In this document: piece after piece, positions 1 to 64,000 of the stretch
Layout: each line of letters begins with the position of its first letter
Numbering within the stretch: the first letter of the stretch is position 1
NCBI RefSeq assembly: GCF_003610465.1
Contig: NZ_RAQI01000004.1
Coordinates: forward strand, 124,001-188,000
Direction: 5' to 3'
Length of the DNA stretch: 64,000 nt
Origin: Xenorhabdus ehlersii
Lineage (GTDB): Bacteria; Pseudomonadota; Gammaproteobacteria; Enterobacterales; Enterobacteriaceae
Made by a program: the position numbers and the translations under genes
The notes under the pieces: generated by a model
What the model was told of the DNA's origin: nothing
Seen by the model: only the letters and a program-made list of their open reading frames with translations
Databases searched by the model: none

Positions 1-31
1 TCTGTAAGCCTGCCTGATAAGGTGTGCTCAT

Positions 32-69
32 TGTGCTGTTATTAAAAAATGTGCTGTTATTACAAAAAA
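32..69. repeat. Short imperfect tandem duplication upstream of greA
   Basis: Two adjacent copies of TGTGCTGTTATTA followed by an A run (32-49 and 50-69), differing by a TA versus TAC step. They lie in the greA 5' region, where promoters would be expected. No function is evident; a small slippage duplication is the simplest reading. Confidence 0.55.
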
Positions 70-116
70 TCAGGAAGATGTTGTTTGGGCTTAGGATTAA
101 TTTAGAGGTTGAATAA

Positions 117-593
117 ATGAAACAAATTCCGATGACGGTACGTGGCGCGGATAAATTGCGCGAAGAATTAGAACATTTGAAAAATGTACGTCGGCCTCAA
201 ATTATTGCCGCAATCGCTGAAGCGCGTGAGCACGGTGATTTGAAAGAAAACGCGGAATATCATGCCGCTCGTGAGCAGCAGGGTTTCTGTGAAGGCCGTA
301 TTCAGGAAATTGAGGCTAAACTTTCCAATGCACAGGTGATTGATGTCACGAAAATGACCAACAATGGCCGAGTGATTTTTGGGGCAACGGTAACGGTACT
401 GAACTTGGATTCTGATGAAGAACAGACCTACCGTATCGTCGGTGATGATGAAGCCAATATTAAAGAAAATCTTCTTTCAGTGAATTCACCGATTGCCCGA
501 GGCCTGATTGGTAAAGAAGTAGATGATGTTGTTGTCATCTCCACGCCTGGCGGTCAAGTGGAATTCGAAGTTTTGAACGTGGATTATGTTTAA
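117..593 (+). CDS. greA: Transcription elongation factor GreA
   Basis: GreA binds the RNA polymerase secondary channel and stimulates cleavage of backtracked transcripts, rescuing stalled complexes. The 158 residues match the usual family length. The N-terminal coiled-coil (about residues 1-75) carries the acidic tip, with the segment [12 protein letters not shown] typical of the family. The C-terminal FKBP-like domain (about 80-158) ends in [11 protein letters not shown]. The ATG at 117 follows a GAGG-type ribosome site at about 104. It is monocistronic here, facing yhbY across a shared terminator. Assignment is by recognition of the conserved sequence. Confidence 0.97.
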
Positions 594-610
594 TACACCA
601 TGATCAAAGA

Positions 611-635
611 AAAAGGCCAGCTTTTGGCCTTTTTT
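611..635. terminator. Bidirectional terminator between greA and yhbY
   Basis: Perfect 9-bp stem AAAAGGCCA / TGGCCTTTT (611-619 with 625-633) with a 5-nt loop. An A run leads in and a T run follows, so it can serve greA on the plus strand and yhbY on the minus strand. Confidence 0.85.
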
Positions 636-683
636 CTCATAGTAAATAAATTAATATGGCACTTTTGTATAAATATGCCGTGA

Positions 684-977
684 TTATTTAGGTAGACTAA
701 TCTTGCGTTCTTCCGATGGACGGTAGAGAACTAACATTTTGCCAATGATTTGCACGTTATGTGCACCCGTTTCACGAACAATCGCTTCAGCGATCAAAGT
801 TTTTATTTCGCGGTCTTCGCCTGCAACTTTGACTTTGATAAGCTCGTGATGCGAAAGAGTTTGTTCGATTTCAGCCAACACACCTTCGGTCAACCCATTG
901 TTACCGATCATTACGACAGGCTTTAATGAATGGGCGAGACTTTTCAGGTATTGGATTTGTTTCTTGTTAAGAGTCAT
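684..977 (-). CDS. yhbY: CRM-domain RNA-binding protein YhbY
   Basis: Single CRM (YhbY) domain of 97 residues, the usual size. The conserved loop reads GNNGLTEGV at about residues 25-33 and is the GxxG-type RNA contact. The family associates with pre-50S ribosomal particles in E. coli. It is divergent from rlmE and convergent with greA, exactly as in E. coli. The N-terminus MTLNKKQIQYLKSLAH matches the family start. Confidence 0.95.
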   Translation of the reverse strand: MTLNKKQIQYLKSLAHSLKPVVMIGNNGLTEGVLAEIEQTLSHHELIKVKVAGEDREIKTLIAEAIVRETGAHNVQIIGKMLVLYRPSEERKISLPK

Positions 978-1111
978 CGTTTTTTTGCTTAGTTGGGATT
1001 GAAAACGATATATTCTACCGCCATCTCATATCTATCACCATAAAAGTGTGGTGTGGTTTGATAAGAGAACGCAAAAAATAAGGCGCCTTATTAGTAGAGT
1101 TGGAAAGAACA

Positions 1112-1741
1112 ATGGCCAATAAAAAACGCTCAGCAAGCTCAAGTCGCTGGTTACAGGAACATTTTAGTGATAAATATGTTCTCCAGGCGCAGAAAAAAGG
1201 GCTTCGCTCTCGCGCTTGGTTTAAACTTGATGAGATACAGCAAAGCGACAAAATCTTTAAACCGGGCATGACCGTTGTTGATTTAGGCGCTGCTCCTGGT
1301 GGGTGGTCTCAGTATGTAGTGAGTCAGATTGGTAATAGTGGGCGAGTCATTGCTTGCGATCTTTTGCCGATGGATCCGATAGTTGGAGTTGATTTCCTTC
1401 AAGGAGACTTTCGTGATGAGCTGGTATTGAAAACATTACTTGAGAGAGTTGGTGATAATAAAGTCCAGGTCGTCATGTCGGATATGGCTCCTAATATGAG
1501 TGGAACCCCCGCGGTCGATATTCCCCGATCCATGTATCTGGTTGAGTTAGCGTTGGATATGTGTCGTGATGTGCTGGCCCCTGGGGGTAGTTTTATCGTC
1601 AAAGTATTTCAGGGAGAGGGCTTTGATGAATACCTGAGGGAAATACGCTCCCTTTTTGCGAAGGTAAAAGTTCGTAAACCAGAATCTTCGCGGGCACGAT
1701 CACGTGAAGTATACATTGTAGCGACAGGGCGGAAAGTATAG
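1112..1741 (+). CDS. rlmE: 23S rRNA 2'-O-methyltransferase RlmE (FtsJ/RrmJ)
   Basis: Methylates the 2'-OH of U2552 in 23S rRNA on the 50S subunit using S-adenosylmethionine. A Rossmann methyltransferase fold is visible. The SAM motif [14 protein letters not shown] lies near residue 50, DMAPNMSG near 124 and a catalytic-region Lys in [10 protein letters not shown] near 164. I chose the ATG at 1112 (209 residues, the E. coli length, GGAAAG ribosome site at 1102) over an upstream TTG at 1100. It is followed by ftsH after 48 bp, the conserved rlmE-ftsH operon. Confidence 0.96.
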
Positions 1742-1789
1742 TACCCTGACTACTATTTGTTAACACAGTTGTAATATGAGGTTAATCCC

Positions 1790-3709
1790 TTGAGTGACAT
1801 GGCGAAAAACCTGATTCTCTGGTTAGTCATCGCAGTTGTCTTGATGTTATTGTTCCAGAGTTTTGGTCCCGGCGATTCTAGTGGTCGTAGGGTTGATTAC
1901 TCTAATTTCATCAATGAGATATCGCAGAATCAAGTAAGCGAAGTACGTATTTCGGGTCGTGACATTGATTTCACTAAGAAAGACAACAGTGGAAAATACA
2001 GCACTTATATGCCAATTCAGGATGAAAAGTTGCTGGATACCCTACTCAATAAGCAGGTAAAAGTTGTTGGTGAACCACCAGAACAGCAAGGCCTGTTGGC
2101 GACCCTCTTTATTTCATGGTTCCCAATGTTACTGCTCATTGGCGTCTGGATCTTCTTTATGCGCCAAATGCAAGGCGGTGGTGGTAAGGGGGCGATGTCT
2201 TTTGGTAAAAGCAAAGCCCGTATGTTGACTGAAGATCAGATCAAAACCACGTTTGCCGATGTTGCTGGTTGTGATGAAGCAAAAGAAGAAGTGGGCGAAT
2301 TGGTTGAATATCTGCGTGAACCTGGCCGTTTCCAAAAACTGGGTGGTAAGATCCCGAAAGGCATCCTGATGGTTGGCCCTCCAGGTACGGGTAAGACATT
2401 GTTGGCTAAAGCTATTGCTGGCGAAGCGAAAGTCCCTTTCTTCACTATCTCTGGTTCTGATTTCGTTGAAATGTTCGTTGGTGTTGGTGCTTCCCGTGTT
2501 CGTGATATGTTTGAACAGGCAAAAAAAGCTGCACCGTGCATCATCTTTATTGACGAAATTGATGCAGTCGGTCGTCAGCGTGGTGCTGGTCTGGGTGGCG
2601 GACATGATGAACGTGAACAGACGCTGAACCAAATGCTGGTTGAAATGGATGGCTTTGAAGGTAACGAAGGCATTATTGTTATCGCAGCGACTAACCGTCC
2701 TGATGTTCTCGATCCAGCTTTGTTACGTCCTGGCCGTTTTGACCGTCAGGTCGTTGTTGGCCTGCCAGATGTTCGTGGCCGTGAGCAAATCCTGAAAGTT
2801 CATATGCGTCGCATTCCTCTGGATACTGATATTGATGCATCGGTCATTGCTCGTGGTACACCAGGTTTCTCTGGTGCGGATTTGGCTAACCTTGTGAATG
2901 AAGCTGCTTTGTTTGCCGCTCGCGGTAACAAGCGCGTTGTTTCTATGGTTGAGTTCGAAAAAGCCAAAGATAAGATCATGATGGGGGCAGAACGCCGTTC
3001 AATGGTTATGACGGAGGAACAGAAAGAATCCACCGCATACCATGAAGCAGGGCATGCCATTATTGGTCGTTTGGTTCCAGAACACGATCCCGTGCATAAA
3101 GTGACGATTATCCCGCGTGGCCGTGCGTTGGGTGTGACGTTCTTCTTACCAGAGGGCGATCAGATCAGTGCAAGCCGTCAGAAGTTGGAGAGCCAAATTT
3201 CAACCTTATACGGTGGCCGGTTAGCGGAAGAAATTATCTATGGTGTAGATAATGTTTCTACCGGTGCGTCCAACGATATTAAAGTGGCGACATCTATTGC
3301 ACGTAACATGGTGACACAGTGGGGTTTCTCAGAAAAACTGGGGCCATTGCTGTATGCGGAAGAAGAGGGTGAAGTTTTCCTCGGTCGTTCGGTTGCTAAA
3401 GCAAAACATATGTCTGAAGACACCGCGCGTTTAATCGATCAGGAAGTGAAGGCCATCATCGATCGTAACTATTTACGTGCGCGTCAGATTCTGATGGATA
3501 ATATGGATATTCTTCATTCAATGAAAGATGCATTGATGAAGTATGAAACCATTGATGCTCCTCAGATTGATGATCTGATGAATCGTACAACAGTACGTCC
3601 ACCGGCAGGTTGGGAAGGAGATAAGAATAGCGGTAATAGTAATAACCGTCATAACACCCCATCTCAGCAGCAAACGTCAAAGCCTGCGGATGGTAACCCA
3701 ACCGCATAA
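1790..3709 (+). CDS. ftsH: ATP-dependent zinc metalloprotease FtsH
   Basis: Inner-membrane AAA+ protease that degrades LpxC, sigma-32 and misassembled membrane proteins. Two N-terminal membrane segments (about residues 8-26 and 100-125) flank a periplasmic domain. Walker A is GPPGTGKT (about 197), Walker [12 protein letters not shown], the second region of homology carries RPGRFDRQ, and the zinc site is HEAGH near residue 419. Length is 639 versus 644-647 in E. coli. The TTG at 1790 gives MSDMAKN; an ATG at 1799 gives MAKN, and both starts occur in relatives. The low-complexity Asn/Ser-rich tail after residue 605 is divergent, as usual. Confidence 0.97.
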
Positions 3710-3730
3710 CGTGGCTAACAACCCTATATT

Positions 3731-3757
3731 AAACCCCAGGCTTGTCCTGGGGTTTTG
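3731..3757 (+). terminator. Hairpin terminator between ftsH and folP
   Basis: Perfect 10-bp stem AAACCCCAGG / CCTGGGGTTT (3731-3740 with 3746-3755), loop CTTGT, then a short T run. The folP start is only 20 nt downstream, so it likely acts as a partial terminator that lowers folP expression. Confidence 0.75.
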
Positions 3758-3775
3758 ACATTAAGGCACCTAGCG

Positions 3776-4618
3776 ATGAAACTGACAGCCAGAGGCAGCG
3801 TCCTTGATCTTTCCTGCCCACAAGTAATGGGCATTTTGAATGTCACTCCCGATTCCTTCTCTGATGGTGGAATCCATAATACTTTTGATTCGGTATTGAA
3901 ACATGCTGCTGAGATGATCAAAGAGGGAGCAACAATTATTGATGTGGGAGGAGAATCGACTCGTCCTGGAGCGAATGAAGTAAGTGAACAGGAAGAGCTG
4001 GATCGTGTTATTCCGGTGATTGAGGTACTGGCACAGCGCTTTGATATCTGGATCTCTGTTGATACCTCAAAAGCTGCTGTTATGCGGGAATCAGCCAAGG
4101 CAGGAGCGCATATTATCAATGACGTCCGTGCGTTGCAGGAATCTGGAGCACTTGAAGCGGCAGCACAAAGTGGTTTGCCAATTTGCTTGATGCATATGCA
4201 GGGACAACCTCGCACCATGCAAACAGAACCTCACTATGAAGATGTTGTATCGGAAGTAAAAACCTTCCTGATACAGCAAATTGAGCGTTGTGTTGCGGCG
4301 GGTATCGCGAAAAATAACCTGATTCTTGATCCGGGTTTCGGTTTTGGTAAGAACTTATCGCATAATTATCAGTTATTGGCTCACTTGCAAGAATTTCATC
4401 ATTTGGGATTCCCTATTCTGGCGGGGATGTCACGCAAGTCCATGATTGGTCAATTACTTGATGTGCCACCGCAGCAGCGTGTGGCAGGAAGCGTTGCTTG
4501 TGCTGTGATTGCAGCCATGAAAGGTGCCCAGATTATCCGTGTACATGATGTAAAAGAAACCGTTCAGGCAATGCAAGTTGTTCATGCAACGCTATCTGAA
4601 AAGAATCCATGTTCATAG
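3776..4618 (+). CDS. folP: Dihydropteroate synthase FolP
   Basis: Condenses p-aminobenzoate with 6-hydroxymethyl-dihydropterin pyrophosphate to give dihydropteroate in folate synthesis; it is the sulfonamide target. Visible TIM-barrel motifs are VMGILNVTPDSFSDGG (about residue 16), GGESTRPGA (about 58), DTSK (about 95), DPGFGFGK (about 186) and the late GMSRKS (about 218). The ATG at 3776 gives MKLTARGS, matching the family start, with 280 residues. A TTG at 3755 lies inside the terminator hairpin and is less likely. It sits between ftsH and glmM as in E. coli. Confidence 0.96.
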   Translation: MKLTARGSVLDLSCPQVMGILNVTPDSFSDGGIHNTFDSVLKHAAEMIKEGATIIDVGGESTRPGANEVSEQEELDRVIPVIEVLAQRFDIWISVDTSKAAVMRESAKAGAHIINDVRALQESGALEAAAQSGLPICLMHMQGQPRTMQTEPHYEDVVSEVKTFLIQQIERCVAAGIAKNNLILDPGFGFGKNLSHNYQLLAHLQEFHHLGFPILAGMSRKSMIGQLLDVPPQQRVAGSVACAVIAAMKGAQIIRVHDVKETVQAMQVVHATLSEKNPCS

Positions 4619-4714
4619 AATATATAGTTTGTAAAATACACCGTTTGTAAAGAACATGATGTCAGCAAAAAAACGCTGAGAGCAGAAAATTGGTTCAGTA
4701 AAGGAAAGAAATTT

Positions 4715-6052
4715 ATGAGTAACCGTAAATATTTTGGCACTGACGGTATCCGTGGCAGAGTGGGGAATACCCCAATTACCCCTGACTTTGTATTGAAACT
4801 TGGTTGGGCTGCGGGAAAAGTGTTGGCGCGTCATGGTTCTCGCAAAATTATTATTGGTAAAGATACCCGAATCTCAGGTTATATGTTGGAATCCGCGTTG
4901 GAAGCAGGGTTAGCCGCTGCGGGACTGTCGGCATCCTTTACCGGCCCGATGCCAACACCAGCCGTGGCGTATCTGACACGTACTTTTCGTGCTGAAGCCG
5001 GGATTGTCATTTCCGCTTCCCACAACCCTTACTATGATAACGGCATTAAATTCTTCTCTATCGATGGGACTAAATTACCGGATGATGTTGAAGAGGCGAT
5101 TGAAGCAGAAATGGAAAAACCTCTGACTTGTGTGGAATCTGCTGAGTTAGGGCGGGCAAATCGGATAGTTGATGCGGCGGGTCGTTATATTGAATTTTGT
5201 AAAGGGACATTCCCCAGTGAACAAAGTTTAAATGGATTGAAAATTGTTTTAGATTGCGCCAATGGTGCGACCTACCATATCGCACCGAATGTGCTCAGAG
5301 AGTTGGGAGCGGAGGTGATTACCATTGGTTGTGAGCCTAATGGCATCAATATCAATGAAGAGTGTGGTGCAACAGATGTCCGTCTATTGCAACAGCGCGT
5401 ACTGGAAGAACAAGCGCACGTAGGTCTGGCATTTGATGGTGATGGCGACCGTATCATTATGGTTGATCATCTGGGGCAAAAGGTTGATGGCGATCAGATC
5501 ATTTATATCATTGCACGTGAGGCGTTGAGACAAGGTCAGTTACGTGGTGGTGCTGTAGGGACGTTGATGAGTAATATGGGGCTGGAGTTGGCACTGAAAC
5601 AGCTTGGTATTCCATTTGAGCGTGCGAAAGTTGGCGACCGCTATGTTCTGGAAAAATTGCAGGAAAAAGGCTGGCGTCTGGGCGCAGAAAATTCAGGCCA
5701 TGTCATTTTGTTGGACAAAACCACAACAGGAGACGGTATTGTTGCTGGATTGCAAGTCTTGAGTGCAATGGTACGCAATAATATGAGCTTGCATGATCTG
5801 TGCAGTGGTATGAAGCTTTTACCTCAAGTTTTGGTTAACGTTCGCTTTACAGGTGATGTTGATCCCCTGCAATCAGAATCAGTGCTTGAAACTGTAAAAT
5901 CAGTTGAGACTGAATTGAATGGTTGTGGTCGTGTTTTACTGCGTAAATCAGGTACAGAACCATTGATTCGTGTCATGGTGGAAGGCGAAGATGAAGAGCA
6001 AGTCACGACATTAGCGCATCGTATTGCTGATGCTGTGAAAAAAATCGGCTGA
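4715..6052 (+). CDS. glmM: Phosphoglucosamine mutase GlmM
   Basis: Interconverts glucosamine-6-phosphate and glucosamine-1-phosphate, a committed step to UDP-GlcNAc for peptidoglycan and LPS. The four domains of the phosphohexomutase family are recognisable. The phosphoserine loop is [13 protein letters not shown] near residue 102, the Mg site DGDGDR near 241, the sugar-binding GAENSGH near 323 and the phosphate-binding [11 protein letters not shown] near 410. Length 445 is that of E. coli. It follows folP by 96 bp. Confidence 0.97.
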
Positions 6053-6231
6053 TTTGTTGTTTTTTTGCTCGATCAGCGTCAGGATTTAAAATTAATCTTG
6101 CGTGTCTGATACGCTTTGGTTAGTATTCACACCCGCTCAATAAGTTAATTTTTCTAATTTTGTGAGCGGGTGATGCAACATAACGTCGCTATGAAATTGT
6201 GGTAAACGCCACGAGGAAACAGGTACAACAT

Positions 6232-6570
6232 ATGTATGAAGCTCTTTTAGGTATATTCTTGCTGGTTGGTATCGGGCTAATCGCTCTGGTTCTGCTACAG
6301 CAAGGTAAAGGTGCTGATATGGGTGCTTCTTTCGGCGCGGGTGCATCTAACACGCTGTTTGGTTCATCGGGTTCCGGTAATTTTATGACCCGCATGACGG
6401 CTATTTTTGCCACGTTGTTCATTGTTATCAGTCTGATTCTTGGTAACATGACTAGCAACAAGACGGGTTCCAACAGTAAATGGGATAACCTTGTCGAACC
6501 TGTAAAAGTTGAAAAACAGGCAGAAGTTCCGGCAACGCCAGCAAAACCAAATAGTGATATCCCACAGTAA
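6232..6570 (+). CDS. secG: Preprotein translocase subunit SecG
   Basis: Small inner-membrane subunit of the SecYEG translocon. There are two membrane segments (about residues 3-22 and 54-73) separated by the conserved cytosolic loop LLQQGKGADMGASFGAG. The ATG at 6232 gives MYEALLG, the family start, 112 residues, with a GAGGAAACAGG ribosome site just upstream. An in-frame GTG at 6199 would add a non-conserved extension. The C-terminus ends in KPNSDIPQ, resembling E. coli. Confidence 0.96.
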   Translation: MYEALLGIFLLVGIGLIALVLLQQGKGADMGASFGAGASNTLFGSSGSGNFMTRMTAIFATLFIVISLILGNMTSNKTGSNSKWDNLVEPVKVEKQAEVPATPAKPNSDIPQ

Positions 6571-6655
6571 CATTCAGTAACAGAATTAAAATAGGGTTGT
6601 TGATTTTAATCATGAGTTTAGATAACCATTAGAATAACAAACCTATAAAATCAGT

Positions 6656-6745
6656 GCCGAGGTGGTGAAATTGGTATACACGCTACCTTGAGGTGGTAGT
6701 GCCTAAACAACGGGCGTACGGGTTCAAGTCCCGTCCTCGGCACCA
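6656..6745 (+). tRNA. leuU: tRNA-Leu (anticodon GAG)
   Basis: Complete class II cloverleaf. The acceptor stem is GCCGAGG / CCTCGGC, the anticodon loop CTTGAGG lies within the CTACC...GGTAG stem, the variable arm is long, the T-loop is GGTTCAAGTCC and CCA is encoded. The sequence is close to E. coli leuU, with a slightly longer variable arm, and the position secG-leuU-metY is conserved. Confidence 0.95.
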
Positions 6746-6803
6746 TTAATCTAGAAACTTGCGTTTTTAGTATTATCAGCGTAAGATTTGCCACGTTTTC
6801 GAA

Positions 6804-6880
<77 letters not shown>

Positions 6881-6945
6881 CTTCTTAACAACCTGTACCT
6901 TTTCAACAGTAATAGCTCAGCAGCCATTGAGATGTCGATCTTGAT

Positions 6946-6972
6946 TTGACAGGTTGCTTTGAAAGGTATAGA
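6946..6972 (+). promoter_or_regulatory. Candidate promoter between metY and rimP
   Basis: A perfect -35 TTGACA (6946-6951) is followed by TATAGA (6967-6972). The spacing of 15 bp is shorter than ideal. It could boost rimP-nusA-infB transcription downstream of the tRNA promoter. Confidence 0.35.
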
Positions 6973-7018
6973 AAGAGGTTGGTTGAGACCACTGGCAGTA
7001 AACAGGGTCCAGTTGCAT

Positions 7019-7043
7019 AAAGCCCCGAGTGTCGGGGTTTTTT
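7019..7043 (+). terminator. Attenuating terminator upstream of rimP
   Basis: Stem CCCCGA / TCGGGG (7023-7028 with 7032-7037), GTG loop, then TTTTTT. It lies between metY and rimP, where E. coli also has a terminator subject to NusA feedback. Partial readthrough into rimP is expected. Confidence 0.8.
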
Positions 7044-7098
7044 GTTATTTGACAGCAGAACTACTGGGCTAATATAGCCCTTTTTTTATGTCTTGGGG

Positions 7099-7557
7099 GT
7101 GGGCTTGTCCACATTAGAGCAAAAATTAACAGAGATAATTTCAGCACCAGTTGAAGCTTTAGGTTTTGAATTAGTTGGCCTGGAGTTTATTCGCGCTCGT
7201 GTATCGACGTTGCGAGTCTATATCGATAGTGAGGAGGGTATCACTGTTGATAATTGTGCTGATGTTAGCCACCAGGTCAGTGCAGTGCTTGATGTTGAAG
7301 ATCCGATTCCTGGGCTTTATAACCTGGAAATATCTTCACCAGGGCTTGAGCGTCCACTGTTTAAGGCTGAACATTACCAGCGTTTTATAGGTGAAGAAGT
7401 CAGCTTGGTTTTACGCATGGCAATGCAGAACCGTCGCAAATGGCAAGGTATCATCAAGGCAGTTGATGGTGAAATGATTACGGTTACGGTGGATGGAAAA
7501 GACGAAGTGTTCGCACTGAGCAACATCCAGAAAGCGAACCTGGTACCCCACTTTTAA
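7099..7557 (+). CDS. rimP: Ribosome maturation factor RimP
   Basis: Assists 30S subunit maturation. 152 residues from the GTG at 7099 ([10 protein letters not shown]); a TTG at 7105 would give the shorter form used in some annotations, and a TTG at 7093 is also in frame. The conserved segments [14 protein letters not shown] and [12 protein letters not shown] lie in the N-terminal KH-like domain. The C-terminal SH3-like domain ends in [11 protein letters not shown], nearly identical to E. coli. First protein gene of the metY-rimP-nusA-infB-rbfA-truB-rpsO-pnp supra-operon. Confidence 0.95.
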
Positions 7558-9087
<1,530 letters not shown>

Positions 9088-9112
9088 ATAAACTGTAGCA
9101 GGAAGGAACAGA

Positions 9113-11882
9113 ATGACAGAGGTAACCGTAAAATTACTGGCAGAAGAGATCCAGACATCGGAAGAACGTCTAATCCAGCAATTCGCTGATGCTGGCATTC
9201 AGAAAACCGCAACTGACTCTGTTTCCCAGAAAGAAAAAGAAGCTTTGCTGGCCTACCTGAACCGTGAACAAGGCGGTTCTGGCGGTCAGCCGGGTAAATT
9301 GACACTACAGCGTAAAACACGCAGTACACTGAACGTTCCTGGCACCGGTGGCAAAAGTAAATCGGTAGCGATTGAAGTCCGCAAAAAACGCACATATGTG
9401 AACCGTGATGCCCTTGAACAGGCTAAAGCGGAAGAACAGGCTCAGCGTGAAGCGGAAGAGCAGGCTCGGCGCGAGGCAGAAGAGAAGGCGCGGCTTGAGG
9501 CTGAAGCGAAAAAATTCGCGGAAGAGCAAGCTAAACGTGAAGCTGAAGAAAAAGCCAAACGTGAAGCAGAAGAGAGCGCTCGACGTGAAGCAGAAGAAAA
9601 AGCCAAACGTGAAGAGGCTAAACTGTCTCCGCGTGAGGCGGCGGAAAAAGAAAAAGTGATTAAGCAACATACCGAAAACAAACCAAAATCAGATCAGACT
9701 CACTCTGCCGTGCAAAATGAAAAAGCGCGTCGGGAAGCCGAAGCTGCAAATTTAAAACGTAAAGCTGAAGAAGAAATGCGCCGTAAGGTGGAAGCGGAAG
9801 CGAAGCGTGTTGCAGAAGAAGCACGTCGAATGGCAGAAGAGAATCAAGACAAATGGACTGATGACTCTGATAACAGTGACAGTAGTGACTACCACGTAAC
9901 CACTTCCCGCTATGCTCGTGATGCGGAAGATGAAAATGACGCCAAAGTAGAAGGCGATCGTCGTTCCCGCTCTCGTGGCGGCAAATCCCGCCAGAAAAAG
10001 AATAACAAACATTCTGAATCGAAAGCTGATCGCGAAGAAGCGCGCGCTGTGGGTCGTACCAAAGGTAAACAACGTAAGCCTAGTACCTTACAGCAGAGTT
10101 TCACGAAACCTGTTGTCGCGGTTAACCGTGACGTTGTGATTGGTGAGACCATTACTGTTGCAGAATTGGCTAACAAAATGGCCGTTAAAGGTGCTCAGGT
10201 CATTAAGACCATGATGAACATGGGCGCAATGGTAACCATCAACCAAGTTATCGACCAAGAAACAGCACAACTGGTTGCCGAAGAAATGGGGCACAAAGTT
10301 ATTCTCCGTCGTGAAAACGAACTGGAAGAAGCGCTGATGAGTGATCGTGATACGGGTGAAACCCAGGCAGAGTCTCGTGCACCAGTTGTTACCATCATGG
10401 GGCACGTTGACCACGGTAAAACTTCTCTGCTGGACTATATCCGTTCCACTAAAGTGGCTTCTGGAGAAGCTGGTGGTATTACCCAGCACATTGGTGCGTA
10501 TCATGTGAAAACTGAAAAAGGCATGATCACCTTCTTGGATACCCCAGGCCATGCTGCGTTTACCTCCATGCGTGCACGTGGTGCGAAAGCAACAGACATC
10601 GTTGTTCTGGTTGTAGCAGCGGATGATGGTGTGATGCCACAGACCGTAGAAGCTATTCAGCACGCTAAAGCAGCCAACGTACCCGTTGTTGTTGCTGTGA
10701 ACAAGATCGATAAGCCAGAAGCTGATCCGGATCGCGTGAAGAATGAATTGTCGCAATACGGCATCATTTCAGAAGAGTGGGGCGGTGAAAACCAGTTCAT
10801 CAATGTGTCTGCCAAAGCTGGTATTGGTATTGATGAATTGCTGGAAGCCATTTTGCTTCAGTCTGAAGTCCTTGAACTGAAAGCGGTACGCACGGGTATG
10901 GCAAACGGTGTGGTCATTGAATCCTTCCTGGATAAAGGCCGTGGCCCAGTTGCAACCATTCTGGTTCAGTCTGGTACGCTGAACAAAGGCGATATCGTTC
11001 TGTGTGGCTTCGAATATGGCCGTATTCGTGCAATGCGTAACGAACTTGGCCGCGAAGTGACTTCGGCTGGTCCATCTATCCCAGTGGAAATTTTGGGTCT
11101 GTCCAATGTGCCATCTGCGGGTGATGAAGCAACGGTTGTTCGTGATGAGAAAAAAAGCGCGTGAAGTGGCCTTGTATCGTCAGGGTAAATTCCGTGAAGT
11201 GAAATTGGCTCGTCAGCATAAAGCTAAGCTGGAAAACATCTTCGCTAACTTAGAAGAAGGCAAGGTATCTGAACTGAACATTGTTCTGAAAACGGATGTT
11301 CAAGGTACATGTGAAGCAATTAGTGACTCATTGCTGAAATTGTCTACTGATGAAGTTAAAGTGAAAATCATCGGTTCTGGTGTGGGTGGTATCACTGAAA
11401 CTGATGCGACGCTGGCAGCAGCATCTGAGGCAATTATTCTGGGCTTCAACGTTCGTGCTGATGCTTCTGCACGTCGTATCATTGAAAACGAAAGTCTGGA
11501 TCTGCGTTACTACTCCGTTATTTATAACCTGATTGATGAGATCAAACAGGCTATGAGCGGTATGCTGGCACCAGAATACAAACAGCAGATCATGGGTCTT
11601 GCCGAAGTTCGTGATGTGTTTAAGTCACCGAAATTTGGTGCTATTGCTGGTTGTATGGTGACAGAAGGTTCCATCAAGCGTAATAATCCGATCCGCGTAC
11701 TGCGCGATAACGTTGTTATTTACGAAGGTGAATTGGAATCCTTACGTCGCTTTAAGGATGACGTTAACGAAGTCCGCAATGGTATGGAATGTGGTATCGG
11801 TGTGAAGAACTACAATGATGTTCGCGTTGGTGACATGATTGAAGTCTTTGAAGTGATTGAAATTAAACGCTCCATCGATTAA
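9113..11882 (+). CDS. infB: Translation initiation factor IF-2 (reading frame interrupted by +1 A)
   Basis: GTPase that places fMet-tRNA on the 30S subunit. The N-terminal IF2N motif is followed by a long Ala/Glu/Arg coiled region (about 100-250). The G domain has [16 protein letters not shown] and NKID. The frame stops at 11164 just after RDEKK, and the remaining domains (IF2 C1 and C2, from [20 protein letters not shown] to the end at 11882) continue in the +1 frame. The break is at a run of seven A (11150-11156), where six would restore [16 protein letters not shown]-2 is essential, so a homopolymer sequencing error, or less likely transcriptional slippage, is the reasonable explanation. 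Confidence 0.93.
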
Positions 11883-11914
11883 TACCGTTATTTATCAATA
11901 GATTCATTCCATTC

Positions 11915-11937
11915 TTGGGGGGCTTTATGCCCCCCAA
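11915..11937 (+). other. Strong hairpin between infB and rbfA
   Basis: 9-bp stem TTGGGGGGC / GCCCCCCAA (11915-11923 with 11929-11937) without a following T run, so not a standard terminator. Located 20 nt before the rbfA start. A role in mRNA processing or partial termination is plausible. Confidence 0.6.
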
Positions 11938-11956
11938 AATGTCAGGAGATATAACA

Positions 11957-12367
11957 ATGGCAAGAGAATTTAGTCGTACTCAGCGCGTTGCACAGGAAAT
12001 GCAAAAAGAAATTGCCATCATCTTACAGCGTGAAATCAAAGATCCCCGTATCGGTATGGCGACAGTCTCCGGTGTTGAGGTTTCCCGCGATCTGGCTTAT
12101 GCCAAAGTATTTGTCACCTTTCTGAACGTACTGGTGGACGGGCATGATTCAGATATGGTTAAAGAAGGCATCAAGGCATTGAACGAAGCCTCTGGTTTTA
12201 TTCGTTCCCTACTGGGTAAAGCGATGCGCCTGCGTATCATTCCTGAGCTGACATTCTCTTATGACAGTTCTTTGGTGGAAGGGATGCGTATGTCGAATTT
12301 GGTTAGCAACGTCGTTAAAAATGATGAGAAGCGTCGCGCATCTGCGGATCACAATGAGGAAAAATGA
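11957..12367 (+). CDS. rbfA: 30S ribosome-binding factor RbfA
   Basis: Cold-shock ribosome assembly factor with a KH-like fold that acts in 16S rRNA 5' end maturation. 136 residues from the ATG at 11957, preceded by AGGAGAT at 11944. The conserved start [20 protein letters not shown] and [18 protein letters not shown] are present. An upstream in-frame codon at 11915 lies inside the hairpin and is rejected. The stop codon overlaps the truB start (ATGA), giving translational coupling. Confidence 0.96.
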
Positions 12368-13308
12368 TGGGGCGCCGTCGTAAAGGCCGTGCTATACACG
12401 GTGTACTGTTGCTGGATAAGCCACAGGATATCTCCTCCAATGATGCGTTACAGAAAGTCAGGCGGATTTTTAATGCCAGTAAGGCGGGTCATACTGGTGC
12501 ACTCGATCCATTGGCGACAGGCATGTTGCCGATTTGCCTGGGTGAAGCGACCAAATTTTCCCAATTCTTGCTGGATTCTGACAAACGCTATCGTGTGATT
12601 GCCCGTTTGGGGCAACGTACAGATACGTCGGATTCACATGGAACAATCATCAGTGAGCGCGACGTAAAAATCACCGAATCTCAGCTCAATGCTGCATTGG
12701 ATCAATTCCGTGGTGATACCATGCAGGTTCCTTCTATGTACTCTGCATTGAAACATCAGGGAAAACCGCTATACGAATATGCCCGTCAGGGTATTGAAGT
12801 TGAGCGTGAAGCGCGTCCTATCACTGTTTATGAATTACAATTCATTCGCTGGGAAGGGAATGAGCTGGAATTGGAAATACACTGTTCCAAGGGCACTTAT
12901 ATTCGTACCATCATTGATGATTTAGGGGAACTTTTGGGTTGTGGCGCGCATGTCATTTATCTGCGTCGTTTGCAGGTTGCCAATTATCCCAATCAAAGAA
13001 TGGTAACGTTGGAACAGTTATATGAGTTAAACCAACAAGCTGAAGATCAAGAAATTGAGGCGTGGGAATTGCTTGATCCATTATTGCTACCAATGGATAC
13101 CGCCGTGGTTCATTTTCCTGTCATTCACTTAACATCTGTCGTTGCGTCTTACTTCAAACAAGGCCAGCCGGTTCGCAGCAAACATAATTTGGCTTCAGAT
13201 GAATGGGTGAGGGTGACCGAAGGTGATGAAAATAAATTTATCGGCATTGCAGTGATTGATGATGATGGACTAGTGGCTCCACGCCGTTTGGTTGTTGAAA
13301 CGGAATAA
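12364..13308 (+). CDS. truB: tRNA pseudouridine-55 synthase TruB
   Basis: Isomerises U55 in the T-loop of tRNAs. The catalytic Asp is in [15 protein letters not shown] near residue 48. Other conserved segments are [38 protein letters not shown] and [15 protein letters not shown]. The C-terminal PUA-like part ends in [11 protein letters not shown]. 314 residues, the E. coli length; ATG at 12364 or 12367 are both possible. It overlaps the rbfA stop by 4 nt. Confidence 0.96.
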
Positions 13309-13380
13309 TGATAGCAACAGACAAGGAATTTGCAGCAGGTAAATTGAGTTGGGGCACAGAATGACGGTGATTGTGCTGTC

Positions 13381-13409
13381 TTGCGCTTCACCTATTTGCA
13401 GCGTAGAAT
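13381..13409 (+). promoter_or_regulatory. Predicted rpsO promoter
   Basis: -35 TTGCGC (13381-13386), 17-bp spacer, -10 TAGAAT (13404-13409), about 75 bp before the rpsO ATG. In E. coli an rpsO promoter lies in the same interval and the leader carries the S15 autoregulatory pseudoknot. Confidence 0.7.
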
Positions 13410-13483
13410 ACCGCGTCTGTACATGAGTGGCTGAATTAGAGATCGGCACTCGTCATTTTAAATTACATATTTGGAGTTATACT

Positions 13484-13753
13484 ATGTCTCTAAGTACTGC
13501 TGCAAAAGCGCAGATTATTGCTGAATTTGGTCGCGGCGCTAACGACAGTGGTTCCAGCGAAGTTCAGATCGCACTGCTGACTGCTGACATCAACCACCTG
13601 CAAGGTCACTTTTCAGAGCACAAAAAAGATCACCACAGCCGTCGTGGTCTGCTGAGAAAGGTTGCACAGCGTCGTAAGCAACTGGACTACCTGAAGCGTA
13701 AAGATGTGGCACGCTATACTGCTCTGATTGAGCGTCTGGGACTGCGTCGCTAA
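13484..13753 (+). CDS. rpsO: 30S ribosomal protein S15
   Basis: 89-residue primary 16S rRNA-binding protein that represses its own mRNA in E. coli. The start [11 protein letters not shown] at 13484 follows TTGGAG. Conserved helices [16 protein letters not shown] and [28 protein letters not shown] are visible. The in-frame region upstream (from 13427) is leader, not coding. Followed by a strong terminator and the pnp leader. Confidence 0.97.
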
Positions 13754-13770
13754 TTGATGAGTTTCAGTGG

Positions 13771-13797
13771 AAAGGGGCCTAATCGGGCCCCTTTTCT
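13771..13797 (+). terminator. rpsO terminator
   Basis: 9-bp stem AAAGGGGCC / GGCCCCTTT (13771-13779 with 13786-13794), then TT CTT. Matches the position of the rpsO-pnp intercistronic terminator of E. coli. Confidence 0.85.
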
Positions 13798-13875
13798 TCT
13801 AGGAAACGGAATTGTCAGGAAACAGAATCGGAAAATTTAATCTACTGTTTTTTGCACCGTTTCTAAAACTTGAAC

Positions 13876-13962
13876 CTCTTCCGCTACAGTGACTCGCGCG
13901 GCTAATGAGAGTCCTCAAAGCAGTGAGCACTGTCATTAGTCGTGAGGGTGTAGCAAGAAGAG
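13876..13962 (+). promoter_or_regulatory. Long RNase III-type hairpin in the pnp leader
   Basis: The segment from CTCTTCCGCTACA (13876) to GCTAATGAGA (13910) is an imperfect inverted repeat of TCATTAGTCGTGAGG...GTAGCAAGAAGAG (13933-13962). They form a stem of about 30 bp enclosing a shorter inner hairpin. In E. coli the same leader duplex is cut by RNase III, then PNPase degrades the remaining strand and represses its own translation. The structure is seen; the autoregulation is inferred from homology. Confidence 0.8.
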
Positions 13963-14017
13963 AAAATCCATTGTTGCTGGTTTCTTAAATCGGCAACATT
14001 AACAAAGGAAAATTATT

Positions 14018-16156
14018 TTGCTTAATCCGATTGTTCGTAAATTTCAGTATGGTCAGCACACTGTGACCATCGAAACTGGCATGATGGCTCGTCAGGCGAC
14101 AGCAGCCGTTATGGTAAATATGGATGACACAGCGGTATTTGTCACCGTTGTTGGTCAAAAGAAAGTCAAAGCAGGTCAGGATTTCTTCCCTCTGACCGTT
14201 AACTATCAGGAGCGTACTTACGCTGCTGGCCGTATTCCGGGAAGTTTTTTCCGTCGCGAAGGCCGTCCGGGAGAAGGTGAAACATTAGTTGCTCGTCTTA
14301 TTGACCGCCCTCTACGCCCTCTGTTTCCAGAAGGTTTCCTGAATGAAGTTCAAATCATCGCGACAGTCGTTTCTGTTAATCCACAAGTAAACCCTGATAT
14401 CGTTGCCATGATCGGCTCTTCCGCTGCACTGGCGCTGTCTGGTATTCCATTCAATGGTCCAATTGGTGCTGCGCGTGTTGGTTATATTAACGATCAGTAC
14501 GTTCTGAACCCAACTAGCGATGAGCTGAAACACAGCCGTTTGGATCTGGTCGTTGCAGGTACAAATAACGCGGTGCTGATGGTAGAGTCCGAAGCGGAAC
14601 TGCTGACTGAAGAGCAAATGTTGGGTGCGGTTGTGTTTGGTCATGAGCAACAACAGATTGTGATTGATAACATCAATGCGCTGGTTGCTGAAGCAGGTAA
14701 AGAGAAATGGGATTGGGCACCAGTGCCTGTTAATCAACCTCTGCACGATCGTGTTGCAGAACTGGCTGAAAGCCGTCTGGGTGATGCTTATCGTATTACT
14801 GAGAAGCAGGAACGTTATGCTCAGGTTGATAGTATCAAAGAAGAAGTCACTGTGGCTATCCTGGCAGAATTTGCAGAAAAAGGCGTTGAACTGGAAGAAA
14901 CCGAAGTGCTTGAAGTTCTCGCTATTCTGGAGAAAAATGTTGTTCGTAGCCGTGTTTTGCGTGGTGAACCGCGTATTGATGGCCGTGAAAAAGACATGGT
15001 TCGTGCTCTGGACGTTCGCACAGGTGTACTGCCACGTACTCATGGTTCATCCCTGTTTACCCGTGGTGAAACTCAGGCATTGGTAACTGCAACACTGGGC
15101 ACAGAGCGTGATGCTCAGGTTATCGATGAGCTGATGGGTGAGCGTACAGATCGCTTCCTGTTCCACTACAACTTCCCTCCGTACTCTGTCGGTGAAACTG
15201 GCATGGTCGGTTCACCAAAACGTCGTGAAATTGGTCACGGTCGTCTGGCGAAACGTGGTGTATTGGCTGTGATGCCAGGCATCAACGAATTCCCATATAC
15301 CGTTCGCGTGGTATCTGAAATCACTGAATCCAACGGTTCTTCCTCTATGGCTTCTGTCTGTGGTGCATCACTGGCATTGATGGATGCAGGTGTGCCAATT
15401 AAGGCAGCCGTTGCGGGTATCGCAATGGGGCTGGTGAAAGAAGGGGAAAACTTTGTTGTTCTGTCGGACATTCTGGGTGACGAAGATCATCTGGGCGACA
15501 TGGACTTTAAAGTTGCGGGTAGCCGTGATGGTGTCAGCGCACTACAAATGGACATCAAAATCGAAGGTATTACCCGTGAAATTATGCAGATTGCTCTGAA
15601 TCAGGCTAAAGGTGCTCGTCTGCACATCCTGAATGTGATGGAACAGGCAATTAATTGTCCACGCAATGATATTTCTGAATTTGCACCACGTATCCACACT
15701 ATCAAGATCAACCCAGACAAGATCAAAGACGTGATTGGTAAAGGGGGTTCCGTGATCCGCGCATTGACGGAAGAAACAGGGACTACCATTGAAATTGAAG
15801 ACGACGGTACAGTGAAGATTGCGGCGACTGACAGTGACAAAGCACGTCATGCTATCAGACGTATCGAAGAAATCACTGCGGAAGTTGAAGTGGGTCGTAT
15901 TTATGCTGGTAAAGTGACCCGCATTGTTGATTTTGGTGCATTCGTTGCTATCGGCGGCGGTAAAGAAGGGCTGGTACACATTTCTCAGATCGCCGAAAAA
16001 CGTGTAGAGAAAGTCACTGATTATCTGCAAATCGGGCAAGAAGTTCCTGTGAAAGTGCTGGAAATTGACCGTCAGGGACGTATCCGCCTGAGCATGAAAG
16101 AAGCCGTGATTACAACTGACGCAGAATTGCAATCACCGGAATCATCAGTAGAATAA
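14018..16156 (+). CDS. pnp: Polyribonucleotide nucleotidyltransferase (PNPase)
   Basis: 3'-5' phosphorolytic exoribonuclease of the RNA degradosome. Two RNase PH domains (about 1-230 and 310-545) are joined by a helical linker. [12 protein letters not shown] and the phosphate-site region [23 protein letters not shown] are clear. KH (about 550-615, [20 protein letters not shown]) and S1 (about 620-690) follow. 712 residues from the TTG at 14018; the E. coli gene also starts with TTG. AAAGGAAAA precedes it. Confidence 0.97.
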
Positions 16157-16170
16157 ATTTGACGTAAAGA

Positions 16171-16199
16171 GCGGCGTCCTGTAAAAAGGGCGCCGTTTA
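16171..16199 (+). terminator. pnp terminator
   Basis: Stem CGGCGTCC / GGGCGCCG (16172-16179 with 16188-16195, one G-T pair), loop TGTAAAAA, then TTTAT. Sits 15 nt after the pnp stop. Confidence 0.75.
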
Positions 16200-16339
16200 T
16201 CTCAATAAATTTCGAGTTATTGTTCTTAGCAGTAGTTTGAAAGATGAGAGAACGTCAATTTTGGGCAGGACGCCTGAAATATACAATGTGGGTGGAGTAA
16301 TAGGGCATTCTGATTGATGTCTGGCTTCGGGAGTGGGAA

Positions 16340-17224
16340 ATGAATTCTTTTCTGCGCTGGTGTTATGTTGCGGCTATTTTTCTCCTTGTGGGATGTAGCG
16401 GCACTGGGTGGCGTAAAAATGAAGTGATTGCTATTCCATTACAACCAACATTGCAACAAGAGGTTATTCTGGCTCGCATGGAGCAAATACTTGCGAGTCG
16501 GTCACTAACGGAAGATGAATATGCACAGCTTTTATATGAACGAGGTGTGCTGTATGATAGCCTCGGGCTGAGGGCACTGGCGCAGAATGATTTTTCAGTG
16601 GCTTTGTCTATCCGCCCTGATATTCCTGAAATTTTTAATTATCTGGGAATTTATTTTACGCAGGCAGGCAATTTTGATTCTGCCTATGAAGCGTTTGATT
16701 CTGTTTTAGAGCTTGATCCAACTTACAACTACGCGCGAATGAATCGCGGCATTGCACTGTATTACGGTGGCCGCTATCGATTGGCGCAGGATGATCTGCA
16801 GGCGTTTTATCAAGACGATCCAAATGATCCCTTCCGTTCGTTGTGGTTGTACCTTGTGGAAGATAAAATTGATCCTAAGGCTGCAATGACTAATTTGTCG
16901 CACCATTTTGACAAAGCGAACCGGGGAAGATGGGGCTGGAATATTGTTGAATTCTATTTAGGCAAAATCGGTGAAAAAATATTGATGGAACGCTTAAAAC
17001 AGGGTTCAACAGATAACACTTCGCTCGCTGAGCATCTCAGTGAAACTGACTTCTATTTAGGTAAACATTACCTAAGTCTGGGGGATGAGGATAGCGCAAC
17101 TGCGTTATTCAAGCTGACGGTGGCTAACAATGTGCATAACTTTGTTGAGCACCGCTACGCATTGTTGGAATTGGCGCTATTGGGCCAAAAACAAGATGAT
17201 TTATCGGAATCGAACCAACAATAG
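16340..17224 (+). CDS. nlpI: Lipoprotein NlpI (TPR)
   Basis: Outer-membrane-anchored TPR lipoprotein, an adaptor for peptidoglycan hydrolases and for Prc-mediated degradation of MepS in E. coli. The signal peptide ends in the lipobox LLVGCSG with the acylated Cys at about residue 19. TPR helices run from about residue 60 to 165 ([60 protein letters not shown]). 294 residues, the E. coli length. It lies between pnp and deaD, as conserved. Confidence 0.96.
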
Positions 17225-17324
17225 CTGACGAACATTTTCACGACAGATTTTAAAGTCCGCATCTCTGGAGATGGGGGCTTGTTTGTTCGTTTAATAACAT
17301 AATTTGAGCCAGTTCACATTTTAA

Positions 17325-17405
17325 ATGAAAATGACAGAAATTCTTTTCACTGTGTTATGTAGACTGGCCGCCATGATCAATGAGGCACCATTACATGACC
17401 ACTGA
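17325..17405 (+). CDS. yrbN: YrbN-like 26-residue leader peptide overlapping deaD
   Basis: A 26-codon ORF (ATG 17325, alternative ATG 17331, TGA 17403) with core [13 protein letters not shown] that runs 11 nt into deaD, so its translation would couple to deaD. From memory, E. coli carries a 26-residue YrbN at exactly this nlpI-deaD position with a similar LCRLAA core. Too short for routine gene finding. Length, position and core support it, but identity rests on recall. Confidence 0.65.
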
Positions 17406-19308
17406 GACTGAAATCTCTTTTGCTGATTTAGGTTTATCAGCACCTATCCTTTCTGCGTTGGGAGACCTGGGCTATGAGAAGCCTTCTCCTATTCAACAAC
17501 AATGTATTCCACACCTGCTGAGCGGCCGTGATGTGCTGGGTATGGCACAGACGGGCAGTGGTAAGACCGCCGCTTTCAGCTTACCTTTATTGAATAACAT
17601 TGATGCTGAACTTAAAGCGCCACAAATCCTTGTGTTAGCGCCAACCCGTGAACTGGCGGTGCAGGTTGCTGAAGCGTGTTCAGATTTTTCCAAACATATG
17701 CGCAATGTGAATGTTGTTGCACTTTACGGTGGACAGCGTTATGACGTTCAGTTACGTGCCTTGCGTCAGGGACCACAAGTTGTGGTGGGAACGCCGGGAC
17801 GTTTACTCGACCACCTGAAACGTGGAACATTGGATCTGTCCAACCTGAAAGGTTTGGTACTGGATGAAGCTGACGAAATGTTGCGTATGGGCTTTATCGA
17901 AGATGTTGAAAACATCATGAGCCAGATCCCTGCTGAACATCAAACCGCGCTGTTCTCCGCGACAATGCCAGAAGCGATCCGCCGCATCACTCGTCGTTTC
18001 ATGAATGATCCACAGGAAGTTCGTATTCAGAGCAGTGTGACAAACCGTCCTGACATTAGCCAAAGCTACTGGTCTGTTTACGGTATGCGCAAAAATGAAG
18101 CGTTGGTGCGTTTCCTTGAAGCAGAAGATTTTGATGCTGCGATTATTTTCGTGCGCACCAAGAATGCAACGCTGGAAGTTGCAGAAACGCTGGAGCGTAA
18201 CGGCTACAACTCTGCGGCATTGAATGGTGACATGAACCAGGCTCTGCGTGAACAGACACTTGAGCGCTTGAAAGATGGCCGTTTGGACATTCTGATTGCG
18301 ACTGATGTTGCTGCTCGTGGCCTGGATGTTGATCGCATTAGTTTGGTTGTTAACTACGACATCCCAATGGATGCAGAATCTTATGTACACCGTATCGGTC
18401 GTACCGGTCGCGCTGGCCGTGCGGGTCGTGCCCTGTTGTTTGTTGAAAACCGCGAACGTCGTTTGCTGCGTAACGTTGAACGCACCATGAAACTGACAAT
18501 CCCGGAAGTTGAACTGCCAAACGCAGAGCTTCTGAGCCAGCGTCGTCTGGAGAAATTTGCGGCCAATGTTCAGAATCAACTGGAAAGCAGCGATCTGGAT
18601 CAATACCGCGCATTGTTGTCTAAACTGGGAACCGGCGATGATCTGGATATGGAAACACTGGCAGCAGCCCTGCTGAAAATGGCACAAGGTGAGCGCCCAC
18701 TTATTCTGCCACCCGATCCAGTGCGTCGTCCTCGCCGTGAATTCAACGATCGTGATGACCGTCGTCGCAATAGCAATAGTAACAGTAATAGCTTTGGTGA
18801 GCGTGACAGAGGTGATCGTCCTCGTCGTGAGCGTCGTGACGTGGGTGATATGGAACTGTATCGCATTGAAGTTGGTCGTGATGATGGTGTTGAAGTTCGC
18901 CATATTGTGGGCGCAATTGCAAATGAAGGTGATATCAGCAGCCGTTATATCGGTAATATCAAACTGTTTGCTACCCACTCTACGATTGAACTGCCAAAAG
19001 GGATGCCAGGGGAGTTGCTGTCTCACTTCACCCGTACTCGTATTCTGAACAAACCAATGAATATGCAGTTGATGGGTGATGCGCAACCATTTGAACGCCG
19101 TGAGCGTCGTGGTGGCCGCAATGGTAACGGCGGTAATGGTGGCAATGGTGGCAATGGTGGCAATGGCCCACGTCGTGACCGTGATGGTTTTGGTAATAAC
19201 GGTGGTCGTCGTTTTAACAACGAACGTCGCGGTGGTGAGCGTGGTTCTTTCCGCGGTCGCAGCAACGATGAAGCACCACGTCGCCGTCAAAGCAATGGCA
19301 ATGTATAA
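17395..19308 (+). CDS. deaD: ATP-dependent RNA helicase DeaD (CsdA)
   Basis: Cold-shock DEAD-box helicase in ribosome assembly and mRNA decay. Motifs in order: Q motif, AQTGSGKT (about 50), PTRELA, DEAD (about 158), SAT, then the second RecA domain with ARGLDVDR and [11 protein letters not shown] (about 330). The RNA-binding region [27 protein letters not shown] follows (about 480-560). A low-complexity tail carries GGN repeats. I prefer ATG 17395 ([13 protein letters not shown] site 9 nt upstream) over 17380. 637 residues versus about 629 in E. coli. Confidence 0.96.
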
Positions 19309-19375
19309 GCACTAATTTTTCATTGACTTGCTTGATTTATCGTTGCATTGAAAATATCGCAATGATGAATTAAAT

Positions 19376-19410
19376 AAAGCCCTTTCTCCGTTAAGAGAAA
19401 GGGCTTTTGT
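19376..19410. terminator. Terminator between deaD and the convergent gene
   Basis: 13-bp perfect stem AAAGCCCTTTCTC / GAGAAAGGGCTTT (19376-19388 with 19395-19407), loop CGTTAA, T run on the plus strand. A-rich flank on the other side makes it usable in both directions. Confidence 0.88.
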
Positions 19411-19430
19411 TATTTATTTTTCTGATTTTA

Positions 19431-19835
19431 TTAAAGTTTTTTCTTAGTAATATGTTTGTTTAATTCAGCTTTGACCTCAGCATCTGAAAGTAAGCGCTCA
19501 CCTTGATGAATAACGCGTTTTCTTAACTTGCCTTTGAAACCAGCATGTGCCACTTCCTGCAAAATTCGTTCTTCCACAGGACACAATCCTCCTTCATTTT
19601 GATCCAATGGATGAATCAGTACACGGTGTTTGCACTCAAAAAGCTGCTTAATTCCTTGTAGGAAGCCATGCTGATTGAGCAGAGCATTTAATTGAAACAT
19701 CGCGTTATAAAAGTCACCGATCAGCAAACGTGGGGTACTGAAATTTCCCGTAATCTCAAGATCTTGCTGATTTTTTAGGTTTTTCAGGATCATTAGGTTA
19801 GTTTTAATTTTGAGATAAAAATCCGCCAAGGGCAT
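19431..19835 (-). CDS. Hypothetical protein (134 residues)
   Basis: I do not recognise this family. The protein is soluble, basic at its C-terminus (ends KHITKKKL), mostly helical by composition, with one region reading HPLDQNEGGLCPVEERILQEV. No signal peptide, membrane segment or catalytic motif is visible. It lies convergent to deaD and upstream of nothing in its own direction, sharing the deaD terminator. Coding potential is supported by an uninterrupted frame and a plausible ATG. It belongs to the segment that replaces mtr-yhbW of E. coli. Confidence 0.6.
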   Translation of the reverse strand: MPLADFYLKIKTNLMILKNLKNQQDLEITGNFSTPRLLIGDFYNAMFQLNALLNQHGFLQGIKQLFECKHRVLIHPLDQNEGGLCPVEERILQEVAHAGFKGKLRKRVIHQGERLLSDAEVKAELNKHITKKKL

Positions 19836-19886
19836 TTCCTTTGTTTATTTTCCTGTAGGGTTGAGAAATTATGCCCTAAGCGGTGA

Positions 19887-20606
19887 TTAATTTAACCCCA
19901 ATGCTTCTTTAAGCGGTTTCAGATAACGACGACTAACTGGAATACGCTTATCATTGCTCAGTACCAGCTCTGCCTGCCCATTGTCTCCAAAAACAATTTC
20001 CCGTAATTGGGTCATGTTGACTAAATACTGGCGATGGCAGCGAGTTAGTGACGTGCGGGTTTCCAGTGTCCGCAGGGTCAACTCGGTAAAGCCTTCCTGC
20101 CCGTTAGCGTTCATGACATATACACCACTCAGGCGGGAAGTGACATACAGAACATCATCCAATGGCATCAGCCAGATTCGGCTATGTCCAGTGCAGGGAA
20201 TATATTTCAGTTGTTCATCTTCACGTTGAAGATCTGCCAGATTTTGTTTTTGATAGCCAGAACGCAGTCGTTGCAGTGTCTTACTCAGGCGCTCTTTTTC
20301 CAGCGGCTTCAATAAATAATCGAATGCATGTTCTTCAAAGGCTTGCACTGCATATTCATCAAATGCAGTCAGGAAAACAATGTAAGGGCGATGCTCTGGA
20401 TCGAGCATACCCACCATTTCCAGTCCGGTAATACGGGGCATTTGAATATCGAGGAAAACAACATCGGGTTTCAGACGATGGATGGCACCAATCGCTTCGA
20501 CTGCGTTGGCACATTCTCCCATGATTTGAATATCAGTTTCCTCTGCCAGCAGACAACGTAGATTTTCACGAGCCAATGGCTCATCGTCAACAATCAATAT
20601 ATTCAT
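19887..20606 (-). CDS. btsR: LytTR response regulator BtsR (YehT)
   Basis: Response regulator of the pyruvate-sensing BtsSR system. The receiver domain (about 1-120) has the acidic pair DDE near residue 8, the phospho-acceptor Asp in [11 protein letters not shown] near 54 and Lys in [10 protein letters not shown] near 105. The C-terminal LytTR DNA-binding domain (about 137-239) includes [14 protein letters not shown] and [15 protein letters not shown]. 239 residues, the E. coli length. It is cotranscribed with btsS, whose stop lies 15 bp upstream. In E. coli the target is the pyruvate transporter btsT; none is visible here. Confidence 0.94.
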
Positions 20607-20621
20607 ATTTACGCCGCTTTT

Positions 20622-22313
20622 TTAGCCTGTTTTTTTTTCTAATGGCAAACACAAAATGACACGGGTAAATTCTTCTGGTTGACAATCAACTCTCACCCCA
20701 TACTGTTTACCATAACGAAGCCGCAGACGTTTATCTACTAAGCTCATCCCAAGACCTTCATCCCCCACTTTTTTGGGGCAATATAGCCCTGCATTATCTT
20801 CAATCTCTGCCAATAGCAATTGGTCTTCTTGATAGGCTCTAATCGTAATTCTTCCTGTATCCAGTAACTGTGATGTGCCATGTTTAATGGCATTTTCTAC
20901 CATTGGTTGGAGGGAAAAGGCTGGTAACCGTGCATTGCGTAAGGATTCAGGTATCTCGATAGCAATTTGGAGGTGTTCACGGAAACGGGCCTTTTCAATT
21001 TGTAAGTAAGCGTTTACATGCTCTAGCTCATTTTCTAACGTGGCGATATCTTCAGGTCGCTTTAAATTCTTACGGAAAAATGTTGAGAGATACTGCACAA
21101 GCTGGCCTGCCTGCTGGCTATCCCGACGGATAACAGCTTGCAGTGTATTTAAGGCATTAAATAAAAAGTGAGGATTCACTTGCGCGTGAAGGAGCTTTAT
21201 TTCTGATTGTAGCAAAGATTGTTTATTCCGTTCGTACTGTCCGGCAAGAATTTGGGCAGAAAGCAGGCTGGCAATTCCCTCTCCCAATGTGCGATTGATG
21301 GAACTGAATAGACGATTCTTGGCTTCGTAGAGTTTGATAGTACCAATAACCTGTTGGTTTTCCCCCCGTAAAGGGATTACCAGAGCGGAGCCAAGTTTGC
21401 AGGTTGAGCTAAGGGAACAGCAATAAGGAGTTTCATTGCCATCGGCATAGACAACTTCATTATTCTCAATGGCACGATGAGACTGTTTGGAAGCAATCGG
21501 GGTGCCGGGTAAATGGTGATCTGAGCCGATACCAATAAACGCCAGTAACTTCTCCCTATCCGTAATCGCGACGGCCCCGATCTCTAACTCCTGATAGATA
21601 ACTTTGGCTACGCGCATACTATTATCTTCATTGAATCCCTTACGTAAAATTCCCTCTGTACAAACAGCAATTTTTAACGCTTGGGCAGAAAAAGCGCTGG
21701 TGTATTTTTCGAAAATAGCGCGTCTGTCCAATAAGATACGGATAAACATGGCCGCCCCGATACTATTGGCGATGATCATGGGGGCAGCAATATCTTTTAC
21801 TAAACTCAGAGCTTCACTAAAAGGATTGGCAAGTAGCAGGATAATGCCCATTTGGTTACATTCAGCAAGGAAAGTGACAATGGCCGCCGTCCACGGGTTC
21901 AATAATTTATTGATCTGTCCTTTTTTCATCAAATAAATATGTACAAGGCCACCCAATACACCTTCTACAATGGTGGATACCATACAGCTAAATGCAGTCA
22001 TCCCGCCGAGAGAATAGCGGTGTAAACCCCCAGTGAACCCTACCATCGCACCGACTGTTGGTCCGCCGAGAAAGCCTCCCAACACAGCACCAATCGCACG
22101 GGTATTGGCAATCGAATCGTTAACATTTAGCCCAAAATACGTTCCCATAATGCAGAAGATGGAAAAAATTACGTAACACATCAGCTGATGAGGTAAACGG
22201 CCAGTTACTTGCAACAAGGGAATAAACAGGGGGGTTTTACTCAGGAGCCAAGCGATCACCAGATAGATACACATCTGCTGAAGTAATAACAACACAAGGT
22301 TAAATTCGTACAT
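20622..22313 (-). CDS. btsS: Sensor histidine kinase BtsS (YehU)
   Basis: Membrane sensor kinase of the LytS family, a high-affinity pyruvate receptor in E. coli. About six N-terminal membrane segments (about residues 5-190, 5TM-5TMR_LYT type) precede a GAF domain (about 220-350). The kinase core has the phospho-acceptor His in LLHAQVNPHFLFNALNTL (about 375), an N-box region FSLQPMVENAIKHG and a G-box DEGLGMSLVDKRLRLRYG. 563 residues versus 561. Upstream gene of a btsSR operon on the minus strand. Confidence 0.94.
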   Translation of the reverse strand: MYEFNLVLLLLQQMCIYLVIAWLLSKTPLFIPLLQVTGRLPHQLMCYVIFSIFCIMGTYFGLNVNDSIANTRAIGAVLGGFLGGPTVGAMVGFTGGLHRYSLGGMTAFSCMVSTIVEGVLGGLVHIYLMKKGQINKLLNPWTAAIVTFLAECNQMGIILLLANPFSEALSLVKDIAAPMIIANSIGAAMFIRILLDRRAIFEKYTSAFSAQALKIAVCTEGILRKGFNEDNSMRVAKVIYQELEIGAVAITDREKLLAFIGIGSDHHLPGTPIASKQSHRAIENNEVVYADGNETPYCCSLSSTCKLGSALVIPLRGENQQVIGTIKLYEAKNRLFSSINRTLGEGIASLLSAQILAGQYERNKQSLLQSEIKLLHAQVNPHFLFNALNTLQAVIRRDSQQAGQLVQYLSTFFRKNLKRPEDIATLENELEHVNAYLQIEKARFREHLQIAIEIPESLRNARLPAFSLQPMVENAIKHGTSQLLDTGRITIRAYQEDQLLLAEIEDNAGLYCPKKVGDEGLGMSLVDKRLRLRYGKQYGVRVDCQPEEFTRVILCLPLEKKTG

Positions 22314-22450
22314 ATATTTTCATTTTGTAATTAATAATATGTGATTAATAACGATAAAAATTTAAGACGCTATTATCAAAGGTAGAATTTAACACCGTCA
22401 AGTCAATAGGTGTGGCAGGATAACGTATTTATAGGACTGGGGAAGAATTA

Positions 22451-22474
22451 TCCGCCCCTCTTGGGGCGGATTTT
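22451..22474. terminator. Orphan GC-rich hairpin between btsS and the adhesin gene
   Basis: Perfect 8-bp stem TCCGCCCC / GGGGCGGA (22451-22458 with 22463-22470), TCTT loop, followed on the plus strand by TTTTG. It is placed to end the minus-strand adhesin transcript, but its T run lies on the plus-strand side, where no gene precedes it. Confidence 0.55.
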
Positions 22475-22505
22475 GCCAGACAATGAAAATGACTTACAAA
22501 TGGCG

Positions 22506-25500
22506 TTATTCTTTACAGATAACGTAATCATAGACTTTATCACTGACAACATGTTCAAATCCTTCGTTTATATTCACAACGTAATGTTCATCTTTCCCTT
22601 TTTCGTCTTTCCCTATCGTTGCAGAACGATAGGAGCGACGTTCAGGCCAACCAAGTTGGTCATGCATTGCATTGTTTGGATGGACCCGGTACAGAGCCAT
22701 CAAATCTTCTTTTGTTGGCAACTTGCTATGTATTTTCTTACAGTACCATGCGGCTCCTGTTGCGTGACGGCGTGGCCATATTTCGCCATCTTCGGTATAA
22801 GTGTCCTGTCCGAATAAATGATTAGCCATTAGTTCTGCTTGCAATCGAGGGCGCTTAAAGATAACGCCATTTTCAGCCACTACGGTATCAGGCATATGCC
22901 CCCAAAAATTAGCTACGGGAACGTCTGGGCTGGTAGCCACAGTAAAAATGACATCTTTAGTTTGTGAGGCCGCAATACCGTCCACTGAGATAGATAATGT
23001 CGTCTTCACGCCAAGCCCGTTCGGATCGGTCACGGCAATAGACAAAACACCTTGATCGTCCGTGAAACCTTGGTACGTACCTGATTTGCCTCTCAGTAAA
23101 GCCGTGATTTTCTCAGTAACATTCTGACGATTCAGTGACTTGATGGCGTTAACTCTGACTGCGACATTTTGGGCTGGCTGTTCGTGATTTAGCGTTTTGA
23201 TTTTCAGTATGATCGGTTCATGGTTTTTAACCTTATCAGCGCTTACTGTGATCGTCATATCGTCGGCTAGCCCTCTGACAGTACCCCCTTTTCCACCATC
23301 ATGGGTATGGTTTCCTTGATCGGCACTCATGCTGGTATCAACGCTCTGTGTATTGCCGATACGATCCATCGCATTTTTTGCCTGAACAGCAATCTCTTTC
23401 ACCCTACCCGCATCTGACAGTGTCAATGTATAGTCGGGGATCTTGCCTGATTCTGTTATTGTATGGCCTTTGGTTATGTCAATATTGCCCTTATTGCCCC
23501 AGACATAGATTGATTTATCCGTTGGGTCGCCATGATTAGGATTAAAGGTATAGGTTGCGCTTAATTTCTGGCCCATCTCCAATTTGCCAGCTATGGCTAA
23601 ATTTTTGACGATTGGCGCCTCAGGATGTACGAACATGATCTCGACGGGCTTGATGATAATACCCTCTACTTCTGGAGTGATTTTCAGTACCCCGCTCTTT
23701 TCGCCAGCAGTGAGTTTAGATTCATAGATACCCGGTTGGACTTCTTTCATTTTATCGATCTTGGGATCACTGCCATTTCCACTTAATCCACTTGAGACCA
23801 ATTTGATGTCTGAGGCAGCTCCGCGTATAGGTTTGTCATCTTTATCTTTCAGAGTTAATGTCAGGAGGGTAGTGACATGACCATCAGCCAGAAGCTCTTT
23901 GTCTTTTGCTGAGAAGGTGGATTTATTAGCATTAACTACAGCGGGAAGCACTTGTACTTTTACTTCAGCCCGTTTGGATGTATTGCCGTGCTCATCGTAA
24001 GCAATAGCTCCCACCGTGTAGGTATTGTTGCCCTGAGATTGATATTTGGGCAAGGTCAATAGGTAGTGTGTGCTACCTTGGTGTTGGATATTACCTCCAT
24101 TGGCAAAAAAGTCTGCTGCATCCCACTCAATATCTTTAAACCCATATTTGCTGTTGACACTGACATGGAGAGGTTTGGTATCTCTCGCATGACCAATAAT
24201 CAAATTATCTATTGCCAGAGAGATCACTTCACGTTTGCGATATTCCAAAACGATCTGGTTGTTGCGATCAACCAGATCATAGCGGCTGCCTTGCAGAGAG
24301 CGCTTAAATGCTACTGCATCTGGATCAATCTGTTTAGCCCATGGCGTACCAATCTCATAACTCAGTTCGATATTGAACAGGGTTTCCCCACCACCGGACA
24401 TAGCTTGTTTGCGGTCAATACCGAAAGTCAGCAATGGGATAGGCGTGTAATCAACCCCGAAAGTGAAGGCCGAGGGATTTTTCTGGCGATGGTCTTTACT
24501 CATAAGCCCAACTTCATTCCCGAAATATTGCTCATACACCAACTTACCACCGAATTGTGGTAAAGAAGGCAAATAACCTTGTACTTTCAGGTCGAAGCCA
24601 TTGGCGGGGCGCTCATCATAATCGGTCAATAGGCGGGATTCTTTCCAATTACTTAAGCGAATATAGCCGTTAGCCGCTAATTTCAGGTAATTGCGGGCAT
24701 ATTCTGCCCCAAGACCGAGTCGGCTATTATCACCAGTGATATCGTGGTCGAAGAAAGCATTGTAGCCCAGCATCCAATCATCAAAAAAATGACGTTGTCC
24801 AAATCCAATATTGGCGGTATTGCGTTTATCAATATGGCGCAAGCCGAACTGTGTAAAAATCATCTGGTGATAGGTATCATACAGCGGCAGTAACATATCA
24901 AATTGGCTGTCATTCAAATGGCCATGACTATCTATATTAAGCTGTACACGAGCAGTGCCATAGCGTCCCAACCAATTTTGAATTTTCTGATTGGCTTCGC
25001 CCATTGCCAGGCTGTTTAATTGGCTTGCTGCATTATTCTTAATGTCGTCACTGGCTAGTAACTGGCCAATGCGAGAGGAAATCTCAGCCAGATTACTAGA
25101 ATTTTCATCAATAGAAGACTTGTCTTCTTTAAGAGGGACTTTGTCTAATGAGGGTTGTTCTAATGATGATTGTTTTAATAAAGGTTGCTTTGATAAAGAG
25201 ATTTCTGATGAGGAATAGTTAAAAGGTAAAAATTTATTGTTTCGAGGTTTTGGAACATCAATCTCGCTACCCACTCCGAGTGTGATAAAAGGCTTATCAA
25301 AGGTACGCAATTGGTTGATTTTTTTTAAATCAGAGACAGTTAAACCATAACGTTTAGCGACGATTTTGACATTTTCTCCTGATTTCAGGACATAAGGCTC
25401 TGTTGGTAATCCCCATGTTTCATTTTGAAAAGTTGAGAGGGTTTCGGCAGTAGCGATAACGGGAGTGAATGCACCAGCAACGGGAAACGCAAGTTGGGTG

Positions 25501-25577
25501 ACAATGTTCACCCAGGCTACACGTTTCACCAAACTTTGCTTATTATGTAAGCGTGGCTTATCGAATTTTTTGTTCAT
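22506..25577 (-). CDS. Inverse autotransporter adhesin (intimin/invasin family) with LysM
   Basis: Predicted outer-membrane adhesin of 1023 residues (type Ve secretion). An extended signal peptide (about 1-44) precedes a LysM module (about 60-110, YVLKSGENVKIVAKRYGLTV) that would bind peptidoglycan. The linker is Ser/Leu-rich. The intimin-type beta-barrel (about 190-430) has GRYGTARVQLNID and NIGFGQRHFFDDWMLGYNAFFD. Ig-like passenger domains (about 450-900) follow. The C-terminal tip (about 905-1023) has two Cys (AAWYCKK and VICKE) likely forming a disulfide, as in the lectin-like tips of invasins. Unlinked to any operon partner and preceded by a very AT-rich region. The receptor is unknown. 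Confidence 0.9.
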   Translation of the reverse strand: MNKKFDKPRLHNKQSLVKRVAWVNIVTQLAFPVAGAFTPVIATAETLSTFQNETWGLPTEPYVLKSGENVKIVAKRYGLTVSDLKKINQLRTFDKPFITLGVGSEIDVPKPRNNKFLPFNYSSSEISLSKQPLLKQSSLEQPSLDKVPLKEDKSSIDENSSNLAEISSRIGQLLASDDIKNNAASQLNSLAMGEANQKIQNWLGRYGTARVQLNIDSHGHLNDSQFDMLLPLYDTYHQMIFTQFGLRHIDKRNTANIGFGQRHFFDDWMLGYNAFFDHDITGDNSRLGLGAEYARNYLKLAANGYIRLSNWKESRLLTDYDERPANGFDLKVQGYLPSLPQFGGKLVYEQYFGNEVGLMSKDHRQKNPSAFTFGVDYTPIPLLTFGIDRKQAMSGGGETLFNIELSYEIGTPWAKQIDPDAVAFKRSLQGSRYDLVDRNNQIVLEYRKREVISLAIDNLIIGHARDTKPLHVSVNSKYGFKDIEWDAADFFANGGNIQHQGSTHYLLTLPKYQSQGNNTYTVGAIAYDEHGNTSKRAEVKVQVLPAVVNANKSTFSAKDKELLADGHVTTLLTLTLKDKDDKPIRGAASDIKLVSSGLSGNGSDPKIDKMKEVQPGIYESKLTAGEKSGVLKITPEVEGIIIKPVEIMFVHPEAPIVKNLAIAGKLEMGQKLSATYTFNPNHGDPTDKSIYVWGNKGNIDITKGHTITESGKIPDYTLTLSDAGRVKEIAVQAKNAMDRIGNTQSVDTSMSADQGNHTHDGGKGGTVRGLADDMTITVSADKVKNHEPIILKIKTLNHEQPAQNVAVRVNAIKSLNRQNVTEKITALLRGKSGTYQGFTDDQGVLSIAVTDPNGLGVKTTLSISVDGIAASQTKDVIFTVATSPDVPVANFWGHMPDTVVAENGVIFKRPRLQAELMANHLFGQDTYTEDGEIWPRRHATGAAWYCKKIHSKLPTKEDLMALYRVHPNNAMHDQLGWPERRSYRSATIGKDEKGKDEHYVVNINEGFEHVVSDKVYDYVICKE

Positions 25578-26483
25578 ATCTATAGACCCGTAACAATAAA
25601 AAATACCATGCGATAGCCAGCAGCAAACCTATCCATTCCAGGATATTATTTTCTATTTACTGCCTGCCATAAGTCGTGTAATTAGGGAGAAAAACGCCAA
25701 GTGTGGTTTTTTATTCCAGCATAAAATTATTTTTTGATCAATATAACTTTTTATATCAATCAATTTGATATTTAAACCCCATTTTATTTAAATAATTAAG
25801 TAAAAATAAATGGTTATCATTTTGTTTTATATTATCTTAATGCCTTTTTCTGATTGTTATAAAAATGCAAGAAAACATGATTTGTTTATTATTTGTTTTC
25901 TATTTTGTTATAAAATAAAATCAGCTGATTCTTATTGGGAATGAATAGTTATCGAAAATATTTGGGGCTGAAAGATAGCATTTGTTTTTTTACTCTATTA
26001 ATAAATACGAATTTATAATTTTAATTGAAATATTTAATTTTATTGCATAATTTACGTTTATTTTTCGCAGGTCTTTTATTTTTTCAATATTTATCTTGAA
26101 TGAAAAAGAATTATAGCGATTAATTCATTCTCTCTATTAAATTAATTAATATAAATTTAATTAACTAATTGTTTTTGTGATTACTATTCAGTTTTATATG
26201 ATGATGTGTTAAATGTTTTATATTTGTTAAAAAACATCATACTATTATTATGGGGTTTTATACCGATATGACCTTTGCTTACCAGCGTTATAGGGTTTAT
26301 GGCAGTATTTATCACTGATAAGGGGTTTTTCCCCGGAAGTGCTAAAATTTAGGCAGTGGAGAATATTTAGGCATAGTTTATGCGGTTTGCCTTAACTTAA
26401 CTGACACTGTAAATAATATCGGGCTGGCTGTAATTTTATCGAAAATTTTGATCTGATAGTACGCTTAAGGCTTGCAGAACATA
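25578..26483. other. Long AT-rich non-coding region
   Basis: About 0.9 kb without a credible gene, between the divergent adhesin and HlyD genes. It is very AT-rich with many T and A tracts, the composition bound by H-NS-type silencers. It probably holds the promoters of both genes. I see no tRNA, repeat array or conserved hairpin. Confidence 0.6.
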
Positions 26484-27455
26484 ATGAAGAAAAGAACACT
26501 TTTCACAATATTACTGATTATTTTTCTAATCGCGATGGCAGTACTTTTCCGTTCCCATAGTCAGGAGCTCTTGTTGCAAGGAGAGGTTGATGCGCCAGAA
26601 GTTATTGTTGCGTCTAAAGCGATGGGGCGAGTCGTTAAGGTCCATATTGAACGAGGAGATAGTGTCAAAGCAGGACAACTGATGGTGAGTCTTGATAGTC
26701 CTGAACTGGCGGCTAAAGTTGCCGCGGCGCAAGCTGTACGTGATCAAGCTAAGGCAAAACTTGAATTATCCCTGCATGGAACTCGAGAGGAGAACATTCG
26801 AAATTTAGAAGCTATTTTTGCACAGGCCCAATCAGAGTACACAAACGCACAACGTGAATTTAATCGCCTCAAAAATATGTCAGCCAACGGCTATGTATCT
26901 GCCAGTGCTCTGGATAATGCACGCAACGCACGGGATATTGCCTATCAAAAGATGTTGGGGGCTAAAGCAGATTTGGATGAAGGAAAAAATGGCGACCGTA
27001 TAGAGTTAAGACAGCAGTTTCAGGCAGCATTGAATGAAGCAGAAGAAAACCTGCGTGAATTGAAAATACAGAGTGATGATCTGCAAGTCAAAGCCCCTGT
27101 TGATGGCGAAATCGGGCCATTGCCGGCAGAAGTTGGTCAACTTTTTAATGCTAATAGCCCGTTGGCGACATTGATACGTATTTCAGAGGCTTATTTTGTT
27201 TATAACCTGCGTGAAAATATTTTGGCGAACGTTCGCAAGGGCGACAAAATTAAATTGCGTGTACCTGCACTGGGAAATAAAGAGATTGAAGCTGAAATCC
27301 GTTATATCGCGCCAATGGGGGATTATGCAACGAAACGCGCAACCCGGGCGACGGGGGATTTTGACCTGAGAACGTTTGAGGTTCGGTTATATCCATTGCA
27401 ACCCGTTGATGGCTTACGTCCGGGTATGAGTGCCTTATGGCTCTGGAATAAGTAA
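26484..27455 (+). CDS. HlyD-family membrane fusion protein
   Basis: Periplasmic adaptor for an export pump. One N-terminal membrane anchor (about residues 5-23), a split biotinyl-lipoyl domain (about 35-75 and 200-245, with VIVASKAMGRVVKVHIERGDSVKAG and LQVKAPVDGEIG), a helical hairpin (about 80-195) and a beta-barrel C-terminal part. ATG 26484 gives MKKRTLF; a TTG at 26472 is less likely. Most like E. coli YhiI/YbhG adaptors. It is followed after 21 bp by two ABC-2 permeases, forming one operon. Confidence 0.9.
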   Translation: MKKRTLFTILLIIFLIAMAVLFRSHSQELLLQGEVDAPEVIVASKAMGRVVKVHIERGDSVKAGQLMVSLDSPELAAKVAAAQAVRDQAKAKLELSLHGTREENIRNLEAIFAQAQSEYTNAQREFNRLKNMSANGYVSASALDNARNARDIAYQKMLGAKADLDEGKNGDRIELRQQFQAALNEAEENLRELKIQSDDLQVKAPVDGEIGPLPAEVGQLFNANSPLATLIRISEAYFVYNLRENILANVRKGDKIKLRVPALGNKEIEAEIRYIAPMGDYATKRATRATGDFDLRTFEVRLYPLQPVDGLRPGMSALWLWNK

Positions 27456-27476
27456 GGTATAAATAAGGGCCGCCTG

Positions 27477-28622
27477 ATGAATAGAAAAGCGGTGTGGAGC
27501 AGTTTCGAACAGGAATTTACGCGAGAATTTAGTACTGCGCTGCATAGTCCGGTTTTTCACTGGCTAGGGTGGCTGTTTCCTTTGCTGCTGTTTATCTTAA
27601 TTAGTGCTAATTATTCAGAAGGAACACTGTTTAATTTGCCTGTTTCGGTTGTGGATAATGACCAGAGTACGCTGTCACGCACTTTTATCCGTAACTTGGA
27701 TGCTGCACCCCATGCGAATATTAAGTCTTATGACAATAGCTTGCCAGAATCTATAGAACGTTTGCGTAGGGCGCAGGATTACTCCCTACTTTATATCCCT
27801 GAGGATTTTGAAAAAGATGCTTTAAGCGGGAAACAGCCGACGGTAAGTATGTATTACAATGCCCTATTTTATGGCGCAGGTCGCTACTCGACTCAGGATT
27901 TCAGCGGATTGGTGGCGGAAACTAATGCAAAATACCGTACAATCATTGCTTCCGAAATAGGCCGGCAGTTACCTCCATTAGCTAAAGCAACCATGTCCTA
28001 TGACAGCTTGTTTAACGCCAGCGGCAGTTATATCTATTACCAGCAATTTGCGGCAACCATTCATCTATTACAACTTTTTGTCGTCACATGTACTATCTAT
28101 ACAATGGCCAGAGGAAAACAGCTCTTGGAAACGAGATATTTCATCGGAGCATTGTTGGGAAAATTGGCGCCTTATACCTTGATTTTCACACTGCTATTGA
28201 TGGTGGAAATTACGGCACTGGTTCTTTTTTCGGGAGCAAAAGTAGCGGGTAATCCTTTGTATATGCCGATTGTTGGATTTTTCTATGTGATTGCTGCACA
28301 AAGCATTGGCCTATTGCTGTTTACCTTCACCAACAGTGCAATAACTGCCTATACCTTGATTGGGATGTTAGTCAGTATTGCGATGACGTTTTCTGGCATG
28401 CTCGTGCCAACACTCTCTATGGTATGGCCCGCGAGGGTTATCTCTACTCTTGAGCCATTAACTTATGCTTTGAATGCCATGTTTGATATCTTCCTGCGAG
28501 AGGTATCACTACAGATTATTTTGCATGTTTGCCTGATATTGATGATCTATCCTGCGGTTTGTGGCCTTTTGATTCGCAATCGCTTGTGGCAGCGCCTTAA
28601 TCGATCAGAGGGAACCGCATAA
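27477..28622 (+). CDS. ABC-2 type permease, first subunit
   Basis: Integral membrane export permease of 381 residues (YhhJ/YbhR-like). One N-terminal membrane helix (about 27-45), a long periplasmic domain (about 50-190) with the family segment LPVSVVDNDQSTLSRTFIRNLDAAP, then a C-terminal block of five or six helices (about 190-370). Its stop codon overlaps the next start by one base (TAATG), so the two permeases are translationally coupled. No nucleotide-binding subunit is encoded in the operon. Confidence 0.88.
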   Translation: MNRKAVWSSFEQEFTREFSTALHSPVFHWLGWLFPLLLFILISANYSEGTLFNLPVSVVDNDQSTLSRTFIRNLDAAPHANIKSYDNSLPESIERLRRAQDYSLLYIPEDFEKDALSGKQPTVSMYYNALFYGAGRYSTQDFSGLVAETNAKYRTIIASEIGRQLPPLAKATMSYDSLFNASGSYIYYQQFAATIHLLQLFVVTCTIYTMARGKQLLETRYFIGALLGKLAPYTLIFTLLLMVEITALVLFSGAKVAGNPLYMPIVGFFYVIAAQSIGLLLFTFTNSAITAYTLIGMLVSIAMTFSGMLVPTLSMVWPARVISTLEPLTYALNAMFDIFLREVSLQIILHVCLILMIYPAVCGLLIRNRLWQRLNRSEGTA

Positions 28623-29794
28623 TGTCGAGTAATGGGCAAACAAATTGGGCGTTGTATTGGCAGACCCTGCGCGATGTATTTTTGGGGATGCTGGAAAAAC
28701 CCATGTGGTTGCTGTTGATTGTTTCGCTATGTGTGATGAGCCTGGTCTACATTCGTCCTTCTTTGTGGGACTTACCGATTGCAGTGATCGATCAGGATAA
28801 CAGCCATGCGAGTCGCACGCTGATCCGCCGTATTGATTCCATGGCAAAAGTGGCACCCCAAATCTACAGCAATCTCGATGATGCCCGTCGTGACATGCTA
28901 CAGCGCACAATCTTTGCCATTATCATCGTGCCGGTGGATTTTGAAAAACGTCTGTTGAGTGGACAGAATGTCACTGTGCCGGTTTATGGTGATGCGACAA
29001 ATCGTCTCGCCAATGGGCAGATCCAACAGGATTTAGCACTGGCTTATCAACAACTTTTGTCAGAATACAACGGCAAATTACTTTTGCAATCGGGTTTCAG
29101 CATTGAGCAGGTGAAAACTTTGCTACAACCGATTCGAAGTGAAACTATTGGGTTATTTAATCCGGGTGTCAGCTATGCTGCAATCATATTTCCTGGTTTA
29201 TTGGTCATGCTGTTGCAACACTCTTTGTTAGTAGCTTGTGTTCGCGTCAGTATTACCCTGCGGGAAACGCCCAAAGGTAATCCGCCGTTACCCGTCTATT
29301 TAGGAACATTGTCCGCTTTGATCCCTATCTGGCTATTTCTGTCAGTGATCTTTTTTATCCTGTGGCCGTGGATATTGGGGTATCGGCAGGATGCACCGAT
29401 TTACCTTGTGCTTTTACTGACATTTCCATTCTTGTTGACGGTATTGGGATTGGGAAAATTGGTGACAGAATGTTTGCGTAGCGTGGAAATGATTTATTTA
29501 ACGCTGGCTTTTATTACCACGCCAATCTTCTATATTTCCGGCACAATCTGGCCGCCCCAGGCGATGCCTGATTGGGTCAGGGTGATCTCATTGGCATTGC
29601 CCTCGACATGGGCGACAAAAGCAATAGCAGGGGTTAATCAAATGGGATTGCCATTGCACAATGTATACAAAGATATCGGCATGATGTTACTGCTTGGTGT
29701 GATGTATATGGTTTTAGGCATTTTGGTTGGTATGCTGCGCAATAAAGAATTTCGTTGTATCATCCAGCGTATTAAACAGTTCTTTTCATCGTAA
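28622..29794 (+). CDS. ABC-2 type permease, second subunit
   Basis: Paralogue of the preceding permease, 390 residues, same topology. N-terminal helix (about 25-43), periplasmic domain with LPIAVIDQDNSHASRTLIRRIDS, then a cluster of helices from about 190 that includes FITTPIFYISGTIWP. The two probably form a heterodimeric membrane channel fed by the HlyD adaptor. Last gene of the operon; the downstream 170 bp show no clear terminator. Confidence 0.88.
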   Translation: MSSNGQTNWALYWQTLRDVFLGMLEKPMWLLLIVSLCVMSLVYIRPSLWDLPIAVIDQDNSHASRTLIRRIDSMAKVAPQIYSNLDDARRDMLQRTIFAIIIVPVDFEKRLLSGQNVTVPVYGDATNRLANGQIQQDLALAYQQLLSEYNGKLLLQSGFSIEQVKTLLQPIRSETIGLFNPGVSYAAIIFPGLLVMLLQHSLLVACVRVSITLRETPKGNPPLPVYLGTLSALIPIWLFLSVIFFILWPWILGYRQDAPIYLVLLLTFPFLLTVLGLGKLVTECLRSVEMIYLTLAFITTPIFYISGTIWPPQAMPDWVRVISLALPSTWATKAIAGVNQMGLPLHNVYKDIGMMLLLGVMYMVLGILVGMLRNKEFRCIIQRIKQFFSS

Positions 29795-29963
29795 TATCCA
29801 TAAAATCACATCCATAAAGAAGCCGACAGGGATATTTGATCATTCAAATTCTACAGGGGATTTGAATGTCTGTAAGGCTGTTGCGATTCGTTCGGTAGAC
29901 GTTTTTTAATAAGGGATTTATCATCGAATTTCACATTGTAAGCAACTCCTTTTCTCTATTAAT

Positions 29964-30172
29964 CTCTTTCCTGATACATTGTTTTTCAGCATCGTTTATG
30001 GGTTGAAGGGAATACAGAATTGGGACTACATGTGAAAAATCAGATGGATTCCATTGAAGTGGGATCTATGCCATCCATCCTTCGCTTTGGTCTATTGCGT
30101 CTGGCTGAATTGATCAAAGTGGGACAGAAAGAGGGCGCTGATCAGAACGATCGCGCGTTATCGTCATGTTAA
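29964..30172 (+). pseudogene. ubiT: Remnant of ubiT (yhbT), SCP2-domain protein
   Basis: Translation of 29975-30169 reads as FQHRLWVEGNTELGLHVKN and continues with MDSIEVGSMPSILRFGLLRLAELIKVG. This resembles the C-terminal third of E. coli UbiT (FFQRRLVIEGDTELGLYVKN). A +1 shift at a T5 run (29982-29986) separates PDTLFF from it, and nothing recognisable lies upstream of 29964. UbiT works with UbiU/UbiV in O2-independent ubiquinone synthesis; both are absent beside it. The last codons overlap the yhbS start, as in E. coli. Confidence 0.75.
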
Positions 30173-30675
30173 TCAGGGTCGAAATTCCTGTCGATGCTAT
30201 GGGGATTGATTGTTTGTTACGCCAATCTTTTGAAACATCGGCAGAAGCTGAGTTAATTCATCAACTAAGAGAAGATGGTTTATTGACACTAGGTATTGTT
30301 GCGACCGACGATGAAGGCCATGTGATTGGTTATGCCGGTTTCGCACCTGTTGATATCAATGGTGAAGATCATCAATGGGTAGGTTTGGCGCCATTGGCAG
30401 TGGCGGAACCGTATCGTTGTCATGGGCTTGGTGAAAAATTGGTTTATGAAGGACTAGATAGCCTGAACGAGTTTGGATATGGAGCGGTTGTAGTGCTGGG
30501 GGAGCCTCAATACTACTGCCGTTTGGGTTTTAAACTTGCTAGTGAATATCAAGTGCATTGCCAATGGCCTGATTGTGAGGATTACTTCTTGATCTATCCC
30601 CTGGCTGATATTTCACAGGGAGACTGTCATGGTTTGGTTACTTATCCAGCCCATTTTGCTCACCTGTGGGCATAA
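30166..30675 (+). CDS. yhbS: GNAT-family N-acetyltransferase YhbS
   Basis: GNAT fold of 169 residues. The acetyl-CoA pyrophosphate loop is visible in [20 protein letters not shown] (about 88-107), and a late strand/helix reads [19 protein letters not shown]. It is the E. coli yhbS position, next to yhbQ and yhbP. The substrate is unknown. Its ATG lies inside the end of the ubiT remnant, so it has lost the intact upstream cistron that normally couples to it. It overlaps yhbQ 3' to 3' by 38 bp. Confidence 0.9.
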
Positions 30676-30994
30676 CCTGAGTGAAAAGCTTCTCAGATGA
30701 ACTGATTTTTGTTAAATAAGTCGTTATGCAGAGAGGCTGGTCTATCACTAGCCTTTCTTTTTGTTGCTTACTCAGTTTTTTCACGCGATATTCCATTTTT
30801 AATGCCACACTTTTATCCCCCACCTGACTTTGATAGACCAACGTCAAGGGGGCTTTTCCTTTCAGGTATTTTGCGCCTTTTCCGGCTGCATGTTGCTTAA
30901 ATCGACAAGAGATATTGTTGGTTATTCCGGTATACAGGCTCCCATCCCGTGTTCTGATCAGATAAATATACCAGTGAGATACTTTAATATTCAT
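30638..30994 (-). CDS. yhbQ: GIY-YIG nuclease-domain protein YhbQ
   Basis: UPF0213/YhbQ family single GIY-YIG domain. The motif is [28 protein letters not shown] (residues about 8-35) with GKGAKYLKG and the late Glu in [16 protein letters not shown]. At 118 residues it is somewhat longer than E. coli YhbQ (100), the extra lying at the C-terminus that overlaps yhbS. A role in DNA or nucleic-acid processing is assumed for the family. Confidence 0.9.
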
Positions 30995-31276
30995 TATTTA
31001 TTTTTAATAATTTTAGCAATTTAATTTATGTAGGAAATTAACGCATATTTCAGTGATAAGTGTGATTATAAGCTGAGTTTTTGATGATTTTTAAATATAA
31101 CAAAATGAATTTATTAAAATTATATGTCATTCATTAACCAGTGTCAGTGTTTTTTGTTCAAAAAAATTGAAAAAATATAGCAACAATTGCTAATTATAAT
31201 ATTCTGAACAAGCGTATAACATGCTCACAATTACAAGAGATTAATGCCATGTTAAAAATGAGTAGAGGAGCAAAAT

Positions 31277-31528
31277 ATGAAAAATGTAAAAACTATTATC
31301 GCTATTTTAGCATTAAGTGCGGTTTATTCCGGTTCTTTTGCTGCTACTGAAGTTCAGGTTGCTAAGGGAGAAAAGATCGGGGTTGTTTCAGTGAGTGGTG
31401 CAGAGACACTAGATAGCCTGACCGCAGAGTTATCCAAAAAAGCTGATGAAGCTGGAGCAACTCATTTCCGTGTTGTGTCTGCAAATGGCCAGAATCAACT
31501 CAGTGGAGTTGCCGAAATTTATAAATAA
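31277..31528 (+). CDS. Small secreted DUF1471 protein (YhcN/BhsA/McbA type)
   Basis: 83-residue periplasmic protein with a signal peptide (about 1-22, cleavage after SFA). The DUF1471 domain has the typical segments KIGVVSVSGAETLDSLTAELSKKADEAGATHFRVVSANGQNQLSGVAEIYK. Members respond to stress (acid, metals, biofilm) in E. coli. The ribosome site GAGGAG is at about 31266. Monocistronic, between yhbQ and yhbP. Confidence 0.92.
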   Translation: MKNVKTIIAILALSAVYSGSFAATEVQVAKGEKIGVVSVSGAETLDSLTAELSKKADEAGATHFRVVSANGQNQLSGVAEIYK

Positions 31529-31645
31529 TTTATAGTGTTTCTATACAAACCTCAGGATTTATTGAGTCAAATTCAGAACACGTAACTGGATAAGGCGTCT
31601 GTCGTGTTCTGTTATGGCTTAAATAAAATAACGGTATGGAAATAT

Positions 31646-32077
31646 ATGGATTTAAATAAAGAAATTTTAATAATTAGCCGATATCTTGCCAGGCAGCATG
31701 TATTTACTCTTTGCACTTCTTCAACCCAGGATTTATGGTGTGCGAACTGTTTTTATGTTTTTGATGCTGATAGCATGGTGTTCTGGTTTATGACGGAATC
31801 TGATACCCGCCACGGCCAGATGATGCAAAACAATCCTATCGTTGCAGGTACTGTTGCCGGCCAAACACGCAATATCGCGCAAATCAAGGGTGTTCAATTT
31901 CGTGGTGAAGTCATTCCATTGGCAGGTGAAGCTGAAACTATCGCCAGAGCACGTTATTGCCGCCGTTTTCCCATCGCTTTGGCAGCCAAGTCCCCAATCT
32001 GGCAGCTCAATATCAATGAAATTAAAATGGTGAATAATACCCTCGGTTTTGGCAAAAAATTGCATTGGCAGCGTTAA
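31646..32077 (+). CDS. yhbP: YhbP family protein (FMN-binding split-barrel like)
   Basis: 143 residues from ATG 31646 (MDLNKEILIISRYLARQHV), in line with E. coli YhbP. An upstream in-frame codon at 31604 would add a non-conserved stretch. Conserved segments are LWCANCFYVFD, TESDTRHGQMM, AQIKGVQFRGEV and NTLGFGKKLHW. The fold is that of pyridoxamine-phosphate-oxidase-like flavin proteins, but the biochemical role is unknown. Its stop overlaps the convergent nrdG stop by 4 bp. Confidence 0.9.
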   Translation: MDLNKEILIISRYLARQHVFTLCTSSTQDLWCANCFYVFDADSMVFWFMTESDTRHGQMMQNNPIVAGTVAGQTRNIAQIKGVQFRGEVIPLAGEAETIARARYCRRFPIALAAKSPIWQLNINEIKMVNNTLGFGKKLHWQR

Positions 32078-32535
32078 AAATAGTGGATAACCTGATTATG
32101 GCTGCCTCGCCAGATTAACGAAGGATCATACAGCACTTGTTCAAATTTCCCATCCACTACCACATGGATATAACTGATAACTTCTTGTTGAATTTCACTT
32201 AATTCATTAAGGACATAACCTGTCCATAGCCAGATATCCTTATCTGGGCATTCTTCCTGTACACGTTTAACCAGTTGCAGTATGTGGGGAACATTATGGG
32301 GATGCAGAGGATCACCACCAGACAGTGACAGACCTTGCCGTTTAATACGATGATCTTTTAGGTCAGCGATGATCTGATCTTCGATTGCTTGCGTAAAAGG
32401 CTGGCCTGAATCGATTCGCCATGTACTTTGGTTGTAGCAGCCACGGCATTGATGCAAACAACCTGATACGAACAGCGTACAACGAGTTCCGGGGCCATTT
32501 ACCACATCAAGCGGATAATATTGATGATAATTCAT
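32074..32535 (-). CDS. nrdG: Anaerobic ribonucleotide reductase activating protein NrdG
   Basis: Radical-SAM activase that generates the glycyl radical on NrdD. The [4Fe-4S] cluster motif CLHQCRGC (C-x3-C-x2-C) is at about residues 26-33. The SAM-binding motif SLSGGDPLHPHN follows near 70. 153 residues, one short of the E. coli length by recall. It follows nrdD by 4 bp, a tight operon. Confidence 0.96.
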   Translation of the reverse strand: MNYHQYYPLDVVNGPGTRCTLFVSGCLHQCRGCYNQSTWRIDSGQPFTQAIEDQIIADLKDHRIKRQGLSLSGGDPLHPHNVPHILQLVKRVQEECPDKDIWLWTGYVLNELSEIQQEVISYIHVVVDGKFEQVLYDPSLIWRGSHNQVIHYF

Positions 32536-32539
32536 GCTA

Positions 32540-34468
32540 TTAACCTATTTGCCCATTGCCGAGATGTTTCACGCGGCGTTTCACTTCCTCCTGCTTACCG
32601 GCATTGAATGGGCGGGCATCCGGGCTGCCGAGGTAACCACAAACACGGCGAATAACTGAAACATGGGCTGGATCATGATTGCCACATTGGGGACAGGTGA
32701 ATCCCTTACTGGTACAGGCAAACTCACCGGTAAAACCACATTGATAACACTCATCAATTGGCGTATTGGTGCCATAGTAAGGCACACGTGAATAACTGTA
32801 ATCCCAGACATCTTCTAATGCTTTCAAATTATGTTGCAGATTGGGATACTCGCCGTAGCAAATAAAACCACCGTTTGCTAATGGTGGATAGGGTGCTTCA
32901 AAGTCCAGCTTATCATAGGGATTAACCTTCCTTTCCACATCCAGATGGAAGCTGTTGGTATAATAGCCCTTATCGGTGACACCTTGGATGATGCCAAATT
33001 CAGCGGTATCCAAACGGCAGAAGCGGTCACATAAATTCTCGCTTGGTGTACTGTACAAACTAAACCCATAACCCGTCTCCCGCTTCCACTGATCGACGGC
33101 GTTACGTAAGCGTTTAACAATAGAGATGGCTTTCTGCTGGCGCTGTTGATCATCAAACAGGTGAATGTGATTACCATATAACGCATTTATTGTTTCATGA
33201 ATGCCAATATAGCCCAACGAAATAGAAGCACGGCCCTGTTTGAAAATATCGGCAATATTGTCATCTGCTTTCAGGCGTACACCACATGCACCTTCCATAT
33301 AGAGGATCGGGGCAACGCGAGCCTTGGTATTTTCGAGGCGAGAAATTCGGGTTATCAGCGCTTTTTTGGCGAGTGACAAGCGTTGATCCAAAATTTGCCA
33401 AAAATCAGCTTCGTTACCCTTAGCTTCGAGCGCAATGCGGGGAAGGTTCAGGCTGATAACGCCTAAATTGTTACGCCCTTCGTGAATTTGCTGACCGTTT
33501 TCCTCATACACGCTGAGAAAACTGCGGCAACCCATTGGCGTTTTAAATGATCCTGTTACTTTGATCACTTGATCATAATTGAGGATATCGGGATACATGC
33601 GTTTACTGGCACATTCCAGGGCCAGTAATTTGATGTCATAGTGGGGATCACCAAACCGGTGATTCAATCCATCACGAATGGTAAAAACCAGTTTGGGGAA
33701 AACGGCGGTCTTACGGTTTTTTCCCAAACCCGCAATGCGGTTGCGCAGAATTGAAATTTGAATCAGGCGGGCTTCGTTGGTTGTCCCCAATCCGAAACCG
33801 AAAGTGACAAATGGTGTTTGTCCATTGGCGGTATGCAGCGTATTGACTTCATATTCCAGAGACTGGAAGGCGTCATAACACTCTTTTTCCGTGCGGGCTT
33901 CTGCATAGGCAAGCTGATCGGCAATATTCCACTCTTTGGCAATGGCCAGATGTTTGTCATAACTGGCCTTCACAAAAGGGGCGAGGACTTCATCAATACG
34001 ATTAATGGTTGTGCCACCATAAATGTGGCTGGCAACTTGTGCGATGATTTGGGCGGTGACCGCAGTGGCGGTAGAAATGGATTTGGGCGGTTCAATTTCC
34101 GCATTGCCCATTTTAAAGCCGTTAGTCAGCATGTCCTGCAAATCGATCAGCATACAGTTGAACATAGGAAAAAACGGGGCGTAATCCAGATCATGATAGT
34201 GAATTTCTCCTCTATCGTGTGCCTGCACTACATCATGTGGCAGAATATGTTGCTTGGCATATTGTCGGGCGACAATTCCAGCCAATAAATCACGCTGGGT
34301 TGGAATTACCTTACTGTCTTTATTGGCATTTTCATTGAGAAGAGAGAAATTGCTTTGCTCGATCAGACCCCGAATTTCTTGATCTAACCGATCATGCCAT
34401 GTATGGGAAGCCTGTTCAGAGGTATTGCCCTTACTAACGTCATCCTGTTGCGTCACAACCATTTTCAC
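32540..34468 (-). CDS. nrdD: Anaerobic ribonucleoside-triphosphate reductase NrdD, lacking the ATP-cone
   Basis: Class III reductase, NTP to dNTP under anaerobiosis. The catalytic barrel is intact, including NLGVISLNLPRIALEA, MEGACGVRL, the four-Cys zinc site (CYQC...CPQC) and the C-terminal glycyl-radical loop RRVCGYLGSPDARPFN. The GTG at 34468 has AGGAG 7 nt upstream; ATG 34462 is an alternative. The protein is 642 residues versus 712 in E. coli. The N-terminal ATP-cone is missing: the first 25 residues are unrelated, and homology starts at LDQEIRGLIEQSN. No upstream frame supplies the cone. Confidence 0.94.
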   Translation of the reverse strand: MKMVVTQQDDVSKGNTSEQASHTWHDRLDQEIRGLIEQSNFSLLNENANKDSKVIPTQRDLLAGIVARQYAKQHILPHDVVQAHDRGEIHYHDLDYAPFFPMFNCMLIDLQDMLTNGFKMGNAEIEPPKSISTATAVTAQIIAQVASHIYGGTTINRIDEVLAPFVKASYDKHLAIAKEWNIADQLAYAEARTEKECYDAFQSLEYEVNTLHTANGQTPFVTFGFGLGTTNEARLIQISILRNRIAGLGKNRKTAVFPKLVFTIRDGLNHRFGDPHYDIKLLALECASKRMYPDILNYDQVIKVTGSFKTPMGCRSFLSVYEENGQQIHEGRNNLGVISLNLPRIALEAKGNEADFWQILDQRLSLAKKALITRISRLENTKARVAPILYMEGACGVRLKADDNIADIFKQGRASISLGYIGIHETINALYGNHIHLFDDQQRQQKAISIVKRLRNAVDQWKRETGYGFSLYSTPSENLCDRFCRLDTAEFGIIQGVTDKGYYTNSFHLDVERKVNPYDKLDFEAPYPPLANGGFICYGEYPNLQHNLKALEDVWDYSYSRVPYYGTNTPIDECYQCGFTGEFACTSKGFTCPQCGNHDPAHVSVIRRVCGYLGSPDARPFNAGKQEEVKRRVKHLGNGQIG

Positions 34469-34487
34469 GATATGGCTCCTCAATATG

Positions 34488-34541
34488 TTATCCACAGGCC
34501 AAAATGAGATGAAGGCTCGCTTTCTGCTTTAATGTGGATAA
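34488..34541. promoter_or_regulatory. Two consensus DnaA boxes upstream of nrdD
   Basis: TTATCCACA at 34488-34496 and its reverse complement TGTGGATAA at 34533-34541 are both perfect matches to the DnaA box TTATNCACA. They face each other across the nrdD leader, 45 bp apart. They suggest coupling of dNTP supply to replication initiation, as known for nrdAB in E. coli. Chance occurrence of two perfect copies this close is unlikely. Confidence 0.7.
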
Positions 34542-34553
34542 TTTTGTGTATAA

Positions 34554-34600
34554 ATACTATATGTAGTGGTTATTTTATATTAAAACACAATATGTAGCTT
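34554..34600. promoter_or_regulatory. Tandem NrdR boxes of the nrdDG promoter
   Basis: Two 16-bp sites, ATACTATATGTAGTGG (34554-34569) and ACACAATATGTAGCTT (34585-34600), both fit the NrdR consensus acaCWAtATaTWGtgt. They are 31 bp apart (three helical turns), the spacing seen at known NrdR-repressed nrd promoters. NrdR is the dATP-sensing repressor of reductase genes. Confidence 0.8.
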
Positions 34601-34683
34601 TTATAAGCTAATATACAACCTAAAAAATTGATCCAAGACAGAGAAAGGGAAGATTATGAGGGGGAGGAAGATGAGACGGGAAT

Positions 34684-34714
34684 AACAACCCTGATACCGG
34701 AGTTATCAGGGTTG
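34684..34714 (-). terminator. ridA terminator
   Basis: 11-bp stem CAACCCTGATA / TATCAGGGTTG around a CCGGAGT loop, followed on the minus strand by TTATTC. It ends the ridA transcript before the divergent nrdD control region. Confidence 0.75.
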
Positions 34715-34727
34715 AGAAAACGACAAA

Positions 34728-35114
34728 TTAGCCACGAATGGCGATAGCTTCGATTTCGATTTTCACGTCTTTTGGCAGACGGGCAACTTCAACACATGAA
34801 CGGGCAGGGAACGGTGCATTGTGTTCAGCGAAGAACGCTTCGTAAGTTGCGTTCACGGCCGCGAAGTCATTCAGATCCTTAACAAACACGGTGGTTTTTA
34901 CGATATCAGCGACTTTCAAGCCAGATTGTTCAATAATAGCTTTAACGTTTTCCAAAGATTGACGGGCTTGAGCAGTCACCTCTTCAGGGATAGCACCGGT
35001 TTTTGGATCAACAGGGATTTGGCCGGAAGTGATAACCATGCTACCCAGATCAACACCCTGAACATAAGGGCCGATTGCTGCTGGTGCATTTTCGGTATGG
35101 ATAGAACGTGACAT
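34728..35114 (-). CDS. ridA: Enamine/imine deaminase RidA (YjgF)
   Basis: Hydrolyses reactive 2-aminoacrylate and related enamines released by PLP enzymes. 128 residues, trimeric YjgF fold. The active-site Arg is in FPARSCVEVARLPKDVKIEIEAIA (about residue 105), and SGQIPVDPKTG is also conserved. It follows pyrI as in the E. coli pyrLBI-ridA order. Functionally it complements the several PLP lyases at 45-48.6 kb. Confidence 0.96.
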   Translation of the reverse strand: MSRSIHTENAPAAIGPYVQGVDLGSMVITSGQIPVDPKTGAIPEEVTAQARQSLENVKAIIEQSGLKVADIVKTTVFVKDLNDFAAVNATYEAFFAEHNAPFPARSCVEVARLPKDVKIEIEAIAIRG

Positions 35115-35252
35115 TCGAAACTCCTGTTTGACATCTAAATGGAAAAATTTTCTGGATCGCCATTATAGTGATCCTCTGTCCCGCATCAATTGATACAGGA
35201 CATTCTTACAGATTACGTGAACTGGCAGCGGATAGATTGTTTGAATCGGAGA

Positions 35253-35717
35253 TTAATCGTTATCGATAACGGCTTGACGATCAAACTCTTTCTCACAGTA
35301 CTTACAGCGCAACACCACATCGTCTTTTTCTGACATAACATAGAAGCTGCTGTCGACAGGTTCATTATGGCTGATGCAATTACTGTTTGGGCAGACAAGG
35401 ACACTGTCGATTCTGTCGGGCAAGTTGATTTGCATCTTTTTGACCACAACGTAATTCTCAATATTATTGATTGTGGCATTGGGTGCATACATGGCGAGTT
35501 GGTTTGCCTGTTGTGCTGTCAGAAAGGTGTTTTCAATCTTGATCAGATCTTTTTTACCCAAATGGTTGGAAGGCAGATTCAGGCCAATCGTAATGCGCTG
35601 GTCTGTTTCGGTGAGTTTGAACAGTGACAATAACTTAAAGCCGACGTGGGCTGGGATGTGATCGATAACCGTGCCACATTTAATGGCTTCTACTTGTAGT
35701 TGATGGTCTTGCGTCAT
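35253..35717 (-). CDS. pyrI: Aspartate carbamoyltransferase regulatory chain PyrI
   Basis: Allosteric (CTP/ATP-binding) subunit of aspartate transcarbamoylase. The nucleotide domain (about 1-100) includes [22 protein letters not shown]. The zinc domain (about 101-154) has the four Cys in CPNSNC and CKYC. 154 residues. In E. coli pyrI follows pyrB by a few bases; here pyrB ends about 5 kb away on the same strand, with three opposite-strand genes between, so pyrI must use its own promoter. No clear ribosome site lies directly before its ATG. Confidence 0.95.
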
Positions 35718-35727
35718 GTTGTGTCAT

Positions 35728-35746
35728 GAATACCGTTTCGGTATTC
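35728..35746 (-). promoter_or_regulatory. Hairpin between an SD-like GGAGGAGG and the pyrI start
   Basis: Perfect 7-bp inverted repeat GAATACC-GTTTC-GGTATTC. On the minus strand it directly follows GGAGGAGG (35747-35754) and ends about 10 nt before the pyrI ATG. Folding would bring the ribosome site close to the start codon, or mask it. Confidence 0.5.
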
Positions 35747-35944
35747 CTCCTCCAGATATTAGGGTCGGCTTATTTTGTCATAGACGATTTGGCATTTCAC
35801 CTGATTACCTTTTGAATATAAAAGACGATTTAACTCAATAATAGAAAATAAATAAAATTTGATGGATAGCACTTCTGTTGCTAACCTGTAAATATATTGT
35901 TGCTTAAATGAAATCAATACCAATATCACAGTGTAAGGTTGAAC

Positions 35945-36700
35945 ATGTTGCTATCTGCTTCTTCTGGAAATATAAACGTGGGAAAAAATGCTGCGGAAAA
36001 AATCTCGGTAGAGGGTGATTTTGATTGGAAAATAATTAATGAAATTCCTATTTATGAATGCCATGAATCTTTAGAAATCATTACTGATTCGAATAAATTA
36101 AAACAAAAATCGGTTTATTATCTGGCAGGAATAAAAGGCTCTATTGAATATTGTATGGTAAGAAAAAGTGTGGCCGAAAAATTAAGGATAGCATCACAGT
36201 TACTTCCTGCTCATTTGGGGATTTTAGTATTGGATGGCTGGCGTTCACGGGAAACTCAGCAAGCATTGCAAGAGATAACGCAGGTAAAGATCGCAGAGCA
36301 ATATACTGAATTATCGGCTGAGGAACAGCATAAACTATTACAGCAATTTGTAGCTCCAGCGCCAGTAGGAAAAAATCAAATCAGCCCACATCTGACAGGA
36401 GGTGCAGTGGATGTCACGCTCTTTAATATAGAATCTGGTCATGCACTTTTTTTGGGGACAGAGTTTGATGAAGTGAATGAACTTTCCTACACCGCTGCAT
36501 TGGAAAAAGCCCCTGAAAAAAATATGTCTGCCACTTTATATCGCCGATTACTCTACCACGCCATGAAGCAAGTAGGATTTACCAATTTACCGACTGAGTG
36601 GTGGCATTATGATTACGGTAACTCCATGTGGGCATTTTATAACAATCGGACAGCTATTTATGGAGCAATAGATGAAACTTCAGACTATTTGAATAAGTAA
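35945..36700 (+). CDS. VanX/DdpX-type D-alanyl-D-alanine dipeptidase
   Basis: Peptidase M15D. Zinc and catalytic motifs are present: DGWRSRETQ (about 98), the SxHxxGxAxD signature as SPHLTGGAVDVTL (about 146) and EWWHYDYG (about 218), whose Glu is the catalytic base and His a zinc ligand. 251 residues from ATG 35945 (AAGG site upstream); a TTG at 35939 is the alternative. No signal peptide, so cytoplasmic. It probably recycles D-Ala-D-Ala rather than giving vancomycin resistance. It is paired with the DUF819 permease 63 bp downstream. Confidence 0.9.
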   Translation: MLLSASSGNINVGKNAAEKISVEGDFDWKIINEIPIYECHESLEIITDSNKLKQKSVYYLAGIKGSIEYCMVRKSVAEKLRIASQLLPAHLGILVLDGWRSRETQQALQEITQVKIAEQYTELSAEEQHKLLQQFVAPAPVGKNQISPHLTGGAVDVTLFNIESGHALFLGTEFDEVNELSYTAALEKAPEKNMSATLYRRLLYHAMKQVGFTNLPTEWWHYDYGNSMWAFYNNRTAIYGAIDETSDYLNK

Positions 36701-36763
36701 ATCATTGAATGAGTCAGTGCGTGAATATCTTCTTTTTTATTTAAAAAATATCGGGAAAAAATA

Positions 36764-37981
36764 ATGAAAAATACATTCATCACAGCTGACAATTCATTAA
36801 TGCTGTGGGCTTTTATTATGATTGTTGTCGCTGCCGCCATAATGGCAGAACAGCGTTTTAAATGGGCATCTAAAATACCGGGAGCAGTGATTGCATTGAT
36901 CGTTGCTGTCTTGGCTTCCAATTTAAATATCATTCCTACCGAAGCACCGGCTTACGATGCTGTTTGGGGATATATCCTGCCCCTGGCAATCCCCTTATTA
37001 TTATTTAAAACCAACCTGCACACTATTCTTAAAGAAAGTGGACGATTACTGATACTTTTCCTGATTTCTTCCGTTGCGACCATGATTGGTACAATCGTCT
37101 CCTTCTGGCTTTTCAGGGTTTACATACCAGAGTTAGATAAAATCAGTGGCATGATATCGGCTTCTTATACGGGAGGAGGAGTTAACTTTGCGGCAATGGC
37201 CGCCAAGCTGGAAACTTCCCAGGACATGGTGGCCTCTACCATCGTTGCTGATCATTTTATGATGGCCGCTTATTTTATTATCCTGATGCTTTTATCTGGT
37301 TGGACAGTGGCGAGAAAATTCTGGGGCAGTCCATATACCGATTTGGTTGAAAATACGCCTAATTTAGATAAATCCCAACCCTTGGCGGCTGCTTATTGGA
37401 AACCAAAAAATATCGCCCTGAAAGACATTGCTATATCGCTGGCATGGTCAATTTTTATCGTTGCGCTATCATTTCAGCTTTCATCATGGTTAAAAGCCTT
37501 GCTTGGGCAGCCAAACAACGTTTACCAAGAGCTGGTTTTCAGCCTGATTTCCGATAAATACCTGCTTCTGACTACCGTCACTTTTATTATTGTCTCAATA
37601 TTTAAAGAGACATTTAGCAAACTGAATGGCACTCAGGAATTGGGGACTTACGCCATTTATATGTTTTTTGTTGTGATTGGCATACCTGCATCTGTTCAAG
37701 TCATTATCAGCCATGCGCCACTCCTATTTGCCTTCGTCTTTGTGATTACTATGCTGAACTTGATACTGACTTTTGCCGTGGGAAAAGTGTTTAAATTCAG
37801 CCTTGAGGAAAACATTTTGGCGTGTAATGCCAATATCGGCGGGCCAACTACCGCAGCAGCGATGGCAATTAGCCGTGGTTGGATTAATCTGGTCGGCCCG
37901 ATTATGGTGATTGGTACTGTTGGCTATGTCATTGGTAATTATGTGGGAACGTTCGTTTATTTTATGGTAGGTAATTTGTGA
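36764..37981 (+). CDS. DUF819 (YjcL) family membrane protein
   Basis: 405 residues with about ten to eleven membrane helices. The signature DUF819 segments are ASYTGGGVNFAAMA near residue 138 and ACNANIGGPTTAAAMA near 355; the two inverted repeats resemble carboxylate/cation transporters. Function is not established for the family. Being next to a D-Ala-D-Ala dipeptidase suggests transport of a dipeptide or D-amino acid, which is an inference only. Its stop overlaps the start of a 22-codon ORF. Confidence 0.88.
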   Translation: MKNTFITADNSLMLWAFIMIVVAAAIMAEQRFKWASKIPGAVIALIVAVLASNLNIIPTEAPAYDAVWGYILPLAIPLLLFKTNLHTILKESGRLLILFLISSVATMIGTIVSFWLFRVYIPELDKISGMISASYTGGGVNFAAMAAKLETSQDMVASTIVADHFMMAAYFIILMLLSGWTVARKFWGSPYTDLVENTPNLDKSQPLAAAYWKPKNIALKDIAISLAWSIFIVALSFQLSSWLKALLGQPNNVYQELVFSLISDKYLLLTTVTFIIVSIFKETFSKLNGTQELGTYAIYMFFVVIGIPASVQVIISHAPLLFAFVFVITMLNLILTFAVGKVFKFSLEENILACNANIGGPTTAAAMAISRGWINLVGPIMVIGTVGYVIGNYVGTFVYFMVGNL

Positions 37982-38049
37982 TGTGGCATATTTCTGTTTT
38001 AGTGATTCCAATCGTTATACCCGTGTTCTTCTTTTTCTCTCAAGCCTAA
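37981..38049 (+). CDS. Possible 22-residue hydrophobic peptide coupled to the DUF819 gene
   Basis: The ATG shares one base with the DUF819 stop (TGATG). The 22 codons start MWHISVLVIPIVIP and end FFFFSQA, one short membrane segment. Small single-helix subunits coupled to transporters exist (for example CydX and KdpF), but here only the overlap and hydrophobicity support it. Confidence 0.35.
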   Translation: MWHISVLVIPIVIPVFFFFSQA

Positions 38050-38216
38050 TAACTCGGTTTTTTCGTGATATAACCACGGAATAATTATCACAATGGGCAG
38101 ATAGGAGTATGATCACAGCGGTGGTAAGCCGCCAATGAATGAAATCGACGTTATTGGTTCACCTGTAAAGATGTGGCCTAATTGTATTGGTCGCGACATA
38201 AAAAATAGAGATTTTT

Positions 38217-40535
38217 ATGAAATTCAAATCAAAAATAAAACCTTACCATGCGGCTGCTGGTGGTTGGGGTTCGCTGGAGGCAACAACCCGTTTTGTCTTT
38301 GATAGTAAACGAGCACTGAAAAATATGGTTAACCTGATGCGCATGAACAAGCCCAGAGGCTTTGATTGCCCCGGATGCGCATGGGGGGATGACAACAAAA
38401 GCCTATTTAGTTTTTGTGAAAACGGTGCCAAGGCAGTCACTTGGGAAGCGACACGTCGGTATGTTGATCGAAAATTCTTCGCAACCCATAGCATTAGTCA
38501 ACTTTACCAACAAAGCGATTATTTCCTTGAATATCAGGGGAGAGTGGTTGAGCCGATGAGCTATAACCCGCAGACGGATCATTATGAGCCGATAAGTTGG
38601 GATGATGCTTTTGCCCTGATTGCCAGCCACATTAAGGCGATGGATAACCCCAATCAGCTTGAACTATACACTTCGGGGCGCGCCAGTAATGAGGCTTCCT
38701 GGCTGTATCAATTGTTTGGGCGTGTCATGGGAACCAATAACTTCCCGGATTGCTCCAATATGTGCCATGAAGCCAGCGGTTCCGGTATGTTGGAAAGCTT
38801 AGGCGTTGGGAAAGGCACCGTTCGGCTGCAAGATTTTGATCATGCTGATGCTATCTTTGTATTTGGTCAAAACCCCGGAACAAACCACCCGCGAATGCTG
38901 CATAGCTTACGACATGCTGCTGAGCGCGGAGCACACATCGTTACGTTTAATACCCTGCGTGAGCGCGGGCTGGAACGTTTCGCTGATCCACAAAAACCGC
39001 TCGAAGTGATCACTCCAATGGCAGGGGAAATTAGCCACCGTTACTATCAGCCCAAACTTGGTGGCGATATGGCTGGGGTGCGAGGGATAGTCAAAGCACT
39101 TTTGGAAACCCATAACGTCCTGCTGGCTGAAGGAAAATCAGGTATTTTTGATCTGGAATTCATCGCAACTTACACCAACGGAGTGGATGCTTACTTACAA
39201 GAAGTTGCAGCAACCGCATGGTCATTGATTGAAGATCAATCGGGATTAACCGAAGCACAATTGCGTGAGGCGGCTACCATTTATCAGAGTGCTGGGCGTG
39301 TCATCTGTACCTGGGCAATGGGGATAACCCAACATAAACACTCTTTGGTTACGGTACGTGAAATCGTTAACCTTCAATTGCTTTTTGGTCAATTGGGTAA
39401 ATCGGGCGCAGGGCTTTGTCCGGTACGTGGTCACAGTAATGTACAGGGTAACCGGACGATGGGAATAAATGAGAAACCGTCCCAACTTTTCCTGGATAAC
39501 ATGGCTGCTCATTTTGGTTTTGAGCCACCTCGTGCACATGGCCATCATGTTGTGGAAGCGTTGAGTGCCATGTTGCGTAATGAAGTTAAAGTTCTGATCG
39601 CACTGGGTGGAAACCTTGCGGCAGCGGCTCCAGATAGTGCACGGACAGAAGACGCGCTTAGACATTGTGATTTGACCGTACACATCAGCACAAAATTAAA
39701 CCGGAGTCATCTTATTACCGGTAAAAAAGGTGCCCTTATTCTGCCAACATTGGGGCGTACCGAACGAGATATTCAGGCTACGGGCGCACAGTTTGTGACG
39801 GTAGAAGACTCTTTCAGCATGGTTCATGCCTCAGAGGGCGTAAATAAGCCATTATTTGATAGCCAGCGTTCTGAAACAGCGATTATTGCTGGTATTGCCA
39901 ATGCAACAGTCGGCAATCGCGCAACGATTAACTGGCTGGAATTAGCCGGAGATTACAATAAAATTCGCGATCATATTGCAGCGACTATTCCAGGGTTTGC
40001 TGATTTTAATAAAAAATGTGAACATCCCGGCGGTTTCTATCTTGGTAATGCTGCTGCCGAATTACGTTTTGCAACACCGAGCCAAAAAGCTGAATTCAGT
40101 CATGCACCGCTGCCAAAAACACTGTTCCCGCAAATTGAAGGCGCTGATGTTCCTTTCACTTTGCAAACTTTGCGTTCACACGATCAATATAACACCACGA
40201 TTTATGGGCTGGATGATCGTTATCGAGGGGTTTATGGTCAGCGGGAAGTGTTGTTCATGAATCCGGAAGATATTGTTCAATTGGGATATCAGGTCGGTGA
40301 TTTGGTAGATATCGAAACAGTATGGAATGACGGTATCAAGCGTAAAGTTTCCGGCTTTAAATTAGTGCCTTATACCATTCCACGTGGAAACCTTGCCGCT
40401 TATTATCCAGAAACCAATCCATTAGTCCCAATGGAAAGTATTGGTGATGGTACAGGCACGCCAACTTCAAAATCTGTACCGGTGAAATTATCTCTTACTG
40501 AACCGAATGGGTCTGAACCTCAACGTCTTGTATAA
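38217..40535 (+). CDS. YdeP/FdhF-like molybdopterin oxidoreductase
   Basis: Formate-dehydrogenase-like molybdoenzyme of 772 residues, closest to E. coli YdeP (759), linked there to acid resistance. The N-terminal iron-sulfur region is reduced to FDCPGCAWGD (about 49-58). Molybdopterin domains follow, with TSGRASNEASWLYQLF, FGQNPGTNHPRM and PVRGHSNVQGNRTMGI, and the C-terminal MopB domain (about 640-750) with YNTTIYGLDDRYRGVYGQ. No partner dehydrogenase subunit is adjacent and no Tat signal is present, so it is cytoplasmic. It lies inside the interrupted pyrBI interval. Confidence 0.9.
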   Translation: MKFKSKIKPYHAAAGGWGSLEATTRFVFDSKRALKNMVNLMRMNKPRGFDCPGCAWGDDNKSLFSFCENGAKAVTWEATRRYVDRKFFATHSISQLYQQSDYFLEYQGRVVEPMSYNPQTDHYEPISWDDAFALIASHIKAMDNPNQLELYTSGRASNEASWLYQLFGRVMGTNNFPDCSNMCHEASGSGMLESLGVGKGTVRLQDFDHADAIFVFGQNPGTNHPRMLHSLRHAAERGAHIVTFNTLRERGLERFADPQKPLEVITPMAGEISHRYYQPKLGGDMAGVRGIVKALLETHNVLLAEGKSGIFDLEFIATYTNGVDAYLQEVAATAWSLIEDQSGLTEAQLREAATIYQSAGRVICTWAMGITQHKHSLVTVREIVNLQLLFGQLGKSGAGLCPVRGHSNVQGNRTMGINEKPSQLFLDNMAAHFGFEPPRAHGHHVVEALSAMLRNEVKVLIALGGNLAAAAPDSARTEDALRHCDLTVHISTKLNRSHLITGKKGALILPTLGRTERDIQATGAQFVTVEDSFSMVHASEGVNKPLFDSQRSETAIIAGIANATVGNRATINWLELAGDYNKIRDHIAATIPGFADFNKKCEHPGGFYLGNAAAELRFATPSQKAEFSHAPLPKTLFPQIEGADVPFTLQTLRSHDQYNTTIYGLDDRYRGVYGQREVLFMNPEDIVQLGYQVGDLVDIETVWNDGIKRKVSGFKLVPYTIPRGNLAAYYPETNPLVPMESIGDGTGTPTSKSVPVKLSLTEPNGSEPQRLV

Positions 40536-40592
40536 GACGTTTATGGCTCTTTTGCCTACCTATCTATCACAGTTAGTAATATGTCGATTCAG

Positions 40593-40637
40593 GCTCGGTT
40601 TTTGAAGATAACAAGTATTCTTCATTAAAAACCGAGC
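40593..40637. terminator. Long hairpin between ydeP-like gene and pyrB
   Basis: Inverted repeat GCTCGGTTTTTGAAGA...TTCTTCATTAAAAACCGAGC between convergent genes. Internal T and A runs could act as a bidirectional terminator; no separate T tail follows. Confidence 0.5.
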
Positions 40638-40708
40638 TGGATAAAAATCTTTTCAAAGAAAGTACGATTATGATCAAGGAATAGTTTCCCCAATCATCAT
40701 ATTGATGC

Positions 40709-41653
40709 CTATTTATTTTCTATAACAACATCTTCATTCAATACCAGTGACAATAATGCCTGGCGGGCGAAGATGCCATTTCCTGCTTGCTGGAAGTAGT
40801 AAGCATATGGCGTTTTATCAACATCTACTGTGATTTCATCGATACGTGGTAGCGGGTGCAGCACTTTCAGGTTTTCCTTAACATTCTCCAGATCCGCTGC
40901 GCGCAGAACAAACTGAGCCTTGATATTGGCATATTCTGAAGGATCAAGACGCTCTTTTTGGACACGGGTCATATACAGAATATCGAGTTCGGGCAGCACA
41001 TCTTCAAAATTATTGTGGAGGCTGTAACTCACCTGTTTTTCTTCCAGCATATGCAGAATATAGCCTGGCATTGCAAGTGCATCTGGCGCGATAAAACAGA
41101 AATGGTTGCCATTAAATTTCGCCAGAGCTTGTGTCAGTGAATGCACGGTACGACCATATTTCAAATCACCGACCATAGCAATTTTCAGGTTTTCCAACCT
41201 GCCCTGAGTTTCCTGAATGGTGAACAGGTCGAGCAACGTTTGGGTCGGATGCTGGTTTGCGCCATCGCCGGCGTTGATAACAGGGATATGGCCGGAAAAC
41301 TCAGAAGCCAGTCGTGCCGCACCTTCCTGTGGATGACGCATAACGATTGCATCGGCGTATTGGCTGATAATGGAAATAGTATCAGCCAACGTTTCTCCTT
41401 TTTTACCCAATGAAGTATTACTACTGTCAGCAAAACCCACGACGGAAGCGCCGAGTCGCTGAATGGCAGTTTCAAAAGAGAGGCGGGTACGTGTGGAGGC
41501 TTCAAAAAAGCAACTTGCTATCACTTTGTTTTTCAGTAATTCAGTCTGTGGATTGGCTTTTAATGCAGCGGCCGTCTGCAATACCAGTTCCAGATCTGCG
41601 CGGCTCAGATCATTAATTGAAATGATATGCTTGCGATATAACGGATTAGCCAT
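40709..41653 (-). CDS. pyrB: Aspartate carbamoyltransferase catalytic chain PyrB
   Basis: Catalyses carbamoyl aspartate formation, the first committed step of pyrimidine synthesis. The carbamoyl-phosphate motif is [13 protein letters not shown] (about 50), and [19 protein letters not shown] and [17 protein letters not shown] are conserved. 314 residues. Preceded by the pyrL leader and attenuator. It is separated from its regulatory chain gene pyrI, which lies about 5 kb downstream on the same strand. Confidence 0.97.
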
Positions 41654-41696
41654 GTTTACGTTCCTCTTTTATGACTTTTAGCCTTGGACTGGACAG

Positions 41697-41731
41697 GCAA
41701 AAAAAAGCCCCTCAATTGAGGGGCTTTTTAA
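41697..41731 (-). terminator. pyrBI-type attenuator
   Basis: Perfect stem AAAAAGCCCCTC / GAGGGGCTTTTT with AATT loop, T run on the minus strand. It lies at the end of pyrL and before pyrB. When UTP is low, RNA polymerase pauses in the leader U tract, ribosomes catch up and melt the hairpin; this is the mechanism established in E. coli. Confidence 0.88.
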
Positions 41732-41834
41732 ATGTTTGGTTAAGCAATGGGAAAAACAACGCGTTTACGCTGTCAGCAGACAGAGCTTCGTTAGCTTGGT
41801 GTTTTCTAACAGTTTTTACAACGCAATCTTTCAT
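41712..41834 (-). CDS. pyrL: pyrB operon leader peptide PyrL
   Basis: 40-codon ORF with GGGAG 5 nt before its ATG. Its end, NALFFPLLNQTFKKPLN, is encoded by the pyrimidine-rich stretch GTTGTTTTTCCC and runs into the attenuator, stopping with TGA inside the hairpin. Position, U-rich codons and stop placement match the E. coli PyrL (44 residues) though the peptide sequence differs, as expected for a leader. Confidence 0.82.
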   Translation of the reverse strand: MKDCVVKTVRKHQANEALSADSVNALFFPLLNQTFKKPLN

Positions 41835-41952
41835 GTTTTCTCCCAGCAAATCGTCGCGCATTATACTCACGATAGCATTCATCGCAAGGATTGCCGGAAG
41901 AAATTTTTGTTTCAATTAATGGCCAGGTTAAATAGCCTGCATAATGATGTGA

Positions 41953-42381
41953 TTATTCGTTTCGATCACCTAAACTGACCGCCATTCTGTTGAGAGCATT
42001 GATTAAGGAGATTGCTGCTGTCAGGTCAACAATCTCTTTTTCTGTAAAAACAGCATCCAAGCGTTCTTTGATCTTATCCAATATACTTTGCCTAGGATTT
42101 GTCGTTAAGGCTTCACACCACTCCAATGCCAGTTTTTCTTTTGGGTTGTAGATACTGGAATTGAACCATGCAGGTAACTTATCCAGCTTTACTTGTTCTA
42201 TACCATGATCTTTGCGGATTGCTTCGGCATGAAGATGGCAACAATAGGCACAACCATTAATTTGAGATACCCGTGTTTCCACCAACAGAACAAGCTCTTG
42301 ATCCAGTTCAGAGGCATGGATTTCTTCATAGCTTTTATATAACGGGTTAACAATCCTGGGTGAGACTTTTGCATAATTCAT
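41953..42381 (-). CDS. Carboxymuconolactone decarboxylase/AhpD-family protein
   Basis: 142-residue helical protein with the redox motif CAYCCHLHAEAIRK (about 43-56), the CxxC...H arrangement of AhpD-like alkylhydroperoxidase proteins. It probably acts in peroxide detoxification. The late Cys in LEWCEALTTNPRQ is also typical. Standalone gene between pyrL and rnz. Confidence 0.87.
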   Translation of the reverse strand: MNYAKVSPRIVNPLYKSYEEIHASELDQELVLLVETRVSQINGCAYCCHLHAEAIRKDHGIEQVKLDKLPAWFNSSIYNPKEKLALEWCEALTTNPRQSILDKIKERLDAVFTEKEIVDLTAAISLINALNRMAVSLGDRNE

Positions 42382-42482
42382 TCTTATCTCTCTGATATTT
42401 TGTTTTTTGTCGAAGGGGATTAACCAGAAATAGGTAATATAAATCTATTTTCCCACCAGAATTTATACTGATATTTATACAG

Positions 42483-43400
42483 TTATTTAACAATAAATGC
42501 GGCAAAATCTGCGGCCAAATCAGTATTTGGAAATACTTCCCGACATTCCGCCAATAATCGCGGGCAATCCTTAATTCCATAGCGTCCGCTAATGTGCGTA
42601 GCGATAAAGTGTTTGACCTTGGCATCGCGTGCCAATGTTGCGGCTTGTTTAGTGGTGGAATGCCCACACTCGTTGGCTTTTGTGGCAAATGCATCTTCCA
42701 GCGTGATTTCATGCACCATCACATCAACATTGGCAGCCAGTTTCAGTGCTTCGGGTGTCGGTTCAGTATCCCCGAAAATAGCCAATGACTTGCCACGAAT
42801 CGGTGTACCTAAATAATCTTTGCCGCAAATTGTGCGGCCATCTTCCAGTGTTATTGTGCCGCCCTGCTTTAAAGCCTGCATCCAAGGGCCACGGGGAATG
42901 CTATCCTGATTTAATTTTTCCGCATCAAGTGCGCCGGGTTTGTCGTGTTCTTCAATACGGTAGCCATAGCATTCTACGCGATGGTTCAAGGCATAAGCCG
43001 TGACCTTGAGTTCGCCATCATCAAACAGTTGTCCGGGCTGGACTTCGATAATTTCCAATGGATAGGTCAGGAAAGAACTGCTCAATTGCAATGTGGTTTC
43101 CACAAACTGACGTATCCCCGTTGGCCCATATAAGGTGAGGGGATCGCTAGACCCTCCCATCGAGCGGCTGCACAATAATCCGGGCAAGCCGAAGATATGA
43201 TCACCATGCAAATGAGTGATAAAGATTTTCTCCAGTTTAGCTACCTTGATGGGAGAATGAAGGATCTGGTGCTGGGTTCCCTCACCGCAATCAAACATCC
43301 ACAGCGCGTTGCGGGTGCCCTGTAAATCGAGGATCAGGCTGGTGACATTGCGCTCTTTTGTGGGAATGCCGGCGCTGGTGCCTAGAAATTTCAGTTCCAT
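42483..43400 (-). CDS. rnz: Ribonuclease BN/Z (tRNA 3' processing)
   Basis: Metallo-beta-lactamase-fold nuclease processing tRNA 3' ends. The zinc motif is [13 protein letters not shown] (about 62), with GDTEPT (about 212), HEITLED and the final ATHISGRYG (about 270). 305 residues from ATG 43400, preceded by AGGAG, the E. coli length. Extension to 43484 would take in the rtcR scar and is rejected. Confidence 0.96.
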
Positions 43401-43416
43401 GTTGTTGTTCTCCTGT

Positions 43417-43512
43417 CTGTTTTTTCTGTTGACGGGAAACAGCAAATAGTTTGCGACCTGCTTCCGATAAGCTGCTGGATTCACGGCAGACTTTAATCAC
43501 CGTTTCCAACTG
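43417..43512 (-). pseudogene. rtcR: Fragment of rtcR (sigma-54 activator) C-terminal region
   Basis: The frame reads [20 protein letters not shown] and [11 protein letters not shown], resembling the C-terminal helix-turn-helix region of E. coli RtcR, regulator of the rtcBA RNA ligase/cyclase genes. About 30 codons survive. The upstream end joins directly to the truncated vapC and the downstream end runs into the rnz leader. Identification is by recall of a short motif. Confidence 0.5.
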
Positions 43513-43679
43513 TTGACAATATTTTGGAGTTCCTTGTTTTGCCGTTTCACTATTCCATAGTGCAATTCAGCCTCAGTAATACTAGATATGCATATTCTTG
43601 AGGGTGGTATTGTGCGTAATTTGGTGATTACTGCTGTATTTTTTCGAAAAATATCACTGACTGTGTTTGTGTCCAGCAT
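43497..43679 (-). pseudogene. vapC: Truncated VapC-type PIN toxin
   Basis: 60-residue N-terminal half of a PIN-domain RNase. MLDTNTVSDIFRK carries the first acidic residue and SSITEAELHYGIVKR the second. The usual protein is about 130 residues; the remaining acidic residues are missing because the frame crosses into the rtcR fragment near 43512. It follows vapB by 5 bp. Probably inactive. Confidence 0.75.
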
Positions 43680-43684
43680 ATATA

Positions 43685-43948
43685 TTAAAGAATTCCTTCA
43701 AATGGATCGCGTTTAGTTATGTCCTGATTCCGATCATTGACATCTAAAAAATCATTTGGAATAGAAAGATTATTTAACATATTGAAAAATAAATCCCAGT
43801 CATCATGTTTAGATTTTTTTTTCGACAAAATAATATCCCCATTTTTATCCTGGCGGATATAAACTCTATCAGTATCAAATTCAAACATGACAGTTAACCG
43901 AATGGCTTGATTACGTCCATTTTTGAAAATTTTTACAACTCTTTCCAT
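43685..43948 (-). CDS. vapB: VapB-type antitoxin
   Basis: 87 residues. The N-terminal AbrB/MazE-like DNA-binding motif is VVKIFKNGRNQAIRL and the body resembles VagC/VapB antitoxins. It would bind the VapC toxin and repress the operon. The conserved LP turn after AIRL reads LTVMFEF, a deviation. With its toxin truncated it is an orphan, possibly decaying. Confidence 0.75.
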   Translation of the reverse strand: MERVVKIFKNGRNQAIRLTVMFEFDTDRVYIRQDKNGDIILSKKKSKHDDWDLFFNMLNNLSIPNDFLDVNDRNQDITKRDPFEGIL

Positions 43949-44165
43949 AATTCACCTCTAAAACCAGCTAGCATATGTCAACCTTAAGCACATGTTAAAG
44001 TGCCGGCAAAATTTAATTTTAACTACTCGATTAACAATGAAATTTAATGATCTGCTACGAATTAAACGGGCAGAGAATGAGGCAGAATGTGATCAGCGTA
44101 AAGATAAGTAATTTAGTATTTTCAGTAATCTCATTTTACCCTTGTTTTTGTATTCGGAGATAGAT

Positions 44166-44789
44166 ATGACCATTATGGATTCCCTGCTTGCATTTACTGT
44201 GGCGGCGACATTACTTACATTGACCCCTGGCCTGGATACTGCGCTGGTTCTACGAACTGCAACGGTGGAAGGGAGTAAAAAAGCTTTTCAGGCCGCCCTT
44301 GGTATTAATACGGGATGTTTTATTTGGGGTGCAATGGTGGCATTTGGCCTTGGTACATTGATTGCTGTATCAGAGCTGGCGTTCAACATCTTAAAATGGT
44401 GTGGCGCATTGTATTTATGCTGGTTGGGCATTCAAATGATCTGGCATCCCCAAAAGGATCTTGGAAGAGAGGTATCTTCTTCTGTTAAGGGCCAGAATTG
44501 GTTTATCAAAGGAATGTTAGGAAATGTACTGAACCCGAAAATGGGCGTGTTTTATATTTCTTTCTTGCCGCAATTTATTCCTCAAGGGCATTCACCCACT
44601 TTATGGACATTTAGTTTAGTGGCAATTCATGTCTTGCTTGGCACATTGTGGTCACTGTTATTGATTTATGCCACACGCCCGCTGTCCCATCTATTACGCC
44701 GTGAAAATGTCATTAAATGGATGAACCGCGCGACAGGCGGATTATTTTTGCTGTTTGCGTTTAAGTTAGTGATGAGTAGTCGGCGATGA
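44166..44789 (+). CDS. LysE/RhtB-family amino-acid exporter
   Basis: Six-helix membrane exporter of 207 residues. The signature LLTLTPGLDTALVLRTA near residue 20 and GNVLNPKMGVFYISFLPQF near 120 are typical of RhtB-type efflux of homoserine, threonine or cysteine-pathway metabolites. ATG 44166 has GGAGA 10 nt upstream. The specific substrate cannot be read from the sequence; the neighbouring sulfur-amino-acid operon makes a cysteine-related substrate possible. Confidence 0.88.
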   Translation: MTIMDSLLAFTVAATLLTLTPGLDTALVLRTATVEGSKKAFQAALGINTGCFIWGAMVAFGLGTLIAVSELAFNILKWCGALYLCWLGIQMIWHPQKDLGREVSSSVKGQNWFIKGMLGNVLNPKMGVFYISFLPQFIPQGHSPTLWTFSLVAIHVLLGTLWSLLLIYATRPLSHLLRRENVIKWMNRATGGLFLLFAFKLVMSSRR

Positions 44790-44826
44790 TTTTGCCAAGT
44801 GAGGGCAAAATATCTAACTAAATTCA

Positions 44827-44857
44827 GAAAAAACAGCTAAAAAGATAGCTGTTTTTT
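44827..44857 (+). terminator. Terminator after the LysE-type gene
   Basis: 11-12 bp stem AAAAAACAGCTA / TAGCTGTTTTTT with a T run on the plus strand. Symmetrical A/T tails would let it also stop transcription from the opposite strand. Confidence 0.8.
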
Positions 44858-44993
44858 CTGTAAAAGCTAACTTATTCGATTAATGGCAATTTTCAAATCT
44901 TAAAACCTGTATATTGGAGTAAGGTGAATATATACTCAGGACTCCTTTTTATATTTCATAATCAGAATGGTTTTAAATATTTATGATTATAAA

Positions 44994-45989
44994 TCAATTG
45001 GTTGATAACTCTATTCCAGAATAAGAAAATAATGCAGGAGCACCGCCTGTATGCACAAAAAGCAATGGCTTTTGACTTTCAATGGTATTGTTCAGCACAT
45101 TATCAATTAACCCAGCCATCGCTTTTCCGGTATAGACGGGATCTAATAAAATACTCTCTTTCTGCGCTAATAGTGTAATGGCATCTAACCCTTGTTTATT
45201 TGGCATACCATACATGGGAGCGAAATAATTATCCCACAAAAGAACATCTGGACAGGTTGTTTGGCCTAAGAGCGAGCTGATTTCATGCTGCAATTGACTC
45301 ACTTTCGGTGCTTGCTCAGTTGTAACACGTGAGACGGTAACGCCAATAACCGGTGTTTGAGGTAGTACAGAATGTAACCCGATAGCCAACCCTGCATGTG
45401 TGCCTGCGCTTCCAGAGGCAACAATCACAGCAGCAAACTCCACATTTTTCGGTCGCTGCTCGGCAATTTCTAATGCGCAACGCACATAACCCAATGAACC
45501 AAGGGCATTGGAACCGCCGACAGGTACAATATAAGCATCTTCGAGATTGAGTTGATCAATCAATTCTTCCATTTGCCTATTTGGATCGGTCAATTCATCA
45601 CACATGACACATTGAGCGTTGAATAATTCCGTCAGCAGTTTATTACCATTATTGAGAAAATTGCTATCATAGTTTTGAATGGGATTTTCTAATAAAGCGA
45701 CGCATTTTAGACCATATTGCGCCGCAATAGCCGCTGTTTGCCGTACATGATTTGATTGAATTGCTCCAGCGGTAACAATAACTTTAGCCTTTTTTTGTAA
45801 GGCGTCAGCAATAAGGTATTCCAATTTACGTAATTTATTTCCACCCATCGCTAAGGGAGTTAAATCATCTCTCTTAATATAAACATCGCGCCCTAAATAG
45901 TGGGATAAATTTTCCAATTTATCCATCATAGTTGCCGTTTTTAGTAAATCAACATGGGCAAATTTTGCTAAATTTTCTTTTAAAGACAT
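44994..45989 (-). CDS. dcyD: D-cysteine desulfhydrase (ACC deaminase family)
   Basis: PLP enzyme converting D-cysteine to pyruvate, H2S and ammonia. 331 residues. The PLP lysine lies in MGGNKLRKLEYL (about 48), with AGAIQSNHVRQTAA (about 74) and the phosphate-cup region VASGSAGTHAGLA (about 190). E. coli DcyD is 328 residues and very similar. Last gene of a three-gene minus-strand operon (lyase, NhaC, desulfhydrase), 22 bp after nhaC. Confidence 0.9.
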   Translation of the reverse strand: MSLKENLAKFAHVDLLKTATMMDKLENLSHYLGRDVYIKRDDLTPLAMGGNKLRKLEYLIADALQKKAKVIVTAGAIQSNHVRQTAAIAAQYGLKCVALLENPIQNYDSNFLNNGNKLLTELFNAQCVMCDELTDPNRQMEELIDQLNLEDAYIVPVGGSNALGSLGYVRCALEIAEQRPKNVEFAAVIVASGSAGTHAGLAIGLHSVLPQTPVIGVTVSRVTTEQAPKVSQLQHEISSLLGQTTCPDVLLWDNYFAPMYGMPNKQGLDAITLLAQKESILLDPVYTGKAMAGLIDNVLNNTIESQKPLLFVHTGGAPALFSYSGIELSTN

Positions 45990-46011
45990 ATTATCCTCAG
46001 CGGGTTGCCAG

Positions 46012-47436
46012 TTAATAAGTAAGGCCTAAATAGAAATAAATGACGAGAGCGAAACTTGCAGTAACCAATGCATATGGCATTTGAGTCCGAATATGTTCAA
46101 TATGGTCACAATCTGTTGCCATTGATGCAACGATAGCATCGCTGGAAATTGGCGATGTCATATCACCAAAAATAGAACCGGCAATTGCGGCACCAATCAT
46201 ATATTCAGGAGGCATACCCACTGAAATACCTAGCTGTACCCCAATAGGGATCATAATTGCAAATGTCCCCCATGAGGTGCCCGTTGCTAATGACATGATG
46301 GAACTCATCAGGAAAATAAAACCGATGGAAAAACCTGCCGGAATGATACCAGAAGTCATTTGTGCAATATAGGCACCGGTATTTAAATCAGCGGAAACGT
46401 TACCCATTAAGAATGCCAATACCATGACAGAGCTTATTTTTATCATGCTGGCATAACCAATATAAAGCTCTTTAAAAAAGGTTTCGATGGTTAAAACGCG
46501 GCGTAATAAGAACCAGAAAAAAGAGACAGTGGTTCCAAACATAACACTCCAATAGATAGAGGTTGAACCGCTGCCCTTACTAAAATCACCATCACCTGTG
46601 ATATAGAGGGCAATAGGGAGCATTAATACCGTCGATAAAATAGGAATAAAAAAGTTTAATGAAGTATGGCAGTTGGGGTGTTCAATAACATCATCACTAT
46701 CTTCACTGTGTTTGTCTTCAATATCACTATTTAAATGTTCATGTAAGGCTCGCATTTCTGCGGTTTTCATTGGCCCCCAAGAAACATTAGAGAAAATATA
46801 AAATAAGACAGAAGCCAGCGATAACCAAGCCATAATATTATAAACCATAGAACCCGCCAGGATATCAAATGGCTCACCGCTGATTAATCCCCTGGAAATC
46901 TGTACACCGATGACCCCCATCATTGCGGCACCCCAACCATTAATCATGGCAGAAGAACAGACAGAAACACAGGATGTCTGGATAATGTAAGACATTTTTT
47001 CTGGTGGGATACCGTAATTTTTGGCTAATTTCTTGGTTGATGCTCCAGCAATTAATTGGTTAATTGAGCTTTCAATAAAAATTAATGATGTAATGATCAT
47101 TGCCAAAAACTGAACAGCTTTTTTATTTTCAATCAGTTGTGTCTTGTCCGTGAGTAAACGAACTAAAGATCGCACGCCCCCTGTAACAACCACAAGCCGC
47201 ATTATGCCACCAATCATCAACATAAAAATGATGGTTTTTGTATTGCCTGAAGAGGAAAAGGTATCAATAATACCTTCAATAGTTCCTTGTATACCTAAAA
47301 TAACATTATGGTTATTAATGACAGTAAAACCAACTAATATACCGAGTAGTAGTGATAAAATAACCTGGCGTGTAAATATAGCTAAAATAATTGTAACAAC
47401 AGGGGTAATGATGGTCCAAATACCGTAATCATTCAT
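46012..47436 (-). CDS. NhaC-family Na+/H+ antiporter
   Basis: 474 residues, about eleven membrane helices, IT-superfamily arrangement. Recognisable segments are LFIESSINQLIAG-type IFIESSINQLIAGASTKKLAKNYG, SSAMINGWGAAMMG and GTSWGTFAIMIPIG. Genomic context between two sulfur-amino-acid PLP enzymes suggests a role in substrate or product exchange (amino acid or sulfide related) rather than simple sodium homeostasis; this is inference. Confidence 0.85.
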   Translation of the reverse strand: MNDYGIWTIITPVVTIILAIFTRQVILSLLLGILVGFTVINNHNVILGIQGTIEGIIDTFSSSGNTKTIIFMLMIGGIMRLVVVTGGVRSLVRLLTDKTQLIENKKAVQFLAMIITSLIFIESSINQLIAGASTKKLAKNYGIPPEKMSYIIQTSCVSVCSSAMINGWGAAMMGVIGVQISRGLISGEPFDILAGSMVYNIMAWLSLASVLFYIFSNVSWGPMKTAEMRALHEHLNSDIEDKHSEDSDDVIEHPNCHTSLNFFIPILSTVLMLPIALYITGDGDFSKGSGSTSIYWSVMFGTTVSFFWFLLRRVLTIETFFKELYIGYASMIKISSVMVLAFLMGNVSADLNTGAYIAQMTSGIIPAGFSIGFIFLMSSIMSLATGTSWGTFAIMIPIGVQLGISVGMPPEYMIGAAIAGSIFGDMTSPISSDAIVASMATDCDHIEHIRTQMPYALVTASFALVIYFYLGLTY

Positions 47437-47481
47437 TTTTTATTCACCTTATTTTTTTGTTATTTTTTATATCAAGTAAAT

Positions 47482-48627
47482 TTATTCTAATGCTTGTTCA
47501 AGGTCAGCTAATAAATCGCGAATATCTTCAATCCCTACTGATAAGCGTAATACAGTATCATAAATTCCGATCTCCTCACGCTCTTCTTTTGTCATTGAGC
47601 CATGTGACATAGTTGCAGAATGGTTAACCATACTTTCTACACCACCGAGAGATTCTGCTAAAACAAAATAGCGTAATTTGCTTAAAAATCTCTTTGTGTG
47701 CTCCAGAGTGCCTTTTAATTTAATTGTAACGACGGCACCACCTGCGCGCATTTGCTGCTGGCAAATGGAATAGTGTGGGTGAGTGGGCAAACCGGGATAA
47801 TAGACTTGTTCAATGCTTGGATGAGATTGAAGAAAATTGGCAATTTCAAGTGCATTAGCGCATTGTGCTGACATTCTTAACGCTAATGTCTTTAATCCAC
47901 GTAGTGCTAAATAGGCATCAAAGGGAGATGCAATAGCACCCATGGTCGTTTTTAGGAAATCTAGCTTATTGGCTAAATCATTCCGATGGGTAATAACCGC
48001 TCCGCCAATAAGATCCGAATGACCACCGATATATTTACTGGTAGATAGCATCACAACATCTGCCCCCAATTCGAGGGGTTTTTGATTCCATGCGGTTGCA
48101 AATGTATTATCAACACAAGTTAAGATATTGTAATTTTTCGCGAATGCACAAATACGTTTAATATCAACTAATTCTAATAATGGATTCGTTGGGCTTTCTA
48201 TCCAAATTAATCGAGTATTATCTTTTATTTTAGCTTCAACTTCAGTGAGATTATTTAAGTCGACATAGTCAAATTGATGACCATTATTTTCAATTGCTAC
48301 CCGTTCAAATAAACGAAATGTGCCGCCATAAACTCCTTTCATAGCAATAATGTGGGATTCTTTAGGTAACAAGTTTAAGACTAAAGCAGCGGCTGCTACA
48401 CCAGAGGCGGTTGCAGTTGCATAAATACCACCTTCTATTTCGGCTAATAATGTTTCGTAGGCATAGCGTGTTGGGTTACTGCAACGGGAATAGCAGTATT
48501 CACCATGCTCAGATAAATCTTTCTGTACAAAAGTACTGGCTGTTGTAATGGGGGGGAAAATAGCATGGTTTTCTTTGTCCTGCTGTTTTCCACCGTGGAT
48601 TAACGTAGTCGCTATATTTTTTATCAT
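47482..48627 (-). CDS. Cys/Met metabolism PLP enzyme (cystathionine gamma-synthase/lyase or methionine gamma-lyase)
   Basis: Fold-type I trans-sulfuration enzyme. The PLP lysine is in MLSTSKYIGGHSDLIGG (about 195-211), YSRCSNPTR binds phosphate in the partner subunit, and ESPTNPLLELVDI and FVLAESLGGVESMVNHSA are family marks. 381 residues from ATG 48627, with AGGA 8 nt upstream; an ATG at 48645 would add MYRITK. The exact reaction cannot be assigned. Being in an operon with D-cysteine desulfhydrase favours a catabolic lyase. Confidence 0.87.
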   Translation of the reverse strand: MIKNIATTLIHGGKQQDKENHAIFPPITTASTFVQKDLSEHGEYCYSRCSNPTRYAYETLLAEIEGGIYATATASGVAAAALVLNLLPKESHIIAMKGVYGGTFRLFERVAIENNGHQFDYVDLNNLTEVEAKIKDNTRLIWIESPTNPLLELVDIKRICAFAKNYNILTCVDNTFATAWNQKPLELGADVVMLSTSKYIGGHSDLIGGAVITHRNDLANKLDFLKTTMGAIASPFDAYLALRGLKTLALRMSAQCANALEIANFLQSHPSIEQVYYPGLPTHPHYSICQQQMRAGGAVVTIKLKGTLEHTKRFLSKLRYFVLAESLGGVESMVNHSATMSHGSMTKEEREEIGIYDTVLRLSVGIEDIRDLLADLEQALE

Positions 48628-48876
48628 TTTTGTAATCCTATACATTAGTTATCAATATATTTTTAGGGAAAATATCACACTATTGAAAAAGAATATGGCA
48701 TAGAGAGATAAAAAAAATTTCCCAAAAAGTAACTAAATTTGGTTAATTTAGAGAAAATTTTTTCCTAAAATTATAGTTTTACATATAAATTAATAGGTTA
48801 AATCAATATGATTTAATGTGATGATTATCAATATACTGGAAATTTGTGGGTCATGTATTCAAAGCATTGATCGCCC

Positions 48877-49284
48877 TCAAACATAATATTCACGTTCAAT
48901 GAAAGTGCCGATGATTTTGTCATGCATTTCAGGTGATTTTGAATAACCGAGTGTTTTACGGTTCAGGCGCTTTATTCGGTTACGTCAGGTTAAGTTTTCG
49001 CGTTCAATACGTTGAGTAAAATATTTTCCAACCAGATGGTTGGCTGAAGGCAGTAAATTATCGGCACGGTAATTATCAGTACACCAAAAGGCTATCTTGA
49101 ATTTAGACAGTTTTTTCAATAACTTTTTCAGCGTTTTCTTGTTTCGTCTACCAAAAGCCTGTGCAATGATACGTTTTAGGCGAGGCTCCCAAGCATACCA
49201 TAACCAACGTTGGCACTTTTTATTCCCGACGAATGACCACATTTCGTCAACTTCACAGATAAACTCAATTTCAACTTCACCCAT
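48877..49284 (-). pseudogene. insB: IS1 transposase InsB, interrupted
   Basis: Catalytic part of the IS1 transposase. The frame contains CEVDEMWSFVGNKKCQRWLWYAW, with the DDE-type Asp, and YFTQRIERENLT, then TGA at 48985-48987, then continues in frame as RNRIKRLNRKTLGYSKSPEM to the natural stop at 48877. The intact enzyme would be made by -1 frameshifting from insA at the A6C run (49314-49320), which is preserved. Confidence 0.8.
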
Positions 49285-49295
49285 TGGTAAGGTCG

Positions 49296-49571
49296 TTACA
49301 CATCGTGGCTGGCGTTTTTTAAAACGCGCACGACAGCATTAATGCTAATATGCAGGGCTCTGGCAGTATCACGGATACCGGCATTGTTCATAGCAAGATC
49401 AACGACTTGTTTTTTTATTCCGGCTTGACAGGCTCGATAAGCATAATCGAGCTGGAAAGTACGATGACAGGATAAACAACGATAACGTTGGTGACCACCT
49501 TTGCCAATACCGTGTTTTTTAACGTCCTTGGTTTGGTGACAAAATCGACATTTTACTTCCACTGTAGCCAT
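49296..49571 (-). CDS. insA: IS1 regulatory protein InsA
   Basis: 91 residues from ATG 49571 (MATVEVKCRFCH), the standard InsA length. Zinc-finger Cys pairs (CRFCH, CLSCH) and a helix-turn-helix (GIRDTARALHISINAVVRVLK) are visible. The frameshift site AAAAAAC for the InsAB fusion lies near its end. InsA binds the IS1 ends and represses transposition. Confidence 0.88.
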   Translation of the reverse strand: MATVEVKCRFCHQTKDVKKHGIGKGGHQRYRCLSCHRTFQLDYAYRACQAGIKKQVVDLAMNNAGIRDTARALHISINAVVRVLKNASHDV

Positions 49572-49608
49572 GTATGTTATCTCGCAAAAAGGGGCATTAT
49601 AGATGAAG

Positions 49609-49648
49609 AAAAGGTCATGATACCAATAAATTGGTATCATGACCTTTT
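49609..49648. repeat. Perfect palindrome at the right end of the IS1 element
   Basis: 18-bp arms AAAAGGTCATGATACCAA / TTGGTATCATGACCTTTT separated by TAAA. It coincides with the outer end of the IS1 copy and would form a strong bidirectional hairpin between insA and cas3, isolating cas3 from transcription through the IS element. Confidence 0.85.
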
Positions 49649-49669
49649 ACTGAGGATTATGTATCTCTG

Positions 49670-49692
49670 ATACGTTGAGTGTATCAACGTAT
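49670..49692. promoter_or_regulatory. Inverted repeat upstream of cas3, candidate operator
   Basis: Perfect 9-bp arms ATACGTTGA / TCAACGTAT with a 5-nt centre GTGTA, 140 bp before cas3. Size and symmetry fit a dimeric transcription-factor site. The factor is unknown. Confidence 0.5.
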
Positions 49693-49831
49693 ATTGAATG
49701 TTTTGGAATCGATTTTTATGAGATAGAGCAAATTTTGAGATAATTACAGTTCAGCATTTTTAATTTAATTAGCGTAGTATTAAAGATAATAATTTATTCT
49801 TTTAACAATAATCCAATCACATTTGAATAGA

Positions 49832-52511
49832 ATGAATATTACTGTAATACAACGATATTGGGGAAAAGCGCGAAAACTAAAAGCTTTAGAGGGAGATGAA
49901 TATCATCTGTTATCTTTCCACTCTCTGGATGTGGTCAGTGTTGCTGCGTACTGGTGGGATCATAGTCCGGGATTAAGACATCTGTTTTGCATCCATCAAA
50001 ATAGGAATGAACGTGAGGTGAGGGCATGGGTACTCTTTTTTGTCGCCTTACATGATCTGGGTAAATTTGATATCCGCTTTCAATATAAATCCCCACAAAC
50101 ATGGTTATCTTTAAACCCAGAAGATAAACAACCCCGATTACCTTCAATCAAAGAATGTCAAAGTTACGATCATGGCGCCACAGGGCTTTATTGGTTTATT
50201 AATGACTATCAGCCAGAATCATCTGAAGACGATGATGACTTTGAATTTACTGATACAGTACACCTTTATCAGAATTGGTTCTCCTGGATAGAAGCAGTAT
50301 GTGGCCATCATGGCGTTATCAGGCAGAAAAAGGATGTCATCCATTGTGTTGATTATCCGCTGCCATTTTTATTACGTCACCATGCAGCTCGTGATAAACA
50401 AGCCCGGCTAGCCTGGTTGGATATTGCTGCGGAGTTGTTTTTATCGCCAGTGGGTCTTTCGTTACAAGATACTCCACCTGATTGTTCCGTTTTGATGGCT
50501 GGGTTTTGTTCGATAGCGGACTGGCTAGGCTCTTGGTCAACCGGAGATACTTTTAACTACCGCGCTGCTGCTGTCTCTGATGTGGCGGAGTTGCGAGCTT
50601 ATTTCGAACAGCGTTACCAAGAAGATGCTATGCGTGTGGTGACGCGTAGTGGCTTAATAGGTCAGGTGAAACAGGACGCTTCAGTGCAGGCATTACTTGA
50701 TACCGGTTATCAACCTCGGCAAGTACAGACTCTAGTTGATAAACTTTCTGTAGTTTCAGGATTGACACTGATCGAAGCGCCGACAGGTTCTGGTAAAACG
50801 GAAGCTGCACTGGCTTATGCCTGGAAATTATTGGAGCACAATCTGGCTGATAGCATTATCTTTGCATTGCCGACTCAGGCTACGGCTAACGCGATGCTGG
50901 ATCGTATGGACAAGTTAGCGGAAAAAACTCTTCACGGCTCCGAACCTGATTCTTGCTCATGGTAATGCGCGTTTTAATACAACTTTTCAGGCGATCAAAC
51001 AGCGCGGGATTAATCTTCAAGAGGAAGAGGCTTGGAGCCAGTGTTGCGAATGGCTATCGCAGGGGCGGAAACGGGTTTTTTTAGGACAAATCGGGGTTTG
51101 TACTATCGATCAGGTGCTGGTCTCTGTATTGCCGATCCGTCATCGTTTTATCCGTGGCTTTGGTGTTGGCCGCAGTGTGCTGATAATCGATGAGATACAT
51201 GCTTATGATCAATATATGTACGGTTTGCTGGATGCGGTTTTACATAATCAATTGCGTGCCGGAAGCTCTGCAATCTTACTGTCGGCCACCTTACCGCAAA
51301 AACAGAAACAACAGTTATTAAACAGTTATGTTCCCTTACCTGATAACGCTAACAGTGAGCAAGCTGTGGCAGTGGAAGATACGCCTTATCCTCTGGTTAG
51401 CTGGGTTGGAAATGGTGAGACGCAGTTTTTTGACTTGCAAGATCAACCTGAGCAATATCCTACCACATTCTCTCTCCATCTTGAGCCTTATTACACAGAA
51501 GATGCGGTGCCTGATAATTCCTTATTGGAACGTATGGTTGATGCTGCGCGTAAGGGGGCTCAAGTATGTCTGATCTGTAATTTAGTCGATGTGGCTCAAC
51601 AGGCTTGGCGGCAACTAAAAGAGCTAGCGGCGGGCAGGGTTGATGTTATGTTGTTTCATGCCCGTTTTAGCCTGGTGGATCGTCAGGTAAAAGAGAGTGC
51701 TGTACTGAGTTGCTTTGGTAAAGGAGGAAACCGTTGTGATGGGCGTATTTTGGTCGCTACCCAAGTCGTTGAGCAATCCCTTGATGTCGATTTTGACTGG
51801 ATTATCACCCAACACTGTCCGGTAGATCTTTTGTTCCAGCGTCTGGGTAGATTACATCGTCACTGGTGTACGATACGTCCTGAAGATTTTGCACACCCTA
51901 AGGCTGTCGTTCTTTTCCCCATTACCACAGGATATGGACGGTTTGGCAAAATCTATAGTCATACTCGAGTTATGTGGCGTACCCAAAAATGGATTGAAGC
52001 TTTGCAGGGCAAACCACTTTCTTTTCCTGATGCCTACCGCAAGTGGCTTGAGCCTATTTATCGGGAAGATATTTCAGAACCTGAGCCTCAATGGGTGACT
52101 GAAGGTATGAAAGTCTTTGAAGAGAATAATTTCACTCAGCGTATGAAAGCACAGCGAATGGTGGATTGGGCTGAAATAGTTGGATTTCGGGACGTTGAAG
52201 GTAATGAGAGAGCTGTCACTCGTGATGGTGCCATGAGTATTCCTTTGGTGCCTTTTGTTGTGACAGAAGTAGGAAGGCAGTTGTTAGATGGCAGTATTTA
52301 TGAACAACGAGGGGAATTTCAGCGGCAGGAGGTATTAACCCGTAACCAGGTTAATGTCCCTTTGGGATGGAAACAAAAATTGGGTTTAGTTCAGGATAAA
52401 TGGAACAGAGTTTGGCTGGAAGGGAACAACGATATTACCGATTGGGATTGGAGTAGTAAGGATGGCAGATTGCGTTACAGCCATGAACAGGGAATGGTAT
52501 TGGTATTATAA
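49832..52511 (+). CDS. cas3: Type I-E nuclease-helicase Cas3 (reading frame interrupted by +1 A)
   Basis: Degrades DNA unwound by Cascade. The first frame (49832-50965) holds the HD nuclease motifs (FVALHDLGKFD, VCGHHG) and helicase motif I (APTGSGKTEAALAYAW). It ends prematurely after a run of six A at 50922-50927. Removing one A restores AEKLFTAPNLILAHGNARFN and joins the second frame to 52511, with the DExH box IIDEIHAYD, motif III LLSATLP and motif VI QRLGRLHRHW. Total about 890 residues, normal for I-E Cas3. Given the same lesion in essential infB, sequencing error is a real possibility. Confidence 0.92.
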
Positions 52512-52524
52512 CCATCCCCTCTGA

Positions 52525-52605
52525 TAAATCCCAAAAGGGTTTGGGAACTTGAAATGTTATCCATATACAAAATAACGGTTTATCCCTGGCAAGTGCAGGG
52601 AACGC
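52525..52605 (-). ncRNA. Candidate Cascade-guided regulatory RNA (CreA/CreR-like)
   Basis: About 80-nt minus-strand transcript unit. It comprises a single CRISPR-like repeat at its 5' end (52605-52576), a guide starting at 52575 and a hairpin TCCCAAA / TTTGGGA (52546-52529) followed by TTTATC as a weak terminator. A good promoter ends 7 nt before the repeat. The guide starts TTATTTTGTATATG and its first 14 nt match the sequence at 52683-52670 (minus strand) beside an AAG PAM, with mismatches only at positions 6 and 12. Cas6e could process it because the stem and the 3' handle ATAAACCG are intact. Function is inferred from architecture. Confidence 0.72.
52576..52605 (-). repeat. Solitary degenerate CRISPR repeat in the cas3-cse1 gap
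   Basis: Reads on the minus strand as GCGTTCCCTG, a 7-nt loop, CAGGGATAAACCG. The array repeat reads CTGTTCCCCG ... CGGGGATAAACCG. The 3' handle ATAAACCG is identical. The stem has a compensatory change (C-G to T-A) that keeps pairing, which indicates selection for structure. 30 nt versus 29, the extra base in the loop. Confidence 0.85.
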
Positions 52606-52611
52606 TAAGAC

Positions 52612-52639
52612 AGTATACCTTGCGGATTGTAACAGGCAA
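52612..52639 (-). promoter_or_regulatory. Promoter of the solitary-repeat RNA
   Basis: On the minus strand: -35 TTGCCT (52639-52634), 16-bp spacer, -10 TATACT (52617-52612). The expected start site, about 7 nt on, coincides with the first base of the degenerate repeat at 52605. Confidence 0.65.
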
Positions 52640-52651
52640 TAAATTTGATTG

Positions 52652-52686
52652 TCCAAAAAGTAAATATATCACATACATAATAACTT
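52652..52686 (-). promoter_or_regulatory. Predicted Cascade target site in the cse1-operon/38-codon ORF promoter
   Basis: Minus strand: PAM AAG (52686-52684) then a protospacer beginning TTATTATGTATGTG (52683-52670). It pairs with the solitary guide at 12 of the first 14 positions, including all seed positions except 6 and 12. The rest of the protospacer is poorly matched, which would allow binding without Cas3 cleavage. It lies just upstream of or overlapping the likely -35 region for the downstream ORF (TATTAT at 52705-52710 is a possible -10). Confidence 0.65.
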
Positions 52687-52754
52687 GAATTTTTTTGCTA
52701 TTCATATTATTTACCTGTATCTTTAATCCTCTAACTTTTGTGAGGGGTGTAGGA

Positions 52755-52871
52755 ATGAGAGAATTTGTAAAAAATATCAGGTTATTAATCAACGCCATCA
52801 ATTCCGTCACTCCGATGGGAATTGTAATTGCATCCCTTTCGGTGGTGGCATTGGCGTTGCTGTTGAAATAG
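52755..52871 (+). CDS. 38-residue hydrophobic peptide, candidate CreT-like toxin
   Basis: ATG 52755 has a strong ribosome site GAGGGG (52742-52747) 7 nt upstream. The 38 codons encode a basic amphipathic start (MREFVKNIRLLINAIN) and one membrane segment (MGIVIASLSVVALALLL) ending in Lys, the layout of small membrane-active toxins. It lies between cas3 and cse1, 31 bp before cse1, and its promoter region carries the predicted Cascade target. It resembles no protein I can name. It could instead be a leader peptide of the cse1 operon. Confidence 0.6.
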   Translation: MREFVKNIRLLINAINSVTPMGIVIASLSVVALALLLK

Positions 52872-52902
52872 CAAAAATTTTTGGTTAAGGGAGGAAAAGT
52901 TG

Positions 52903-54417
52903 ATGGATTTACTGGTTCATAATTGGATTCCTGTCCGCCCGATGGCAGGGGGAATACCCACCACAATTTCTCTGCAAACATTATTGTGTTCGGACGAACA
53001 ATGGATTTTATGTTTGCCCAGAGATGATATGGAGCTATCTGCTCTCCAGTTGCTGGTTTGTCTCACTCAGGTGATTTGGACACCGCAAGATGATCAGACT
53101 TTGCGCCTGCGTATAAAACAGCCGCTGACATTTGACGACTTCGTTCAGGGAATTTCTGCCTGGAGTGATACTTTTCAGCTTGATCACCCCGATATGCCAT
53201 TTATGCAGTTCAAAGGTGTGTCAGCTAATGACGTGACGAGTATGGATAAGTTGTTAGCTGGATTGACTGGCGCCACCAACTGCACCTTCATTAATGAGCC
53301 GGGGCAAGGGGATGCATTGTGTGGTGGCTGTACCGTTATTGCCTTGTTTAACAAGGCTAATAATGCGCCTAGTTTTGGTGGAGGATTTAAAAGTGGTTTA
53401 CGTGGAGGCGCTCCCGTTACCACTCTATTACAGGCAATAAATAGCCGTTATGCTGATCTACGCACGACGATCTGGTTGAATGTGCTAACACAACCTTATT
53501 TGCAACAATTGTTTAGCAAAGACTTGCAGGCTAAACAATTGCCAGTATGGCAAGAACCGATTCAGGCAGGTGCAACCATTCCTGCGACACATATCGGTTT
53601 ACTAAGAGGGTTGTTCTGGCAACCCAACCATATTGAATTATGCCCCCCAGTGGGAGTTGGTCAGTGCAGCGGTTGCGGACAACAAGCCACACAACGCTAT
53701 ACGGGCTTCCTGAAAGAAAAGTTTAATTTCTCGGTGGAGGGCATATGGCCACATCCCCACTCTCCGCGTGTATTACAGGTAAAACAAGGAGTGGTGGAAG
53801 AGAAATTCCTGGCCTTCACAACCTCTGCACCTTCATGGACACAAATCAGCCGTTTACTGGTCAGCCGTGAAGCGGATAAAAAAGAAGGACATCGCCCTGC
53901 TGCTGTGGTGGATCAAAGCAGAAGCGTGTTTTCCAAGGCTCAGATGCAATTGATTGTGGGTGGTTATCGTAATAATCAGGCGTCAATTTTGGAGCGACGA
54001 CATGATGTGATGGTTGTTAATCAGGGATGGCAAACCCATCCTGAAGTGATTAACGAAGTTGTCGGAATTGGCCTAGGATATAAGACAGCTTTGCGTAAGG
54101 CACTTTACATCTTTGCGGAAGGTATCAAAGAGAATGATATCAAAGGGGCTGGAATACCGGTGCATGAAAAGGGAGAGCGAGAATATTACCGACAGAGTGA
54201 CTTGCTTATCCCTAATTTGTTGGCATCTATCGATTTTACACAGGCAGATGAGTACTTAGAGCAATTGAAGAAAAGTCTAAATAATTTGTGTATTAATCTT
54301 TTTAAACAAATGACCGCACCTTATCGCCATCACCCCAAGCTGGTCAAGGCATTAGCTATTGCCCGCCGTAGCCTACACAAACAACTCACTGCTTTGAGTC
54401 AGCCTCAAGGAGAATAA
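52903..54417 (+). CDS. cse1: Cascade large subunit Cse1 (Cas8e/CasA)
   Basis: Recognises the PAM and recruits Cas3. 504 residues from ATG 52903 with GGGAGG 8 nt upstream. The N-terminal LVHNWIPVRPMAGG is typical. A Cys-rich region (CSGCGQQ near 255) is present, and the C-terminal four-helix bundle occupies about 370-500. The 2-bp gap to cse2 indicates coupling. Divergent in sequence from E. coli CasA, as usual for this subunit. Confidence 0.94.
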   Translation: MDLLVHNWIPVRPMAGGIPTTISLQTLLCSDEQWILCLPRDDMELSALQLLVCLTQVIWTPQDDQTLRLRIKQPLTFDDFVQGISAWSDTFQLDHPDMPFMQFKGVSANDVTSMDKLLAGLTGATNCTFINEPGQGDALCGGCTVIALFNKANNAPSFGGGFKSGLRGGAPVTTLLQAINSRYADLRTTIWLNVLTQPYLQQLFSKDLQAKQLPVWQEPIQAGATIPATHIGLLRGLFWQPNHIELCPPVGVGQCSGCGQQATQRYTGFLKEKFNFSVEGIWPHPHSPRVLQVKQGVVEEKFLAFTTSAPSWTQISRLLVSREADKKEGHRPAAVVDQSRSVFSKAQMQLIVGGYRNNQASILERRHDVMVVNQGWQTHPEVINEVVGIGLGYKTALRKALYIFAEGIKENDIKGAGIPVHEKGEREYYRQSDLLIPNLLASIDFTQADEYLEQLKKSLNNLCINLFKQMTAPYRHHPKLVKALAIARRSLHKQLTALSQPQGE

Positions 54418-54419
54418 AA

Positions 54420-54917
54420 ATGTCGTTTGATTCCGATTTTGATCTACTTGCTCTCTACAAAGCTTGGAAGGAACTGGATAACGGTGCTTGTGCCCAACTT
54501 AGGCGTGTGACTGAACCTGAAAAACTAAGGGATATTCCTGCTTTTTACCGGCTAGTACAACCTTTCGGCTGGAAGGAGGCAGAGAAACAATGGCCATTGC
54601 TCCGTATGGTGTTTTGTCTGAGTGCAGGGAAAGAAGTTATTGAACATACTGAACCGGATGAAGAAAATCCCAAAGGTATTAGTCTGGGTAAGGCGCTGGC
54701 AGATAGTGAGCGTATCAGTGAACGCCGGCTGTACCAAGTGTTGCGTGCGGATTGGCCTAACGATATGGTGCAGTTGCGTCGTTTGCTCATCCATGCTGAA
54801 CCTAAGCTTTACTGGCCAGCGTTGGCCAAGCAATTAATACGGTGGAATCAACATGTTCGCCGTCAGATCTTAGAAGATTTCATACTTGCTCTTCCTCCTA
54901 AAAAGAAAACCGCATAA
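54420..54917 (+). CDS. cse2: Cascade small subunit Cse2 (CasB)
   Basis: All-helical dimer-forming subunit that stabilises the crRNA/target DNA. 165 residues, within the family range. Recognisable features are LRRVTEPEKLRDIPAFYRL and SERRLYQVLRADWPNDMVQLRRLL. Second gene of the cse1 operon, 12 bp before cas7. Confidence 0.94.
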   Translation: MSFDSDFDLLALYKAWKELDNGACAQLRRVTEPEKLRDIPAFYRLVQPFGWKEAEKQWPLLRMVFCLSAGKEVIEHTEPDEENPKGISLGKALADSERISERRLYQVLRADWPNDMVQLRRLLIHAEPKLYWPALAKQLIRWNQHVRRQILEDFILALPPKKKTA

Positions 54918-54929
54918 GGATGTAACATA

Positions 54930-56021
54930 ATGAACAATTTTATTAACTTCCACGTACTAATCTCCCATAGCCCGGCTTGCCTGAACCGTGATGATATGGA
55001 TATGCAAAAAGACGCTATCTTTGGTGGCAAGCGTCGGGTGCGTATTTCCAGCCAAAGTCTTAAACGAGCAATGCGTAAAAGCAACTACTACATGCGACAT
55101 CTGGGGGAGTCGAGTATTCGTACTATTCAACTGGCTGAACTTAGAAATGTTTTACATGAACGTTTGGGAGCACGCTTTGAAACAGCGCTGATTGATCGTT
55201 CACTAGCTCTATTGATAGGAAAAGACATTGATGATGCGAAGGAAATAATTGGGGATGCGGTATTTCCCTGGGTAACAGAAGAAGTCGCCTGGTTCTGTGA
55301 ACAGGTTGCTCAAGCAGATGCTGAAAAACTTGATGCCAAAAAATTGGCAAAGCAACTGAAACCGCATATTGCGGCTATGCGTGCTAATTTACAAAATGGC
55401 GTTGACGTGGCGTTAAGTGGCCGTATGGCGACTAGCGGCCTGATGAGTCAGCTGGGTAAAGTAGATGGTGCTATGTCCATCGCACATGCTATCACTACAC
55501 ATGCTGTGGAATCGGATATTGACTGGTTTTCTGCCGTTGATGATTTAAAAGATCTGGGCTCTGCTCATTTGGGAACTCAGGAATTCTCTGCTGGTGTTTT
55601 CTACCGCTATGCCAGCCTGAATCTTGCGCAATTACAGGAGAATCTGGGGGGGATTGAACGCAGTAAGGTGCTAGATATTGCCGCACATCTGGCGCATATG
55701 TTGGCGACGGAAACACCGAATGCGAAACAACGTACATTCGCGGCGTTTAATCCAGCGGATTTGGTAATCGTCAACTTTTCTGATGTACCAGTGTCTATGG
55801 CCAACGCTTTTGAAACACCTGTCAAAGCAAAACAGGATGGCTATCTCAAACCTTCTATTGAAGCGTTCACAAATTACTGGAACCGTGTTGCCCAAGTGTA
55901 TGGACTAACTGGATCGGCTGCGCAATTCTCTTTGTTGAATACAACGCTTCCGGAAGGTGTTTTGTCCAAATCAGGATTGGAAGAACTGAAGAACTGGATC
56001 CGTAGTAACGGTGAGGGTTAA
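54930..56021 (+). CDS. cas7: Cascade backbone subunit Cas7e (CasC/Cse4)
   Basis: Six copies coat the crRNA and kink it every sixth nucleotide, which is relevant to the guide-target pattern described in this window. 363 residues. [15 protein letters not shown] (about 34-48) is the conserved RNA-binding segment, with [20 protein letters not shown] and the C-terminal [22 protein letters not shown]. Starts 12 bp after cse2. Confidence 0.96.
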
Positions 56022-56023
56022 AT

Positions 56024-56692
56024 ATGGCTTCTTATCTCATATTACGCCTTTCCGGCCCCATGCAGTTTTGGGGGCAGCCCACGTTTGAAGGTATGCGTCC
56101 TACCGCTAATTTTCCCACTCGCAGTGGCTTACTGGGATTGCTTGGGGCGTGTCTTGGGATACGCCGAAATGACAAAGAGTTACTTCAGGCCTTGTCCGAC
56201 AGTGTGCGTTTCGCGGTGCGTTGTGATGATCATAAATTGGGTGATAAGTTTGTGGAGTTGAGCAAAATTACGGATTATCACACCATTAAGGATGCTAGAG
56301 TCGATTACGTTGGTTTGAAAAGCCATGACACCATCCAAACTTGGCGTGAATACCTCTGTGATGCCCATTTTACCGTAGCTGTTTGGTGTTTACCCAACAG
56401 TCATTACAAACTAGTGAATTTAGTCACTTCAGTTCAGAAGCCGTGGTTTACTCCCTATTTGGGAAGACGCAGTTGCCCATTGAGTCATCCACTCTATTTG
56501 GGACAGTGTGAGGCAGATAATCCCCGATTGGCATTAAATCAATTCGGTGGCGGAGGAACTATTTATAGCGAAGAGGCTATCAATCCCAAAGCCCCTCCTT
56601 TACATGTTCGTGATGAGCCTATTATTGCCTTACCACGTCAGTTTTCGACACATGATTGGTTTGTTATTCAGGGAGATTTGCCATGTTCTTAA
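56024..56692 (+). CDS. cas5: Cascade subunit Cas5e (CasD)
   Basis: Caps the 5' handle of the crRNA. 222 residues, RAMP fold starting MASYLILRLSGPMQFWGQ, with the thumb-region segment NFPTRSGLLGLLGACLGI. The last 10 bp overlap cas6e, so the two are translationally coupled. Confidence 0.95.
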   Translation: MASYLILRLSGPMQFWGQPTFEGMRPTANFPTRSGLLGLLGACLGIRRNDKELLQALSDSVRFAVRCDDHKLGDKFVELSKITDYHTIKDARVDYVGLKSHDTIQTWREYLCDAHFTVAVWCLPNSHYKLVNLVTSVQKPWFTPYLGRRSCPLSHPLYLGQCEADNPRLALNQFGGGGTIYSEEAINPKAPPLHVRDEPIIALPRQFSTHDWFVIQGDLPCS

Positions 56693-57282
56693 GCAAAGTC
56701 TGGATTGACTGGCGATGGGCAAAAGATCCCTATCAATTGCATCGGGCTTTGTGGCAACTTTTTCCTCATCGTCCTAATGATGCACGTGATTTTCTCTTTC
56801 GGATTGAGGCTCAACACTTTGGTCGTGGTGCGGAAGCTTTATTGCAATCAGTGCAGGCACCTTCGTCAGCGCAAGCGGCTCAGGTTATCGTGAGTAAACC
56901 TATTCAGTGGTCTATTCCGAATGGTGCCAAGCTACGTTTTAAGTTACGGGCTAATCCGATTAAGACTATTAAAGACGGAGAACAGCGCCGTGATCGCAAC
57001 GGTAAGATCAAAGGTTGCCGAGTACCGCTCATTCATGAGGAGGAACAGTTGCAGTGGTTATCGCGCAAATTAGCAGGAGCGGCGCTGTTATCGACGGCTT
57101 GGGTAACACCGGAGTCCCCAATCTATTTTTACAAAGATGATATTAGGGGAAAAATTCAGCCAATATGTTTTGAAGGGCAAATCATCGTACAGGAAAATGA
57201 ATCCTTTATTACTCTTTTAAGTCAAGGAATTGGTCCGGCTAAAGCTATGGGTTGTGGTTTACTCTCTTTGGGTTTGAGTTAG
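56683..57282 (+). CDS. cas6e: crRNA endonuclease Cas6e (CasE/Cse3)
   Basis: Cuts the repeat RNA at the base of its hairpin to leave the 8-nt 5' handle. 199 residues from ATG 56683 (GGGAGA site). His at residue 20 (YQLHRALW) coincides with the catalytic His of E. coli CasE, and the Gly-rich loop GIGPAKAMGCGLLSL lies near the C-terminus. It is the last cas gene before the array; no cas1 or cas2 follows. Confidence 0.95.
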   Translation: MFLSKVWIDWRWAKDPYQLHRALWQLFPHRPNDARDFLFRIEAQHFGRGAEALLQSVQAPSSAQAAQVIVSKPIQWSIPNGAKLRFKLRANPIKTIKDGEQRRDRNGKIKGCRVPLIHEEEQLQWLSRKLAGAALLSTAWVTPESPIYFYKDDIRGKIQPICFEGQIIVQENESFITLLSQGIGPAKAMGCGLLSLGLS

Positions 57283-57472
57283 AGATGATCCTCGTAGCAC
57301 AAATTTTTCGTATAGGGAATTTCGGTAGATCGGGATGGTTTAAGTTTTGTCTTTTTTAACATTTTGAAAAACAAATATTTTTATATTTAATAAAATGCGT
57401 TTTTTAAGTAAAAAACGTGGTGGAATTATTTATATCAAATAAGCTCTTTAAAAACAAATAGATATAATTAGT
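57283..57472 (+). promoter_or_regulatory. CRISPR leader
   Basis: 190 bp between cas6e and the first repeat, A/T-rich with several T and A tracts and no ORF. It should contain the pre-crRNA promoter; a weak candidate is TTGAAA at 57364-57369 with TAATAA about 18 bp on. I found no convincing IHF site of the E. coli type. The array's degenerate last repeat at the other end confirms this as the leader side. Confidence 0.75.
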
Positions 57473-60400
57473 CTGTTCCCCGTGAGTACGGGGATAAACC
57501 GCCTGCCAGAAAATAAACCTGATAGAAAAAACGCTGTTCCCCGTGAGTACGGGGATAAACCGAAATTAACAGTTAAATCCATAAAATATTGTGTCTGTTC
57601 CCCGTGAGTACGGGGATAAACCGTTCAATGGATGGGAGCTGGATATCAATAGCCGCCTGTTCCCCGTGAGTACGGGGATAAACCATCCTGAGTAAGTTCG
57701 TTGTATTATCGACCTGCCTGTTCCCCGTGAGTACGGGGATAAACCGGGAACTGACAGGTAGGGCGTTGGACTGGGCTGCTGTTCCCCGTGAGTACGGGGA
57801 TAAACCGGCTGAATGCAGAGGAAACAATGGAAAACCAACCTGTTCCCCGTGAGTACGGGGATAAACCGAGATGTATACCATTACCTTCAACAAACAATTT
57901 CTGTTCCCCGTGAGTACGGGGATAAACCAGAGTCGATGTTTATCGTTCATACCTTGAACCGCTGTTCCCCGTGAGTACGGGGATAAACCGAACGTTAATG
58001 CGAGTATTGAAATTTGGCGGAACTGTTCCCCGTGAGTACGGGGATAAACCGCTATTATCTCTTTTGCTCTGTGTGGTTTCGCTCTGTTCCCCGTGAGTAC
58101 GGGGATAAACCGATTCACGGGCTGCCTGTATCGCATACATAGAACTGTTCCCCGTGAGTACGGGGATAAACCGTAGGCGAAAATGTATTGGTATTGGGTT
58201 CCAGTCTGTTCCCCGTGAGTACGGGGATAAACCGCCGGTGTCTGTACCACGGGCCTGCCGTGGCGGCTGTTCCCCGTGAGTACGGGGATAAACCGCATTT
58301 AAATACAGGGCAATTGGACACTGATAGCTGTTCCCCGTGAGTACGGGGATAAACCGAGATTTTAATCATTATTTGTGCTAACGATATACTGTTCCCCGTG
58401 AGTACGGGGATAAACCGTCAGCCCCTTTGTATTTATCAATAACATCATCCTGTTCCCCGTGAGTACGGGGATAAACCGAACACTGCGTCAGACATCCAAA
58501 TTGGATACAGCTGTTCCCCGTGAGTACGGGGATAAACCGACGGTCGAGTCCATGGCGTTACGGGTGTGACACTGTTCCCCGTGAGTACGGGGATAAACCG
58601 GCCGTTGTACAGTGAAAATTGTCTCTGTTGATCTGTTCCCCGTGAGTACGGGGATAAACCGGTGTAATCAGGACGCAATCAATATTGCTATCGCTGTTCC
58701 CCGTGAGTACGGGGATAAACCGGAACGTTATGAATATTAGCGATGCGTGCAACGCCTGTTCCCCGTGAGTACGGGGATAAACCGTTATGCGAATTAAAAT
58801 TTTGTTTGGTGCGTCACTGTTCCCCGTGAGTACGGGGATAAACCGTACAGTTAGCGTAATTCTGACATCCTGACGCACTGTTCCCCGTGAGTACGGGGAT
58901 AAACCGTTGCTATTAACACCACCCAACAAGAACGCATCCTGTTCCCCGTGAGTACGGGGATAAACCGCCCCTTACCGCCAGGTTCTGACTCATGGTTTCC
59001 TGTTCCCCGTGAGTACGGGGATAAACCGCCTTTCCACGTCTTGTCATCAAACTTAATGAACTGTTCCCCGTGAGTACGGGGATAAACCGATGCGGACAGT
59101 ATCATCATGCTGTATCGCGATCTGTTCCCCGTGAGTACGGGGATAAACCGAAAAAGAACTTCCAGTCTAGGTTAGAGAGTCGCTGTTCCCCGTGAGTACG
59201 GGGATAAACCGTAATAAAAATCACCCTCACTCTCTCAGGCGAACTGTTCCCCGTGAGTACGGGGATAAACCGAAATGATGAAACACACATTCTTGGGCTA
59301 TGAGCTGTTCCCCGTGAGTACGGGGATAAACCGGGTGGCAATAAACGCATCAGTATTTTGTTTTACTGTTCCCCGTGAGTACGGGGATAAACCGATCCAT
59401 CGCCACTACGTCCCGAAATATACTGGCTGTTCCCCGTGAGTACGGGGATAAACCGTATTACGTCATATCAAAAGATAATGCCGACGTCTGTTCCCCGTGA
59501 GTACGGGGATAAACCGAGGTTGAAAGTGCTATAAACTTAAAAATTAATGCTGTTCCCCGTGAGTACGGGGATAAACCGATGGGGGAGACGACGGTTATCG
59601 CCAATGCTTACTGTTCCCCGTGAGTACGGGGATAAACCGCAAAAAGAAGAACAACGCTTGAACAGAATTGCCTGTTCCCCGTGAGTACGGGGATAAACCG
59701 CGCAAGAAATGCGAGCAGCGCAGTTGGAAAACCTGTTCCCCGTGAGTACGGGGATAAACCGAATGCAGTCTTATTACATCAGTTGTGGGATGACTGTTCC
59801 CCGTGAGTACGGGGATAAACCGCCAACAACAATGGGACAGATCCCAATAGAACCCTGTTCCCCGTGAGTACGGGGATAAACCGCGGGGCGTCGGTGGTGC
59901 GCATCGCATAGTGGCCTGTTCCCCGTGAGTACGGGGATAAACCGTGTCTGTAAATTTTTCAGATAGTTGCGATTTGCTGTTCCCCGTGAGTACGGGGATA
60001 AACCGGTTTGCTGTTAAAAATCTCATAGAGAAAAACACTGTTCCCCGTGAGTACGGGGATAAACCGCTTTTAAGATAGCCTGCTCTACAAAATCAGCTCT
60101 GTTCCCCGTGAGTACGGGGATAAACCGATGGAACTGCTTATTTAATCCAAAGCGAAATACTGTTCCCCGTGAGTACGGGGATAAACCGCGACAGGAGGCC
60201 ATTGATGCCGTCAAGTCCGGCCTGTTCCCCGTGAGTACGGGGATAAACCGCAAACAAAAAAATCAGTTAATGGTACACCAATCTGTTCCCCGTGAGTACG
60301 GGGATAAACCGCGCGAGGCCGAGAATGTCAGGTCAGGATACCGCTGTTCCCCGTGAGTACGGGGATAAACCGTCACTCTGGGATTTAGTCACGGTCGGCG

Positions 60401-63400
60401 ATGCCTGTTCCCCGTGAGTACGGGGATAAACCGGGTTCCAGCAGGCCCTCGCTGATGGGCATATCCTGTTCCCCGTGAGTACGGGGATAAACCGGCATTT
60501 CGGTAACTGAAAATTAGAAAGAGGCACTGTTCCCCGTGAGTACGGGGATAAACCGGTAATGAATGCCGTTAAATGTACCTAACAGTACTGTTCCCCGTGA
60601 GTACGGGGATAAACCGTCTACAATAAACCTGCTCATTTCTTGGAATATCTGTTCCCCGTGAGTACGGGGATAAACCGTAAATTGGCTGTATCACGAATAT
60701 AAATATTGGCTGTTCCCCGTGAGTACGGGGATAAACCGATAGCTACGAAAGGCGGCTTAGTGATTATGATCTGTTCCCCGTGAGTACGGGGATAAACCGT
60801 TGCTATCAACGCCACCCAGCAAGAAAGCATCCCTGTTCCCCGTGAGTACGGGGATAAACCGGAAGATGAGATAGCCGAAATCATGTGCGGCGCCTGTTCC
60901 CCGTGAGTACGGGGATAAACCGGGGTTCCGTGGTGGACACCCAAAACGACACCGCCTGTTCCCCGTGAGTACGGGGATAAACCGGGGGCAATTCTCTCCT
61001 TTAACTTAACTCCTTGCTGTTCCCCGTGAGTACGGGGATAAACCGCCTACGGTATTTTGCTGAGTTACTACGCTCACCTGTTCCCCGTGAGTACGGGGAT
61101 AAACCAGCAGGGAAAAACGGGCGTTGCCCAAATCAAAGCCTGTTCCCCGTGAGTACGGGGATAAACCGGTGGTACGGAAACTGGACTCTTTTCCCTCGCC
61201 CTGTTCCCCGTGAGTACGGGGATAAACCGCCAACGTTGAGCAGTCACTGGCTCAAGGGGTTCTGTTCCCCGTGAGTACGGGGATAAACCGACTTTGCCTC
61301 GTGGGGCGACGGTCTTTTGGAACTGTTCCCCGTGAGTACGGGGATAAACCGCGCACTTGAGAACGGAGTGGCAAATATCAACACTGTTCCCCGTGAGTAC
61401 GGGGATAAACCGGTCATAATGCTTGTGGGCTATGATTTTGATGACTGTTCCCCGTGAGTACGGGGATAAACCGGTGAAACCGCTGCGGCGGTTATCGGGA
61501 TTGGCCTGTTCCCCGTGAGTACGGGGATAAACCGAAAGCGAATTATTGCCATTCTTCGAATCCATTCTGTTCCCCGTGAGTACGGGGATAAACCGACAAC
61601 TGCAATAAAAAATTATAGGGCTTTAGGCTGTTCCCCGTGAGTACGGGGATAAACCGTCACTAAACATGGCGCTCTTGGGTGAGAAATACTGTTCCCCGTG
61701 AGTACGGGGATAAACCGCCCGCGCGCCAGTTTCGCCAGCTCGCCATAAACTGTTCCCCGTGAGTACGGGGATAAACCGCGCGGTGAGTATAAACAGCTTT
61801 ATAGCCGCGTCTGTTCCCCGTGAGTACGGGGATAAACCGACAGCGACGGAGAGACTACGATGAGTGAGAAACTGTTCCCCGTGAGTACGGGGATAAACCG
61901 GTTATAGAAACTAATGGTTCTGGTTTTATTCGCTGTTCCCCGTGAGTACGGGGATAAACCGGCTGCAAAAATCGCTGCTGATGGTGCAAAGAACTGTTCC
62001 CCGTGAGTACGGGGATAAACCAATAACCCGTAAATCCGGGACTTTTTAATATTCCTGTTCCCCGTGAGTACGGGGATAAACCAATAACCCGTAAATCCGG
62101 GACTTTTTAATATTCCTGTTCCCCGTGAGTACGGGGATAAACCGCGCTACCCGGTGCAATCAATGATCCACAAAAACTGTTCCCCGTGAGTACGGGGATA
62201 AACCGGAAATATGGAGTTTCATCGACAATACTAATACCCTGTTCCCCGTGAGTACGGGGATAAACCGAGCATAGAGTTAGCCGCAGGAAGTGGCTGCTGC
62301 TGTTCCCCGTGAGTACGGGGATAAACCGACAGTAACCCTCGCCATTTCAGGCAGAATTTCCTGTTCCCCGTGAGTACGGGGATAAACCGCATAATTTTTC
62401 ATATACAGATTTTCGCCCTGACTGTTCCCCGTGAGTACGGGGATAAACCGTTTTGCAATTGTGATTTACTGATGCCAATATCCTGTTCCCCGTGAGTACG
62501 GGGATAAACCGCCTGCTCGTAGTTGCGCACGATGCCAACGGAACCTGTTCCCCGTGAGTACGGGGATAAACCGTCAATAACTATTTTCTAAAAATGTAAA
62601 ATTATCTGTTCCCCGTGAGTACGGGGATAAACCGCTCTTCCCGATGGCTACCGTTGGCAATCTATCCCTGTTCCCCGTGAGTACGGGGATAAACCGCTAG
62701 CTGTAATTGCAATTCATCATACGTAGGACTGTTCCCCGTGAGTACGGGGATAAACCGCAGATCGATGGCGAGCCGGGGCTGGAAATAGACTGTTCCCCGT
62801 GAGTACGGGGATAAACCGAAATAAAATACCCATCAATACAGATTGTGAAACTGTTCCCCGTGAGTACGGGGATAAACCGCGATCAGTATTTTTCTAAAAT
62901 GGATGTAGTACCTGTTCCCCGTGAGTACGGGGATAAACCGCGAATCCCCGCCTCCGCTTTTCTGCTTGACGTCTGTTCCCCGTGAGTACGGGGATAAACC
63001 GGTTGACCCTGTCCGGCGGATGTCATGAACAGTCTGTTCCCCGTGAGTACGGGGATAAACCGATAGCGATGGTGACTATGAAACATATGATATTCTGTTC
63101 CCCGTGAGTACGGGGATAAACCGATCTTTTTGAACTTCTTTAATGAAATCCAATGCCTGTTCCCCGTGAGTACGGGGATAAACCGTTGATAAAAAATCAC
63201 CAACCGAAAATAAAGATCTGTTCCCCGTGAGTACGGGGATAAACCGCTCGCACATTTATCATGTCAGCCTTAACTAATCTGTTCCCCGTGAGTACGGGGA
63301 TAAACCGAGACAAATATCTACAGTCCGATAATCATAGAACTGTTCCCCGTGAGTACGGGGATAAACCGAGACAAATATCTACAGTCCGATAATCATAGAA

Positions 63401-63979
63401 CTGTTCCCCGTGAGTACGGGGATAAACCGGAACTGACCGAACGTTATAATGTGCAATATATCTGTTCCCCGTGAGTACGGGGATAAACCGCCGGGGCGCG
63501 GCAAGCTGTCTGGCCTGCTCTGCCTGTTCCCCGTGAGTACGGGGATAAACCGGACATTGACACTAATTGGCTGATTGAGCATCACTGTTCCCCGTGAGTA
63601 TGGGGATAAACCGTTTTTCTACTGCTTCGCAAAGCTTGGCTATATCTGTTCCCCGTGAGTACGGGGATAAACCGGGTTATCCAGTGTTCAAACGTCAACA
63701 GGTGCTCTGTTCCCCGTGAGTACGGGGATAAACCGATGGCATCCTGGATTTTTTTGCGCATCGCTATCTGTTCCCCGTGAGTACGGGGATAAACCGCAAT
63801 AGTAGGAATAAATAACATTGCAAATAAACTGTTCCCCGTGAGTACGGGGATAAACCGAGTCTGTCCTGTCGAGGAAGCGGAATATCACCCTGTTCCCCGT
63901 GAGTACGGGGATAAACCGCCCGTAAACAACCTTTTCGTTTAGCTTTGCTGCTGTTCCCCGTGAGTACGGGGATAAACCT
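57473..63979 (+). CRISPR. Type I-E CRISPR array, 107 repeats and 106 spacers
   Basis: 29-bp repeat beginning CTGTTCCCCGTGAG and ending ACGGGGATAAACCG, with hairpin CCCCGT/ACGGGG. I located each repeat start: 94 spacers are 32 nt and 12 are 33 nt. The last repeat (63951) ends in T instead of G, so the array is complete. Five repeats end in A (57657, 57901, 61078, 61994, 62055), and one has an internal C-to-T change (63585). Two spacers are tandemly duplicated (62023/62084 and 63308/63369). The handle direction shows transcription left to right from the leader. Confidence 0.99.
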
Positions 63980-64000
63980 TATCGTTTTGAGGGTAAGCAG

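What the first reader, a model, noticed from the sequence alone, without database searches (positions are those of the whole stretch)
52512..52902. A CreTA/CreR-like guide-and-target module inside the cas3-cse1 gap
In one 390-bp gap there is a solitary CRISPR-like repeat on the minus strand with its own promoter (TTGCCT-16-TATACT) and a weak terminator. A guide next to it matches a PAM-flanked site about 90 bp further along, and that site lies before a 38-codon hydrophobic ORF with a strong ribosome site and then cse1. Established knowledge: CreTA modules use a crRNA-like RNA and Cascade to repress a small toxin, making the host dependent on Cascade; related CreR RNAs repress cas promoters. 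Inference: this is such a module for a type I-E locus, either an addiction device that protects cse1-cas6e or an autoregulator of that operon.
Basis: partly seen in the sequence, partly recalled or inferred. Interest (0 to 1): 0.95.

Follow-up and report, generated by a model that had tools for sequence, protein, structure and literature searches.

The report
CRISPR-controlled membrane peptide guarding Cascade
In a Xenorhabdus-type bacterium, a tiny two-repeat CRISPR beside the CRISPR-defence genes carries a guide that matches a site in front of those genes, so it likely lets the defence complex hold down its own genes together with a small predicted membrane peptide that would likely harm the cell if the complex were lost.

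Summary
The guide matches an AAG-flanked site (52664-52686) at positions 1-5 and 7-11, the seed found necessary for CreA RNAs (PMC8501985). Of 23 loci of this Cse1 clade, 11 carry the module; all 11 have an AAG-flanked target on the guide's strand, the ten seed positions match in 10-11 of 11, position 6 in 1. Guides differ but fit their own targets. Shuffled guides gave AAG plus 10 of 10 in 2 of 33,000 trials. A 36-46-codon ORF for a hydrophobic peptide, under purifying selection in Xenorhabdus, lies between target and cse1 in 9 of 10 module loci that have all five Cascade genes and in 0 of 12 loci without module. No terminator was found between it and cse1 in the window. Best reading: a CreR/CreTA-type module; Cascade with this guide likely represses one promoter that drives a likely toxic peptide plus Cascade itself. 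Closest precedent: translated CreT of Citrobacter rodentium (PMC12055562). Repression and toxicity are untested here. New variant of a known kind.

The parts
   Evidence: 7-bp stem and 4-nt loop in the register of the array repeat, -7.8 kcal/mol
52551..52575 (-). guide (psiS), 25 nt
   Evidence: lies between psiR1 and psiR2
52576..52604 (-). psiR1, degenerate repeat with the 8-nt handle ATAAACCG
52612..52639 (-). predicted promoter of the guide RNA, TTGCCT-16-TATACT
   Evidence: same hexamers and spacing in two relatives
52664..52686 (-). target of the guide with PAM AAG (PAM at 52684-52686)
   Evidence: 10 of 10 at positions 1-5 and 7-11
52685..52713 (+). predicted promoter of the operon, TTGAAT-17-TATTTA, its first hexamer overlapping the PAM
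   Evidence: inferred; scores are weak and a second pair of hexamers 10 bases further on scores as well or better
52755..52871 (+). small ORF, 38 codons, hydrophobic peptide
52900..57282 (+). cse1, cse2, cas7, cas5, cas6e (Cascade genes)
   Evidence: NCBIfam matches
57473..63979 (+). CRISPR array of the locus, 107 repeats found in the window

Best explanation
The cas3-cse1 gap holds a two-repeat mini-CRISPR whose guide matches an AAG-flanked site in front of a small-peptide gene and the Cascade genes, so its crRNA-like RNA is predicted to lead Cascade to that site and would shut off one shared promoter that likely drives a likely toxic membrane peptide and Cascade itself. Steps. (1) The minus strand from about 52605 is predicted to be transcribed, and Cas6e would cut at psiR1 and psiR2 to give a handle-plus-guide RNA (anatomy shown, processing inferred). 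(2) Cascade with this RNA would bind 52664-52686; a match of 11-14 nt is probably enough to bind and too short for cutting by Cas3 (match shown, binding inferred). (3) The site abuts a predicted -35 box, so RNA polymerase would be kept off (inferred). (4) When Cascade is scarce, taken up by other crRNAs, blocked by an anti-CRISPR or broken, the promoter would open; new Cascade would restore repression, but if no working Cascade can be made the peptide would go on accumulating and likely arrest growth (inferred). The module would thus be an autoregulator and an addiction device in one.
For: AAG-flanked target on the guide's strand in 11 of 11 module loci, 9 with 10 of 10 and 2 with 9 of 10 at the seed positions; matches per position 1-20 of 11 = 10,11,11,11,10,1,11,11,11,11,11,4,7,7,5,1,2,4,2,3; shuffled guides 2 of 33,000. 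Same ten positions shown to be needed in haloarchaeal CreA (PMC8501985, passage). Guides differ between loci and fit their own targets. psiR2 with GTTCC and a hairpin in 11 of 11. Hydrophobic ORF in 9 of 10 module loci with all five Cascade genes, 0 of 12 loci without module; present or absent together with the module in two sister pairs of the tree. dN below dS in 6 of 6 Xenorhabdus pairs. No terminator-like site between ORF and cse1 in the window. In the window cas3 is in two frames while Cascade genes, guide, target and ORF are whole. Precedent: Cascade-repressed, translated CreT in the cas3-casA gap of C. rodentium, where Cascade genes but not cas3, cas1 or cas2 are needed in the gut (PMC12055562, section 13 read).
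Against: No expression, binding or toxicity data. Operon promoter scores are weak: 3 of 11 loci reach 8, as do 3.8% of random places, and in the window the best-scoring pair is not the one at the PAM. G1265 keeps guide, target (9 of 10) and Cascade genes although its peptide frame is interrupted by a stop (read by eye), and L061 of the other Cse1 clade has guide and target with only a 15-codon ORF found, so repression does not need the peptide. psiR1 of Pseudomethylobacillus does not fold as a hairpin. Association of ORF and module is not corrected for kinship, and most loci without module have no gap that could hold an ORF.
Confidence: 0.6

Rival explanations
1. Pure CreR: the RNA only autorepresses the Cascade operon, and the small peptide is not a toxin but a leader for translation of cse1 or a membrane partner of Cascade.
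For: Guide and target occur with an interrupted peptide frame (G1265) and, in the other Cse1 clade, with only a 15-codon ORF (L061). In two betaproteobacterial loci the ORF ends at or within a few bases of the cse1 start (G1145, G1192), as in translational coupling. CreR is reported for type I-E (PMC13131331, passage).
Against: The ORF goes with the module (9 of 10 against 0 of 12), its family is conserved as a protein, and the equivalent gap ORF of C. rodentium is toxic (PMC12055562).
Confidence: 0.27
2. CreTA with an RNA toxin: the transcript, not the peptide, is toxic, as in Haloarcula and Acinetobacter.
For: CreT of Acinetobacter lies in the cas3-csy1 gap with a conserved mini-ORF but acts as RNA (PMC10097628, passages).
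Against: Protein-level conservation across beta- and gammaproteobacteria and synonymous divergence of 0.30 to saturated within Xenorhabdus; no conserved pair of rare codons seen by eye in the alignment.
Confidence: 0.07
3. A dead remnant of a CRISPR array with a chance match.
For: [quoted passage not shown] griffiniae and calls it, in one strain, a remnant.
Against: Seed match with AAG in 11 of 11 loci with differing guides, 2 of 33,000 in shuffles; guide-side promoter hexamers kept in three Xenorhabdus loci.
Confidence: 0.03

Closest known systems
CreTA of the Citrobacter rodentium type I-E locus (PMC12055562; section 13 read)
   Same: small ORF in the cas3-casA gap, crRNA-like guide on the opposite strand, partly matching PAM-flanked target at its promoter, Cascade but not cas3 guarded
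   Different: there a 96-bp ORF without named relatives, PAM ATG and a target over the UP element; here PAM AAG, a target at the predicted -35 box, a 36-46-codon membrane-peptide family and no terminator found between ORF and cse1, so Cascade likely shares the repressed promoter. Whether its peptide is related to the one here was not tested
CreR, cas-regulating RNA of types I-B, I-E and V-A (PMC13131331 and PMC12737573, passages; the original paper is not held)
   Different: CreR is said to be generally not coupled with toxin genes; here a conserved peptide gene comes first in the repressed operon
CreTA of Acinetobacter type I-F and of haloarchaea (PMC10097628, PMC8501985; passages)
   Same: two degenerate repeats, partial match; in haloarchaea the same ten seed positions; in Acinetobacter the cas3-csy1 gap and an ORF divergent from creA
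   Different: their toxins are RNAs; the ORF here is conserved as a protein
CrePA (PMC12737573, passages)
   Same: protein toxin held down by the CRISPR effector with a crRNA-like RNA
   Different: CreP typically has a KilA-N domain and acts on cell division; the peptide here matches no Pfam family

Membership tests
CreR (cas-regulating RNA) | mini-CRISPR or degenerate repeat unit beside the cas genes | tested here: met
   psiR1, guide and psiR2
[quoted passage not shown]
   AAG plus 10 of 10 seed positions, 216 bp before cse1; that this is the promoter is predicted only
CreR (cas-regulating RNA) | Cas-dependent repression of the cas operon | not testable with these tools
   needs a reporter experiment
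CreR (cas-regulating RNA) | generally no toxin gene attached (PMC12737573) | tested here: inconclusive
   a conserved peptide ORF lies between target and cse1; its toxicity is unknown
CreTA | creA with degenerate repeats, partly matching the PAM-flanked promoter region of a small downstream ORF | tested here: met
CreTA | toxin that arrests growth when derepressed | not testable with these tools
   precedent only (PMC12055562)
CreTA | the toxin is an RNA (haloarchaea, Acinetobacter); it must be translated in C. rodentium | tested here: inconclusive
   protein-level conservation favours a peptide
CreTA | loss of Cascade only after loss of the toxin | tested here: inconclusive
   G223 lacks both most Cascade genes and the ORF, but its sister G084 has Cascade genes without module or ORF; one case
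CrePA | protein toxin with KilA-N domain | tested here: not met
   no Pfam match above chance for the peptide and seven relatives
type I-E CRISPR-Cas | cse1, cse2, cas7, cas5, cas6e and an array with matching repeats | tested here: met
   cas3 in two frames and no cas1 or cas2 between cas6e and array

The most novel reading that the evidence does not exclude
A one-promoter dead-man's switch: Cascade, guided by its own mini-CRISPR, holds down a single operon that makes both Cascade and a new family of membrane-peptide toxins. Derepression repairs itself if working Cascade can be made and stops or kills the cell if it cannot, so autoregulation, addiction and suicide against anti-CRISPRs are one device. 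The cassette has come and gone as a unit in type I-E loci of beta- and gammaproteobacteria, with guide and target co-evolving.
Probability: 0.4. Interest if true: 0.82.

Novelty: new variant of a known kind. Interest (0 to 1): 0.62.

Why it matters
If true, it joins two separately described uses of crRNA-like RNAs (autoregulation of cas genes and control of a toxin) on one promoter. It gives natural series of co-evolving guides and targets in which each seed change can be read, and a family of 63 protein clusters without a Pfam domain as candidate Cascade-guarded toxins. It predicts which parts of a CRISPR locus may decay (cas3, cas1-cas2, array) and which may not (Cascade), as the window and X. 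griffiniae suggest.

Tried and rejected
Chance match or array remnant: rejected. Short hits of the gap in four other Xenorhabdus genomes (L011-L014) lie at the start of what look like unrelated genes, with no psiR in the gap sense: chance. Ordinary spacers as repressors: of 106 spacers the best match to any AAG site in the gap is 8 of 10. Plasmid or phage origin: no match of the gap in plasmids, of Cse1 in plasmids at E 1e-50, or of the family member P0026 in plasmids or phages (tblastn is weak for 42 aa). Pfam and PADLOC (8 members) and NCBIfam (the window's peptide) give the peptide no name; the one Pfam match is to DUF6203 at E 0.12 in one member. CrePA membership: not met. A looser search for psiR in the 12 loci without module (two substitutions allowed, 500 bases) gave a best AAG site of 7 of 10.

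Rows dropped or not independent: G917 (L071; Cse1 matched only from residue 105) was not analysed. L001 and L002 are the same contigs as G017 and G001 by length and were not counted twice. L006 ends inside cse1, so its Cascade genes could not be judged, yet it is among the 12 loci without module; it is not in the tree. G1192 has no cas3 on its contig. Four of the 11 module loci are Xenorhabdus; with X. thuongxuanensis and X. kozodoii left out the seed positions match in 8-9 of 9. Whole reading frames of the Cascade genes were listed for 7 of the 10 loci counted as having all five genes; for G1145, G1192 and G1265 presence rests on tblastn alone.

Full report
WHAT IS THERE. The window lies in a Xenorhabdus-type genome: its Cse1 is 96% identical to that of X. 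thuongxuanensis (L002), and the nearest held genome, G001, has that contig by length. The locus reads cas3 (two frames), a 388-bp gap, cse1, cse2, cas7, cas5, cas6e and an array with 107 repeats in the window. No cas1 or cas2 lies between cas6e and the array here or in three Xenorhabdus relatives. The X. griffiniae genome paper reports a second I-E locus without cas1 and cas2, which appears to be the same one (PMC11566119, section 19 read).

THE GUIDE UNIT. On the minus strand psiR1 (52576-52604) is followed by a 25-nt guide and psiR2 (52522-52550). psiR1 keeps the 8-nt handle and a hairpin. psiR2 keeps GTTCCC and a 7-bp stem with a 4-nt loop in the register of the true repeat, but not the handle. 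All 11 module loci have a psiR2 with GTTCC and a hairpin, and guides of 20-33 nt; psiR1 folds as a hairpin before the handle in 10 of 11, not in Pseudomethylobacillus. Two degenerate repeats are reported as common in creA genes (PMC8501985, passages).

THE TARGET. The guide's best site in the gap is AAG plus target at 52664-52686, minus strand, with 10 of 10 matches at positions 1-5 and 7-11 and mismatches at 6 and 12. It is the only AAG site with 9 or more in the 64 kb. In relatives: 23 loci of this Cse1 clade were examined (the window, the 18 stretches, L003, L005, L006, L007; a further one, G917, was dropped). In 11 of 11 the best site is AAG-flanked and on the guide's strand; 9 have 10 of 10, and G242 and G1265 have 9 of 10. 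Matches per position 1-20, of 11: 10,11,11,11,10,1,11,11,11,11,11,4,7,7,5,1,2,4,2,3. Position 6 is free, as expected for a Cascade R-loop (that every sixth base is flipped out is recalled), and the match fades after 11-15 nt. Mutation work on haloarchaeal CreA found positions 1-5 and 7-11 to be required (PMC8501985, passage). Shuffled guides gave AAG plus 10 of 10 in 2 of 33,000 trials (0 of 3000 for the window), and AAG plus 9 or more in 1 of 3000 for each of the two 9-of-10 loci.

CO-EVOLUTION. Guides and targets differ between loci but fit each other. Across genera a guide matches another locus's target at 0-8 of 10. Inside Xenorhabdus cross matches are 8-10, since seeds differ by at most two bases: T2/T11 (window), C2/T11 (X. 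kozodoii), C2/C11 (X. thuongxuanensis, X. griffiniae), and the target of each locus shows the same bases. Three Xenorhabdus loci hold two AAG sites in tandem that resemble the guide; the window holds one. This may be how guide and target change step by step (inference).

THE PROMOTER. In 9 of 11 loci the PAM (CTT on the + strand) is followed by G, so that TTG of a -35-like hexamer overlaps the PAM. Scores are weak: 3 of 11 reach 8, a score also reached by 3.8% of random places, and in the window the pair that scores 8 lies 10 bases beyond the one at the PAM. That Cascade blocks RNA polymerase here is inference.

THE PEPTIDE. Between target and cse1 lies an ORF of 36-46 codons with a strongly hydrophobic stretch in 9 of the 10 module loci that have all five Cascade genes: window, X. 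thuongxuanensis, X. kozodoii, X. griffiniae, G114, G242, G101, G1145, G1192. The tenth, G1265, has a hydrophobic frame interrupted by a stop (read by eye). The 12 loci without module have none; most of them have no gap at all between cas3 and cse1 (Fisher 2e-5, not corrected for kinship). On the Cse1 tree the module label needs at least 7 changes, and in the sister pairs G1145/L003 and G1192/G1224 module and ORF are present or absent together. dN is below dS in all six Xenorhabdus pairs (36 codons; dS 0.30 to saturated, dN 0.04-0.12). Most members share P-x-G-[IV]-A followed by a hydrophobic helix. Profile searches listed 16 clusters (E up to 1) and then 63 (E up to 0.1, 7988 candidates scored), 31-121 aa and mostly 36-54, none with a Pfam domain; query members are among them, which flatters the E-values. 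The model has two helices, 2-16 and 20-37, mean pLDDT 88, pTM 0.37. Membrane placement is a prediction. No genomic surroundings were available for the metagenome members.

LAYOUT. In the window no terminator-like site lies between ORF and cse1; the one match, 52802-52820, is inside the ORF. In nine loci the 45 nt after the ORF stop, which run into cse1, fold at -2.1 to -11.7 kcal/mol. In the other, E. coli-like Cse1 clade two loci differ: L046 and L063 have an AAG target, then a 26- or 33-codon hydrophobic ORF (noticed by eye in the DNA, computed), then a hairpin of -20.9 kcal/mol, then cse1. In that clade 4 of 43 loci have a psiR with an AAG site of 9 or 10 of 10 (L046, L050, L061, L063); L050 has a 53-codon ORF of lower hydrophobicity and L061 a 15-codon one. 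None of the 21 Xenorhabdus loci of that clade has one. The psiR pattern used there was strict, so 4 is a lower bound.

WHAT DECAYS AND WHAT STAYS. The window's cas3 is in two frames while X. thuongxuanensis, X. kozodoii and G030 have single frames of 892-895 codons. G030 keeps two repeats of its array (read by eye). In both, guide, target, peptide ORF and Cascade frames are whole. This fits protection of Cascade but not of cas3, as found in C. rodentium (PMC12055562). G223 has lost most of cse1 and shows no cse2 to cas6e in 18.5 kb; the array follows directly, it has no peptide ORF, and no second Cse1 was found in that genome. Its sister G084 has the Cascade genes without module or ORF, so G223 is weak evidence. 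G1265, with the interrupted peptide frame, also has a seed mismatch; one case only.

MECHANISM AND MEMBERSHIP. Shown: mini-CRISPR, seed match with PAM, co-evolution, conserved peptide ORF, operon-like layout. Inferred: transcription, Cas6e processing, Cascade binding, repression, toxicity. It works like CreR towards cse1-cas6e and like CreTA towards the peptide and meets the sequence features of both; functional features could not be tested. It is not a CrePA by the KilA-N criterion. The nearest precedent, C. rodentium CreT, is a translated ORF in the same gap that arrests growth and explains why Cascade genes are needed in the mouse gut (PMC12055562, section 13). That lowers the novelty of the module and raises the odds that the peptide is a toxin.

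LITERATURE. Nine searches of an open-licence library showed no description of this peptide family or of a peptide-first, Cascade-repressed Cascade operon. The 2023 paper on CreR (recalled; not held) may mention related loci. The X. griffiniae paper lists the element at the end of cas3 and calls it a remnant in one strain.

Noticed in passing
49823-52511: cas3 lies in two frames (49823-50965 and 51114-52511); three Xenorhabdus relatives have it in one frame of 892-895 codons.
   Followed up: partly
48985-49640: Two minus-strand frames matching IS1-family transposase (one above, one below the NCBIfam cut-off) sit just before cas3.
   Followed up: no
52512-52899: The cassette differs more from X. 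thuongxuanensis than its flank: synonymous divergence 0.30 in the peptide ORF against 0.105 in cse1. Exchange of the cassette or fast evolution is possible.
   Followed up: no
L079 (X. kozodoii): A second degenerate repeat and spacer-like stretch precede psiR1, and cse1 and cse2 share one open frame of 695 codons.
   Followed up: no
L046, L063: In the E. coli-like Cse1 clade, AAG targets precede 26- and 33-codon hydrophobic ORFs closed by a strong hairpin before cse1: candidates for further CreTA modules with other peptides.
   Followed up: partly
L086 (G223): cse1 is cut after about 205 residues of match and the array follows directly; cse2 to cas6e were not found in 18.5 kb, yet guide and target still match 10 of 10.
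   Followed up: partly
X. griffiniae, PMC11566119 Fig. 8 legend, locus 1aii: The paper lists another repeat-spacer-degenerate repeat unit at the end of cas2 in the other I-E locus; it could be a further guide unit.
   Followed up: no
22506-25577: A 1023-codon minus-strand ORF that looks like an intimin/invasin-type surface protein (by eye and recall, not tested).
   Followed up: no
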